Source: Scatophagus argus
Taxonomy: Eukaryota; Chordata; Actinopteri; Scatophagidae
Reading direction: 5' to 3'
Assembly: GCF_020382885.2 (NCBI RefSeq)
Contig: NC_058502.1
Coordinates: 11,125,950 to 11,189,949 of the forward strand
DNA length: 64,000 nucleotides
Shown: piece by piece, positions 1 through 64,000 of the stretch
Layout: each line of letters opens with the position of its first letter
Numbering within the stretch: the stretch's first letter is position 1
Notes under the pieces: generated by a model
Database searches by the model: none
What the model was told of the DNA's origin: nothing
Seen by the model: only the letters and a program-made list of their open reading frames with translations
Made by a program: the position numbers and the translations under genes

Positions 1-1249
1 TTAATGACGAGGACAATTAGCGGTGGCGTTACCAGAGATATATAGAGATTATTTAATGAGGGATGAGAAATGTGTGAAATAAACTGATGTAAAATCACTG
101 TGGCTAATGAGTTCTACGAGTGGCAACAGGCCTACAATCAGTAGATAATTTGCCTTCATTGTTGCAAAGAAGATTGTTTCTAATTGTAATGAGTTTGTAT
201 GCAAAGTAAATCTGTCCCATTTGATTATTACAGATATTAAAGATTATATATTCAATCAGATTAATATGAACATTTTGAGGCTAATGATAAGATGACTGAC
301 AATAAAGCTGTTTACCACATAATGAGTCTCATTCACATATTCTTAACACGTGGATGAGATGCATAAATCACATTAGTGCCATTTAGCCAAGGCCTGACTT
401 CGCTCTAGTCTCCAAAGGTAATGTGTCAAAGCTCACTCAAATAATGTTGGGGACAATTCTGTCCTCACAAAATTAAAACTGCAACTTGACTGGTTGGTGG
501 TAATTCTAGTTTCTGACTGTAGCTGTATCTCTGTGTGGAGAAACTTGGAAAATATAAACTCAGTTCACAGACTTTACTGAGTTAAACCAGCTGGTGGTCA
601 AAATTGGTGGTCAGAGCTCAGAATTTAAACACTTGCCCGTGTCCTTGTGTCTTATACTGCTATTGGTGTCCTGTGAAATATTTTAAAGATATTTTGTTGT
701 AGGTGTCAGTTTTATGAATTCGCCTCTTTACCTTTATGTGTGGCTGTGCTGCTATGATCCACATTTCTATAGTGCAGTTCCCTTGGTTTCCCCACAGTGC
801 AGCTCTGTACAGTCGTCTTCGCTGGGTCCTAGTGCCAGTTCTTTGTTTATATTGTGATTCCTGAGTCCATTTTTGCATTATAAATCAGTCAGAAAAGGCA
901 GAATAAATTATTTGGGAGAACTGCATTAAATTTTTGCTTGCTTAAGAACCAAAAACCTCTGTTGTGACTTGAGTGATTTAGTAGAAAGTATTATGTCTTA
1001 TGAATACCGAATGAGAAACCTTATATGATACAACTCTCCATCCTTGAGCAAGACACCTGGCCCCAAACCCCTCGGGCACTCTGCTGTGTGGCAGACCCAT
1101 TGCTCTGCTGTTGCTATTGCTCTGTGCGTACTCATACCTGTATTAGTACAATTACCAACTAGTTACTCAACAAGGGGACAAATAAAAGCATTGTTGACAG
1201 AGTGTGTATAATAATTAAAATATTGACCTTATTTTCCCTCTCTCATCAG
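1..1249. other. Non-coding DNA upstream of the first lzts2 coding exon
   Basis: No coding exon is visible. The stretch is AT-rich and ends in a pyrimidine-rich splice acceptor (AG at 1248-1249) that opens the first lzts2 coding exon. It is therefore most likely an lzts2 intron, with any 5' UTR exon outside the window. It contains a SINE tail fragment at about 1041-1165. Confidence 0.6.
1041..1165 (+). repeat. SINE tail fragment
   Basis: The stretch starting CCTTGAGCAAGACACCTGG resembles the shared body of the tRNA-derived SINEs at 18031, 24844 and 30098, which read TTGAGCAAGGcAC..CCCC followed by TGCTCTGTGTG. The tRNA-like head is missing, so this is a truncated copy. Confidence 0.5.
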
Positions 1250-1282
1250 AGTGTGTGGTGTCTCTGACTCCGTCGGGGTGCC

Positions 1283-4200
1283 ATGGCTCTGGTTCAGGCA
1301 CTACCTGTGACTGTGACTGACCACCCCAATCAAGGTCTCGACGTCCAAAAGTGCCGACCGCTTTCGTCACACTCCCCCTCAGGCCCCTGCCCTGGCCCCT
1401 GTGGGCCCTGCAGCTCTGGGACAGCCATGGGTTCTGTCAGCAGTCTCATATCGGGCCGGACGTACCAGGAGAGACACTGCCGGGCCGCCAGTGAATTCAC
1501 CACTAAGTCACGCCGCTCCACGCCGGCTACCAGCTGCTTTCGGCTCCAGGATAACACCCTCCGCAGCGGGAGCTCCCTGGAGCAGCTGCTGGTCATCAGC
1601 AACCAAACTCATGCCCAGGCCCAGGTACTGCCTCCACCACTGCCCACCAAGAAGCAGCCACGGCCTGGTAACTCTGCTGGAACAGGTAGTGGAACAGTTG
1701 CTGGAGCAGTGGGTGGTGGCACTACTGGAAACTTTGGACATGTGAGCGATGAGGTGGTGGTTGGAGACTGGAATGACAACTTGGTTCTGGCAGCAACAAG
1801 CCCCTGCAGTGACTCGGAGGACCAAAGGGATAACAGAACTCTGAATGGCAACATAGGAGGACCTCCGCCCAAACTCATCCCAGTGTCTGGACAGTTAGAG
1901 AAGGTGAGCACAGCATACTGTAGAGCTAGAGCTAGATTTCACTTAATAGTATATATGTTGGCCAATAAGTAAAAAGAACCTGCAGCAGAGAAATTATATT
2001 TGATGTTTGTTCCTTTTGAGAAATATTGTCTTCATTTTTCAGCAGAGAGCATTGACAGGTTGATATTCTTGGTCAAAATGTAAACATTTTATGTTTTAAT
2101 CCTAATATTGGTATCAGTATCTGTCAAGCTATACCAGATTGTGTGTTTTTACTATAATAAGTGCAACCAGTGCATCTGCATGACCAATGTTATCACCTTT
2201 AGCATTAAGTTAGAGTAAAGAAATACCAAAGATGGGTATATGGTGGAGCATAACTTTATTCTTGACTGTGGAAATGGTCGTTTCACAAAATCATATTAGG
2301 AATAGCTTTTAGAGAGCTTTCAACCGCATCGCAGTCTTCTGAGCAAACTTGGGAAAAAAGAAAAAACTAAACTGTATTTAAGTGGCTTTCAGTATGACAC
2401 TGAATCCCACTCAGCCCCATAAGTCCAGTTGTGTAGTTGACCTCTGACCTGATGATATTTATAGGAAAATGTCTACAATATTACCGGCCGTGACATTAAA
2501 TATCACTGTATGGCCTTGTTTTTTCTTCTCTCCTGCGCATACACTGCACTCGTGAGCATTTCGACTGTATGTGCCAGCATGTTTCACAGCAGATTGCCTC
2601 AGCTGTCTAATTGGCTATTTATTTCCATCGATCCAGAGGGACGCTTAATCACTGGCCTGACACCCTCAGATGGATCATTTGACAGCTACTCACCTTGCTC
2701 ACACATCTTTATCAATGTCAGAGCTCACTTACATTCAGTGACGTATTTAGTGAACCCTGAGGAAGATCGTTAAGAAAAATGCTTACAGAATATGTGTCGA
2801 GCTTTCACACCCTCTGCCTTTGTCTTGTCTCTTCCTCCCTCCTCTTTGTCACTCTGCCCTTTAATCAGATCAGTCCTCTCCTCTTTCACTTTCTCCCACT
2901 CTGGAATGTCTCTCTATCTTAGATGTTAGGAAAATCATTAAGAAAATTGCTTAATAAAGCCCATGAATATCAACTAAAACAAATTAAACTAATCAGAGCC
3001 TAGAGGGGTGACCTGCCAGCATATCACTCACCCTTCTCTAATTAATTTTATTCAGCCAGTACTAATTAGCTGAGCTTAGCTTTTTCTCACTCAGTAATGT
3101 CGTTTTTTTAATATAATTTTGTACTTTCAGAACATGGAGAAAGTACTGATTCGTCCTACAGCATTCAAACCTGTCATTCCCAAGAACCGTCACTCTGTGC
3201 AGTACTTGTCACCACGACCAGGGGGCAGCAGTCTGTCTGAGAGCCAGGCCAGCCTCAACCTCCTGTTGCCCCTCGGGGGATCCAAAAGCACCAGTGGCAC
3301 AACCGGCATTGGAGGGAGCAGCAGTTCCAGCTCTGAAGGGAAGCACAGCTCCTACAGTGGAGGCCGCAATGCTCGGAGCAGCCAGTCCTGTTCCATGTCA
3401 GATTCAGGGAGGAACTCCCTCTCCAGCCTCCCTACACACAGCAGCACAGGCTACAGTCTGGCCCCCAGTGAGGGCTCCAGCTCTGGGTCTGGTTCCGGGG
3501 GCCAGCTGGAGCCCGTGACAGGCCTCGGCCGAAACACTTCAGGTGGAAGTGGGAGCCATGGTCACACTAACTCGGACAGTGGACGTTCCTCATCCAGCAA
3601 GAGCACAGGCTCTGGGTCGCTAAGTGGGCGCGGGCAGCCCTTGTCAGACAGTGGGTCTTGTGGACACTCACCGCCACCCGTGGAGGGCTACGAGGCAGTG
3701 GTGAGGGAGCTGGAGGAGAAGCTGAGGGAACGAGACCTGGAGCTCCAGCAGCTCCGGGAAAATCTGGATGAGAACGAAGCTGCTATCTGCCAGGTCTGAC
3801 ATAAAGACACTCACCTCACCACAATGACCGAACATTCCTTCAAAACACCAAGTAAATAACTTGCTGTACTTGTCTGTACCTCTCACGCATGCCTTTTGCT
3901 CTGAAAGGTGTACGAGGAGAAGCAGCGTCGCTGTGAAAGTGAGATGGAGGAGCTGAGACAGAGCTGTGCAACAAAGATGAAGCAGGCTTCTCAGAAAGCC
4001 CAGAGGGCACAGCAGGTGCTACAGCTACAGGTATGCTAAAAATTTAAAAACCTTGCAGAACATTTACACAAAAATTGGCTGATCTATATGGAAGAAAAAC
4101 ATTATTTCTCATGAAGAAGTGCAGCAACTTATTTCGATTTTGTGCATATCTGTTTATAGGCAGTTATAAAATGTGGATCTTTGTGTGTTGTCAGGTATTT

Positions 4201-6034
4201 CAACTACAGCAAGAGAAAAAGAAGCTACAGGAGGACTTCTCCTCTCTGCTGCAGGACAGAGAGACGCTGGAAAAGAGGTGTGCCACCATCCAGAGGGAGC
4301 AGACCCAGCTGGGACCACGTCTGGAGGAGACAAAGTGGGAGGTGAGTTGGAGTCAGACACTAGAAAGGTGTTAGGAGATTAAAAGTGCCGGCTGTGAAAT
4401 GCAACATCCCTGCTTTAGTCTGGCAGGGGATCTTTGCTACATATCATTTCCCCACGTCTCTTTAATAAAAGCACAGAAGAAAGGTGTTAAGTCAGAGGTG
4501 ACACCTAGTAGGATTAAAATAACTTCATAAGCTTATAAGCTTCAGAGAATTTGAGAGCTACTCTCAGATTCTTTCAAGCGAATCCAAAATGTCGGTTTTT
4601 AATCTGCCAAAAGGGACAGTTTGTTCTGTATTTACAATGCTTCTACCTCTCTCTCTTATTCACTTATTCTTTCTCTTGTCCCTTCAGGTGTGTCAGAAGT
4701 CAGGAGAGATCTCCCTGCTGAAGCAGCAGCTGAAGGAGATCCAGTCAGAGCTTAGCCAGAAGGCTGGAGACATTGTAGTGCTGAAGGCCCAGCTGAGAGA
4801 AGCCCGTTCTGAACTGCAAGCCAGCCAGGCGCGATCCCAGGAGGCCCAAGCGGCCCTGCGGACGCGATCTCTGGAGCTAGAGGTCTGCGAGAACGAACTG
4901 CAGAGACGCAAGAGCGAAGCTGAGCTGCTCCGAGAGAAACTCGGCCGTGTGGAAGAGGAGTCAGCCCGCCTCCGTGAAGCTCTGTCCAATCACAGCGGAC
5001 TCTCTCTACCGGGAAATGCAACCATGAAGGGGCAATGCATGAGCCTGTCCCTGCAACAGGGCAGAGGTGTGGCAGGAAGAGGTGGCCCCAGTCCCTGTGT
5101 GTACCGCGATGGGGAGGAGACTCATCTTGTCTGGGGAGGAGAGAGTGATGAAGCCAAGGCGCAAAGGCAGAACACAGAAACAGTGTTGGGACTCAGACAA
5201 CAGGTACATGTTCTTTTTCTGCACCTTTCCCAGGCATAAGTAATGAAACAGTCAAGTGGTGCAAAGTAGCTTTTCAGTACCGAGTTCAGTTTCTGTCTCA
5301 GGCTGCTTTATTCTTTGAGTCCAGTAGTGCAGATATTGTACTTTTACTCCACTTTTAGATAGATATGATATGATGCATTGATATAGATTAAGCTAATATA
5401 ATGATCACATGGACATGTTTTTGCATAATGAGCACCTTTAAAATTGAAAGTAAGTAAAAATAAGAGTTTTAATTTTCATTGACAATTTTTATACTGGTAT
5501 ACTCACTTTCACTCAAGTGGTAGAGCTGGTATGTCTTCCAGGACTGAAACAGTGCAGATTCTAATGTTTTTTTATTATTATTTTTCTCAGGTGGAGAGGC
5601 TGAAGGCCGAACTCATGTATGAGAGGAGGACTAGCGAGGAGCATCTTTCACGGTTCGAGGATGAGAGAAGGGTGTGGCAGGAGGAAAAGGAAAAGGTAAT
5701 AAACTAGGAAGTGTTTTGACTAACTTCTTGGTGGTCATTTTTATTCGGTGTCATGCTTTCAAGATACATAAGGATACTGCACACATTTTACTCGTGCTCT
5801 GATCCTCCCTCCCTCCCTACGTCCTTACTCACTGTACTGCCCTCTACCCAGGTAATCCGCTACCAGAAACAGCTGCAGCAGAACTACATCCAGATGTACC
5901 GTCGAAACCGGGATCTCGAGCGAGTGATGAGGGAACTGAGTCTGGAGCTGGAGAACCGGGACATTGACGACTATGAGGTCCACAGTGGCAGCAACGACAT
6001 TCACTTTGAGGAAATCACCGCCACTGAGATTTAG
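1283..6034 (+). CDS. lzts2: Leucine zipper tumor suppressor 2 (Fez1 family)
   Basis: Coding exons: 1283-1903, 3131-3793, 3908-4030, 4195-4341, 4688-5203, 5591-5695, 5852-6034. All junctions are phase 0 and the total is 785 aa. Identity rests on the N-terminus MALVQALPV, the motif MGSVSSLISG (residue 49), PPPKLIPVSGQLEK, LIRPTAFKPV, SGEISLLKQQLKE, VIRYQKQLQ and the family C-terminus EEITATEI. Residues 240-400 are Ser/Gly-rich and disordered; about 405-620 and 691-760 are coiled coil. The family acts in the cytoplasm and at the centrosome: it binds katanin and promotes beta-catenin export, restraining Wnt signalling. The protein is longer than the roughly 670-residue mammalian form, mainly from the Ser-rich region and a linker near residues 625-690. 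The first ATG is favoured over the internal one at 1427 because mammalian LZTS2 also has this N-terminal extension; 33 nt of 5' UTR precede it in the exon. The neighbour pdzd7 supports the call. Confidence 0.95.
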
Positions 6035-6281
6035 AAGAAAAACAAAAAACAAACAAAAACTCCACTCACACACTTACAGTAATATGAGCACCGAAACATG
6101 GAAGCACAACTCACAACAAACTCTGAGGATGTAAACCAAACATTGAACTCTGGGGCAAATACTGCACTATCTTCAACATGGCTTTACCTGCACCACTGAG
6201 CGAGCACTCACAGCTTGTCACTGTTATAAGGAAGATCTCCCAAAGGTGCATTCTTACTTTCTGCTAACAGACATGTTCTTA

Positions 6282-6287
6282 AATAAA
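6282..6287 (+). terminator. Proximal poly(A) signal of lzts2
   Basis: Canonical AATAAA about 250 nt after the lzts2 stop, in T/A-rich context. It would give a short 3' UTR. Confidence 0.45.
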
Positions 6288-8004
6288 TTTTTAAAAGGCG
6301 TCGCTCCTGGCGCTTTAAATGGGTTTTAGTCCACTACAAAGCCAGCACAAAGACTTGCTATCCTTCCATAGGAGCAAAAGCAGTGAAAAAAGTGTTTATT
6401 TCTCAGACCACATTCAAATCAGGGTACTGAAAAACAATGGGATCTTAAAGCAAAAAAAAAACAAAAAGGTTGGCACATGCACAGCAGTCTGGTCAAAGTT
6501 CGGTCACACCTTTCTTAGCAGTACATAAGGTTGAGCGCCAGGCCACCAGCATGCATGTAATGATGCCCCATGTCAGCTGTTAATGATGACTTCATCACCT
6601 GCCCACCCTGTACTATCCAACCACACAAGCTGCAGCAAACAGCTGCATTCGCCTTGCGAGCAACTGCTAAAGGTAAAATAACACCAAATATTACAACGTC
6701 TGCCATTTGTCTCTGATGGTGTTCAGAAGATCGGCAGTTCATTTCATTTTACAAATCATAATACATCATATTAAAGATATGATGTCCTTCCTCAGCAGTG
6801 TGTATTTGAAAAAGAATGTATTGTGACTGTTATCACTCCAGAGAAATGCAGTATAAATGGTCACTGAAACAATCTGCTCGCCAAGGGAAACACGGTACCG
6901 TTTTGCACAATTTTCCCGCTCTCTTTTGTTCACGATAACTGTATTTCGTTTTGTGAAGCAAATAGCATAACTTAAACAAACCAGTTTTGACATTTGTTTC
7001 TTGGATTGCTTACATGTGGACATCCTATTCTGTCATTTCCCAAACCGCAGAGGACACAGAAACCAAATGTTCAAAGGCAATGCTTTATTTGAATGCTTGA
7101 TCGTGTTTTCTAGACCACCAACAGTCAAGCCGTTGAGCTTGATCGACGTTTCAACTCGTTTAGACCATCTCATATAAACATTTACATTTTGCAATTATGT
7201 AGTACTAGGAAGAAGACTGTAGCATGGGAGATTTCACCAGGATGCTGCTGATTCTCACCTTTCTGTCTTTTTTCTGTCTTTGTCTGCTCTCTCGTTCCAT
7301 CTCTATATCAACAACTCAGCTACTTTTATAATAGTGAAAAGCACCTCAGCGGTCGGTATTAGGAAACTAAAAAAGGAGCACATTCTTTCAGTGTGGTCAT
7401 GGCGTCACTGAGAGATGTAAGCCAGTGTTTGAACTGTAAGCATGCTTATTCAGAGTTTCTGTTTATTCCTCTTCATTCCCATTAGTGATCTTTATTTAGC
7501 TTTTGGCAACCCAAAGCCAAATAACACACTTTAAAGTCTTCCTAGTCTCCCCAGGACTATAATCTTCACTGACTGCTATACAGGTAATGAGACTGGCATG
7601 TCTGCATGTCTTTGTTATATCAGATTTCAGAAGAAGCCTGTTCAGATTGCAGTAAGATGAGAATTTGCAGATGCTCCAGCACTGAATGTCCTTAAGGCAG
7701 GCTGGCTGGTAAAACCCTCAATATAAACTGGCGAGGAGCATGTTGACATATGAAGCTGTGGGTAGCTCTGTTTTCTCACAGTGTATGCAGGGCTGTGTTT
7801 TCACACTAAGCATGGCAGGTCTCTATGAGAAAAAAAGTACTGGGCTTAAAACTTATTTTACAAAGAGTCTATATCAAGGAATAATAGTTAAATGGAAATC
7901 TATATAATGGAGCAGATGTTGTATATTTTTATATATATAGCACCTGGAAATATTTTGTTGTAGTACTGGTTTAAGTGTGGGTTTAATATACAAAGTATAA
8001 AGAC

Positions 8005-8045
8005 TTCTCTCTCTCTCTCTATATATATATCTATATCTATCTATC
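8005..8045. repeat. Compound CT / TA / CTAT microsatellite
   Basis: A run of CT dinucleotides passes into TATATATATA and then CTAT tetranucleotides, inside the probable lzts2 3' UTR. Confidence 0.9.
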
Positions 8046-8890
8046 GCACACCAGTATTTCAAATGATGGATCAGTTAAGTGGAGGGAGCAGCATAGAAAG
8101 AGTGCACCTAATACTGTAATAATGCATGAAAATATGTTTACATGATATAATCCGTGTGACACAAACATACACTCTAATGACCAAACTTTGCAGCTGATAA
8201 AACCAGTGGGAGCTTTTGTTTTGGGCTCAGTTTTGGACCTGTTGTCTCTCCATTTTGACTGATCTTACATTTGATTGTCAGTATCATAAAATCACGCCGG
8301 TTCATATCTCCATCGTTGGGTTTTGTGCATGTCATTCATTTACAAATGCATGAGACAGGTCATTTTTGAGGGACTTCTTCATCAAGTTGAGATATTTTGT
8401 AGAATATGAAAAGTCAGCACGGTGCATAAGTTGCTAAAATAAAGCCATGGGAAATAACTTTTAATGGAACAAGTCAGGTTTGTCCAACCATATTGAATAT
8501 GTCGACTGTTATTTACTCAACACAGATGCAACACAGGCTTGTGTAGTAAAGTCCCTCATTGAAGAGTACCGTATGCATCTCTGACATCCGTCTTTTCCAC
8601 ATATCACAGTTCTCTTCATCATTGCATAACCGTTTTCTGTGTAAATATGTAAAACACTAAATAGTATAACAGAGTGACATTGTCTTTTATTTAGACAAAA
8701 TACCTATTTCAAACGTAGCCACTGTGACTAGACCAAAGCAAAGTAACACATTTCTGTTTTGTGTGGCATTTTTTTCATCCGTTTGTGTGCATTTTTTTTT
8801 TATGTTTACTTAGGTTGCGTCTTCAGTAAATCACGTAGTTGTTCATGTATATTTTTATGTGTACATTTCTTGTACAAATTACTGTTTTTA

Positions 8891-8896
8891 ATTAAA
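8891..8896 (+). terminator. Distal poly(A) signal candidate of lzts2
   Basis: ATTAAA hexamer followed by a TTGT/GT-rich stretch. It marks the likely end of the longer lzts2 transcript. Confidence 0.4.
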
Positions 8897-8920
8897 GAAC
8901 AAGTTGTCACACCTTAAGCT

Positions 8921-10145
8921 GACTGTTGATTTGATTGTTCTTTTACCCTGAAACAAATCAAGGGAGAACAAAGTATACTTACTGAGCATTTATTGAATTA
9001 ACTTCAAATATCTGTACTTGAAATAATTCAAAGGGTTAGATGTAATCAGTTTCATCTCTATATTTAAATGCAAGTCTGAATTGAAACATTTCACCTTTAG
9101 CTTTTCAAGCACTTATTAAACTGCTGAAGTAAGGCACTATGCACACTATATTCCCGTTACCTTGCTGTCCATATCTCCTCTACCCTACTTTGATTTAAAC
9201 TGTGCCACTGGCCTCCATGTCCTGCATTTCTCATTGACATGTTTTTCCAACTCCTCCACATGTCTGCATAAGCTCAGTCCACAGCATGGTGTAATTAAGC
9301 CTCTAAAGTGGCGGATTGCTACAGAGCACAAGCACTTCTGCCAGAAAAACACAGCGCAAAAAATACTGAGCAGCAATTTGTAATAATCCCCCCAGACATC
9401 CACTAAACCCAAACTATCAGTTTTGACATAATACAGAGGTTTAATCTGGGTATAAATCTATAAATCTCGTAACACAGGCTGGGGTAATCTCCCTCTGGCA
9501 GGCGTGCAAGGCGGCTGGACTGAGATGCTCCAACTGAAAAGTGCAGACCACTGGCTCCACAATCAGACAGTGTTCAGAGGTCACAGCGAGGTTGTCTCAA
9601 ACAGTGGCACCATCTCAGCCAAGGAGGAGTTCATGAACCACAAGGTCTTATCATAAAACAGATACAACTTTTTGTCTAGTTAAATGTTCAATATATACAT
9701 TTAGTAAAATGTTTGCTAAAAACACTATTAAAAGTTGTACAGTTGCAACGTTTCGTACTGGTATTTTACATTTCATCGTTGCAAAGTGATTTATAAACAT
9801 CATTATCCTTCTGAAAGAGCTACTGTATCAGGGCGCCCTGGTAGCTCACCTGACAGAGTACACACACACACACACACACCATGCACCAAGGCTGAGTCCT
9901 TACAGCAGGGGTTTGACTGCAGCTTGGGCCCTTTGATGCAATAAAATCATTTAAAAAAACAATAAATAAATAAGCTACTGCATCAATCTTAAAACTCTAC
10001 TGCAGTGTGTTCACCTTTATCTCTGACATGTTTCCTGACATAACTCTGCCTTTCACGGGGCAAATGCCTCTGAGCATCTATTCCTCTTCACTACAGCTGT
10101 AGAGCTACCTGTCCCATATTTCTTCTTCTGGAGTGAATCCTGTAG
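8921..10145. other. Intergenic spacer between the lzts2 and pdzd7 3' ends
   Basis: Tail-to-tail spacer with no gene I can support. About 9490-9655 is open in one plus-strand frame for some 50 codons, but I do not recognise it. A SINE fragment with a CA repeat occupies about 9829-9950. Confidence 0.5.
9829..9950 (+). repeat. tRNA-derived SINE fragment with CA repeat
   Basis: The head GGGCGCCCTGGTAGCTCACC followed by GACAGAGTACAC is the tRNA-like A-box region of a common teleost SINE. The following GCTGAGTCCTTaCAGCAGGGGTTTGA and TTGGGCCCTTTGATGCA match the B-box and body. A (CA)n run at 9859-9882 interrupts the region between the boxes. Confidence 0.65.
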
Positions 10146-10151
10146 TTTATT
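10146..10151 (-). terminator. Poly(A) signal of pdzd7
   Basis: TTTATT on the plus strand is AATAAA on the minus strand, about 75 nt past the pdzd7 stop. It implies a very short 3' UTR. Confidence 0.55.
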
Positions 10152-10224
10152 CCCTCCCACAGGAGTTGCAGGATTCGGTGTCCTTCAAGCCCAGGCTGCA
10201 GCCTGGCTGTGAAACACACAGAGG

Positions 10225-13200
10225 TTAGTCATCAGATCTCCTGGGGCTGGTGTGGGTGGTAGCAACCTTGGGGACCTTGACCACAAAAACCATCGGGTCT
10301 TTGGCCTTGTTGCTGAACGCACGACGAATTGCATCCACTGCGTGCTGATGTGTCACTCCCTGCAGACTCTCGCCGTCCACAGACAGCAGTTCATACCCTG
10401 CCTGCAAATGCAAACACAGTAACAAAGGTAGAAAGCCTAACGTGCAAAACTCAAATATCTTTGTACATTTTCCTCCCTGTCTCTATCTCTTTTTTGCAGA
10501 AATCTGTCTCTTTCCAGAGCAACATTATAGACAGTTTCCCTAAAACTGCAGTGATCGTGTCCCTTAGTGGGAACCTGATTTATGCCAGAGAGAATTGGGG
10601 CTCTCCCGTTACTTTAATATATTCACACTGAAGGCCGTCACTAGTGCACATATAACATTTCCCTTTCAGCACAAGGTTGTTGAATAAAAGAACCCACACT
10701 GAATCATGTCCAAACACACACACGCTCACACACACACTGGATGGTTTTCTCACTGTTTCCTGCGGGATGCAGGAGAGAGCGGCAAAACTTTGGAGCCTCG
10801 AGGAGAGGAACTTCCTCTGATGTCAGCACCGTTTGCCGAGGATGCACCTGTCTCATGCGCTCAACCTCAGTGAAGGTTAGCAACACATAAGAGAGACACG
10901 CAAGGCCACCGGCCATTGTTGTATCTCCATGCATCACCTTTTTGTTCCCCTTTCCCTTTTCCTTTGCAGTCATTAGACACAAATAGATCTTTCTCTGTTC
11001 TGCACCAGGCCATTCTGCTTGTTTATCCTCACAGGTTTTCTTACAGCTCTTCACACAGTCTGGTGTTCACCAATAACATTATAGCCTTGTGTGAGAACAG
11101 TATCAAAAGATTTAGATCCATTTAACCAAAGAGGAGATTAAAGGTGCTTTTTCATTTTTGAAAAGTAATTTATTTGAATCAAATAGATCACAGCCTAATC
11201 TGCTGCATCCTCTTTGCAGCCATTTACGAGTGCATTCGTGAGGATTCCTCTTTCGTAGCCAATGGCCGTCACTTCATGATACAAAAATAACACGGTAAGA
11301 CTGTACAGCTACTACATCCTGCACGGGAGGATCAGTGAATCCTTGATAATGTGGTTTATCAGGCCATAACAAATAAATTCAACAACATTACTTAGCTAAG
11401 GAGAGGAGAAGTGTTGATTCTGTGTAGTATTTATTGTTAGTGAAATCTCTATCAACAAATATATTCAAATATATATATAAATTAGGGTCCAGCTGCTCTG
11501 CATAATCAACAACAGTTTTCATAAGAGCTATTTCTACAAGTTTCAACGAAAACTGTTCACAGAATAAGAAAGTGTGTGAACCAAGTCTTTGGACACACAA
11601 GTCCACAGAGTGAAAAGGCAGGTTCATTCAGCTGACACATATCGCAGTATTTACAACACCCTCTCGCACAGCTACTTAAATCCAGGCACATGACACACTC
11701 ATGTCCAGATTTCCAGTGGCAGAGTAATAAACGGGAAAGCATGTGTACGTACGACCACACAGAGAAAGACACAAGTCAACATTCTCCACTGATTATATGT
11801 TATCATCATCAAGGAAACAGGATGCATGTTAACACAAAGCTGAACTGGTCTCACTTCCTTCTGCAGAATGAGGGGGAGATAGTGGTGAGCCAGGGAGGCG
11901 ATAGAGGTGAGTTGACATGTCTAGTTGTGAGGTGTGCAGCAGAGACAACAGACAACACAGATAACAACAGATAACCAGATGCTACCAGTGGGAATGAATC
12001 CAACTGACTGTGTTTTCCTTTAATGCCACCATGACATTGGTATTCATGGTTAGTAGTGAAATGTCTTGACTATTATAACTATTGGATAAACTACCATAAA
12101 TTTCAAGTCAGACATCTATCCTCCCCTAGGAAGAACTGCAATAATTTTATCTTATTGTCTTTAAATGCTCCCATAATTTCATTTAGGACTAAACACTTGC
12201 AAAACTAATCACACTCCCATAGACTCAGCTGCGCGTTCTGTTTATTGCCAATTAGCAAATGATGCAAAACTAAGCTCATGAACTCATAGTAAACCCACTA
12301 AACATCAGCATGTTACCATTATGATTATGAAAATGATACATTTTCGTTGCTCTGTTATTAATTTTTTTTGCTTTTTCTTGATTTATATCTTCTGTTTCTT
12401 TACGTTCTTCTTGTTCCAAGACTGTGTACACAGCATGTGTCTGTCTATGTGGTGTTTGTGTGACCGTGAGTGCAGGCACTGGCGGGTTCAAGGACCGTAA
12501 GAAGAAAGTTCTTTGAATCTGAAAGGCTGTGCAGATACTGGATCCCCTCTATGTTTGACACTTTAATCAGGCATTAGGCTAACATGTGTCAGTTGATAGC
12601 TAGCTGTAAGGAAACACATGCAAATTAACCCCACACAAACACACTTATTTCTTATACGTTTTGATTCAGACTTGACACATAAATTTTCAGATATTTTAGT
12701 GTTGTCTGACCACTATCTATTTTTACAAAAGATCATTGTCTCTCTTTTAGAAGAGATAGTGATCAAGAATTAGCCTGTGGTTACCTGTAAAGAATGAGTG
12801 TGTGTATCATGTGTGTTTACGTGAACAAGGCCAAGATTACAGACAACTGTTAAGTTACTGTGCAACCAATATATTACCAATACATTAGCAGACTAGCACC
12901 TGTGTACCTCATCAATAATGGATGCAGTGTGCTACTTGAGATGGCCCTCCACTCATCTCCTCTTCACTACTCATTACACACCTTCAACCAACATGCATAT
13001 AGCAAAACCAACCACAGGATGGATGGTCTGACAGGTACTTTCAATACACTCCATCCAGTTTGGACATCTAATGTGCTTTAAGATCAGAAGGATCAAAACA
13101 AACGTACATACTCAATATTACTTCGTTTGACTTGTTTACCATCTTCTCTCAGATTTTACTTCAAGGCTAATTGCAATTTTTCAATGTTTTTTTTCGCTCT

Positions 13201-16200
13201 TTGCCAGTCAGCTGACACCCATTTTTACCATGCACTGAGGTGTTTCTTCCTACCTCTGCTGTAACTCCTCACCTTCAGAGCCTCATTTGTAGATGCAGCT
13301 CCTCCTGGGAAGATTTTCTCTATCTTTATCATGGGCTGGACTCTGGACTCAATGCCTCCAGAAATACTAATACCTGTAAACATACGGGGATTGGTTGAAA
13401 ATACCAGATTCCAGTATTCTAACTCATCTAACAGTGCATATACTCTCTTTGGTCTTTTTCAGCTCCCATTAAAGTGTCCCAAATTCCCAGATCAGTAGAA
13501 AGTGATGCCCTGACCTCTACTGGTCATGTAATGGATATGGGAAATCATCAAAATGGACAGCTTTACAACAATAATTTGTCCGTTTTTACTAGAAAAGCAC
13601 ATTGAACAAACAGATTAAGAATAGATTGTGAATAATAACATTTTAACTTTAGAATATCCTGAAAATACACTTAGTTTAAATTTAAAAGTGCTTAACACTG
13701 TGTTTCTGAGTGGTACTCACCCAGCGACTGCTTAGCCTTGGAGATGGTCAAAGTGTTGATTTCATACTCCTCAGCTGGCAGAATTGTTCTTCTTTTCACA
13801 CCATTTTGTGAATATTCGTTTGGATCCTGACTGCTCCCTCTGGCTGTAGATGGACTCTTGTCTTTCTGGAGCTCAAACACATCAGCCAGGGGTGTCCTCC
13901 CCCATCGCTGCGAAGGAACACGTACGCTGACCTCTGTGTAGCCCTCCTGCCTGCTCAGTCTGCCATCTATGCTGTCAGGACTCGCCTCCCTTCTTGCTCT
14001 TCCACGGCTGTTCCTCACAGGCGACCTCCCTCGTTCAGGAGCCACATCTGATCGGTCAGATACCGACAACAAGGAGACCTCATCATACCTCGATGCCCCG
14101 TTCTCTCTTCTGTTTGGGGAGCGGTGGGGTTGGCGCCCACGTTGGGTGCTGTGTAGGGTTTCTAAGAGGATGGAGCTGTGGGTGGCTGAGGGGCTCAGGG
14201 AGTGGGAGCGCATGGTGGAGGAGGTGTAGTTGTCAACAGGTACATCCAGCAGAGGGACAAAGGCACGAGTTGGAGGCAAATGGCCTGACTGCTGGCTGGA
14301 CAAACGTAATCTCTCCAACTCTTCAATCAGCTGACCCTGCTGCAGTGTGTCCTGGACCGGCTGGAGGTGGAACCCACCCCTGTAGTCTGCACAAGCATAA
14401 ATACAAGAAATTCAGCAAAACTGAAAAACTCTGCACCACTCTGACCTCACCATTACTACTACTTCTAATATTACTACTACTTCTTACTCAACACTGCATG
14501 ATTTTTTTTCCCTTTTTCCCCCTCTGGAGCCACGAAAAGCTTGGCAAACTATTGTTATTGCCACATGTGCTGTAGGACACCATAACCTGACCTCTAACTT
14601 TGGTAGGTAAAACATTGAGGATAAAACAAGCTCAATTTGTACCAAATGACCTTACAGTATTGTCATCACAAGGTTTACTTCCTCTCACTATAACAACAAC
14701 AAGGTTCTACTGTATAAAGATGACATACTTGAATTTTTGATGTCAAGAAAACATCAGGACAAGATGATTTTGCACTTAGCTGCCTGAATGAGAAAATATG
14801 GATTGTATCATATTTTGATATACTGACATGTAAATGTTGGTTTAAAAGCATAGAGAATAAAAAAGGCTTAATTCTCAAAGATAACAGAAGCATGGTTTCA
14901 TCACCTAAAATAAGGATACGACTAAGACAGATGTGTAAAATAAATGCTCTCCTGACCACTGAGGTCTGAATTTTGATATGTTACTGTCACTTTATATCTA
15001 TAATTTCTTAGCACAGCAATAAAAAAAATCAGTGCAACAGGAGTGCGCCTGTGTCCTCTTTATTATTTGCTGAGGTTTATTTCACCGTTTTATTGTGAAG
15101 TCAGGGAGTCTGATATTCAACTGGACAAAAAAAGTCTTTAATTCTGCATCTCTTGCTTACACAGTACTGATAACTGAGTGATGCCCTTTCAGCTGTGCTC
15201 CGCTTTCACAACGCTGACCGCGTGATCCCTGACCTGTGACTTCAGAAAGTGAGATGGCTGCAGTAAGTCTAAAATGGGACTGTATTGATTGTGTCTCAGT
15301 AACTCTTGAATGACGAAAAGGCTAAAAGCATCTTTGTACTGTATTGTCAAAGTGTCACACTGGCCAAACAGGCAGGCCTCAGTCCTTTCTGTTGGCCGCA
15401 GAGATGTAACACAAGCCTCTGCTTCAGTGCAGGCATGGGAAACCTGAGATAGCATGGTGATGTGTGTGTGTGTATGAGTGTGTGTGTGATGACTGGGAGG
15501 TGGGTATGTATGTGCAGGATGACAGGGATGGGATATGGTCTGTGATGTAAGATGAGGCGGGAAAGACGTGAGGTGAGGAAGGAAAAGTAAGACCAGCAGG
15601 TTTAAGCCCCTCATGTGTCTCGTATTCCTCTGGGATTAGAGACAGGCCAGTACAGAGTCAGAAGAAAGAGGTGAGGAGTAGAAAGAGAAAGGGCGACAGG
15701 ATTAGGAACGGAGAGATGCATCCCATGTACCTGGGACTGGGGTGATGAGGTGACGCCGCGGGGTTCCACTGCGAGGGGAGCGCAGAGCTGGAGAACGCAC
15801 TGAGAAGAAATAAAAAACTACACATATAACAATGATTTTACAAAAATTTCTTTGCTTCTCTTTCTAACTTCAGTCTTACTCTTTTGTTTCTTTCGTGCAA
15901 ACAGAAAATTGTGTATTTATGTCAAGCCGCATGAGTACCAGAGTGATTCTTGAGTATGTTGTACGCCTCCAGCTCAAAGGGCATGACCATGCTGTCAAAC
16001 CGACCCAACTCAGTTGTAGGTATCAGCATTCTGCAGGAGGATGTGATCAGTCAGTCAGTTATATCAACGCACATGCACATCTGTGCATATACTATACTAC
16101 GTATACTATATTCATCTCACCTTATTTCTCTTAGTAGTAGCAGTTTCTCTGGCCTGTCCAAGATTGCCAAAAGGGGGCGAACTAAATCCTCAATCACATT

Positions 16201-19200
16201 GTCAGACAAAAACTGAGGGAATATAATTTTTCACACAAAGATTAGTCGAGTAGAAGAAGAGCAACCAACTTGTGTAGCTGTCTTTACAGACAGGTCTAAT
16301 TCAGATTGTAACAGTAAGGAGTAACTCTTTAACAACTGGTGTTAAAATCATAAAATCACAGACCAAAGGCAATATATTTATGTCAAATTGTCTCCAGACA
16401 AGAGAGCACATTTTCGTGATTAGGAGTTAGGCTGTCTTCTGATATGATGCATTTACACTGTGAATTTCCCCAGTGGGGGACTAATAAAGGCCTATCTTAT
16501 CTTATTAAATATTTACTTTTCCAAGGACACCAGTACACTCCCCTGATTTCAGTCTTTGGTGTTTAATTGCTGCATTAACTGGTAAGTCGTATTGTGCTCT
16601 GACTGGTCTTTTACAGTGGAGGCAAAGTGCCAGTCAGATGACCCCCTAAAACTGGATGGAGTTTGAGTTGGCTCAAACGAAACAAGGAGATCAAACGTTA
16701 GTTGATATTTGATCCGAGCCATGAGTGATCGGCCAAATCTGTCTTTTGTCACAGCTGCTGCCAAACACATACATCACTGAAGAACAGACAGCGACACAGG
16801 GAACAATACTGCACACTTAAACCCATAAGTAGTCCAGCTGATTGTCATTCAGTGGGAGCTAAAAACAAACGAGTGTCACTGTGGTGTCAGAGACGGTCAC
16901 GTCCGATCAGGAACTCACCCGTCGACAGTGTCTCATCACAGCAACCACCTCATCATGGATGAGCAGTTTCTTTGCCATGTCCTCCACGTGCTGCAGTGTC
17001 TCAGGTCGGGGCAGGACGATGCTGTCTTTAATCCCAGCACGGGATTCCCTCGGGGAGGTCAAGAGCTGGAAGGGACGACCTCGCGCCTTATCTAAGGAAT
17101 TAATGTGAAAAATGAAATAAACAAGAATATCTGCAGATGGCATCATTACCCTATAAATATTACTGATCGCTGATTTCAACAATTTTCGAATCAAATTAAA
17201 TTATTTAACACAGAAGTAAATCATTTCAAAATGTTAATTAGTTTGGCTTCAAGATACCAGCAGACGTAATGCTAAATTTTTGCTATGGTTGTAGCCAACC
17301 ACATGGACAACATCACAAATACTGTTGTGGTCGTGAAAAACTGTCAGCACAAGTCTCTTTGCATATGGCATAACACTGCAAGCAAAGAACTTTGTCTTCT
17401 GCCCCAAGCTCTATAAATGAAATTTGCAGAAAACAATGTTCCTCAGATACAGCTTTTTATAATTATCCTTCCAGATGAACTGAAAGTTTTTATGAAAGTG
17501 TAGCTCTTAAATCAACAAAAAAATTAAAAAATGAGTCCAGTTCCACCTAGAGATAATTTTTTATGGGACAACGTGATTGTAATTTAGGTTTGTACCACAC
17601 ATCAATGGACCATCTTTCCATGCACACAAGGATACATTTGTGAAAAATGAAAAAAATGAACTAATCATACAAAATAAAGACAAAAACATAAGATGTTCAT
17701 TCTAAAAGTCCAAAAATCTTCACAGAAAGGCTGTTCCAAAGCTGAATAATTTCAGATCTATGTGATATTTTTAGGTTCCCATCCCCTGTCACCACTGATG
17801 GCCAGAATTAAACTTAAGAAATCCAAGAAATGAGCAACATTCTCTGTGAGAACGGCCAAATGGCACAAGTATCAAACTGAGACAGGACACTATGTATTTT
17901 GGTTCCAGATCTCTGAATTGATGCCCATATCGCCTTGATTTATTCCAAGATTCAAATGTAATAAAAGAAGTGAAAGAAAAAGGCAATTTAATCAAACTCT
18001 TAGGTAACATTTTGCTTTGGAGGTTGCGTGGGGGCAGCTGTGGCCTAGAGGTTGGAGAAGCGGCTTGTGATTGGAGGGTCGCTGGTTCGATTCCCCCACT
18101 GGATGGGCAGGAAAAATTTGGGTGTGATTAATACGGAAAATGCTCCCCCTCCTCCTTTAGCCAGCTGATGTGCCCTTGAGCAAGGCACTTAACCCCCCAA
18201 TATGCTCCCTGGGTGCTTGATGCTGCACACTGCTCCTGTGTGTGTTTCACTGCATGTAATTTGCCAGGTGTCGCATGTGTGTGTTCAACTAAGGATGGGT
18301 CAAATGCAGAAGTGTGTAATAAAGCTGATTCTTCTTCATAATATGTGCCAGGAAAGAAACTGCCCTGTGACAGCACCCTCACCTTCATCAGCATGATGAG
18401 ATGGTGACTTGGAGCAGCCCTTGTCTTTACGGTCTTTCTTAAATAACAGGTTGACAAAGGTCTTAGAACGCTGCAGGCTGGGTTTGCCTTCTGCCGAGCG
18501 CTTCTCCTTCTGTTGCCTTTTCTTCTTTTGTCTGTCCTCTGAAGATGGGGAAAAGAGGGACAAAACAGTGTCCAGTCCCTCAGAATCATCATACATATGT
18601 AGTCAGGATAGATACATTTTTCCCAAACCAAATGTAATTACTGATTTTAACATATTTAACATTGTGCCTGATATCTGCTCAGACCCTCTAAATAACAAAT
18701 AAGTAATAATAACAAGTAATCTAACTAAACAAACTCAACTTAATCTAAGTAATCAAAAGTGGGCAGTCACATGTCATCTCTGCTGTGGTTGTATCTTGTT
18801 CATACTAAAAACATCCAAAAGTGGTGTCAAACCACAGCAAGAACGGGATTTTCTGCATCTCTGCGTATGGTATTGAAAACATATTTCATTAGGCTGCTCC
18901 GTGCTTAACTGCTAGCCAGTAACAGTGGGTGATACACACTCTCCGCTATGAGTACAGACTGTTCATTTCTCTTCCAGTCAGATCCTCTGTTCACTGCAGT
19001 AAATCTGCCACTGTGGAAAGTAACACAGTAATACTGATGAATTGCAGCTACACCAAGCTGAACACACTCCCATCTATTGAGGACTCTACAGCAAAGTGCT
19101 CCAGCTTACATAACAAATGTCCAATAAGCCCTGGGCTTTGGCCCAAATCCCTGCCATGTCCTGGAGGTATAGATGAGCAGAATGAATTGAAAAGGAAAGG

Positions 19201-22200
19201 CTAATAACTCAAAAGCCCCACCAAGGCTTGGATGGCTATTTCTCCATATGCTTGTTCTAATTAATTTCTCAGTAAGGTACAACAAGAGAGAGTAGAGGGC
19301 AGTGATTCATTCTGAGTCTGCATTAACTTTGTGCTCTCTGACAAATTCTGTCTGGTGTTTAAATCAGCCACATGGAGCCTTGGATGTTCTTGTTTTCTTC
19401 CTGGATTGACAGAAGGATGAGGAGTCATTAAAGTGACTGATGCCCTGCAGAAGGTTCTCTGGAGGGTGTAAGGGATGGTCTCATTACACAGTGAATGCAA
19501 GTACTGTCACAAAAATCAGATAAAGAGGTGAACCTGACTGTGGTTGCAATACTCACTGGGCCCTAATTTTGGAAAGGTTTGTTTCTCAACTGAGATGAAT
19601 GATGCTGCCACAGTAATCAACAACCACAACACAGAGTATACCTTGTATTGTTGTTGCTATGAATTGGAACTTGGTGATCCTCTGACTTTTCATCTACCAT
19701 CATCATCAGGTCAAAATTTAACCAGTACTTTGAATTACGACCAACCATCTACATTGATTCATCTACCTCTAATCCAAAAAAAACTTATACTGCTTTAATT
19801 AATATTAAATCTAAATTTGCAAAACAACCTTACATCCACACTTTCACTCTCAGGTCTCACCTGACGCTGTGATGTGGCTCTGGGAACGTCTGATTGGCTT
19901 TCGTGGTCTGCTCAGGGCCATCAGCGCTGCAGTCTTAGGTGAGTGTTTTGCTACTTCCTGGTACCCCGATGAAAGCGTCCTCGTCCGCCCCAGCCCCCCT
20001 TCCTCAACTCCTACCATCTCCCATGGTCCCTCGCCTTTCCCACGTACGACTGTGTCCTTCAGCAGCACTGTGGTTCCCACAGTCCGGCTGGTTTCTGTGG
20101 CGACAAGGTTGCCAGGGTACAACCCATTAGGCGATGGGTGCTCTGGGAAGCTTGAAGGTTGGAGGTCAGTCTGTATGGCGGTGTCAGCAGTTCGCTCTGT
20201 GCTGTTTGGACGTCGATAGTGGTCCTCTGTGGAGATGGCGACGTCTACCATCTCAGAGCCAAAAACAGGAGGGAAAAGGACCTGGGAGAGACCACTGAGG
20301 GAGCTGAGGGGGGTGCTGGAGGACAATGAGGAGGCGGATGAGTTGGAGTCTGAACTTTGGTAGGATGGCGCAGGAACCCCATTGGCCACTGTGGAAGACA
20401 GTTCATAATTAGAATGAAGTATGGGGATTAGCATGTGTTTAAAATGTCACTGTGCAACCTTATGAAACTAATATATTTGTGCAAAAGACACACAAAAACT
20501 GCCAGATTGCACAGTGAAACAGATTTGCACAGAGTTTCATTTCCTTATTTTGCTTGTGTGCTTTGTTCGGATCTTGACCCAGAGGTGAGGTCGTGCTCTG
20601 TTCCAGATGAATGAGCTGCCTTTCAGTACACTGGATTAATCCCTGGCTGCATTCAGAAGTACTCATATCAAACTGAAAAACAAGGAATTTGAGTCCTGTG
20701 AAGAAACTTAGTATAAGCAGGACACATGTTCCTTTTTTATGTCAGTGTTCAAAGAAGACTCCAACAAGTGACTTTGCAAACAGAAATGAGAATGAAAAAC
20801 TCCGTCGTCATTATTTTGTCTGCAGTATTTAGTTTAATGCAGGTAATTCTTTTCACACCACTATTTAAGTCATCATCTCTTTTAAAACTCTTCTTGAACA
20901 CTATCACTAACTTCTAAAATCATATTTTGTGAGAAACACACTTGTGGAATAGTTAACATACATTTGTCGAGCCAGCCATATTCTGCCACCATCTCCTTGT
21001 ATGCAGGGTATCTCCCTGCTTCCTGTTGACGTGCAAAAACACAAAATATTCAGAAAGAACATAAATGCTTAAACTAGAAATTTCACATGATTTTACCCTT
21101 AACGCTAGTGACCCTCAATGCTAGTGAAGTAAGTAGACAGTAAAATGTAAACTTGAAATGTCCGTCTCAAACTTCATGGCGATCCATCTACTAATTGTTG
21201 ATATATCTCACACATAACCACAAACATGAACTTTAAGAGGAGGATCATTCATTAGGATTTATTGTCATCATTGGGCACCATTAATGTCTATACATAATTT
21301 AATGGCAGCCCATCCACCAAACTGGAGTGGCTAACTGATTGACAGACAGACATTTTCATACCCAAAACACATTCATTTCTCAGTGTCAGATCTACAGATT
21401 GAGCTCTTTTAGATATCTTCAGTAGCAACAAAACCTAGAAAAACTGTCGACTCCTTTTAGGCTTCTACTATCTAACTTAAAGTTAATTAATGCACTGTAT
21501 GTCACATATGTTACATCAGTGTTAGTTTTAGTAAATATTTACAGCACACATCCATGTTATTTTATGTGAAAAAGGTGCATGTAAATATATTATGGGTCAC
21601 CATGAAGTAAAAAACTCAATATTATTGATGCAGATGTTTACAAAGGTTTGGAAACTACTGCTCTATGCAAAGTTTTGTTTTCCAGAGGGGAGGCAATTTG
21701 CTTTTTGAACTAGTTTTTGATAGCCCCTCAAATCGATTGTAAGGGATTGTTTCAGTAATACACAGCTTGAGGTCGAAGAGAAGACAATCAAGGTTACATC
21801 TACAATTTTCCACCAGGTGTAACAAAGTTTACTAACTAAAATTAACCCTGGTCCACTACATGTGACTCTGACCCACAAATGGCTCTCATACAGCACAGAA
21901 GGAAGACATAAAATTAGGCTTTCTGGTGATTATAACCTGATCCCTGACTGCCTTTGAATAATGAACGTCGGCCCTGGCTGTTTCTCACACATGGAACCTG
22001 AGATCAGGGGGGTAAAATGAGCATGCAGCAACGTTAGTGAGCTGAGAAAGCTCACATACACACTTAAACACATTGTGCAACACCCACATGCCCATTAATA
22101 CACACAAAAACAATTCCACTATCTAAAAATGACACAGGTTAAGTGGAGCGACCTCACACACATACATGCATACACAGAGACACATGAGGAATTCAGTGGC

Positions 22201-25200
22201 TGTAAGCCAGCTGTATGCTCTGCTGTGCTCCCCTCCTGAGAGGAGCTGCCATTATTTAACCTTCTCTGTCAGTTCACCATTACACATCATACACACTCAT
22301 TTGATCTATTTTGCCTATTAATACAAAACAAACCGTTCATTAGTGGAGCTTTAAATTTGACCTCAAGTTTATCTCACCCTGATGGTCAACATGACATGAG
22401 TGTGGCTCTTTAGGACCTCGACTGCACTGCTGTGGGTGATGTCATCAAAGCTGACCCCATTGGCTGCGAGGATTTGATCGCCCATTTTGATGCCATGCTG
22501 TTCTGCAAGACCACCTGGGTCCAACCTGAAGACAAAATTTATGGCGATATCCAGATACATACAAACACAGGAGACCTGAACTGTGGACACTTGCGGTATA
22601 TGGCCATACATGATTTGTATATCAACACTTTTATATATTTTTTTTATATCATAGATTTGATTATAATATTCTTAATTTATTCACTATTTATTTGACTTTA
22701 TTTAATCAAACTCAATTTTTGTTCTGGATGCTGTGGTGCTGTGTTAAACACTAGCATCTTCATTTGTCTTGTTCACAGTGCGAACTCATTAAAGCAGTTT
22801 TTTGAACAACTTTTGTTTCTGTGGCAATGAACTCAACACAGCCTGATAAATGACGCCTGGTTGCTTTGATCTCGTGCAAAATCAGAAGAAACAAAAGTGT
22901 GAATGAGATCACAGTGTGATGTTTAATTCCTGTGGGAAGATTCAGTTCTCATTTGCCCCTTCATCTTTCCTGTTCAAGGACTCTTAAGCAGGGTGGGTTG
23001 AACCTGCATTCTGCCACGTGCACACACACTGCACCACCCTGAATAATTTTATTTATCCAACACCGATGGCCTCTTTTAGGCGTCAAACAAAAAACATTAG
23101 ATGAATGTGTTTTAAACTACACTTGGTTCATACTTAGAAACATAAATTCCCAGTCCAAACTCTTTGCCTCCTCTGATGTTGAAGCCCAGACAGTAGTCAT
23201 CTGAGGTGGTGAAGAGATGGACGATCCTGCGGAGAGCGCTGTCTGAACTGGCCTCTGATGGTGTGCGGCCACTCTCCTCCACCACCATTCGCCGGTGAAT
23301 TAGATCGACCCTACACACACACACACACATATGCAAAAAAAAATCATACATGCACAAGAGAAAACACTCACATGCTGCTTTCTGTTTCTCCTCTGAGCTC
23401 AAGCCTGTCAGTATCGGTTAATCAAATAGCCATAAAGGTCACAGTAGTAATCCATCCACTGCTGCCACATGAAACCAAGATACAGTGTGTCCAAAAGGAA
23501 AGATAACCAGTGTGAGGTGCAGTCAAGTGACAAGACCTACCAAAACAAGAGCCATGTAAAGGTCATTGGTGGTAATAACAAGGTTGTGGTCCATATATAC
23601 AGTCATAATATACAGTTACTGTTTAGTACATTTGTTAAATAAACCACACAGTGTAAATATTTAATTGTAGATTAGATGTAGGACAACATTTTTGGCACCC
23701 TTTTTCATACTGACACAACCTGTACAAGGCAGCACCTCGGCAACGTTGGACTCACCATGTGGTCTTTTCCTTGGAGTAGCGGATGCCAGGGATCTTTCCC
23801 ACCCGTCTCACCACCATCCTCAGCCTGTTGTTGCCCGTCAGGACCTTCACAGCGCTGCTCATGGTGATGCTCTCCAAGCTGACCCCATTCACCTCCACCA
23901 GCTTATCACCAACAGTCAGCCCAGCTTGTGCTGCAAACACAGGTGGAACTCAGCGTGATGCACGAGAGTAAATGCCACATGGAAACAGAAGACTGCCTGC
24001 CCAGATGTAAACACACTGAAAAATAAGCTTGCCATCACAGTGAAACACACACACTTCATCCTAACCTGCAGAGCTGTCATCCTCCACCTTGCTGACAAAT
24101 ATGCCGAGTCCATGTTCAGAGCCCCCACGGACACTGAAACCCAGACGCCCATCTGGACTCTTATCTACTGTCACTGTGTGAATGTCCTCACTGTCGTCCC
24201 CTCCTGCAAACACAAAAAATCACAAAACACGGTGACAGCCAACTACTGAGTGGATTTGGGCAGACATGAAAAAAAAATTACATCTAAAAAATCAAAACTG
24301 ATTGAAAATTTGTAGAACTTCTTGATAAACAATATAGAAAGTTTTCTACAAATCCATTTCATCAATTACTGTGGGTAGAGTACTGAAACATTAAGATGTT
24401 TGCAAAGATGTTGCATTAATATTTAATATGATCTTAAGTCACTGAGACATTCATGCGTACCTGTGTTGTATCTACTAGGGATGCAACTAAACTAAAATGA
24501 TTATTTTCATCATCAATTAATCTGCTATTTATTTCTCTTAATTAGCTGATGAATTGGTTCATCTATAAATGTAGGAAAACAATGAAAAATGTCCATCACA
24601 AGTTACCAGTGTTTCATATTGTTTGTTTCATCTGCTTATGAGTATAAAACCCAAAGATATTCAGATAACTTTCATGGAAACTGAGAAAACCAGCAAAAAT
24701 TACATTTGAGGAACCACAACTACTGCATTATATTGGTATTTTTACTTACTATCAGAATTGTTGCTGATTAATTCTCTGCTGATTGACTGATAATTAATCA
24801 AATAATCATGCCAGCTCTTGTACCTACAGTATATTGTATTAATGGGGGCAGCCGTGGCCTAGTGGTTTGAGAAGCGGCTTGTGACTGAGGGTCACTGGTC
24901 CACCCTGAACTGGTGTGGTGGAGTGATTGATCAATGCCCCCCATTCCATTAATTGGCTGATGTGCTCTTGAGCAAGGTGCTTAACACCCACCCCCAATTG
25001 CTCCCTGGGCACCTGACATGGCAGCCCATTGCTCCTGTGTGTTTCACTGCACATTGCATGTGTGTGTGTGTTTCAATCAGTGATGGGTTAAATGCAGAGG
25101 AAGAATTTCGGTGTATGTAAAAAATACACTGACAAAATGAAGTTTGAAGTTTTTTTGGTTTTTTTAATAATCAGATACAGATTTTTCTCTAAACTCTAAT

Positions 25201-25451
25201 CCAAACTTGGCCTTGCTACCAGTGGCACCATGTGTGTGTTGCCATGTCAACAGAGGACACTGTTGTGTCCTAAACTCACCATCAACGGGTGCATTGATGA
25301 GAATGACCCGTCCCATTGGTGAGGAGGACCTGCGTCTGTGCTGGTGGTGCTGTCTCTGTATCATGTAGCGTGTGGTTCTGTGGGAACCCCCAGGGTTCCC
25401 CCCTCCATTTGTCATCTCCCTCCAGCCAGAGGGGTGAGGGGAGCGAGCCAT
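10225..25451 (-). CDS. pdzd7: PDZ domain-containing protein 7
   Basis: Exons in transcript order: 25280-25451, 24066-24203, 23756-23930, 23134-23310, 22378-22525, 20962-21022, 19861-20388, 18383-18538, 16919-17091, 16121-16212, 15939-16030, 15731-15799, 13721-14386, 13273-13373, 10225-10401. The total is 2925 nt (974 aa), with phases agreeing at all fourteen junctions. Domains: PDZ1 about 65-145 ([19 protein letters not shown]), PDZ2 about 190-270 ([17 protein letters not shown]), a harmonin-homology domain about 550-625 ([20 protein letters not shown]), a Ser/Arg-rich linker, and PDZ3 about 873-958 ([15 protein letters not shown]). The family scaffolds the Usher type 2 ankle-link complex in hair-cell stereocilia and the photoreceptor periciliary region, binding USH2A, ADGRV1 and whirlin. 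The protein stops soon after PDZ3 and lacks the Pro-rich tail of human PDZD7. The ATG at 25451 is the minimal start; an upstream extension to 26563 is listed separately. The window alone does not show which teleost paralogue (a or b) this is. Confidence 0.93.
10402..13272 (-). other. Last intron of pdzd7
   Basis: Largest pdzd7 intron (about 2.9 kb), between the exons encoding the two halves of PDZ3. No conserved coding sequence is visible on either strand. It is AT-rich unique sequence with short CA runs near 10716-10738. Confidence 0.6.
15460..15490. repeat. GT microsatellite in a pdzd7 intron
   Basis: Imperfect (GT)n run interrupted by ATGA, between the exons at 13721-14386 and 15731-15799. 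Confidence 0.8.
16440..16505 (+). repeat. LINE 3'-end fragment
   Basis: GTGAATTTCCCCAGTGGGG followed by ACTAATAAAGGC and TATCTTATCTTATT is the short 3' tail typical of abundant fish LINEs. It lies in the pdzd7 intron between 16213 and 16918, in antisense orientation to the gene. Confidence 0.6.
18031..18340 (+). repeat. tRNA-derived SINE (full-length type)
   Basis: The head GGGGCAGCTGTGGCCTAGAGG has an A-box-like segment and GGTTCGATTCC is a B box; together they form a tRNA-like promoter. The body carries TGCCCTTGAGCAAGGCACTT then AACCCCCC, GCTCCCTGGGTGC and TGTGTGTTTCACTGCA. The copy ends near GGGTCAAATGCAGAAG. It is antisense within the pdzd7 intron between 17092 and 18382's neighbour exon, abutting the exon at 18383. 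It is related to the copies at 24844 and 30098. Confidence 0.8.
21140..21365 (+). repeat. Dispersed fish repeat fragment
   Basis: The phrases CTCAAACTTCATGGCGATCC, TTGTTGATATATCTCACACA and ACTGATTGACAGACAGACAT match a repeat common in teleost introns, whose usual form reads like ATGGCAATCCATCCAATAG. Its class is not clear from this copy. It lies in the pdzd7 intron between 21023 and 22377. Confidence 0.45.
24478..24822 (+). repeat. Dispersed AT-rich teleost repeat (MITE-like), near full length
   Basis: It starts AGGGATGCAACTAAACTAAA then ATGATTATTTTCATCATCAA and ends near AATCAAATAATCATGCCAGC and TCTTG. The two ends are roughly inverted (GATGCAACTAA versus TCATGCCAGC), and the interior AAATGTCCATCACAAG and CAAAGATATTCAG is diagnostic of a very abundant fish family. 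Fragments of the same family lie at 47627-47880 and 54040-54190. Confidence 0.6.
24844..25150 (+). repeat. tRNA-derived SINE, same family as 18031
   Basis: The head GGGGGCAGCCGTGGCCTAGT and the body GTGCTCTTGAGCAAGGTGCT, GCTCCCTGGGCACCTGACAT and GATGGGTTAAATGCAGAGG closely follow the 18031 copy. The B box is degraded (GGTCACTGGTCCACCC), so it is unlikely to be transcribed. It lies in pdzd7 intron 1, antisense to the gene. Confidence 0.8.
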
Positions 25452-26563
25452 GCTATGTGTCTGGCAGTTCTTCCCTTAGTCATCCAGACAGGAGGAGATC
25501 TGGGGTCTGCTGTCAAGATGGATGAGGTGCAGCCTGGGGTCTGTGGAAGGGACGTGGGGGACAGGTGTAGCAGGGAAGTGGATTTTCTTGCACCTGCTGG
25601 TCCAGACTAGATGATAAAACATTGAAGTTGGTCCCCACTGGAGCAGGCAACTTATGAAGCTGTAGGTAACATCCCTGATCTTCACTGAAACCAATGTCAC
25701 ACTATAAACAAAACTTGATAAAAAATCTAAGATCCACAGGGAGGAATATGAAATAGAAAAACTGAGCTAACAACCATACACTCCTTTAAAAATGGTGGTG
25801 CAAAATAGCATTCCATGACTGAAATGAAATCCTAATTTTCCTTGCTCGTTCAAGAAGCTGGTATAATCCACTTGTTTTCTGTGGCTTCTGGATCCATCTC
25901 CATCGAGCCTATGGTTCCTGTTTCCCACCTGCTTCCGCTGAGAGGCTGCCGGCCTGTCTGCAGAGAAGTCAGCAGTGCATGGTGATTCCCCTCGGGTCAT
26001 GTTTAATTAAATGGATATCTGCTGAGAAAAGAATATGCTGCGATGAGTAATGCGCTCTCAGAGGTTTCAAACGGGATAATAAAACTTCCTCATTTGACTC
26101 AGTTACGACCTATAACCCGGGATCTTGAACACAATGAAATAAAAATGTCATATATTTAACGTGCTCTCTTTGAATTTCACTGCTGCTCAATCAGCACCAT
26201 GGACAGCGTCTAAGAGACAGGAAACAAGTGGCTTAGTTTTGGAACAGTTGATCATCAACTATTCACAAATTTAACTACTGCCCTACTTGTTGACATTGTC
26301 GGTCAACTTTAACGCGTCTTGCTTCAGTCCAAAGATGTTCCTGCTGATACCTTGCATCGTGAAACGCTACAAATCGCCCGTGAAACACTTATAACACCAT
26401 GACACTGCGTTTAAACCAATCAAAGTGTGACATGAGCGTTACCTGCTGTGTCCATGTTGTGCCGCATGAACTCGGACAGGCGCTCACTTGTCCGCCTCAC
26501 TGACGCATTATCGGACACATCCGGAGTATTAAGTGCCACCTCATTTGTTCTCCTAGCGACCAT
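25452..26563 (-). CDS. pdzd7: Candidate upstream coding exons of pdzd7 (N-terminal extension)
   Basis: On the minus strand an ATG at 26563 opens a 121-nt exon (26443-26563) that ends at a GTAACG donor in phase 1. A 29-nt exon (25929-25957) has a TTCTCTGCAG acceptor and a GTGGGA donor and joins in frame. A third acceptor at 25461-25462 adds 9 in-frame nt before the ATG at 25451. Together they add 53 residues (start MVARRTNEV; internal SVRRTSERLSEFM), giving a 1027-aa Pdzd7, close to the human length. The evidence is phase agreement and an open frame only; the last acceptor has a poor pyrimidine tract. These could instead be 5' UTR exons. Confidence 0.45.
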
Positions 26564-29500
26564 TATTGTCTTAGGAGGTGTAAGCCTTTTACATAAGCCC
26601 CTGCAGCTGTGCGGTCATTAGCGCTGGACTGGGTGATGATTAAGTGCACTAATTGCACTAACATAACACCGACTCGAGTCTTCTCTCAAGCCACATGCTG
26701 TTTGTCCTCGGGTAAAACCGTGTTATAAATGTGGTAATAAAGCCCATATTTTTCAGTAAAACTGCAGAGACGTGTGTGTGTGTGTGTGTGTGTGTGTGGA
26801 AAAATCGAGCTGAGAATCTCCCTGGCTGCCTTCATCATGCCCCTGAGATGGGTAAACAACCCCACCCGGTGGTCAGCGGTTGTTTAATTACAACATCTAT
26901 GTAGCTATCTAATTAACTGGTCAATAAATAGATGAAATCAATATAAACATTGACTTTGAGCATGTTTTTTAGGAGGTCTGGTTCATTTTTTTCTATTTAT
27001 CTGCTTGTTGATTAGTGTAAATATAGTGAAACATAGAATCTTATTTCTCCAAAATAATTAATTTAACATTTTAAGACTTCCTATCGTGAAAAGAAAAGAA
27101 AAACTCTTATTTCATAGCACATTTTGGAAAGGAATATATTATAAATGTCAGTAAAAATGAGAGGATTGCAGTAGCTGCATGCTGTGACCTAAATTATACA
27201 TATTCCTCTAGCACAACATAATTATTCGAAATCATAATTATGTTTTTGCCGTATTTTAGCCATCTAAATTCCGTTCTCTGATAACTCTCAGAAATTCTTG
27301 GAGGTAGAAAACGTCCTAGAGGCAGTCAGCTTCTAACCAATCATGCATTGTCTACCTCATACGCCCAGGAGTTTCCAGCCTGTCCCCCATGACGAGCGCC
27401 GCCCACTCCCTGGTGCTGCTTTCAAAGGCTTCTGTGAAGCTCTGACTTTTTACTTGCATTAACATTGGCTGTGCTTTCACAGTGTATGCCTGTCTCGTCA
27501 TTTGCGGTAAAGTTCTGTTTTACGACAGTCCTAAATGTCAGGGAAAGCAGCACAGGTTCAGCCGGTGGTGCTGTGATATTAGAGGTCATACATTTTCAAA
27601 AACAAGGAAAGCGAAGCTGGTACGTATCACTGCTTACTGAATGTACGTATTTAATGAATTTAAAGCACGACCCGACTAAGTTAACGTTTACTTCTTCTCA
27701 TGTGTCCTTGCGACGCTAACTAAAGTGCTTAGCATCTTAGTTAGCTTGCAAACTACCTGTCTAGCTAGCTGGTTGGCGTTAGTTTGCCAAAGGAGTGGTT
27801 TGTTTTGATCCCTCAAAAAGACCTTTTATTGTCCAGGCTAACTTGACATTTGTTGCTGTGGGCGTTTACATTTGTTTTAATGTCCGGTTTGAGTATTTGT
27901 GTATTCCAGTTTGTAAGTTTAGTTGTATTATCAGTTAGCTTGTTAGCTGCATCGGTTAGCTACTGTTCTGTTTCTCTGTGTGCTAACTATCTAGATGCTA
28001 CATTTACTGCATCTCGATAGGTAGAGTCGGGGTACCGGTACGGGTAGTGTTAGCTTTACAGTAGTATTTTCTTCGACAAAACGGCATAAATGGTCTTAAC
28101 ACCGGCTTGTTAACAGGAATCCCACACTGTCGTGACTTCCCCAATCCCATCTGTCACTGTGACTCACTCAATTTCTGTGATCAGCTAGTTTCAATGTGAC
28201 ACACAAGTTCTGCTTGGCTGTCCGGGAAACGTTAATTTCAATAGACATTTTGACTTTCTGGTAAGTGAGCAACACGCCAGATTGGAACTTGTTTGTGTCA
28301 GCAACAAAATGTTCAACGTTTGCGTTTTTGAATGCACCAAATGCATTGTTATCTCGTCCTTGTATGGACTGGAGATATTTTCCTTATCTTTTCGCAGTTT
28401 TCTTTAAAGGAGTTGTGGCCATGGTATGCCCTGTTTCTGAGCGTTAAATTAACTATGTCAGTCTGTATGTCAGTACACGCTCTAGGGCTGCCGCACCAAA
28501 ATGTACACACATTCCTGTAATGGTTTAGGGTCTGTACTCGCCTACAGAAGTGTCTCTTGTGCTCTTACTGAACATGTACAAAGGCAAAGAGATGAAACTA
28601 ATTGTTATTAATTGATAAGTCCACCTACAAAAAGGAATGGACAGTTATTCTGACAATTGATTAATAATGTAAGTTAATTTAAAGAAAAATTGTCTCATGT
28701 TTACTTACACAGCTATGTTTACTTACACAGCTCCTTAAATGTCAGAGTGTACTGGTTTCATTATCTTAGGTGACAGTACAATGAATACATTTGCGTTGTG
28801 GACTGAGGCAGACATTCTTGGAAGTAGCAGTGGGATTATGATCATATCAAAATCATAATAGACATTTCTGACACTTTATAGACAAATCAGTTAAAAAAAG
28901 GAATAGGCGGCACATTGTTTGATAATCATAATGTCATTGTTAGTTGTTGTGTATGGCTTCCATGGCATATATACAAATGCCACAAGTGCTGACCTGCATT
29001 TTAAGTAGAGTTCCTCTTATCTTGTTCTCACAGCCAGAGCTGATGCAAGACGTTTGGGGTCAATCTCCGCCTGCTTTCAATTTCAGTTTGACACAGTAAG
29101 AACAATAAATATGAACCCTTTATTAAGCTTTGACCGTGTCCTTCATATTAGAATATAACACTGGTAACACTAGTGTTACACTAGTTTTTGTGATGTTTTT
29201 CCTAGAGCTGATGGACTGGTTGCACAGCTGAATTGTTTGCATTCGACAGCAGAAAAGAAACTGGTTTACTTAATAACACTAATGACAGCACAGTTCCTCT
29301 AAGTGGAAGGCAGCAATAATTACAAGTGTGAGTGATGGGAGAGGGGGACTTCACCATGATGCAGCAGAGCTTTTAAAGGAGCAGATGGGGAGACTTAACT
29401 GCAGCAAGGTTTTTTGTTTTTAATAATAATAATTTCACCTGTACAGCTTGATGTCAGCAGTACTTATTTCATATCCTGCAAGAATGTGCAAATAAATAGC

Positions 29501-29885
29501 ATGGTGTTGAAAACCTTGCTATCTAGTGTGTGGTGAGATTTGTAGTGTTCTTTTCCTGTTCTTTGATCAGTAATAATCATTTTGAAATTTATTTAGCTTT
29601 TATGTTTAGACAACATTAAATATTTGATAATCTTAGCTTCATCAAAAAGCATGCACATGTATATTGAGTATATTCCTCAAAGTATAGGAGAAACGGTATG
29701 GTTCTGGTATGTTGGTAATTTTGATCAAGGCCCTGCCCAGAGCTGTTTGTTAATCTAGAACTAATCAATAATGTTTCTGCAGCAGTCTCAAAATGGTACA
29801 GTTGTGTGTATGTGAATCCAGTGTAGATTCTTAACATAGTGTAAATGCCAATTAACGTTTCTGCTTTTAGTCAAGGAAACCCAGG
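26564..29885. other. Divergent promoter region and sfxn3 5' intron
   Basis: The pdzd7 and sfxn3 transcripts point away from each other here. About 27330-27620 is less AT-rich, with CpGs (GACGAGCGCCGCCC), and ends in a possible donor GTACGT at 27620. I infer it as the sfxn3 promoter and untranslated first exon. The rest, to the acceptor AG just before the sfxn3 ATG, shows no coding exon and would be intron 1. A GT microsatellite lies at 26772-26798. Confidence 0.45.
26772..26798. repeat. GT microsatellite
   Basis: Uninterrupted (GT)13 run between the pdzd7 and sfxn3 5' ends. Confidence 0.95.
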
Positions 29886-32800
29886 ATGTCTGGAGAGTTG
29901 TCCCTCAGCATAAACATCAAGGAGCCAAGATGGGACCAAGGCACATTTATGGGGCGTGCCAAACACTTCTTCATGATCACAGATCCCAGGAACGTCCTGC
30001 TGTCCTCTGAGACTCTGGAAGAGGCCCGAGTGATCGTGGAGAACTACAGGTAGAGGGTCAGGAGATAAAGAGGATAATATTCTAATATTGTCGTAATAAG
30101 GCAGTCGTGGATCAGCAGTTAGGGTGTCGGACCCGTAACCGGTGGATCGCTGGTTCGATTCCCCGTCCCGGTGTCCATGGCTGAGGTACCCTTGAGCAAG
30201 GTACCTAACCCCCACTGCTGCACGCGGTCGCCCACTGCCCCGGGTTTGCTGTGTGTGTGTGCACGTCACTTGGGTGGGTTAAATGCAGAGAACAAATTTC
30301 GTTGGAGTGAGTTCCCTCCAATGACAAAATATGTCACTTTCACTTTCACTTTCATTGTGAGAGACTGAGGTGGAATGTGGCATGAATAGAAATGAGAATT
30401 GATGTGATCTGACCGGGTAATGATGTGGCTATTTGTACCGTTACACTGTAATAGTTTCAAACACTTTATAATTAAGAAGGCGTACCCGAGATGTGGGTAA
30501 TGCATTTTTTGTTAATTTGATGTTGCAAACTTGTGTTCCAGTGCAAAACAAATTAAGCAGTGTTTGTATGTGGCTGCATTAAATTTTGTGTAAGCCACTA
30601 AATCATCAACCATTTTCATTGTTCAGAGCTGGGAACGTGAAACCTGGCCTGACAGAGGATGAGCTGTGGAGGGCCAAGTACATCTACGACTCCGCCTTCC
30701 ACCCCGACACTGGGGAGAAGATGTTTGTGATTGGCCGGATGTCTGCTCAGGTGCCAATGAACATGTCCATCACAGGCTGCATGCTCACCTTCTACAGGTA
30801 CAGCAGAAGTTTTAGTGTGTATTCCTCACACCAAACTGAAAATCAAACTAAAACAGAGAAAATATAAGACATAGAAGAATGAAAATGTGTATGTAGTCTG
30901 CGAATGTGCTGAATAAATAAGATACCATATCCATGTGGTTTCAAATGTAACCTTAATACAGCATGAAAGCAGATATTTTAATCCCCGCACAGAGTGAAAA
31001 TCCTCTTAAAGAGTGAAAAATATCACTTTCACTACAGGACAGTGAAATCAGATGATGAAACAAGAAATTGATGAACAGGACAAAGTAAATTGATTACAGT
31101 TTACAATGTTGATGTGAATGTGATTAGTAGTCTACTACAATGTCAGTTTAGCAAACTACCACTGGAGGGCAGACAAAGTCTGAAATTTCATTTCAATTTC
31201 ATCAATTCAAATTCAAATTCAACACACAGTAGCTTTAAGTTCCAAAATAGTCCCAACAAACAAATACAAAAATAAAGACATTAAATTATGCATGCAAAGA
31301 AGGACTGTATAATATCAAGGGTGTTAAGGTGAATGGTTTAAATAAAGGGCAGAAAACATCAAACGTCCTTAGCCGCATGCTCCCCTACACAAACTGATGT
31401 ATTGATCTTTTACAAGAACAGCTTTAATTAAAACTAAACTGCTGGGTTGACTGATAAAGTAGAGCAGTACTTGTAAATGGACTATCTGCAGACAGTTACA
31501 ACTGAGTCATTTGTTAGGGTGCTTTTGGTAAATGTGCTCAGTGACACTCTTTACATGGTAACAAACTCTGGCTCCGTATATATTTCTCTTTTATATGATC
31601 TTGAAGAACCTCTGAGGGCCGAACATCATCCAAATAAAAGGGAATTGCATATGGAGCCAGAGGGCATAAAAACCTGTTTTTCATACTCTCAAGTCTGCTT
31701 CCACTGATCATCACTCCACTACAACCCTTGGTGTGTCTTAACTGTACTATTATGTAGTTTTGACTTCTTATCAAACAGTTTTAACAAACAGTGTCAAATA
31801 TTATAGCTTGTACTGGACTCTCGGTGAAAACTCGTGTCTTCAAAACACACTGATGTCGATCCTTCCTGTTCTCAGGACTACTCCGGCAGTGGTGTTCTGG
31901 CAGTGGGTTAACCAGTCATTCAACGCTGTCGTCAACTACACCAACCGCAGCGGGGATGCTCCCATTACCGTGAAGTAGGGAGGACTTCTCACTTGACTTC
32001 CACTCTAGATCATTCCTGCCCTCCCTCTAAACTAATGTCTCTGAGGAGGCTGTGGGAGCTGCTGTCCTCTCTCTGTCTCCTCAACCCTCACAGCGGTATT
32101 ACGTTCCACTGTTAAGCATGTTCAGCCCCATGTCACCATGCACTCATGCTGACATAGGTTATATGCCCCCAGTTGATGTCAGTTCAGTGTGTACATTTGC
32201 CTACTTTTTCCATTGTACGACAAAATGCATTGTTCAGATGCTGCAGAAATGCATCAAATGCATGCTTTTATGAAGAGGAGAGTTGCCTTCATAACGTGGA
32301 AATGCATATCTGTGAAAAGCATGTCATTGAGGATGAATGTCGTACTCTTTATCGCTGCCTTATTATATTTAAGGAAGTTCCTGTTTTTTTACCTTTACAT
32401 ATTCATAGTACATAGCGTGAATTTGCACTCTTCCTGAGACAACTCTACTTTGAAATATCTCACTTTTGTGTACTTGATAGATACTCAGCCACATGTGCTG
32501 TAGCATAAGTCAGCTATATGTGGTTTGTGAAAATGTAGCTAAAAGGATGTGGGTGAAGAATGTGTGTTTTGTGTCTGAACCATCTGTCTCTTCACAGTCA
32601 GCTTGGTGTAGCCTATGTTAGTGCCACTACTGGAGCTGTAGTCACTGCCCTCGGACTCAAGTCTCTGGCTACGGTAATGCCTGCCCTTCATGTGAAACAG
32701 ATCAAGTAACATGAAGTAACTCAGATACAGACGAACTGATAAGTAGGTTGCCTGAATGTGTCTCTGATTCTGTCCAATCTTTGCAGCGTCTCCCTCCAAT

Positions 32801-34911
32801 CGTCAGCCGGTTTGTCCCCTTTGCTGCTGTTGCTGCTGCTAACTGTATCAACATTCCCTTCATGAGACAGAGGTGAAATCTTCAAAAGTAAAAGCCCAAC
32901 ATCTCTTTGTTTGCTCAAGATCTTTAAAGAACTGTGATGACCGCTACAACTGCTCTGTCCACCCCCCCCCCTTCTTCCAGGGAGTTGAAGTATGGTATCC
33001 CTGTGACTGACGAGAATGGGAACAGGTTAGGAGAGTCTGCCTTGGCTGCAAAGCAGGCCATCATGCAGGTGGTGGTGTCGAGGATTGGCATGGCAGTGCC
33101 GGCGATGGGTAATGTCAACATTATATCAGCTGGTTGGTTAAAGTGGCCAGAATCATTATTTTTAATTCAACATATCAAATGACAACTTGCAAAGCATGTC
33201 AAAATAGGTCACTGGTGTTGCTGAACCTGCAAAGAATTATCACCCGATTCTGCAACTCCGCTCGGCTTATATTAAGTTTCAGCTCATTTTTAAACTGTCT
33301 GTCCCTCAACTTTATTGTTCTCACTCACTCTCACTGAGCTAATATTGCTGTTTTCAGCTGCAAAAGCCAGCTGTTTTTAGTGAAAAGGCTCTGAAACCCT
33401 ACAGTACGTTACCCGCTCAGTAGTAAAACAGCACAGAAACACAGTTAGGGACCAGCTGGTGAACTCAGTGGAGCGTTTAGCAGCTGAAGAGCCAGATAGA
33501 CCAAAAACAGGGCTAAAAGAAAGTGAAAAGTAGAGGAAATTCAATATTGTGTGAATGATAATATTTCTCTATAACTTCTGGCTGTGTAAATAAGAAGCTA
33601 TTTACTTTTAAGTTCACCATATCAACTTCAAAGGAAACATCCCAACACTAACTTCAGCTTCATAAGTCAGTTTTTACTCCTACAGTATTTCATTTTGAAG
33701 AACAAATACATGAATGTAAAGATTAATAAATACATAAAACATTTCACAAAATATGTAAAATGATAAACAACCCCCCACTCCAAACATTCAATGAGACATA
33801 AAATAATTTCTTTCCTTGCTGTAAGTTAATTTTGTCTTTTTTTCTAACTTTGGTGTATTTTTCTGTTTTGTAGCCATTCCACCTGTTATAATGAATGCTC
33901 TGGAGCAGAGAGCTTTCATGAAGGTAAGCAGACTGTGAGCAGGACTGTCATGCTGTTGTTTGTTTAGTCTTATTTACTGGGTCTACTCGTGTTTCGTTGT
34001 TTCATGAGTCCTGTCATATTCCTCATGTTACACATACATTTACTACTTATTTCTCTGCAGAGAAACTTGTCAGATTTCTGAAAATTCTCTGTATTGGCTT
34101 CTTGTTTGTTTTTTGTTTGATTTTAACACATTTAAAGCCCACTTGGGTCTTCAGCTACACTAAATAACAGAAATGTGTTAAAAAGAAAAGGCCCTCTGAC
34201 TATCGAACAACCTGCCTGAGGAGATGACGTTTGCAGAATCTGCGACTTCTTTTAAGCTGCTTCTTAAAATGCACTTTTATGGATTTGCATTTATGTGACT
34301 TTTTTCTTTTATTCTTTTGTTTGGCCTGAGTGCTTGGCTTTTTGTTATATCATCCTCCTGTGCATCCTGGTTTTGCTTTGTCTGTCACAGCAATAAGTGA
34401 ACTCTGTTTTCCAAGATTCTGTGTAAATGCGGTCGTTATTATTATCATCATTATTATTATTATTATTATTAGTCTGCCTGATTCATTGCAGTTCTGCCTT
34501 CTCTGACTTTGTCTCCCTGTAGCGATTCCCAATTCTAAACGCTCCGGTCCAAGTGGGGCTTGTCGGTCTGTGGTAAGTAAACACCTACTGCGATTTTTAT
34601 ATATTTTTTTTAATGAATTTGCAAGTGTTTGAATAAGCGACACCATCTAAAAACATCCCTCTCTACCTCTCGTTTTTAGCCTGGTGTTTGCAACGCCTCT
34701 GTGCTGCGCCCTCTTCCCACAGAAAAGGTACAAACAACACTGTTCTTAGAGAAGGGAGGTTATATCTGTTCATTAAGTGTTAGCATTTTTTAAAACTCAA
34801 CCATCTCTTTGTAGCTCTATGAGTGTGAGCAGGCTGGAAGCAGATCTGCAGGAGAGGATACGACAGACCAGTCCTAACACCACCACTGTCTACTTCAACA
34901 AAGGCCTGTAG
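29886..34911 (+). CDS. sfxn3: Sideroflexin 3, mitochondrial serine carrier
   Basis: Coding exons: 29886-30049, 30627-30797, 31876-31974, 32598-32673, 32787-32872, 32981-33108, 33874-33923, 34523-34572, 34680-34727, 34815-34911. They total 969 nt (322 aa), in phase throughout and matching the usual sideroflexin length. Family marks: [19 protein letters not shown] near the start, the signature HPDTGEKM (about residue 85), [56 protein letters not shown] and the C-terminus YFNKGL. Sideroflexins are multi-pass inner-mitochondrial-membrane proteins without a cleaved presequence; SFXN1 and SFXN3 import serine for one-carbon metabolism. The choice of SFXN3 over SFXN1 rests mainly on synteny with lzts2 and pdzd7. 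The start lies in a clear family N-terminus (MSGELSLSI). Intron 1 carries a SINE, intron 7 a LINE end. Confidence 0.94.
30098..30355 (+). repeat. tRNA-derived SINE in sfxn3 intron
   Basis: The head GGCAGTCGTGGATCAGCAGT followed by TAGGGTGTCGG and the intact B box GGTTCGATTCCCC are tRNA-like. The body shows TACCCTTGAGCAAGGTACCT and AACCCCCACTGC, then GGGTTAAATGCAGAGAACAA, and a (TTTCAC)n-like tail near 30335-30355. It is related to the copies at 18031 and 24844, but the head differs, so it is probably a different subfamily. Confidence 0.8.
33390..33680 (+). repeat. Dispersed fish repeat fragment
   Basis: GCTGGTGAACTCAGTGGAGC, GTTTAGCAGCTGAAGAGCCA and GACCAAAAACAGGGCTAAAA resemble a repeat frequent in teleost introns. 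It lies in the sfxn3 intron after the exon at 32981-33108. The class is not determined. Confidence 0.4.
34188..34472 (+). repeat. LINE 3'-end fragment ending in an ATT repeat
   Basis: CTGCCTGAGGAGATGACG, CTTCTTTTAAGCTGCTTCTT and AAAATGCACTTTTATGGATT resemble the 3' part of a fish L2-like LINE (coding remnant plus UTR). The copy ends in (ATT)n with interruptions at 34436-34470. It lies in an sfxn3 intron. Confidence 0.55.
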
Positions 34912-37900
34912 GACCAGCCAGCACATCTCACTGCACACAACATACAGACGAGTGTCTACATACTCATATATACAAATCTGGTGTTGTGTGGCCACATGTG
35001 GGAAGGCAAAAAAATTTTTTTCTGTTGTTATGTGTACTGCTACATTTTTTTTTTATTTGATTGCATGGAGTTGCTTCAAGTGTAAGAGTAGAGGATTAAG
35101 TGTTGGGAAAACAAAACACTTTGAGAAGGAAGATTACTGACAGTTCATTCTCTCAGCTGGTGCTCCTTAAAAAAGAAAAACAGACTCCTGAGTTGTTTTT
35201 TTTTCTTTTTTTTTTGATTTTTGTTTTTTTATTATTATTTCGTGGTGTGTTTTCCGTCTTCCTTTATTCAAAACTACCTACAGGGTGGCAAATTCATGAA
35301 GTTTTGTGTTTCACTCCCCAATATTATTCATGTTGCATTCAGGTTCATGTCAGTTTTAAGTCCTAAATTATTTCCAGTTTAGAATGAAGGCTCGTGCTCG
35401 TAAGTGGTGTCTGTATTTGCATCCGAATGTAATCTTTTTTGCCTTGTGTCCCCTCCCAACCACCACCACTTACAGCTCCTTTTTCTTGTGTAGTGACCGT
35501 TAAATTACTCCATTATACTCCAGTTCAGTATTTCAAACTAGTATACACTTGTTGTAGTGTGTTACGTTTTTTTCCCACCGTACAGTAATACTGGAAAAAC
35601 CAGTGTGTTAATTAGCTCAGCCAGTTCAGCAATTGAAAAATAGCTTCTTTTGTTGTATTTCTTTTTAACAGGTGCAACTTCTCACTCTCTTCATCTCTCC
35701 TGTAAGTGTACTTATGCCCCTTCCTGTTCATAGACCTGGTTATGAGGTACTAGATACATGTGGCAAAGAAAGAAAATATGTAAAAGAATTATATTGCAAA
35801 AGCTCACAAACCACAGTCTTAGCTTACATCAGTGAACACTGGTGAGGGTGACTTAGTGGTTTCCCATTTTGTTGTTGTTTTTTTAATGCCTTTAATCATA
35901 TGAAATCACTCTCTGAACTTGTGCTGTGGCATATTAATTGAATTCGTGGTTCACGTGGTCGTACTTGTTTGGTGGCTTTTGTCAGGTGGAGGAACATACT
36001 GTGTGGTGTCTACATGTTGTTGCTAAGAGGAAACGCTGTGAATACCATGGACATTCATGTGTTTGGATATGCAGAGATATGCAAAGGAGGCACAATAACG
36101 TATCGCTGTCGTCATGTGAAAGTTTTGTAACACAGATTTTGTTGGATGTGAAGCACTCACTTTAATTAAAGGACTGAATGAGCATGCTGGGAGAAGTCAA
36201 AGCTGCTTCATTTCAGTTCCTTAAAGTTTGAGATACAGCGTTTTCATTTGCAGCAGCTAACTATAATGTTGCATGACAGAAATGCGCGCACAGTCTTTGT
36301 TGTTGCATCGTTAAAGTGGACAGTTCGGCTGAGATTGTGCTTTTCTGATAAACTCCATTCACATCGTCAATCCCAAGCTCAGTAGCGTTGGTATACGTGA
36401 GGAAGTATCGGCTGAATTTCACACGATGTCGTGTGTCTTGATGATGTAAGACTAAGTATATTTTTATTGGATATATTTATATGATGCACAATATATAGAA
36501 CACATATGCATGAGGGAATTTAGAGAGTTTAACTTGAAGGTGTGCCTCCGGTAATGAATCCACCAGATGGCCCCACATATGCATCAGAAAACAATGTCAG
36601 CTGCTTATGTAACAGGAATTAGGGAGGTGTGGTGCAAACGAGTGAATGCACCTCTGGCTTTAGGGCTAATGACTTCTCAGACTGGAGGAGTTTTCCTCTA
36701 GTCTGACTGCATATAGTGAACACAGTCAGTTATGTTTCGGTGTTTATGTGAAATAATGTTCGGTGTGTGTGTGTGTGTGTGTGTCGGTCACTTGAGTCAT
36801 CTCTCCATCGAGGATCTGTAGACACTGGAGTGAAGTTGTACAATCTAACATTTAAAGGAAAGTGACTGTGAGTGTTAATGGACTGCAACAGCTGCACAAA
36901 GGTTGCATTTTTATGAATCAACTTCTGTACAGACAGAAATACGCAACGACTGTGTTTATTAAAATTGAAGGGTTTCATTCCAAAGTGCTATTCAGATCAT
37001 TTTTGAAAAATGTTGCCACCTGAAATTTACCTCTCACATGGATGGATATGAGAGACAACATTTTGATATGGCTCCTTCCTTCTGCATGAAAATGTGGATG
37101 TCTTTGTATTATTTTTAAATGATGGATATCTAATTTTGGAATGACACTCTTCTTTCAATTATCTCTCTATTGCTATTTATTGTATGTTGTGCTTGGGATG
37201 TTTTCCTGCTGAGGTTCAAACTGCACTATATAATCTTTTGCTGTGCTACTGTAGGAGCTGGCTGGAGCTTGTTTGTTGCTATTTAAAAGAAGCCTTTTGA
37301 AGTGAATATAAAAGATTGTATTTGTGTATGATGCAGAATAATGTTAAATGAACTATGGTCATGTTACTGCTAATTCATAATTCATTGATTGTCTGACAGC
37401 TTTCGTTGTGCAAAACCAGGTAGATTAATTTCAGCTTTTTTTCCTTTTGTGTTTTATCTCTTTGAGTTGTGGCACAAAGGTTTCAAGAACAAAACTGGAG
37501 GGTTTCAGGTGGCATTTTAACACATTTGTTAACATGTATCTCAGCTTGCGACAGTACTGTACCACCATAACATGTTGCACCCATAGATTTAGCCAAAGAT
37601 GAGACGGGTATGAATTGTACAGGACTGGGGAGAAGAAGTGTGTTGCTTTTCATTTCAGCTTTATCATATGGACCTTTTGCCAGGCTTTCCTCATGTAGTT
37701 GTTTTTTTTTGTTTGTTTGTTTTTAACACTCAACAGCACACCAAATTTTTTCAAGAATGTGACAAAATATTGACATTAACACACAGATAACATATTGAAG
37801 GTAAATCCCAACATTTTAGTTAAGTTAAACTTGACACCAGGGGAATCTGATGCTCTTGTTGAAAACTCGCTAATGTACACATGTATAATGTATGTAAAGA

Positions 37901-38630
37901 CAGTCTCTGTTATTGTAACACTCCATTGATGTTGGTTATTTCACGTACATGTAACATACATACAGGCAGTCCTGTCAGCATTGGTGCACAGTGTTTTCTC
38001 CCCCTATTTTGTATTGTGTCGAAATATATTTCCTTGATGTGAAATGTATTTTACTCAGCAATAGAGCAATAGAATTAAATATGTAACAGTAACAACCAAA
38101 CCTGCCACTTTAATGTGATGCCACAAATCTAATATCGAGCTGCTCTGGAAGAAAGTCCAGAAAATGAACTTGAAGTAAGTATTACAGTAACGCAGTACTG
38201 ATCTGTTAAGGCTTTTTAGTTCGACAGCCAGGAAAACACGAGACAATTAGATAAAGCCAGTATTCCACTGGCAAACACAATCTGAATTGTTATATGGTCA
38301 GTTTTCACCACAGACATAAAAAGGAACCACAGCTTTAAAATACAAATCTGCCTTATACATGTACAGTAAGTCTAATAGTTGGTTTAGATTAAATAATTCA
38401 CATTTACACTTAAAATATGTTTGGACCCATCCCTGGCTTTCATCAGAAAATGAGACTAGAAAAAATGTAATGTAATGTAAAAAATGTCTTTTGTTTGAAG
38501 GTTTTTTAAGCAGAGGTATCTTAATGCTGTAACCCATCCAAATCTTTTAGAGTGCAGTTTTTTTACATTGTTGCCCCAACATACAGATGAAATGAAAAAA
38601 CAACAACAAAAACCCCCCCACAGGATCACA
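34912..38630. other. sfxn3 3' UTR and spacer to prxl2a
   Basis: No coding exon is visible. A likely sfxn3 poly(A) signal ATTAAA is at 36165-36170; 3' sequence could extend further, since AT-rich sequence continues to about 38000. A GT run is at 36763-36784. The two flanking genes are tail-to-tail here. Confidence 0.45.
36165..36170 (+). terminator. Candidate poly(A) signal of sfxn3
   Basis: ATTAAA about 1.25 kb after the sfxn3 stop, followed by a TG-rich stretch. No AATAAA was found nearer the gene. Confidence 0.35.
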
Positions 38631-38652
38631 GTGACGATAGGGGGATGAGGTC

Positions 38653-38658
38653 TTTATT
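38653..38658 (-). terminator. Poly(A) signal of the first selenoprotein U gene
   Basis: AATAAA on the minus strand, about 140 nt beyond the 3' edge of the SECIS element. It places the SECIS inside an 800-nt 3' UTR. Confidence 0.6.
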
Positions 38659-38700
38659 ATTTTCTGCAGCAGGTATCCACGTGTACAGGTATACACAATC

Positions 38701-38739
38701 TCTCTCTCTCACTCACTCACACACACACACACACACACA
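38701..38739. repeat. CT/CACT/CA microsatellite
   Basis: (TC)n, then CACTCACTCAC, then (CA)n inside the 3' UTR of the first selenoprotein gene, between its SECIS and its poly(A) signal. Confidence 0.9.
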
Positions 38740-38796
38740 GTCTCCACCTGCTTCAGGCACCACAAACGCTCCTCAACATGGTGACTGTAGCTGAGC

Positions 38797-38870
38797 CTGT
38801 ATGTGTTTGAACATCAAACCTGTTCCTCTCAAAGTTGAGTTTAGAGTCAGGTTGTCATTATCACACACAG
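38797..38870 (-). promoter_or_regulatory. prxl2a: SECIS element of prxl2a (selenoprotein U1)
   Basis: Read on the minus strand, the core is ATGA (38855-38858), twelve bases, AAA, then TGAT (38813-38816). The stem after ATGA pairs AACCTG with CAGGTT. The basal stem pairs CTGTGTGT with ACACATACAG, with one G-U pair. CTCA/TGAG in the apical loop can form the extra mini-helix of a type II SECIS. It lies 570 nt downstream of the stop of a gene with an in-frame TGA, so it should direct selenocysteine insertion through SBP2 and EFSec. Confidence 0.85.
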
Positions 38871-39427
38871 AGAGAACACACACACATATCTGCCATGTTG
38901 AAGGCACATTTAGGCGCCTGACCAGGAAAGCAAATGGAGACAACGCATATGAACGATATTGAAAATGTACCACTGAAAGACAGAGTTAACAGAATAATCA
39001 AATGTTGTAAAACCAGCAGAAGCCTTTCTTCTCGAAAGGTAAGATTTCAAGTCATCTCAAATTTTATGAACCTGAATGAAAAATGCTGCCTTGAAGTCCC
39101 TTTCTATCTGTTTTTAATACCCGTCTCAAATAAAATAAAATAAAAAAAAAAAAACAGCTTCTGGGTGTCTGCAGGGGTCAGAGGAAAAATCATCAACAAG
39201 TCCTGTAATAATATTGCGTGCATTCTGCATTTCACAGCACGACTTTTGTACCCAGCAGTAAATTAATGTGCAAAAGACAGACAATATTGTGATATTAGAC
39301 AACGCAAGCAGACTTAAATGTAATTATCAGACTTTGACTACAACGTGTCAAGTTAAAAATTATTTCTTAATTCTAGTTTTGATCTAAATACATTTTAACT
39401 CGTGCTATGAGCAAAAAAGCAAAACAA

Positions 39428-41343
39428 TTATTTCACTGGCACAATTTTCTTAACAGCCTCTAAAACATCTGCAGTGTCCACCTTATCGCCGAACTCCTTC
39501 TCACGATGCTCCAGGAGAATCCCCTGCAAACACATCATCACATCAGTTAGTTACAATGCAGACATGTTCGTAGAAGCTTTCATAAAGTCCACACGTCTGC
39601 CTATGATGCTACCTGGTCTGCTGCTCCGATGACAAACACTCCACCCAGGATGAAGCCCTCGCCATTCATGTTGCCCTGGTAACCGGACCTCCAGGCCCGC
39701 ATGAAGTTCTGCCACACTCCGAGGCGAATGAACCCCAGACCCGCCATCTTCCTCTGCAGCGGGCCGTAGAAGTGTTTCTACAAGAACATAATTTAGTGTT
39801 AGTTAGCCTAATCTAGAGAAGTTTAGGAATTCGCTGAATGTCCTTGAGTTTTTCAAAAAATGATTTTCACATAATGAGTTATTTTACTGTCCTTTAAAAA
39901 CTGCTTTTATTACCTCATTTGCCAAATATCACTTTCCTTCTTTGCAAATGATATGTGACTCATTTACATTTTCTAGCAATAAGTAATGGTTAATAGCCTA
40001 TTTTCGATAACAGGACAAATAAAAAAAAAACATTTTAATAATCAATGAATTCTTAAATAGTTTAGGCTTTCTGTTTGTCTGAATGTTCACAGAAGACTAA
40101 GCCAAAGGAAAGAAACAAAGGTTTCAAACTTATGGGTTCCAGACATGATTAATGACTGTTGGTCAAACAAAACAGGCCATTTTAATATGCCAATGTTGGC
40201 TTTGGGAAATTCAAGGGGTCAAGGGGAATTTTTCATTATTTTATGACATTTTACAGACCTGATGAATAATGTCATTATTTGTGCTGCTGCTGAGATACAG
40301 AAAAAGGGGAGGGTGGGGTCAGACAGTTTTAATCATGACGTATTTAAGCCTAACTGACTGACTTATGGTTGAGATCTGGGGGATGTATCTTCCACTGCTA
40401 ACCTCTTCATCCACGTAAATGTCCCCAGCGAAGTGCGGTCTGAAGTCCTGGATCTCTGTGCCGACTATCTCCTTCACCACAGCGACCAGAGGGACCCCGA
40501 GCTCTTCCAGCTGGGGCTTCAGAGAGGACAGCTCAGAGGCCTCCTACACAAAGAAAGCTTATACCATCAGAGAAAAATATCACCCATACACACTGCTTAA
40601 ATTTCAACATGTGCAACAACCACTCCATCACCTCTCTGCACAAAAATCATCCAGGCCGTCGTACGGCCATGACCACAGCCCCGTTCTTCTCCCACAGGCT
40701 CTTGGCTTTGATGACCTTGTCATCTGCAGGCAAAAACAAGAACAAACTTTTATAAACAAGGCTCCAAATCAGAAGGATTTTCATGGGTTCTAATGCTGCA
40801 AGAATTCAATAAACCCACAGTGTGGAAAATTAAAGATGCAGCCTTCAAATGGAGAAAAAGCAAAACATTCACGGTCACATGGAACATCACTATGTTGAAT
40901 GTGCTTAAGAATAACACAGTATCTTGACCTTCAGCTTCAGGCAAAGACCTTCACGGTGATATAATCTGTAATACCAGCAGATTTGAGAAAGCGGCTTTGC
41001 TTTATATGCCTCACAAAACCTCATTCTTTTTATGCACAATGCATACACACATGCAACAGTAAAGAAAACTGCAAATAGCTAAATGTGCTGACGTAATGTT
41101 AATTCTCCACCTTATGGGTTTAACCACAGCTGGTGTTAAGACAAATGGGCTTATTGGTGGGTGACGTCATTAAACAGCCAATAGGAAAGTCTACCTACCC
41201 TCTATGGTGGAGCGCAGGTCAGTATCTGCAAGGTACTCCAGCGATGCTTTGGCAGCTTTAGGGAGACACAGATCGGTGTTGGCCAGGAAAATCCCAGCTA
41301 GTGCAGCCCCGACAGCACCAAGACCCAGCGACCACATCCCCAT
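39428..41343 (-). CDS. prxl2a: Peroxiredoxin-like 2A / selenoprotein U1, copy 1 (TGA = Sec)
   Basis: Coding exons in transcript order: 41199-41343, 40632-40723, 40403-40543, 39613-39777, 39428-39523. They give 212 residues with selenocysteine at 74, encoded by TGA at 40647-40649. The start ATG (MGMWSLGLGAVG) matches mammalian PRXL2A; residues 4-21 are a hydrophobic anchor or signal-like segment. Around the active site the protein reads VVMAVRRPG-U-FLCRE, where mammals have Cys, giving a UxxC pair (U74, C77) on a thioredoxin fold. Further family marks are GEGFILGGVFVIG and GILLEHREKEFGDKV. The exon starts at 41378, so 35 nt of UTR precede the ATG; an upstream in-frame stop lies in the 5' exon. 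PRXL2A proteins are redox regulators reported to act in bone and macrophages. A SECIS and an AATAAA lie downstream on the same strand. A second copy lies 4 kb upstream. Ignoring Sec would cut the protein to 73 aa. Confidence 0.93.
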
Positions 41344-42060
41344 ACCGAACAGTTCCCCCTCCAGCCCAGAGAACAACACTGCAGCACAAAAAGGCAACAA
41401 CGGGAGGAGTTACAAGTCTGACACTTACAGAATGAAAGAGACATTGTTTTCTTTGACAACATAGTTTTTGGAGTTTTCTTTCACACGTCCACTGTAGCTG
41501 GGATGCAGATTATGTGATACCTGCACATTTATTTATACAAGGAGACCTCAAATTTCCTTGAGACATCAACAAGACAGAGCTTGCAGATGTCTTGAATTCA
41601 CAGCACCTCTCTTCAGCCCTAAATCTCATCCATAAGATTAAATAGCTCACATACTTACTAAAGAGATGAGATGCTAGTCAGCATGACGAGACAACCACAG
41701 TTTGTAGATGCTATCTTTGACTGCAGCTGTGCAAGTCACTTTGGGACCTTGGTTTGAATAGCTAATTGTGCTTTCAGTTATATTTGAATATTTGTTCTTT
41801 AGGAACTTTAGGTAATGGATGCTATCAAATATTTTCATCATCAGTGAATTTGACATTTCTGTATTTTTTTGACTAATTGTTTAGTTAGTCTAAAGCCTAA
41901 GCCTCAGCAGTGGACGAAACTCCAATCCATAGCTAATTAATTTACTTATTTTAAATGACTACACACAATAAAAAACTCTTTAAAAACACTCTACTGTAAC
42001 ACTGTTTCTGCAACAAGGTTTGGGTTAAGCTGGAAAGTAGATAACTGTGGAGGCAGTCAC

Positions 42061-42268
42061 ATTTGTCCTTGCCTGAGGCGGGCTTGTTTGGGTCAGGACT
42101 GGCTTTTGCTTTACTTTGGTGAAACAGAGCAGTCTGGGTTCTTAGAAAGTGGGGCCTGGTTGCCGTGGAGGGCTGGCTGCTCATGGTCGTGCTCCCCAGA
42201 GAGAGGACAGAGCAGCGCAGGGACAGTCTCCAACACAAAGCTGTCCGACTCCTGGACAGAGCCAACAT
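42061..42268 (-). other. Possible alternative first coding exon of prxl2a
   Basis: On the minus strand an ATG at 42268 opens 69 codons rich in Arg, Ser and Ala and nearly free of acidic residues (start MLALSRSRTALCWRLSLRCS). The segment is distinctly richer in GC than its surroundings. A GT at 42059-42060 would leave phase 1, which joins in frame to the exon beginning at 41378 and continues LLFSGLEGELFG into the normal start. The N-terminus resembles a mitochondrial presequence. The donor (GTGACT) is weak, and all three minus-strand frames are partly open, so this is a suggestion only. Confidence 0.25.
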
Positions 42269-43194
42269 CGGGACGGTGGAAAAAGTCTGACCCTCTCACT
42301 ACAAACACCCTCAAGATTTCACTGAAAGAAAGAAACACAAGTCTTGCCATGCCACATACCTTTTCAAAGACAATAAAATCCACCTCTACTGTAAGCTCTA
42401 CCTTCAATAAGCCTGCCCAGATAACCAGTTAGCCAGGTTTTATGTATGCTTACAGTAGTAATTAACTGTTCATCTCGCTGAGTTTGTGACATCAAAGTCA
42501 AAACAGGCTAGAAACTCAAAGAATAAAATGTGTGGCTCTTATCTTAATCATCTCACTGGTAGGTGACGGTTCCCCATTTGCAAACAAACTTGCTATTCTT
42601 GCACCTTTAGCTCTAGTGTGCGGTAAACACATCAAAACATAAATGACACCGAAAACACAAACATATTAGTTTACAGCATGCAACAGAGGGGAAGTGATGC
42701 ACTGTGAGTTAAAGATGACCAGTCTTACAGAAATCACACAAGAAAAAAAAAAAGACTTTAAGTTTAAAGAAGATCAAATGCATCTTAATGTTTATAACCA
42801 ACTGAAAAGCACGAATGGTTTATACTGACTTGTCTCCATTTCCAAAATGCGAAGTAATACTTTTGCTCCTGGTATTTAGCTCATCCGGTTTCAAACTGCT
42901 CGACACCTGAATGCATTTGTGTTCCGACACCCCGTACAACTGGGGATGACAAAGTGCTGAGAAAAATGATAACTGCGGCAGCCAAGAGAGAGAGACGCCC
43001 ACGCCTCAATGCAAGGAAGAGTCTAGATTCTTTTTGAATGCGTCTGCAGAACGAGCAGTGAAAGGAGGTGCCAACATGGATCCTGCCAAACATGTAGTGT
43101 TCACAAGTACTCTATGAACCCACGTAATAAATCAAGAGTTTTATTAAATCAATGACATGTGGCAGGTGATAAGATGAATGATCACTTATTAGCC

Positions 43195-43935
43195 AGAGAC
43201 AGAAAGTCACTAAGTACTTCCTGTTGTACAGTTTTGAAGTACTTTTGTAATTTTATTATTTGATGATACTTTTTAATTCACTGCATTTATTTGACAGCTG
43301 ACAACTTAATGTAAAACATGCAATCAAAACATGTTATAGATTAAACTACTGAACAGTATATTAAAGAGTAAAATTAGCTCCACCCTCATTATCACCAAAC
43401 AGGCAATAATCAAACGCTGTTTACGTGTTAATACATTTAGAAAGCAGAGTTTTAATGTATAATGGAGTATTTTCACATATGGTATTGCTACTTTTATTTG
43501 AGTACAACTGAATTACTTGTTTCACAGCTGACAGTTAAGTACAAGTTTGGGGTACATGTACGTGACTTGAACATTTCCATTTGTTGCTACTTCAGCCTTT
43601 TAATCCACTCTATTTCAGGGTGGAATTAATGTATATTTACTCCACTACATTAATAGTTTACAGTTACTTTGAATATTAAGATTTTTCATACAAAACTAAC
43701 GATCAGTTTCTAAAACACTATGATTTGTCCTAGATATAACTACCGTGACCAGCTACATTAAAATGTTAATCATGGAAAGTAATTATGTACATTTACTGTA
43801 CTAAGAACAGTACTGAAGTACAATTTTGAGGCGCTTGTACATTACTGTACTACAGTGTTATACTTTTTACTTCACTATATTTATTTGATAACATATAGTA
43901 TTAGTTACTTTCCAGATTCAAAATAATGAAAAATA
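43195..43935. repeat. Cluster of diverged copies of a dispersed fish repeat
   Basis: Phrases such as GAAGTACTTTTGTAATTTTA, TACTTTTTAATTCACTGCAT, TATTTGACAGCTGACA, TTTACTCCACTACATTAATA and TACTTTTTACTTCACTATAT recur three times here. They belong to an AT-rich element abundant in teleost introns. Another copy is at 53485-53790. Copies are too diverged to set borders or orientation reliably. Confidence 0.55.
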
Positions 43936-43984
43936 TGATCAACAAATCAATCAACATATACACACGTGCATATACAGTATATAT

Positions 43985-44022
43985 ATGTGTGTGTGTGTGT
44001 GCATATATATACACACACACAT
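43985..44022. repeat. TG/CA inverted repeat
   Basis: A (TG)n arm is followed by CATATATAT and then a (CA)n arm, making a near-perfect palindrome of alternating purines and pyrimidines. It can form a long hairpin or Z-DNA and lies within prxl2a intron 1. Confidence 0.85.
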
Positions 44023-44804
44023 AAAGAAAGTGATGCACACATTAACGCACCGATAACTTCTTCCACCATTGATTATAATAACCAGGTAAAATCATATGTA
44101 CATGATTATATAACAATCGGGGAACATTTTAGACCATTTAGCTGCTAATACTTCTTCCTTTTTTACTCAAGTTAACGTCAGTAATGATCCAGTTCTTATT
44201 TCACTTCATGTTTATGAACACGGGAGCAAAGCTGCCTTTTATTAACAAGGTTAATACTGTCCACCATGCCCAAGTTGATTTGTACCTGCCATTAATGTTT
44301 CATTCATTTTAATTATATCGTCTCCTGTTTCACAGAGTAGTTTTGAAGGCAGGGTTCTTACTTGTCACTTGGCATGTTCACCCTATGACACTGGCTTTGT
44401 TTCGGACCTGAATACTTCTTCCATGACAAACACTTAGCTAACATAGATGATGACCTTGTAACTGTCAGTGTACACGTTAATCAGTGACATTGCCTCACGG
44501 CTACAAGCGGCTACACTGGGAACTGTAAGCGAGCAGAACTAAAAATGTTTACACATTTTTTAAGTTACTCGGAGTAACGATTACATAATGAGCGCATACT
44601 TTCAGTGTCCAATAAAATTGCCGCTAGTCGCAGCGGACTACGCCGTTGTAGCAAACTGTCGATAAATTAGCTTGTAGTTCGGCTAACGGTTTTCCCGTTG
44701 GTCTGGAGCTAGCAGGGCTTGTTGGAGGGGTAGATGCACCTGTTTAGAAGCCGTAACTGCGATTAAAAGCTAATTGAGTAGTGTCGTAATGAAGGTACAC
44801 TCAC

Positions 44805-44900
44805 CAGACTCAATTCAACAATAAGCGGTGCCTCCCGGCTCAAGTGGTTTGTCAACAGATCGGCGCAGGCGTACTAAACAATCCGGAGAGCAGGACAACT
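44805..44900 (-). other. 5' UTR exon and promoter side of prxl2a (inferred)
   Basis: On the minus strand GAGTCTG is followed by the strong donor GTGAGTGTACC (donor GT at 44803-44804). The same CTG|GTGAGT context occurs upstream of the second copy at 47011. Sequence just upstream (44820-44935) has CpGs such as CGATCGCCGGCGCG, consistent with a TATA-less promoter. The upper exon border is an estimate. Confidence 0.5.
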
Positions 44901-45047
44901 AATCGAACACACGATCGCCGGCGCGAAAGATTTGTCAAAAATGTTTGTCAGGCGGGCCCAACACAAAACTTAACAGGTTAAAAATATATAAAAATAAAAA
45001 TATAAAAAACAAACGGATTCCTCCTGTAAGCATGACTGGTTTAATGG

Positions 45048-45053
45048 TTTATT
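45048..45053 (-). terminator. Poly(A) signal of the second selenoprotein U gene
   Basis: AATAAA on the minus strand, about 75 nt beyond the SECIS. It lies 375 nt after the stop. Confidence 0.6.
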
Positions 45054-45126
45054 AGATGGCAATGTTCTCACTCCAACGATTTTATCTCCCTCATGTCAAG
45101 CCAAGACTGTCTTGTTAAGTGTTAGA

Positions 45127-45193
45127 TTTGTGTGCTCGCATCGGAGTTGTTCCCTCATCACAGTTTAGAAACAACTCTTCATTAAAACACAAA
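45127..45193 (-). promoter_or_regulatory. selenou1: SECIS element of the second selenoprotein U1 copy
   Basis: Minus-strand core: ATGA (45179-45182), twelve bases, AAAC, then CGAT (45140-45143). Eight perfect pairs (GAGTTGTT with AACAACTC) form the stem above the core, and seven pairs (TTTGTGT with ACACAAA) the basal stem. The spacing from ATGA to AAA is the same as in the first copy, although the stem sequences share little. It lies about 250 nt after the stop, on the same strand as a gene with an in-frame TGA. Confidence 0.87.
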
Positions 45194-45428
45194 AGACATC
45201 ATTACATAACCAAGGTCAGAAATGCAGACAGTGGGTAAAAACAAAATCGGTTAAAGTGGCTCATTGTGACCACATATTTGTGACATATCAGCAGCAGGTG
45301 AATGTATTAGATGTACAAATAGAACAAATGTGTTATGGTGCAGAGAAAACTCCTGGGTTTGGCTTAAAAAAAAATACAGACATGCAAATGGGAAACGTGC
45401 CGCAGTCCATTCATTCACATTTTGTTGT

Positions 45429-46569
45429 CTATCCTGCCATGTCATCCTTCATTTTGCGGGCCGTTCTTAGCACTGCCAGCATATTCACTTTATCCCCAAA
45501 CTCCTTCTCACGGTGCTCCAGTAGAATACCCTGTGTGGGGGGAAATGACCCTTTAAAATATTCATAAACACTTGTCAGTTTTTGTTTTGTTTTTTTATTC
45601 TTTGAGACCACGCCTACCTGATCTCCAGGCCCAATGACAAAGACACCACCCAAGACAAGTCCTTCGCCTCTTAAGTTTCCCCTGAAGCCCCTCCGGTAGG
45701 CCCGCAAAAGGTTCCTCCACACACCAATGCGCAGAAACATGGAGAGAAACATCCACCTCTCTTGAGGGCCGTAGAAATTTCTCTGTGAGGATAATATCAA
45801 AGCAGCTTATTATCTTGAAATTGGTAACTCTGCAGTATTCATTTAATATCTCAAAGCCATGTATAATGGAGCAGACCTTCTGATCCACGTAGACCCTCCC
45901 AGAGAAGAACTTCTTGAAGCAGTCCAGCTCCTTGCCAAGGTTTTCTTTCACCACAGCAAACAGAGGGACCTCAAGGTCCTGCAGCTGAGACTTTAGAGAG
46001 GACAGCTCAGCAGCCTCCTATTGAGGGAATGAAATGGCATGAGTGAATGTTACTAGTCAGGTGACTGCAGAGTTTTCTTTACTGATGCTCATACAAGCAT
46101 GTCATTTCATACCTCTCTGCACAATAATCATCCAGGTCGCCGTACAACCATGACCACAGCTCCAGTCTTCTCCCACAGAGTTTTGGCTTTGTGTCTCTCA
46201 TGGACTGAATGATACAGAGGAATATTACTGAATCTAAATGGTTGCTGTTTTGGACAGGTAAGAATTTGTGAATTGATCTGCGTGCTGTCACAAAACATTT
46301 TGTCCGCTCTTCTGTTCACTTTCTCTCAGGTGTTTATCTGCTTTGTTTGCAAAGACAAAGAGACTTTGCAGTGCAACAGTTCAGCATGTCTGCAAGCTTG
46401 TTAGTTAAAAAGATTCTGACTCACCACCTCCAGTTGTCTTCAGTTCTGTGTCCTCCAGCACTTCTATGTTTGCCCATACTGGTTTTGTTTGGAACCAGTC
46501 TGTGACAGAGCTGATGAGCTCTGCAACAAACAGGCTCACCGCCTTCAGGACCGTAGTCACAGTCACCAT
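45429..46569 (-). CDS. selenou1: Selenoprotein U1 / PRXL2A-like, tandem copy 2 (TGA = Sec)
   Basis: Coding exons in transcript order: 46425-46569, 46113-46204, 45877-46017, 45618-45782, 45429-45530. They give 214 residues with selenocysteine at 74 (TGA at 46128-46130). The first four exons have the same lengths (145, 92, 141, 165 nt) and phases as copy 1. The active site reads VVMVVRRPG-U-LLCRE. Other shared marks are EAAELSSLKSQLQDLEVPL, GEGLVLGGVFVIG and GILLEHREKEFGDKVN. The N-terminus (MVTVTTVLKAVSLFVAEL) does not resemble copy 1 or mammalian PRXL2A and is only mildly hydrophobic, so location may differ. The start is the first ATG after an in-frame TGA in the same exon. The donor at 46424 (GTGAGT) is favoured over an equivalent GT three bases earlier. 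With its own SECIS, poly(A) signal and promoter exon, it looks functional. Lineage naming (1a, 1b or 1c) cannot be settled here. Confidence 0.92.
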
Positions 46570-47011
46570 GACTGTAAACTCGCTCCACGCCGCAGGTCAC
46601 CTACAGAGGAAACGTGCACAAAGAACTTCCATACTTCTGCTTCAGGAACTTTCAACGAGATTAAGATGAGTTCAGCTCATCAGTCAGCTCACTTTAGCAC
46701 TTTACCAAATCTTTGTCATTTTTGCATGAGGCTCAGGGTCACTCATGCATGTTGTTTTCTTTATCTGATCGTTGTACTCCAGTCAACATATCTCTCTTCT
46801 TAAGAACCCCAAACACAAAGATTTTCTAGAAATGTGCTTATCAGAAAAGCTTGACTGCACTGTTCCATGTGACTGTTTGACACCCATCGAATTAGACCTA
46901 CTATATTAAGAAAGACACCAATATATGTAGCTTTGTAATAACATTTAACATTTAACTTAACATTTGATGCTGTCAGTGTGTCAACAAAAAATATAAAAAG
47001 GTGATACTCAC

Positions 47012-47100
47012 CAGACCGTGCCTTGCTGTGAACGAGGAGGACTATAATGTTTTCAACCAGCCCCTTAAGCCCTCTAAGATCAGATCAGTCCAGTCACAGT
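47012..47100 (-). other. 5' UTR exon of the second selenoprotein U gene (inferred)
   Basis: Minus-strand CACGGTCTG followed by the donor GTGAGTATCACC at 47010-47011 parallels the first copy's 5' exon. The next acceptor downstream is at 46601-46602 (CCTCTGTAG), giving 31 nt of UTR before the ATG. The upper border is unknown. A 63-codon plus-strand frame (47047-47238) overlaps it but has no other support. Confidence 0.45.
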
Positions 47101-47626
47101 GAAAGCCTTGGTTATGTGAGCGTAACACGACAGGAATTCCTGGTTTTAAACAAGGCTCACATTGAGCTGAATCCTCAGTACCAGGTTCAGCATGGTGCCG
47201 AGTGGAGCACTCATCAAAGGGCAACACTACCTCACTAATGTAACAACATTTCTAAACATTCATGTCATCAGATATGTTGCCTTAATTATATTCAAGCTGT
47301 TAACGTCCATGAATGTAATAAATAGCATCTATAGTTCAGTGTTGCAGAATGATACTAATTCACACAATCCTTAATTCTACTGACCTTTGTGATTAAGGTG
47401 ATGATCATCACCTGAATGTTTTTATTCGCTGAAATGTACGTGTGTCAGTGGAGAGCATGAAAATCTGTTTGGAACATTTGGCTTCTCATTGTTTCTTTAT
47501 GTCAGGGCTGCAGAAGCCTTGAGTTCAAACTTCAGATGTCGTGACTCAGATCAATGCTGCCCCCTGCAGGAGGTTAGTGACATTACAGAGCTGACACATC
47601 GCCAGTCAGAGGCTGACTTCAGGGCT

Positions 47627-47880
47627 GCAGTGAACAATTATTCATTCATTGCTGATTAACCTGGCAATTCTGTCCTTTATCTTCAAATTGACTGTTTCAT
47701 CCAACCACCAGTCCGAAACATTAGTTTTGATATTTACTTTACTATCAGACATGGCAAACATCAGCATCAAATTTTCACTTTTGAGAGTCTGGGAGTTTTA
47801 CTTTTCCTTGGCGGTTATGCTTGAAAAAGTACTAAATTTATTAATTTATTACTGAAATAGTTGCTGGTTAATTTTCTGCC
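47627..47880 (+). repeat. Dispersed AT-rich teleost repeat, same family as 24478
   Basis: It starts GGGCTGCAGTGAACAATTAT and TCATTCATTGCTGATTAAC, and ends TTATTACTGAAATAGTTGCT and GGTTAATTTTCTG. Start and middle follow the 24478 copy, but it is diverged and lacks the 3' terminus. Confidence 0.5.
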
Positions 47881-49048
47881 TTTATGCTCCTTTTTATCAC
47901 TATAACATAGGTAAAACTGACTCGTGATTAAATTACACACCATTGTTTGAATTTTTTTGAACAATGCCGTGTTTCAATTTTCAGCTCCCCATTTCAATAT
48001 ATTGTACAGCGAGTTTCTGGGTCATTAACTTCTTATTTAGTTATGTAATTCAAAGCCACCAGCCATAAAATAAATCAAATTTTAGTGAATCTTGTAATGT
48101 TCAGTTTTGCTTGAGGCTGTCACAAACAAGTTGATTTAACTTTAAGATCTTGAGGTCATATGTGGTTAATGAATGTTTTGTTTCCTCAGGCTTGTTTCTA
48201 ATGGTTTGTCCAGAAGAATATTAGAAACGTTTGCGCCTCTATCCATAGTCCAAGAGGTTTCTAACAGAATACTCTTTTTTCAAGGTCACAATACTTTGCA
48301 TGGATAGTGCCCATTCTCAAAAACATCCTTTCTCTATTCTATGCCCCTTTTTACAACCACTACCAGTGGAGATAGCAGCTTTATTAGAGGAACCACTGAT
48401 AAAAAAAAAACAGAGTCCATCCAGAGTACTGTGTTGGAGGGGGGTGTTCAAGGTGTGTGGAGTGCGACTTGCTTCTTAGTTACACTTTTCCATAAGATAT
48501 CATGCACATATCGAAAGAGTGAGCGCATTGTCTTGTTCCTGCATAATGTGTGTGATGAAAGTGCAATGCTAGAATGGTATTGTGGTTATATTTCACTCAT
48601 TGGTGGCAGCTTCACAGAGGAATGTGCTGAGGGTCCAAAATGGGTTGGGATAGAGTCGGGATAGGATGACACTCCACGAGCCCAGCTGCTGCACTCCCTC
48701 TGGCTGCTCTTCTCGGCTCTATGCTGGGCTTTGCCTGCATGACAGTAATCTGCCTTGGTGCTTGCTTTGGTTATTGCAAACCATTTCAGGTCATCTGCTG
48801 CAAAATCATCATTTATGGTGGTTGGATTCTTTTTTCCTTTTTTTTTTTCAAAATTATATGAGAGAGTGTGAAAATGATTGGGACTCATCAGATGGGCAGC
48901 CATTTGTGGAAAAATGAGAAAAAATGCATATTCATGCAAAAAGATGAGTTCATATGCTGTACAGACTGACCCGTAACACAGCACAAAGCTGTCATCTGTG
49001 AGGTTCATATAAGGTCTTGGGTTAGACAGACTGTTATGCTTCTGGTTG

Positions 49049-49070
49049 CACACACACACACACACACACA
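49049..49070. repeat. CA microsatellite
   Basis: Uninterrupted (CA)11 in the spacer upstream of mat1a. Confidence 0.95.
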
Positions 49071-52000
49071 TATGCACACACAAACATACACGAATACAAA
49101 CTATGTTTCCTTGGAACAGTAGCGCGGTAGCGGGGAGTGTGCTGTGACATTGTGATTGCAGCCAATCGCAGCTGATGATTTGCACCCCACCTCCTGTGTC
49201 GTGTTCTCACTGGCAGGCATTGGCTGACATGTCAGATTTTTATTGCCTTGGTGAAGCCAATCAGAGAGCAAAGTGGGTAGTTGTAAAAGAAGGGCTGGGT
49301 GTAGGATAGTAATTACTTTACAAGTTCATTTGAGAAGAGAGATCTGCTTTTGGATCATTTTCAAGCTGTGCACAGCTGTTTCATTGACAAACCTTTCTTG
49401 CTTTGCTTTGAGTGAACTTAAAAAACTGTGTGTGAAGAAAACTGGTAAATGTAATATTTCTACAAATCCCAATTAATAAATAAAACAGCTAACGCTGTAA
49501 AGGTCTGTAAACACACTGATAAAATGAAGTATCGCTAAATACACTGTAGATTAATGCTGATGACGCACTGTTTTAATTTTCTGCTGTTTATTACCATGTA
49601 ATTCTTTAGATAACAAGTTGTCCACAACCTCTCAAACATGCAATAAAAGTTCATGACTGGCAGGATCCAACCTATGCTGACTGCCGTCCAGATGAAACTG
49701 GTTGCCAACCAGACAAGCTCAGAGCACAGATTGACGAGCTGAGGAGGTAAACTGTGCGTCCTTGAACCAGGGGAAAGACAAACAGGTGTTAACAGCCCCC
49801 ATAGAAGGCGGGTTCATTTATCTCATCCTGTTCTGTCAAGTTTAGTCAGACTGACTCACAAACACAAAAGTGACCCCAAAACCCTGACCCCAGCTTTTAA
49901 ACTAAAATGGTTCAGGGGTCAACATGACACACATTTCATGTGAACAATCATGAAATGTGAGGCAGGAGACTCTGTCGTGTGGCTTCATTTCATCAAACTG
50001 ATCTTGGATTGGTTCAACCAGAGTATTTTTTCTTCTGTAAAATATTCTGTGTCAGAATTATAGCATTTCACTGAGGAGCGCACAATGTCTGTTTGCTAAT
50101 TTTCACCTAGTTCAATTTGACTGCATGTTTTACATCTTTAAACATGTCAGTGTGAATGATGGGTTAAAATCAAGGGACTTCCAAACCCTCCATTATACCT
50201 GCTGAACATCCACTGATTGAGCTCGATTCAGTTGTTAAATGATTAGGTGAAGAATTGAAACAAACTGGACTGCACCCCCCCACACGCCCCTCTGCAGCAA
50301 AACAAAGGTCATCGGACCTTTATCATTTGACACTTCATCTCCTGAGAGGCCCGACAGCTCTGTGGATGAAGGACTTGAACTTTAAACTTTACCTTTATCT
50401 TTAACTTTTTAACTTCATGTGTCCTCAGTGGGTTTCATAAATCCAACCCTTTACGCTGACCCGTTGAACTCATACTAGAGTTGCAGCAACAGCTTTCGTA
50501 TTAGAATGTTTCTCAAAGATCTGCTCTTTTTAAATATACATTCCTTAGAGCTTTTTGCCCCTATTTGCTAAGAGGCAAAAGGAGGACAGAAAACTGATGA
50601 CATGAAGCAAAGGTCCTGGGATGGATTCGAATCTGAACCACTGCCTTGCATTACATCATATTTGTCATTGTCATTGAACATGCATCAGCACATCAGAAAT
50701 CACCGCCTGAAATGCGACGAACACAAAAAAATCATTTTATTTACATGCACCATGCGTTCACACTCAGCATGCAAATGCATTGCATGACCTATCAGATGGA
50801 CAGGATGGTGGTAGTTGCATTCACACCATTTGGCCAAACACATGAAGCTCATGAAGTGAGCTGTCAGCTACCCTCATGTTAATCAGTTTTGTGGTGGCTG
50901 TGAGATTAGAAGGAGAGAGAAGTGGGTGGTAATATTGAACAATAGTGCCACACTGTACAAATTTTCCTCATATCATGCAGGCCTCGTGGTCATAGTCTAG
51001 TGTAGTTTGATTTGCACAGACAAAGCATAAGGGGCCCTCACTGTAGTGTTATTACATCCCTGCTTATTCTATGCCAGGACTTAAATGTACACACATCAGT
51101 TGCCATGACTGTTTTCTCTCAGGTGAAGACACGCCTTACTCCTTACACCTTAACACGAGTCTGATAAGGAATTACAATAGAAAAAAAAGTTAAAAAAAAT
51201 CTAACAATTTTTAGCTTCCTTTTCAACAACTGTCCCTGGGTTTGGCTCTTTATGAGTTTTATTCCTGATAATGAAAATTTTTTAAACAAAGTAGATCTAA
51301 TAATTACCTTACGTGTTGGGAGAGTAGTGGTTTCCCACAAACTTTAGTTAACTTTAATTTTAATTGAAAGAGTTTGCTGAAGTTACGCTTGCAGTATTGT
51401 CTGAATTATTTTCTCCATTAGCTCGCATTAAATTGAAAATCTATTTAGGAACTAATATAGTCGCCGGCATACATTCATGTGATTCATGCTGACACGACAA
51501 AACTCTGATAGCTGTTATCTTCCAACATAACCAGAACAATCTTGCCAGAGTTGGAAAAATCTCTTTCCCTGATCAGTCATTAACTAATGTTTGGTAGCAA
51601 ACCACACAAACTTAAAAAGAAGTCAGTCTCTCTCTTTTTCAGAAAGCATTCACATGTGCACATGTAACAGTTGTGCTGTGTGAGCGTTTGTATCCTGGCC
51701 AGGCCAAGATAAATAGAGCTGTATCATCCAGAGACTATCACTCTGCTCTCCTTTGGCATCAGGCACTGCATTAACACTCACTCTAGTTAAATCTAGTTCA
51801 CACCTGCTACATTTAACTTAACTGTTTGACCTCTGACCTCCTTGTCGCTGTAGAAACCTGCTGGGTCCCAGTTCATTCTACCTGCCGCCTAAGAGCGTTT
51901 CAGGCACATATAGAGTGTTTTAAAGAAAGAAAAAAAAGACAGTATGCATCAGTATCAGTATGCATAGTGACAAAATCAGCTTCTGGCTGTGGAAAACAGT

Positions 52001-53484
52001 GGAAAAAGATTTGGACACCTATGTGTCAGTTTAATTGGAGGTCGTATTCCAAAGGAGCCTTTTGATTAATGCGCTTGGGCAGGCCAATAAGCTCGGCTCA
52101 ACCTTTCAACCATTTATTTATTTATTACCTTTAGCTACCTGTTACAGCTACTCAACTATTTAAGCTGTTTACTTTTAGCCAGTTATTTCAACAGTTTACA
52201 TTTTACCCACATTTTAAATAGCACAACTCTTTTAGATACGTAACTATCAAGCTTTTTGGTTCATTAATCCTTCCATTCCATTCATCCTTTAATGAACTAA
52301 TTCTGCTTCTCTGCATGCCTGATGACTAGTTTTCTTGCAATGTGGAACTGTTTATATGGGGTAGGCTGTCCCAGAAGAGTTCTGAGTTTGAATAGCCTTT
52401 GGAATAAAATGCCTCTTTAAAAAAATTACTAAAATGTTGGTACATGTGGCCCCTCAACAGCTTTTATATCACGCTCCGCAGGCAGCTCCTTCTACTGCAG
52501 GTTTGATTTGATTCTGCTGGCCCGGGGAAGAAGACTGGGTCAGCGTGCTACTAAACTTAGTGGCATTTGTTTTTATGTTCACACAGCTGTTTCTAATTTT
52601 CACCCATTCCTCTTAACAACACACACATTAAACTACTCCATAATGTGCGCGATGCCCTGATATACTATGTGTGACCTGCAGTTCAGAAAGCAACTCAGTA
52701 CCACAACTGTTTTTATTTTCCCTTTTTTTTAACGCTGATTAGTCTCATCGTGCTGTCTCTCACATCATGAGTTCTTGTTACTGCCTGGAATAAAACTGAA
52801 TTAAAGCTGCATCTACCAAGGGCCTGGAAAAGTTCTGGAGCCGCACAGACCTGCAGGCCTGCTGTAGTTTTATGAATACAAAAGGGAATGTAGTGCACAG
52901 GATCTCAAAATTCTCATTTCTTGCTTTTCTGGTCAAATCTGCTTCAAATGAGGCCTAAAGCATTATGGAAGAGCGGCATTTTATTCACTGCTGAGATCTA
53001 GTTAAAATTCTCCTCAATACCAACCCAAAACCACCTGAAATTAGAGCCAGATGTGTGAGAGAGAGAGACAGAGAGATGGAGAGAAAGGGTTTGTCTCTCG
53101 GCTCTGTTTATAAAAAGATTTGTTTACCGCTCGTTGTCTGCAGTGCTTGTATACCATATGAATACCATATGAAAAGGTACAGAGTCAGTGTCTGTATGTG
53201 GCTCACAGTCCCATTGTTTCCCCAGGTGTACGTGCATGCACATACAGTGTGTTTGTGTGTGTCTACCTGCATCACCTATGCAGACCCTGGTTTTCTGAAA
53301 AAGCACAGGCACAGTGAATCAACTGAAAGGCCATGTGATATCTCAGAGACACATCTTTGTTATTTGATCTTCTCTCAGGAAATGGCTCGATATTTTCTCT
53401 AGATGCAAAGGCCTCAGGCTGGGACTCGATGGTAAAGCGCATCCAGACGACAGGTGACTGTCTGCTTTAAACTTAATTATTGGC

Positions 53485-53790
53485 AGTGTTGGAAAGTAAC
53501 TTTACACAGTACTGCACTGCGGATGTTAAATACTTATATTTTCTTTTTGATGCTTTTTAAAAGTTATGCTTGATTACATTTCTGTGGGAATTTTTTTATT
53601 TTTTGCTCCACAATATTTTTTTTGACCTCTTAAATTGATGAGTTGGGTGATTAGTTTATAAAATATGAAGCATTTTGAAAGAATAAACAACCCAGCACAG
53701 CATGAAGTGGAGCCCCATCTCAACCCCCTTACATTAAAACCAGCTTACACCTTAATGCAGCAACAATAATAATCCAGTAATCTAATAATA
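53485..53790 (+). repeat. Dispersed fish repeat, same family as 43195
   Basis: GTGTTGGAAAGTAACTTTAC, ACAGTACTGCACTGC and TTGATGCTTTTTAAAAGTTA are followed by CAGCTTACACCTTAATGCAG and CAACAATAATAATCC. This is the usual order of this teleost element, here as one nearly continuous copy. Confidence 0.55.
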
Positions 53791-54039
53791 ATCTGCCTTG
53801 GATCATTTTGAATGATCCTGAATCGAGAACTTTTACACAGGGGATTTCTACATTGTGTTGTCTTTTCTTTGGTACTTCTTCCTTGAAATAACAACACACA
53901 AAATAGATTTGCCCAAGTATTTCCATAAAATAAATAAAAATAGAAACAAAGTAAAATAGAAACATTAAATACAATATCAGTAATACTTCAAGTATAATGT
54001 TCAAACCCTAACTAAATGTACCTAGTTTCCTATGATACC

Positions 54040-54190
54040 GGGAAAAACAGCAAATTCTTGCACTTGAGAACCTGAAACCATCAAATGTTCAGTATTTTTT
54101 TGCTTGAAAAAATTACATATTAACCCATTAAAAAAAGTCACAGATTAATTTTCTTTAAATCAACTAATAGACTAATTATTGCAGCTCCAC
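54040..54190 (+). repeat. 3' part of the 24478-type repeat
   Basis: GCACTTGAGAACCTGAAACC and TCAACTAATAGACTAATTAT then TGCAGCTCCAC match the 3' half and terminus of the family at 24478. It lies 250 bp after the 53485 repeat. Confidence 0.5.
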
Positions 54191-54644
54191 ATGCTTTATA
54201 TCCATACTGTATGTCATTCTTTAGGTTTCTTTATAATCATTAATAAACACTTTTTATTCTTTTTTGTTCTTTCACCACTATTGAACAAGGTCACGTTGCT
54301 CAGAACACGATGTAAACAGGAGTAATCACATCATTTCACAGCTGACAACAACTACATTTTTCTCCGTCCCTCTGTCCATAGGTTGTCCCAACCTGGCCGA
54401 GTTCCAGCAGACAGAGCTGTCCCACCGGGGTGAGGGGGGTAAGGAGAACCCCCGATTTAAGGCGTGCCTGCTCCCACACAACAACCATCACACCCATTGA
54501 GCAGAGCTGTCAAAGCAAGGCTGATGACTATAAACACAGTCAAACATCTTGTTGTACACAAGGGGTTAACAAGCAGTTTCCACGTGCTGAAATGCCCTCC
54601 CAACATCCACACCCCCTCGAAATGGACTGTCCCATGGATTCACA

Positions 54645-54648
<4 letters not shown>

Positions 54649-54685
<37 letters not shown>
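54649..54685. repeat. GT microsatellite at the mat1a promoter
   Basis: (GT)18 run ending 33 bp upstream of the TATA box, preceded by the CRE-like TGACGTG at 54645. Confidence 0.95.
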
Positions 54686-54687
<2 letters not shown>

Positions 54688-54717
54688 TGAGCACGCGCGT
54701 GTGTGTTCTCTTAGCCA

Positions 54718-54724
54718 TATATAT
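54718..54724 (+). promoter_or_regulatory. mat1a: TATA box of mat1a
   Basis: TATATAT in the context AGCCATATATATTGGCC, about 215 bp before the mat1a ATG. A start of transcription near 54750 would give a 5' UTR of about 190 nt lying wholly in the first coding exon. A TATA promoter fits a strongly tissue-restricted (liver) gene. Confidence 0.55.
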
Positions 54725-54936
54725 TGGCCCATGTGGACTCAGACGTGGAGTTTTGTAGACTCTGTACTGGCTGAAGGGCTGTTGGCCTGCCTTTCTTTAT
54801 TTCTCTCTTAAAGAGAACCAGCGGGACTATACAGCAGCATTCAGATTTCTCTGGACTGCTTGTGGGTGGGAACCAAGGAACCTTTTATCCCCTGAGAGTA
54901 CCAAGTCTCGCTGAAGTACCTGGCCCTGTAGAAAAA

Positions 54937-57900
54937 ATGAGCGATCTGCTGAATGATGGCTCTTTCATGTTCACGTCGGAGTCCGTAGGAGAGGGACATC
55001 CAGGTGAGTCTTCAGTCAACTTTAGCCACCTGTGTGTCAAACTGGGACTTAGGGTCACACTCAAAATGAAGTGCATTAACGTGTTTACTGTAAGCTATTT
55101 CACAGCTTATCAAACCTCTTTACACTGGAGTGTTATTCATAATAAACACTATACTAGTTGGCCTGTATGTCCAGAAAAAACCCCTCAGTGCTGTGCATTT
55201 ACTCTCCAAGTATGGTTGGTATTTCATTCACAGCAACATGTGTTTACTGCCCGTCACTCTCACTTATGGGCAGCAGGGCCTGTGTGTGTGTGTGTGTCTG
55301 TCTGTCCATCTATCTGTGTGTGTGACAGACTGGTGTAAGGTTGCACGATGAAGAAAAACTAACCCACAATTGAGAGAGCAGAGCGCCATGTGAGCTGCTT
55401 CTGGGATACAACAACAGGGACAATCATTCACATATCAGTCCAAAATGCATGCAAATTACAGCTACAGCTAAAGTCTTCGTCTTACAGCTTAAATTTAATT
55501 TGAGTGACCAAAAGAGATGGCTGTCAACTTGTTTAAACACACTATATTATATTATAATCACATGTAAGCCGAGTCTGGTGCATAACAAATGACGATATAG
55601 TAAAACACAGTTGTAATGATTTAAACTGATGATAGACCAGTTCTAAACTAGATGAAAGAATAAACTCACACTTTGTCCTGTTTTGTTAGCAGGTGCTACT
55701 AGGGCTAAAAAGCAAAGCGACCCAGTTGTCTTCACAGTGGGGGTGGGAGGACAGGGGTAGTCTATTTTTAAATAAAGTTTATTAGTGTTCCAATTATATT
55801 TATTATCATTATTAACCTTAAAATGTCTTCATAGCTGTATACAACTAGGGGATCTTAAAGTGAAGTGATCTCCAGATGTTCTGGACGCACCTGAGCGGAA
55901 TTTTTCTCATGTACAACTTAATGATAAAAGTTGAAACGTACTCTGCCCCCTGCTGTCTGTAGACCCCCACCCTTGTCAATGTTTGTAACCCTTTGACAAA
56001 CATGTAACCTTACAAAGTCCCCCGTGCTAAATCAATAATCAGTAAACACAGCAGAGTTGTACAGACAGTGACTTCTTGCAACATAACAACTGCCAGCTAT
56101 TATGTAAACAAGTGTTAGAAAGATTTCTTAAAAATCATTTCACTTTGCTTTTTAAAGAAAGGTTAAACATTTTTATAGATAGATACCATATCTCACTCCA
56201 AAGGTCATGGAAGACAATTTACATTCATAAGGAGGAAGAAACGTACAAAATTTGAAGGCCTTATTACCAATTAGAATAAATGAAGAGGAAAATAAACACA
56301 CATGATTATCATACTCTGAAAAGTTTTTATATGAATCATTTAAAATAGCTTGCAGTGTACCATCTTCCATTTTATATAATAGCAGTTAATTTCCCAGAAA
56401 ACCTGGACAACAGTAACAATAACTTTTTGTTCTTTTTGTTATAGTCATGCATATGCACGTGATGTCCTACACAAGATAAAACTGCCAGCTGAATTGCGTA
56501 CACGTCTTTGGTCTTATATTCATATTCTTCTTTCAAAACCCTTGATTTGAATTTCTGTCATTAGAATCCATGATAACATTCATAGGCCTGAGACTGCCCA
56601 TACACTGTTTATACATTAACAGAGACGATAACCAAGATTTGATAACATGTCTCGAGGTCTGTGTTGTTCCCACAGACCAGTCAAAGATGTGTAATTATAC
56701 ACCTTCCCAGTGTTGTGCTGAGCCAGTGCAAGCAGGTGTTGATGTTGTTTCTGATGAAACCTGAGTGTTGCATTGCTTCAGCAGGGAGACAGACAGAAAG
56801 AGATGAATGGAGTGGTTTGTGAGGCATTGTTCTGCTGCTGCTGCACTCAAATCCGACTGATCCAACCAAAATCCAGCACAAATATTCACGTGCAGCCTTT
56901 CAGAGAAATATCTGTAAACTTGGCCCCTCAAGCTAACACTGTCTATTGTCAATATCATGCAAAACCTACCGTTTTCTTCTGTTCTTCAAACACTGCCTCA
57001 AATATCACAAATAAACAAACATCACTGCAGTCATAAATTCTAATTTCACTTTTTCTGTTCTGCATCTGAACTCCTTTCTTAATGCTTCTCTGCAGACAAG
57101 ATTTGTGACCAGATCAGTGATGCTGTGCTGGACGCTCACCTGAAGGAGGACCCAGACGCCAAAGTGGCCTGTGGTTAGTACACTTGAATTCTGCATCAAT
57201 TTAACGTTGTGTATTGAAACACACACAGAGAGGCCCATTTTAGCATCACCTGCATCAGTGGCTTAAATAAGTCAATATATTATGGTAACTTGCTTTTTTT
57301 GTTTTTTTTTTTACATTCTCCTAAGGAAGTCAAAGGGCAACATGCGGTCAGTTTTTATCAACAAAGTGACCCACTGACCTGAGTTTTACCTGGAATTAAA
57401 TCACTGGCATTCTTGAGATTATTTATTGTATTTCAGTATTGACCTGTGAAAGTCACAAGATGAGCTCCTGTTAGCGTGAACCTTGTTGACTTGTTGATGA
57501 GCACAATCAGGTCCAGCATGTGGTTGCAGTAACTATTTCCATAAGGCCTTCGACTAAACGTAAATCTTAAGGATTGTGTGTGTGGTATTTTGTGGATTGT
57601 ATTGACAGAGACAGTGTGTAAGACTGGTATGGTGTTGCTCTGTGGAGAGATCACATCTCGAGCCAACGTGGACTACCAGAAGGTGGTGAGGGACACCATC
57701 AAACACATTGGTTACGACAACTCCGACAAAGGTGAGAGAGTAACACCGAAATCAGCAAAAGCAGAGGTAATACTCGCACCCTCTTGTCAGTTTTTCTCTT
57801 CACTTTCTCTCCCTGATTCGCTTTTCTCCTGTAGGTTTTGACTACAAGACATGTAATGTGTTGGTGGCTCTGGAGCAGCAGAGTCCGGACATTGCCCAGG

Positions 57901-60900
57901 GGGTCCACGTCGACAGAAAGGAGGAGGACATTGGAGCTGGAGACCAGGTAGGACTGTTGCAACAGGACAGTGTCCTTTGACTCATGTGTGCTTGGGGGTA
58001 GGTTGACAGCGACAAAAGTCAAATATCAGAGTTTGATGAAGTAATACACAGCTTAAAAACTGAGACATTTTGGTGGAATGGATGTTGGTGTTTTTGTGTT
58101 TATTTACAAAACCTCAGTAATGCAGATGATCATTAATGGAGCCATGCAACAAGCTCACATTTTACTGTTGTTTAAACTGCTTTATATTAGATTAGATTAG
58201 ATAAGATTCAACTTTATTGTCATTACACATGTACAGGTACAGGGCAACCAAATGCAGTTTAGCATCTAACCAGAAGTGCAAAAAGCCGCAAGTGCAGATA
58301 TAATAAATAAATTAACAGTATGTACATGGTATATTATGTCAATAATTTATATAGTTAGATAGATTTTCCAAGGGAAATTTATAATTAGTTTAGTCCAGCT
58401 TCCAACTTAGGGGTAGGTTTCTTAAATAGAGGGTTAGAGAGAAGGAAAAGCATCATTCTTAAATGTTATTTTCAGGGACTTTTTCTGTTATGTTTGCTTT
58501 TTGAAAGAAATGTTAATAATTTACCTCCAACTGTTATTTAAAGGAATCCATCGGAGAGGTTTAGATAAACTTAGGATAAACTTATCTAACTTTGCATTTG
58601 TATTTTATAAGATCATTAAATGTTTTTATGTCAAATCTTAATCTGCATAATAACTACTCAAAAGTGCAATATTTAATATTTTTATCTCTGATATGTAGTG
58701 TAGTAGACATATGCAGTAGCATAAAATGGAAGTAGAAGTGCCTCAGAATTGTCCTTATAAACAATGCTGCATTAAATGTTTTTAGTTACATTCCAACAAT
58801 GAAATTAATCTGTAATCCAATTTTGTTAGAAAAGATCCTATTAAATCTCTTCTTAAAACATAACTTTATTTACATACATAACTGTTTTTACTTGATTTCT
58901 TGATTTATCTGTTTGATAACCAGATTTTATTTTGCTTCTACTTCATGGTCTCTATGTCAATTTTAATGCCCTTTTAACCCCATATATTTACTCTTTGCTG
59001 CAATAGTTACGTAGGGTTCTCTTTTCATATATTGGGACATCGTTATGTCTCGTCTCTGAAGTCATATTAGTATTACTAGCTTGTGTTGAGTGACCATAGT
59101 TCAGTGCATATCAACATTTTGCCATCATCTACCCTTTTCAGCCAACATTACTGTGGCCTGATGATGAGCTGTGTCATTATACTGCACAGCTCAAATCTCT
59201 CTGTGCCCATTCTGACTCTTTCTGCTTTGCAGGGTCTGATGTTCGGCTATGCCACAGATGAGACAGAGGAGTGCATGCCGCTCACCATCGTCTTAGCCCA
59301 CAAACTCAACGCAAAGATGGCTGAACTCAGACGCAGCGGCACCATCGCCTGGCTGCGTCCTGACTCTAAAACACAGGTGATGTTTTGTATTTGTATTACA
59401 ATACAAGCAGAAACAACATCACATCAGAAATCTTTCTGTGAATTAGTTCATTGTTTGTACTCTGGATGTTTTCCAAGAGATTTATTTTGTTGCCAGCAGA
59501 CAAAAGCGGATCAACAGTGGCTACAGTATGCATTTAAGATTACGCCCTCCATGTAGAAGTACCGGTAATACACTTTTGACCGATTTGGAGAGCATTCGAT
59601 GCCAAAGTTGTCTAATGTCTTTGTGTTCCAGGTCAAATGTAGGTCGGTTCATCTTTATTGAGCTTTAGAATTATCGGACTGAGCACAATTATACACTAAA
59701 CAAAATAAGTCTTTCAATTGACACACTAAATCTAAAATTACCTTAAAAAAGCTTCATAAGCTGTTTCAGATACAAGTATTTTTTCTGTGTTGTTCAAGAT
59801 ACCAGGCCAAAATTTCACTCAGAGTTTTAGTTAAGGGTCTTCACAAGAAAACAGGTACAAGTCTCCTGAAACTGTACCTGTACCTAGTGACCCCAGTTTC
59901 CATCACTAGAGCTACAGCAGCATGAATGGGTAGATGAGAGGAAAAGAGATAGAAGTGCAGAGTCAGTATCTGTAATTCTTGACAGACCTTTTGCCTTCTG
60001 GTCTGTCCTGCAGGTGACAGTACATTATGAGCAGAAGGATGGAGCTGTGATCCCCAAGAGAGTCCACACCATCGTGATCTCTGTCCAGCATGATGACTGT
60101 ATTTCCCTGGAGGAACAGAAGAGGGTCCTCAAGGAGAAGGTAGAGCCTCATTAAAAAAAAAAGTGGGGCTCTGACTGATGTTTTTCTCAAGAAATTAAGT
60201 CATATATTTGTTGAAAATGTTGCATCAATTCTATCAGGTAATCAACACTGTGGTTCCTGCTAAATATTTGGACGACAAGACCATCTACCACCTCCAGCCT
60301 AGTGGCCGCTTTGTCATCGGAGGACCCCAGGTGACCATCACACACAAACTGCTATGTCACATAAAAAAAACTCCATTAAAATCACCTTAAACTTTCACTT
60401 TTTTTTATATTTTTTTGCCAAACAGGGTGATGCTGGTGTGACAGGCAGGAAGATCATTGTAGACACATACGGAGGTTGGGGAGCTCATGGTGGTGGAGCG
60501 TTCTCCGGCAAAGATTTCTCAAAGGTGGACCGCTCGGCTGCCTATGCAGCTCGCTGGGTGGCCAAGTCTCTGGTCAAAGCCAAACTGTGCAGGAGAGTCC
60601 TGGTTCAGGTAAGTGTACAGCTTAATTCACTCACACCCTCCAGAAATGCACAAAGGCTAAGGTTGTGTATTATTCGAAGCATAGACATGCTGTCAAGAAC
60701 ATTTCTGTCTATGTCTGTATGTGTTACAGGTATCTTATGCTATCGGAGTGGCCCAGCCTCTGTCCATCTCCTTGTTCACTTATGGTTCCTCCCAGAAAAC
60801 AGAGTCAGAGCTGCTCCACATTGTCAACAAGAACTTTGATCTGCGGCCAGGAGTTATTGTCAGGTAAATCTCAGCCCATGAAAGAAAGAATTGACATCAT

Positions 60901-61319
60901 AATTTGTAGTTGGTGTGCGGGATGTCCATGTCCCACAAGTGATAATCCTCTCTGACCAATGAGCGGTTCAGTGTTTTCACTCTACTGTATTTGCTCAGCT
61001 TTTGACCAAAGGTGATACCAAAAAAGGTACTATCCACAGCAATGAAAAACAAAAAAGAGCAAGCCAAGTTGAGCATAAGACTATTTACAGTACATTTCAG
61101 TTCAATTCAATTTATTTGTATAGCGTTGAATCGAATTTAAACATTGGTATTATCCTGTGATGTGTTTGCAGTCTGTTTTCACCTCTGATGTTGCATTTCT
61201 TCTGTATATTCTCCAGGGAACTGAACCTGAAGAGGCCGATCTACCAGCAGACAGCCTCTTATGGCCACTTTGGCCGATCAGAGTTTACCTGGGAGGTACC
61301 CAAAAAGCTCATCTACTAA
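54937..61319 (+). CDS. mat1a: S-adenosylmethionine synthase isoform type-1 (methionine adenosyltransferase 1A)
   Basis: Coding exons: 54937-55003, 57096-57173, 57609-57731, 57835-57947, 59233-59376, 60014-60139, 60238-60330, 60426-60608, 60730-60863, 61217-61319. They total 1164 nt (387 aa), in phase throughout. The enzyme makes S-adenosylmethionine from methionine and ATP in the cytosol. Visible motifs: [18 protein letters not shown] across the first intron, [15 protein letters not shown] (residues 123-137), [15 protein letters not shown], the phosphate-binding GGGAFSGKD (270-278) and C-terminus EVPKKLIY. The [14 protein letters not shown] segment (C52, C60) marks MAT1A rather than MAT2A, as does synteny with PRXL2A. 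The ATG has a strong context (AAAAAATGA); an upstream in-frame ATG at 54862 would add 25 residues unlike the family. The residue equivalent to human Cys121 is Gly112, as in MAT2A. Intron 1 (2.1 kb) and intron 4 (1.3 kb) are the longest. Confidence 0.96.
55004..57095 (+). other. Intron 1 of mat1a
   Basis: Starts with GTGAGT and ends TTCTCTGCAG. No coding sequence of its own is visible. GT runs lie near 55278-55323. Confidence 0.7.
58187..58345 (+). repeat. Dispersed fish repeat in mat1a intron 4
   Basis: AGATTAGATTAGATAAGATT, CAACTTTATTGTCATTACAC and AGTTTAGCATCTAACCAGAA then GTGCAAAAAGC are characteristic of a repeat common in teleosts, probably a retroelement 3' end. It starts with an ATTAG repeat. 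Confidence 0.55.
61085..61135 (+). repeat. Short dispersed repeat fragment
   Basis: TTCAGTTCAATTCAATTTAT followed by TTGTATAGCG is a short stretch found many times in fish genomes, usually at the end of a retroelement. It lies in the last mat1a intron. Confidence 0.5.
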
Positions 61320-62815
61320 AAACTCCACCTGCCTGTCCTGATCGACTCACATCGAGGCTAAACAAGAAGCCTCTTTGTGGGCTACAACTGCCAGCTCCAT
61401 CATCTCCTGATAGGACGTTTTTTAATAGGAAGAATTAAAGCCAAAGTTAGGGATATGTCAGCTTTAAAAAGGTGGTAACATAATTAAGTGGTTGTAGCCG
61501 ATGGACATTTAATGGGACACTGCTGAGGACATGTCACAGAGCGATCCTACCACCCCTCACAAAACATCTAATTATTGGTGCTTTAGAAATATATGTACAA
61601 TCATCATCAAAAATCTTCCCTATTAAATTAAAGAAACACCACAGCGAATAAAATACTATGAAGATAAATATTGCTACCGCACTAGAGGAAGACTATTTTA
61701 CCTCAAAGCTGTATATGTTTGTTCACGTGACCAGTACGATGTAAAGAAATAACCTTGGTGCTTCACTTTCAAAAGTAGGTATTGACAACAGCAGCGCTTT
61801 TCATGCGAAGGTGAAAAGTGTAATTATTGTTTAACCAAAGGCTTGTGCTTTAGAAGAAAATTGAATCTTTTTGTTATGAGTGTAAAATTCCTTTTCGAAG
61901 TCTTATGTTGTAATGTGTGCTACAGGAAGCTGTTTGCACTGTTACAATCAACGCTGTACAAGAAGACAGGTCATTAAAATGTGGGGAGAGCTCTTATTTC
62001 ATAAACATGTATTACAGTCAAACGAATGTAAAACAGCCATGCAGTCTTATGTTTTCATACTGCTCTTCGTCCCTGTCATCCTTTCAGCCTTGCTGTGTTT
62101 TAATTTTAAGTTGCTTTTCATTTCTGCACAGCTCCCCTGGTGGTTGATTTGTAACTTTTTTTTTTAACCTTTAACCACGTCTGCTGCCGTGACTGAGTCT
62201 GTAAATGTGACTCATATTAGCAAATAACTACAAGTCTGAACTCTTATTTGATTGTGAATCCATCTCTTCTCTTTGCAGTGGAATACATAGCTGCACACTG
62301 CTAATATTAAAGCATTAGTGAACCACTGTTTATATCTGACAGTCGGACAGCCTTCTCCTTCTATGCCTCTGATATTGAGGTAATTTCTTACTCACTGTGA
62401 ATCTAAAAACATCTCGGACTATTGTCAAGTTACAGTGCAGCTCTACTTTGCAAACAGAGATCCTTCCCCTTGAATTTAGAGGGTTTACCAAAATATTTCT
62501 CACAGGGCATTTAGGTCTTTAAGTCACTGCTTAATCACAAAATATTTCATCTAATTCTTTCCTTGTGAAACACTTCTGATGGGATTGAAGAAGTGTGACC
62601 AGTACTTAATTTAAAACTTCATGTCTGTAGAGGTTTAGGACTTTGTGATAAGTGCAACAGCCTGTGCTTTCATCTACAGTCGACAACGTTTTTGTAAGAG
62701 AGGCTTCCCTCCATTTAAGGTTTTGACCCGCGCCATCTTCTGTCAACTTTGTTGACAGGGAAACCGGACAATGTAAATAATTAAACAATAAAGAAAATTA
62801 AATGTATAAACTCTT
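61320..62815 (+). other. 3' UTR of mat1a
   Basis: From the TAA at 61317-61319 to just after the AATAAA at 62787-62792, with no further coding exon. Several smaller signals (ATTAAA at 61969-62000, ATATTAAAGC near 62304) could give shorter forms. Confidence 0.6.
62787..62792 (+). terminator. Poly(A) signal of mat1a
   Basis: AATAAA in the context TTAAACAATAAAGAAAATT, followed within 30 nt by a TCTTGTCTG-type GT-rich segment. Confidence 0.6.
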
Positions 62816-64000
62816 GTCTGACTTTTTGCCCTACATGTGTAGATTAAAGTTATGTGTAAGTTATGCAACTTACAGTCAGTCAAATCAAGCATTTTCTTTT
62901 TTGAACAGTTTTTAATTTGTCAAGCATATACATACAATCATATAACTTTTCAGCAAAATAGAATTTACAACCTAAACCTCTTTGGTTTTCATTATCAAAA
63001 TAATACATAAGGCACATAGGGAGGATTTTGCATTTGAGAATTGAGTTTCAGATTTTCGTGAGGTTTACTGTACAGATGCTAGCTTGTCAGAATGCTACTA
63101 TCTACTGATTGCATGACAGATACTTGCAGATATTTAACCATGGGTGTGTGAGCAGCGTAAGCATTCTCATGAGCTATTTATACAGGAATGTTTATTTTTT
63201 AAGCTTTACAGAATTTTGATTAACAAAAATAATCTATTACATTATGATTAACCATTAGTCCTACAACTGTGAAAAGGCAGTTGCACATATACTTGACACA
63301 ACAGATAAACATGACAAATTCTCGTACGTAAACGTAAAAAGGAATTCCATTAAAACAAAGACAACAGAAGGCTGAGGCAAGCAGAGTTCATTCTGCTTTG
63401 AAACAAACAATGCAGCTGGTGTTGTAACGTTTTCCTGAGTGCAAGGTTCAGACAGATAAGTAAACGAGAGAAAAGAACAGAAAGTAGAGAGGCGGACTGG
63501 AGGCTGAGCGTGCTTAATCTGACTGACAGGTTCTCAAAAGAAATGTCTTAAACAGGGAAGTAGTAGTAACGGTAGTGGTCATTGTAGTAGTTGTTGTTTT
63601 TTGGTAGTTGTAGCTTTTTGTAGCTGTAAGACCATGAGCAGCAGCACCATCATCTGGTTTAACATTTATAACATTTAGAAACACTTTGAATCTTTACTGT
63701 GATTTGTTCAAAGTATGCATCTTGTAGAATTAGCGTCAAAAAGTTTTACTTCAAGGCGATGCCTGGTAGAACAATCTGAAGACCACTGCTGCACCAAAGC
63801 CAGTAGCTTCCAAGTACATTTAGGTGTAAAACAAAAGCAGATTTAGCCTAAGCTGACAAAATTTTCTTAGCTGTAGCTGCGCGTACAAAAGTGTGTAATT
63901 TTTCAAGTAGAAAACAAGACCTCCTGTGAGCTGAGCTACAGCTCTGATTGCAACACAAACTCATATGCAATAAGCAGTCTGACCAGTAGAGAGAAGCAAG
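62816..64000. other. Unassigned right edge
   Basis: No coding exon or recognised repeat is visible. The stretch is AT-rich with short GTAGTTG repeats near 63570-63620. It could be the 3' UTR of a gene beyond the window or plain spacer. Confidence 0.5.

Follow-up and report, generated by a model that had tools for sequence, protein, structure and literature searches.

Several genes for selenoprotein U1 (SelU1) are known from bony fishes, and their multiplicity in percomorph fishes is already published: in the accessible part of a study of 2012 (PMC3316567), three Sec-containing genes, SelU1a, SelU1b and SelU1c, are described from this group. SelU1c is reported there from all the bony fishes investigated and is traced, with probability, to genome duplication, while SelU1b is described as confined to Percomorpha, where its duplication is dated, with medaka lacking the gene and stickleback carrying a Cys form. 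A tandem placement of SelU1b does not appear in the available text of PMC3316567. The presence of Sec in fish SelU1 is also stated in PMC3473315, and the accessible parts of PMC3473315 and PMC2375036 do not discuss duplicates of the fish gene. No other papers on fish SelU1 copies, or on tandem selenoprotein U genes in teleosts, were found in the open-access literature searched, which takes in few subscription journals.

Here we describe two SelU1 genes standing side by side in Scatophagus argus, in a stretch of 64,000 nucleotides (contig C10, positions 11125950-11189949; hereafter the window), together with a third copy on another contig. The two neighbours are called gene A and gene B and the third is called copy C. 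We consider it very likely that gene B, probably SelU1b, is a working SelU1 paralogue in tandem with A, which arose by an old duplication, is kept by purifying selection, and has its UGA read as Sec by means of a SECIS element.

Results

Gene structure, reading frame, SECIS match, synteny and divergence were all read from the sequence. Gene B is an intact SelU1 gene with five coding exons on the minus strand of the window (46569-45429), and the only internal stop in its 214 codons is the TGA at codon 74. Coding exon 1 (46425-46569, 145 nt) begins with an ATG that has an in-frame stop upstream, exon 2 (46113-46204, 92 nt) carries the Sec TGA, and exons 3 (45877-46017, 141 nt), 4 (45618-45782, 165 nt) and 5, with the stop codon (45429-45530, 102 nt), complete the frame. 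The Sec exon is entered in phase 1, has AG/GT borders, and encodes ...KAKTLWEKTGAVVMVVRRPG-U-LLCRE. All four introns between the coding exons are of the GT-AG type. A candidate 5' noncoding exon of gene B (47012-47130, minus strand) was recognized by eye from its splice motif, with the donor at 47011/47010 and a guessed outer border; judging from such motifs, 5' noncoding exons are plausible.

Gene A (41343-39428) lies on the same strand, and its frame of 212 codons is free of stops except for the TGA at codon 74. The coding exons occupy positions 41199-41343 (145 nt), 40632-40723 (92 nt, with the Sec TGA and the phase found in gene B), 40403-40543 (141 nt), 39613-39777 (165 nt), and 39428-39523 (96 nt, including the stop), and the introns between them are GT-AG in four of four cases. 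Lengths and phases of coding exons 1-4 are identical in the two genes, while the last exon measures 96 nt in A and 102 nt in B. The structure of 145/92/141/165 recurs in copy C as 151/92/141/165. When gene A was used as a tblastn query against the window, three linked stretches were obtained in gene B, covering exons 2-5 (E 2e-42). The initial annotation had described gene B as a second, complete selenoprotein U gene in tandem, with a Sec exon of the same length, phase and TGA position and with its own SECIS element and poly(A) signal, and this description is borne out by both loci. The spacing of 4 kb given there is correct for the distance between the genes (41343 to 45429), and 5.4 kb separate the Sec exons themselves.

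The SECIS element of gene A is located at 38801-38866 on the minus strand, 561 nt past the stop codon, and scores 37.2 bits against Rfam SECIS_1, above the gathering score of 35 bits. That of gene B (45128-45192, minus strand, 236 nt past the stop) scores 34.7 bits, which is 0.3 bits under the gathering score (E 0.0037 for the whole window). The same site is matched by SECIS_5 with 30 bits, far under the gathering score of 50 of that model. Beyond the A and B sites, the matches listed for the 64-kb window include no SECIS_1 hit with an E value up to 5. The element of copy C passes the cut-off with 38.2 bits, and a core of AATGA / TAAACT / GATG is common to all three in the alignment. As expected of a eukaryotic selenoprotein gene, the 3' UTR of gene B carries a SECIS element on its coding strand, with an intact core and a score 0.3 bits short. 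In both genes an AATAAA signal lies beyond the SECIS element, at 38653-38658 in gene A (searched stretch 38300-39430) and at 45048-45053 in gene B (searched stretch 44800-45430), both on the minus strand. The fold z-scores are -2.40 for gene A, -1.40 for gene B (19 of 200 shuffles as good) and -0.65 for copy C (54 of 200); folding by itself is weak support for these elements. With the SECIS elements included, the 3' UTRs of A and C and those of B and C show significant similarity (0 of 200 shuffles as good in each case), and those of A and B do not (50 of 200).

All three proteins match the Pfam family AhpC-TSA_2 (PF13911), with 78.9 (A), 70.0 (B) and 70.9 bits (C) at a cut-off of 27. In gene B the TGA at codon 74 is followed by LLC, forming a UxxC site (U74, C77), and in A and C the corresponding residues are FLC. 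A U/C-x-x-C redox motif is the defining mark of SelU1, also called C10orf58 or PRXL2A. An assignment of gene B to the SelL-related redox proteins (NCBIfam NF040769) was rejected, with 46.5 bits against a curated cut-off of 120.

The genome searched comprises 570.7 Mb in 48 contigs. At E values up to 10, the gene A query gave 14 matches and the gene B query 15, and the loci hit were only those of A and B, a single one on C21, and that of a distantly related Cys homologue on contig C3. The locus on C21, copy C, is a third Sec-containing SelU1 gene, of 220 aa, with the TGA at codon 76 and a SECIS element of its own. The 30 kb around it yielded no second SelU1, only a single weak, overlapping match to A and B (E 0.40 and 0.21). 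A search with PF13911 returned 9 matches in the genome, among them one additional locus on C4 with 30.5 bits and another on C15 with 22.3 bits, the latter under the cut-off; for these two the A and B queries give nothing better than E 0.09 in tblastn. Neither the viral contigs (21 pattern stretches, gene A query) nor the genome contigs (99 stretches, query A1) yielded a confirmed outside relative.

Some further features were noted in the course of these searches. The Cys-containing homologue at C3:10514732-10514902 (plus strand) bears RRFGCQVCRWMA and resembles prostamide/prostaglandin F synthase (PRXL2B). At C4:21132234-21132297 (minus strand) there is a further SECIS_1 match of 38.2 bits, over the gathering score, probably belonging to another selenoprotein gene; the 8 kb around it give no tblastn match to A or B better than E 1.6. 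A simple repeat rich in TG/CA/TA at 43950-44136 of the window shows weak Rfam matches (mir-297, mir-466, mir-1277, mir-3149 and Alfamo_CPB), far under their gathering scores and probably spurious.

For synteny, 1663 open stretches of the window (at least 25 aa) were compared with the 30 kb around copy C. An lzts2-like gene (Fez1 family), a pdzd7-like gene (PDZ), and SelU1 are collinear and co-oriented between the C10 window and C21, and a control with reversed targets gave 0 matches. Given this collinearity, C10 and C21 are very probably partners of the teleost genome duplication and copy C the ohnolog of the A/B locus. Among 10 stretches scanned against Pfam, 7 have a family (Fez1 twice, PDZ twice, SFXNs, S-AdoMet_synt_C and Ion_trans) and 3 have none; lzts2, pdzd7, sfxn3 and mat1a are the presumed names of the window neighbours, in part adopted from the initial annotation. 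The link to sfxn3 and mat1a put forward there holds at the level of Pfam families, with a sideroflexin gene at ~29.9-33.1 kb and matches to a methionine adenosyltransferase gene at ~60.4-61.3 kb of the window, both on the plus strand. Neither of these two genes has a match in the 30 kb around copy C. C21 does have members of both families (14.99 and 17.92 Mb), 1.4-1.6 Mb away, but they add little to the argument, since the families are also present on other contigs (C12 and C15; C4 and C20). The methionine adenosyltransferase locus at C21:17917200-17917316 (minus strand) shows one C-terminal stretch only, versus three in the C10 window, and is possibly a partial or diverged mat1a ohnolog.

Neither A nor B is closer to its tandem neighbour than to copy C, and the two form the least similar protein pair: the identity is 53.3% for A-B (113/212), 57.1% for A-C (121/212), and 58.2% for B-C (124/213). 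The dS and dN values (Nei-Gojobori) are 1.42 and 0.37 for A-B, 1.01 and 0.33 for A-C, and 1.50 and 0.35 for B-C. The three copies were rooted with two prostaglandin-F-synthase-like sequences (one from contig C3 of the same genome, the other from PDB 9us9). The best rooting joins A with C and leaves B outside (AU p 0.66, bootstrap 54), followed by B+C (0.43) and A+B (0.26), and all three stay within the confidence set of the AU test. The branch of gene B is the longest (0.34 vs 0.25 and 0.20). Residues shared by two copies number 25 for AC, 26 for BC, and 17, the fewest, for AB. By exon the signal is mixed: exons 1 and 4 favour BC, exons 2 and 3 favour AC, and the heterogeneity has a permutation p of 0.022. 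Copy C is closer to A by the best-scoring rooting, and closer to B if overall identity or exons 1 and 4 are considered. This heterogeneity could stem from differences in rate or from gene conversion of old date; we claim neither.

Discussion

The low similarity of A and B means that the tandem event may match the genome duplication in age, or that gene B has evolved faster. With dS values close to saturation and none of the three rootings rejected, the age is uncertain; the divergence nevertheless suggests an old event, not a species-recent one, which would date from the percomorph base or before and perhaps from the time of the teleost genome duplication. The tandem duplication might even predate the genome duplication, with copy C as the ohnolog of one of the C10 copies and the C21 partner of the other lost, a reading that we hold tentatively. 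If it were true, the published percomorph-only origin of SelU1b would reflect losses elsewhere and no late duplication. With the same degree of caution, gene B may be viewed as a tandem duplicate of A that postdates the teleost genome duplication, arose in basal Percomorpha and then evolved fast. This second timing overlaps with the preferred explanation, from which it differs on timing alone, and agrees with the restriction of SelU1b to Percomorpha given in the accessible part of PMC3316567, with the A+B rooting still being allowed, and with the long branch of gene B. It is opposed by the A-B pair having the lowest identity and the fewest shared residues, and by its dS exceeding that of A-C, though B-C is higher still. 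The initial annotation had spoken of a lineage-level duplication; the extra gene looks real, and if a recent event was meant, an A-B divergence at least as great as that of A-C speaks against it.

The pairwise dN/dS ratios (~0.26 for A-B, 0.33 for A-C and 0.23 for B-C) speak for purifying selection on the SelU1 copies, and of the 235 differences that separate A from B, 108 fall on third codon positions, compared with 78 for a one-third share. These values also bear on the possibility that gene B is in decay, a pseudogene whose Sec position still holds a TGA and whose SECIS is a relic. The sub-threshold SECIS score of gene B and its ordinary fold do count against a functional gene, though copy C, with an element above the cut-off, folds more weakly yet; the lack of significant similarity between the 3' UTRs of A and B counts on the same side. 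The available text of PMC3316567 also reports that medaka has no SelU1b and that the stickleback gene has Cys in place of Sec. Against this stand the full frame, every splice site, the poly(A) signal, and the A-B ratio, and we regard decay as very improbable; as the initial annotation had it, gene B is no visible pseudogene.

Equally improbable is a recent duplication of A, special to the family or genus of this fish. The two genes are indeed adjacent, on the same strand, and equal in the lengths of coding exons 1-4, but their proteins are only 53% identical, dS is ~1.4, and the introns of A and B are not alignable in any of the four comparisons. Among the 12 corresponding intron pairs of A, B and C, 11 are equalled by at least ~1 in 6 shuffles; intron 1 of B and C stands out (1 of 200 shuffles as good), without significance after correction. 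An origin of gene B as an allele or through an assembly error, the concern raised in the initial annotation, is excluded in practice by the A-B divergence. At E values up to 0.01 the two loci have just three nucleotide matches, 48-250 bases in length and 69-88% identical, which fall on exons, one spanning the short intron 2; there is no N in the window.

As a functional paralogue, gene B would encode a redox protein with a thioredoxin fold, a member of AhpC-TSA_2 with U-x-x-C (U74, C77) as its active site; because of this family membership and motif, the product is described here as a putative Sec-containing thiol redox protein. Under the direction of the 3' UTR SECIS element, the ribosome would insert selenocysteine at the UGA of exon 2, and both tandem copies would be retained under purifying selection. 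The Sec incorporation, the enzyme activity, the age, and the names SelU1b and SelU1c are what we infer; on present data gene B is probably SelU1b and copy C SelU1c. The value of the locus lies in a clean case, from a single chromosome-scale genome, of three SelU1 paralogues that keep Sec, including a tandem pair; this may be of use in dating SelU1b and in the annotation of UGA genes that pipelines may truncate. Knowledge of the selenoprotein mechanism is left unchanged by the tandem pair.

Among the known systems, prostamide/prostaglandin F synthase ('SelU3' in the accessible part of PMC3473315; PDB 9us9 and 9usa) belongs to the same superfamily and matches residues 51-204 of A with E 1e-18, but contains Cys, not Sec, and is distant (a branch of ~2 substitutions per site); the relative on C3 is of that type. 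The invertebrate selenoprotein clusters described in the available text of PMC3473315, including a sponge SelU3 cluster, resemble the present locus in having tandem copies, but they concern another subfamily and another animal group, and in the sponge cluster one copy is incomplete and lacks a SECIS element, whereas A and B are both complete. There is also the likeness to SelU1a, SelU1b and SelU1c of bony fishes, as given in the accessible part of PMC3316567: the triplet found here fits the three Sec-SelU1 copies, but SelU1b is dated there to Percomorpha and gene B is about as divergent from A as copy C is. In comparison with these systems, the new points are limited to the placement in tandem, the synteny, and an indication that the duplication may be older.
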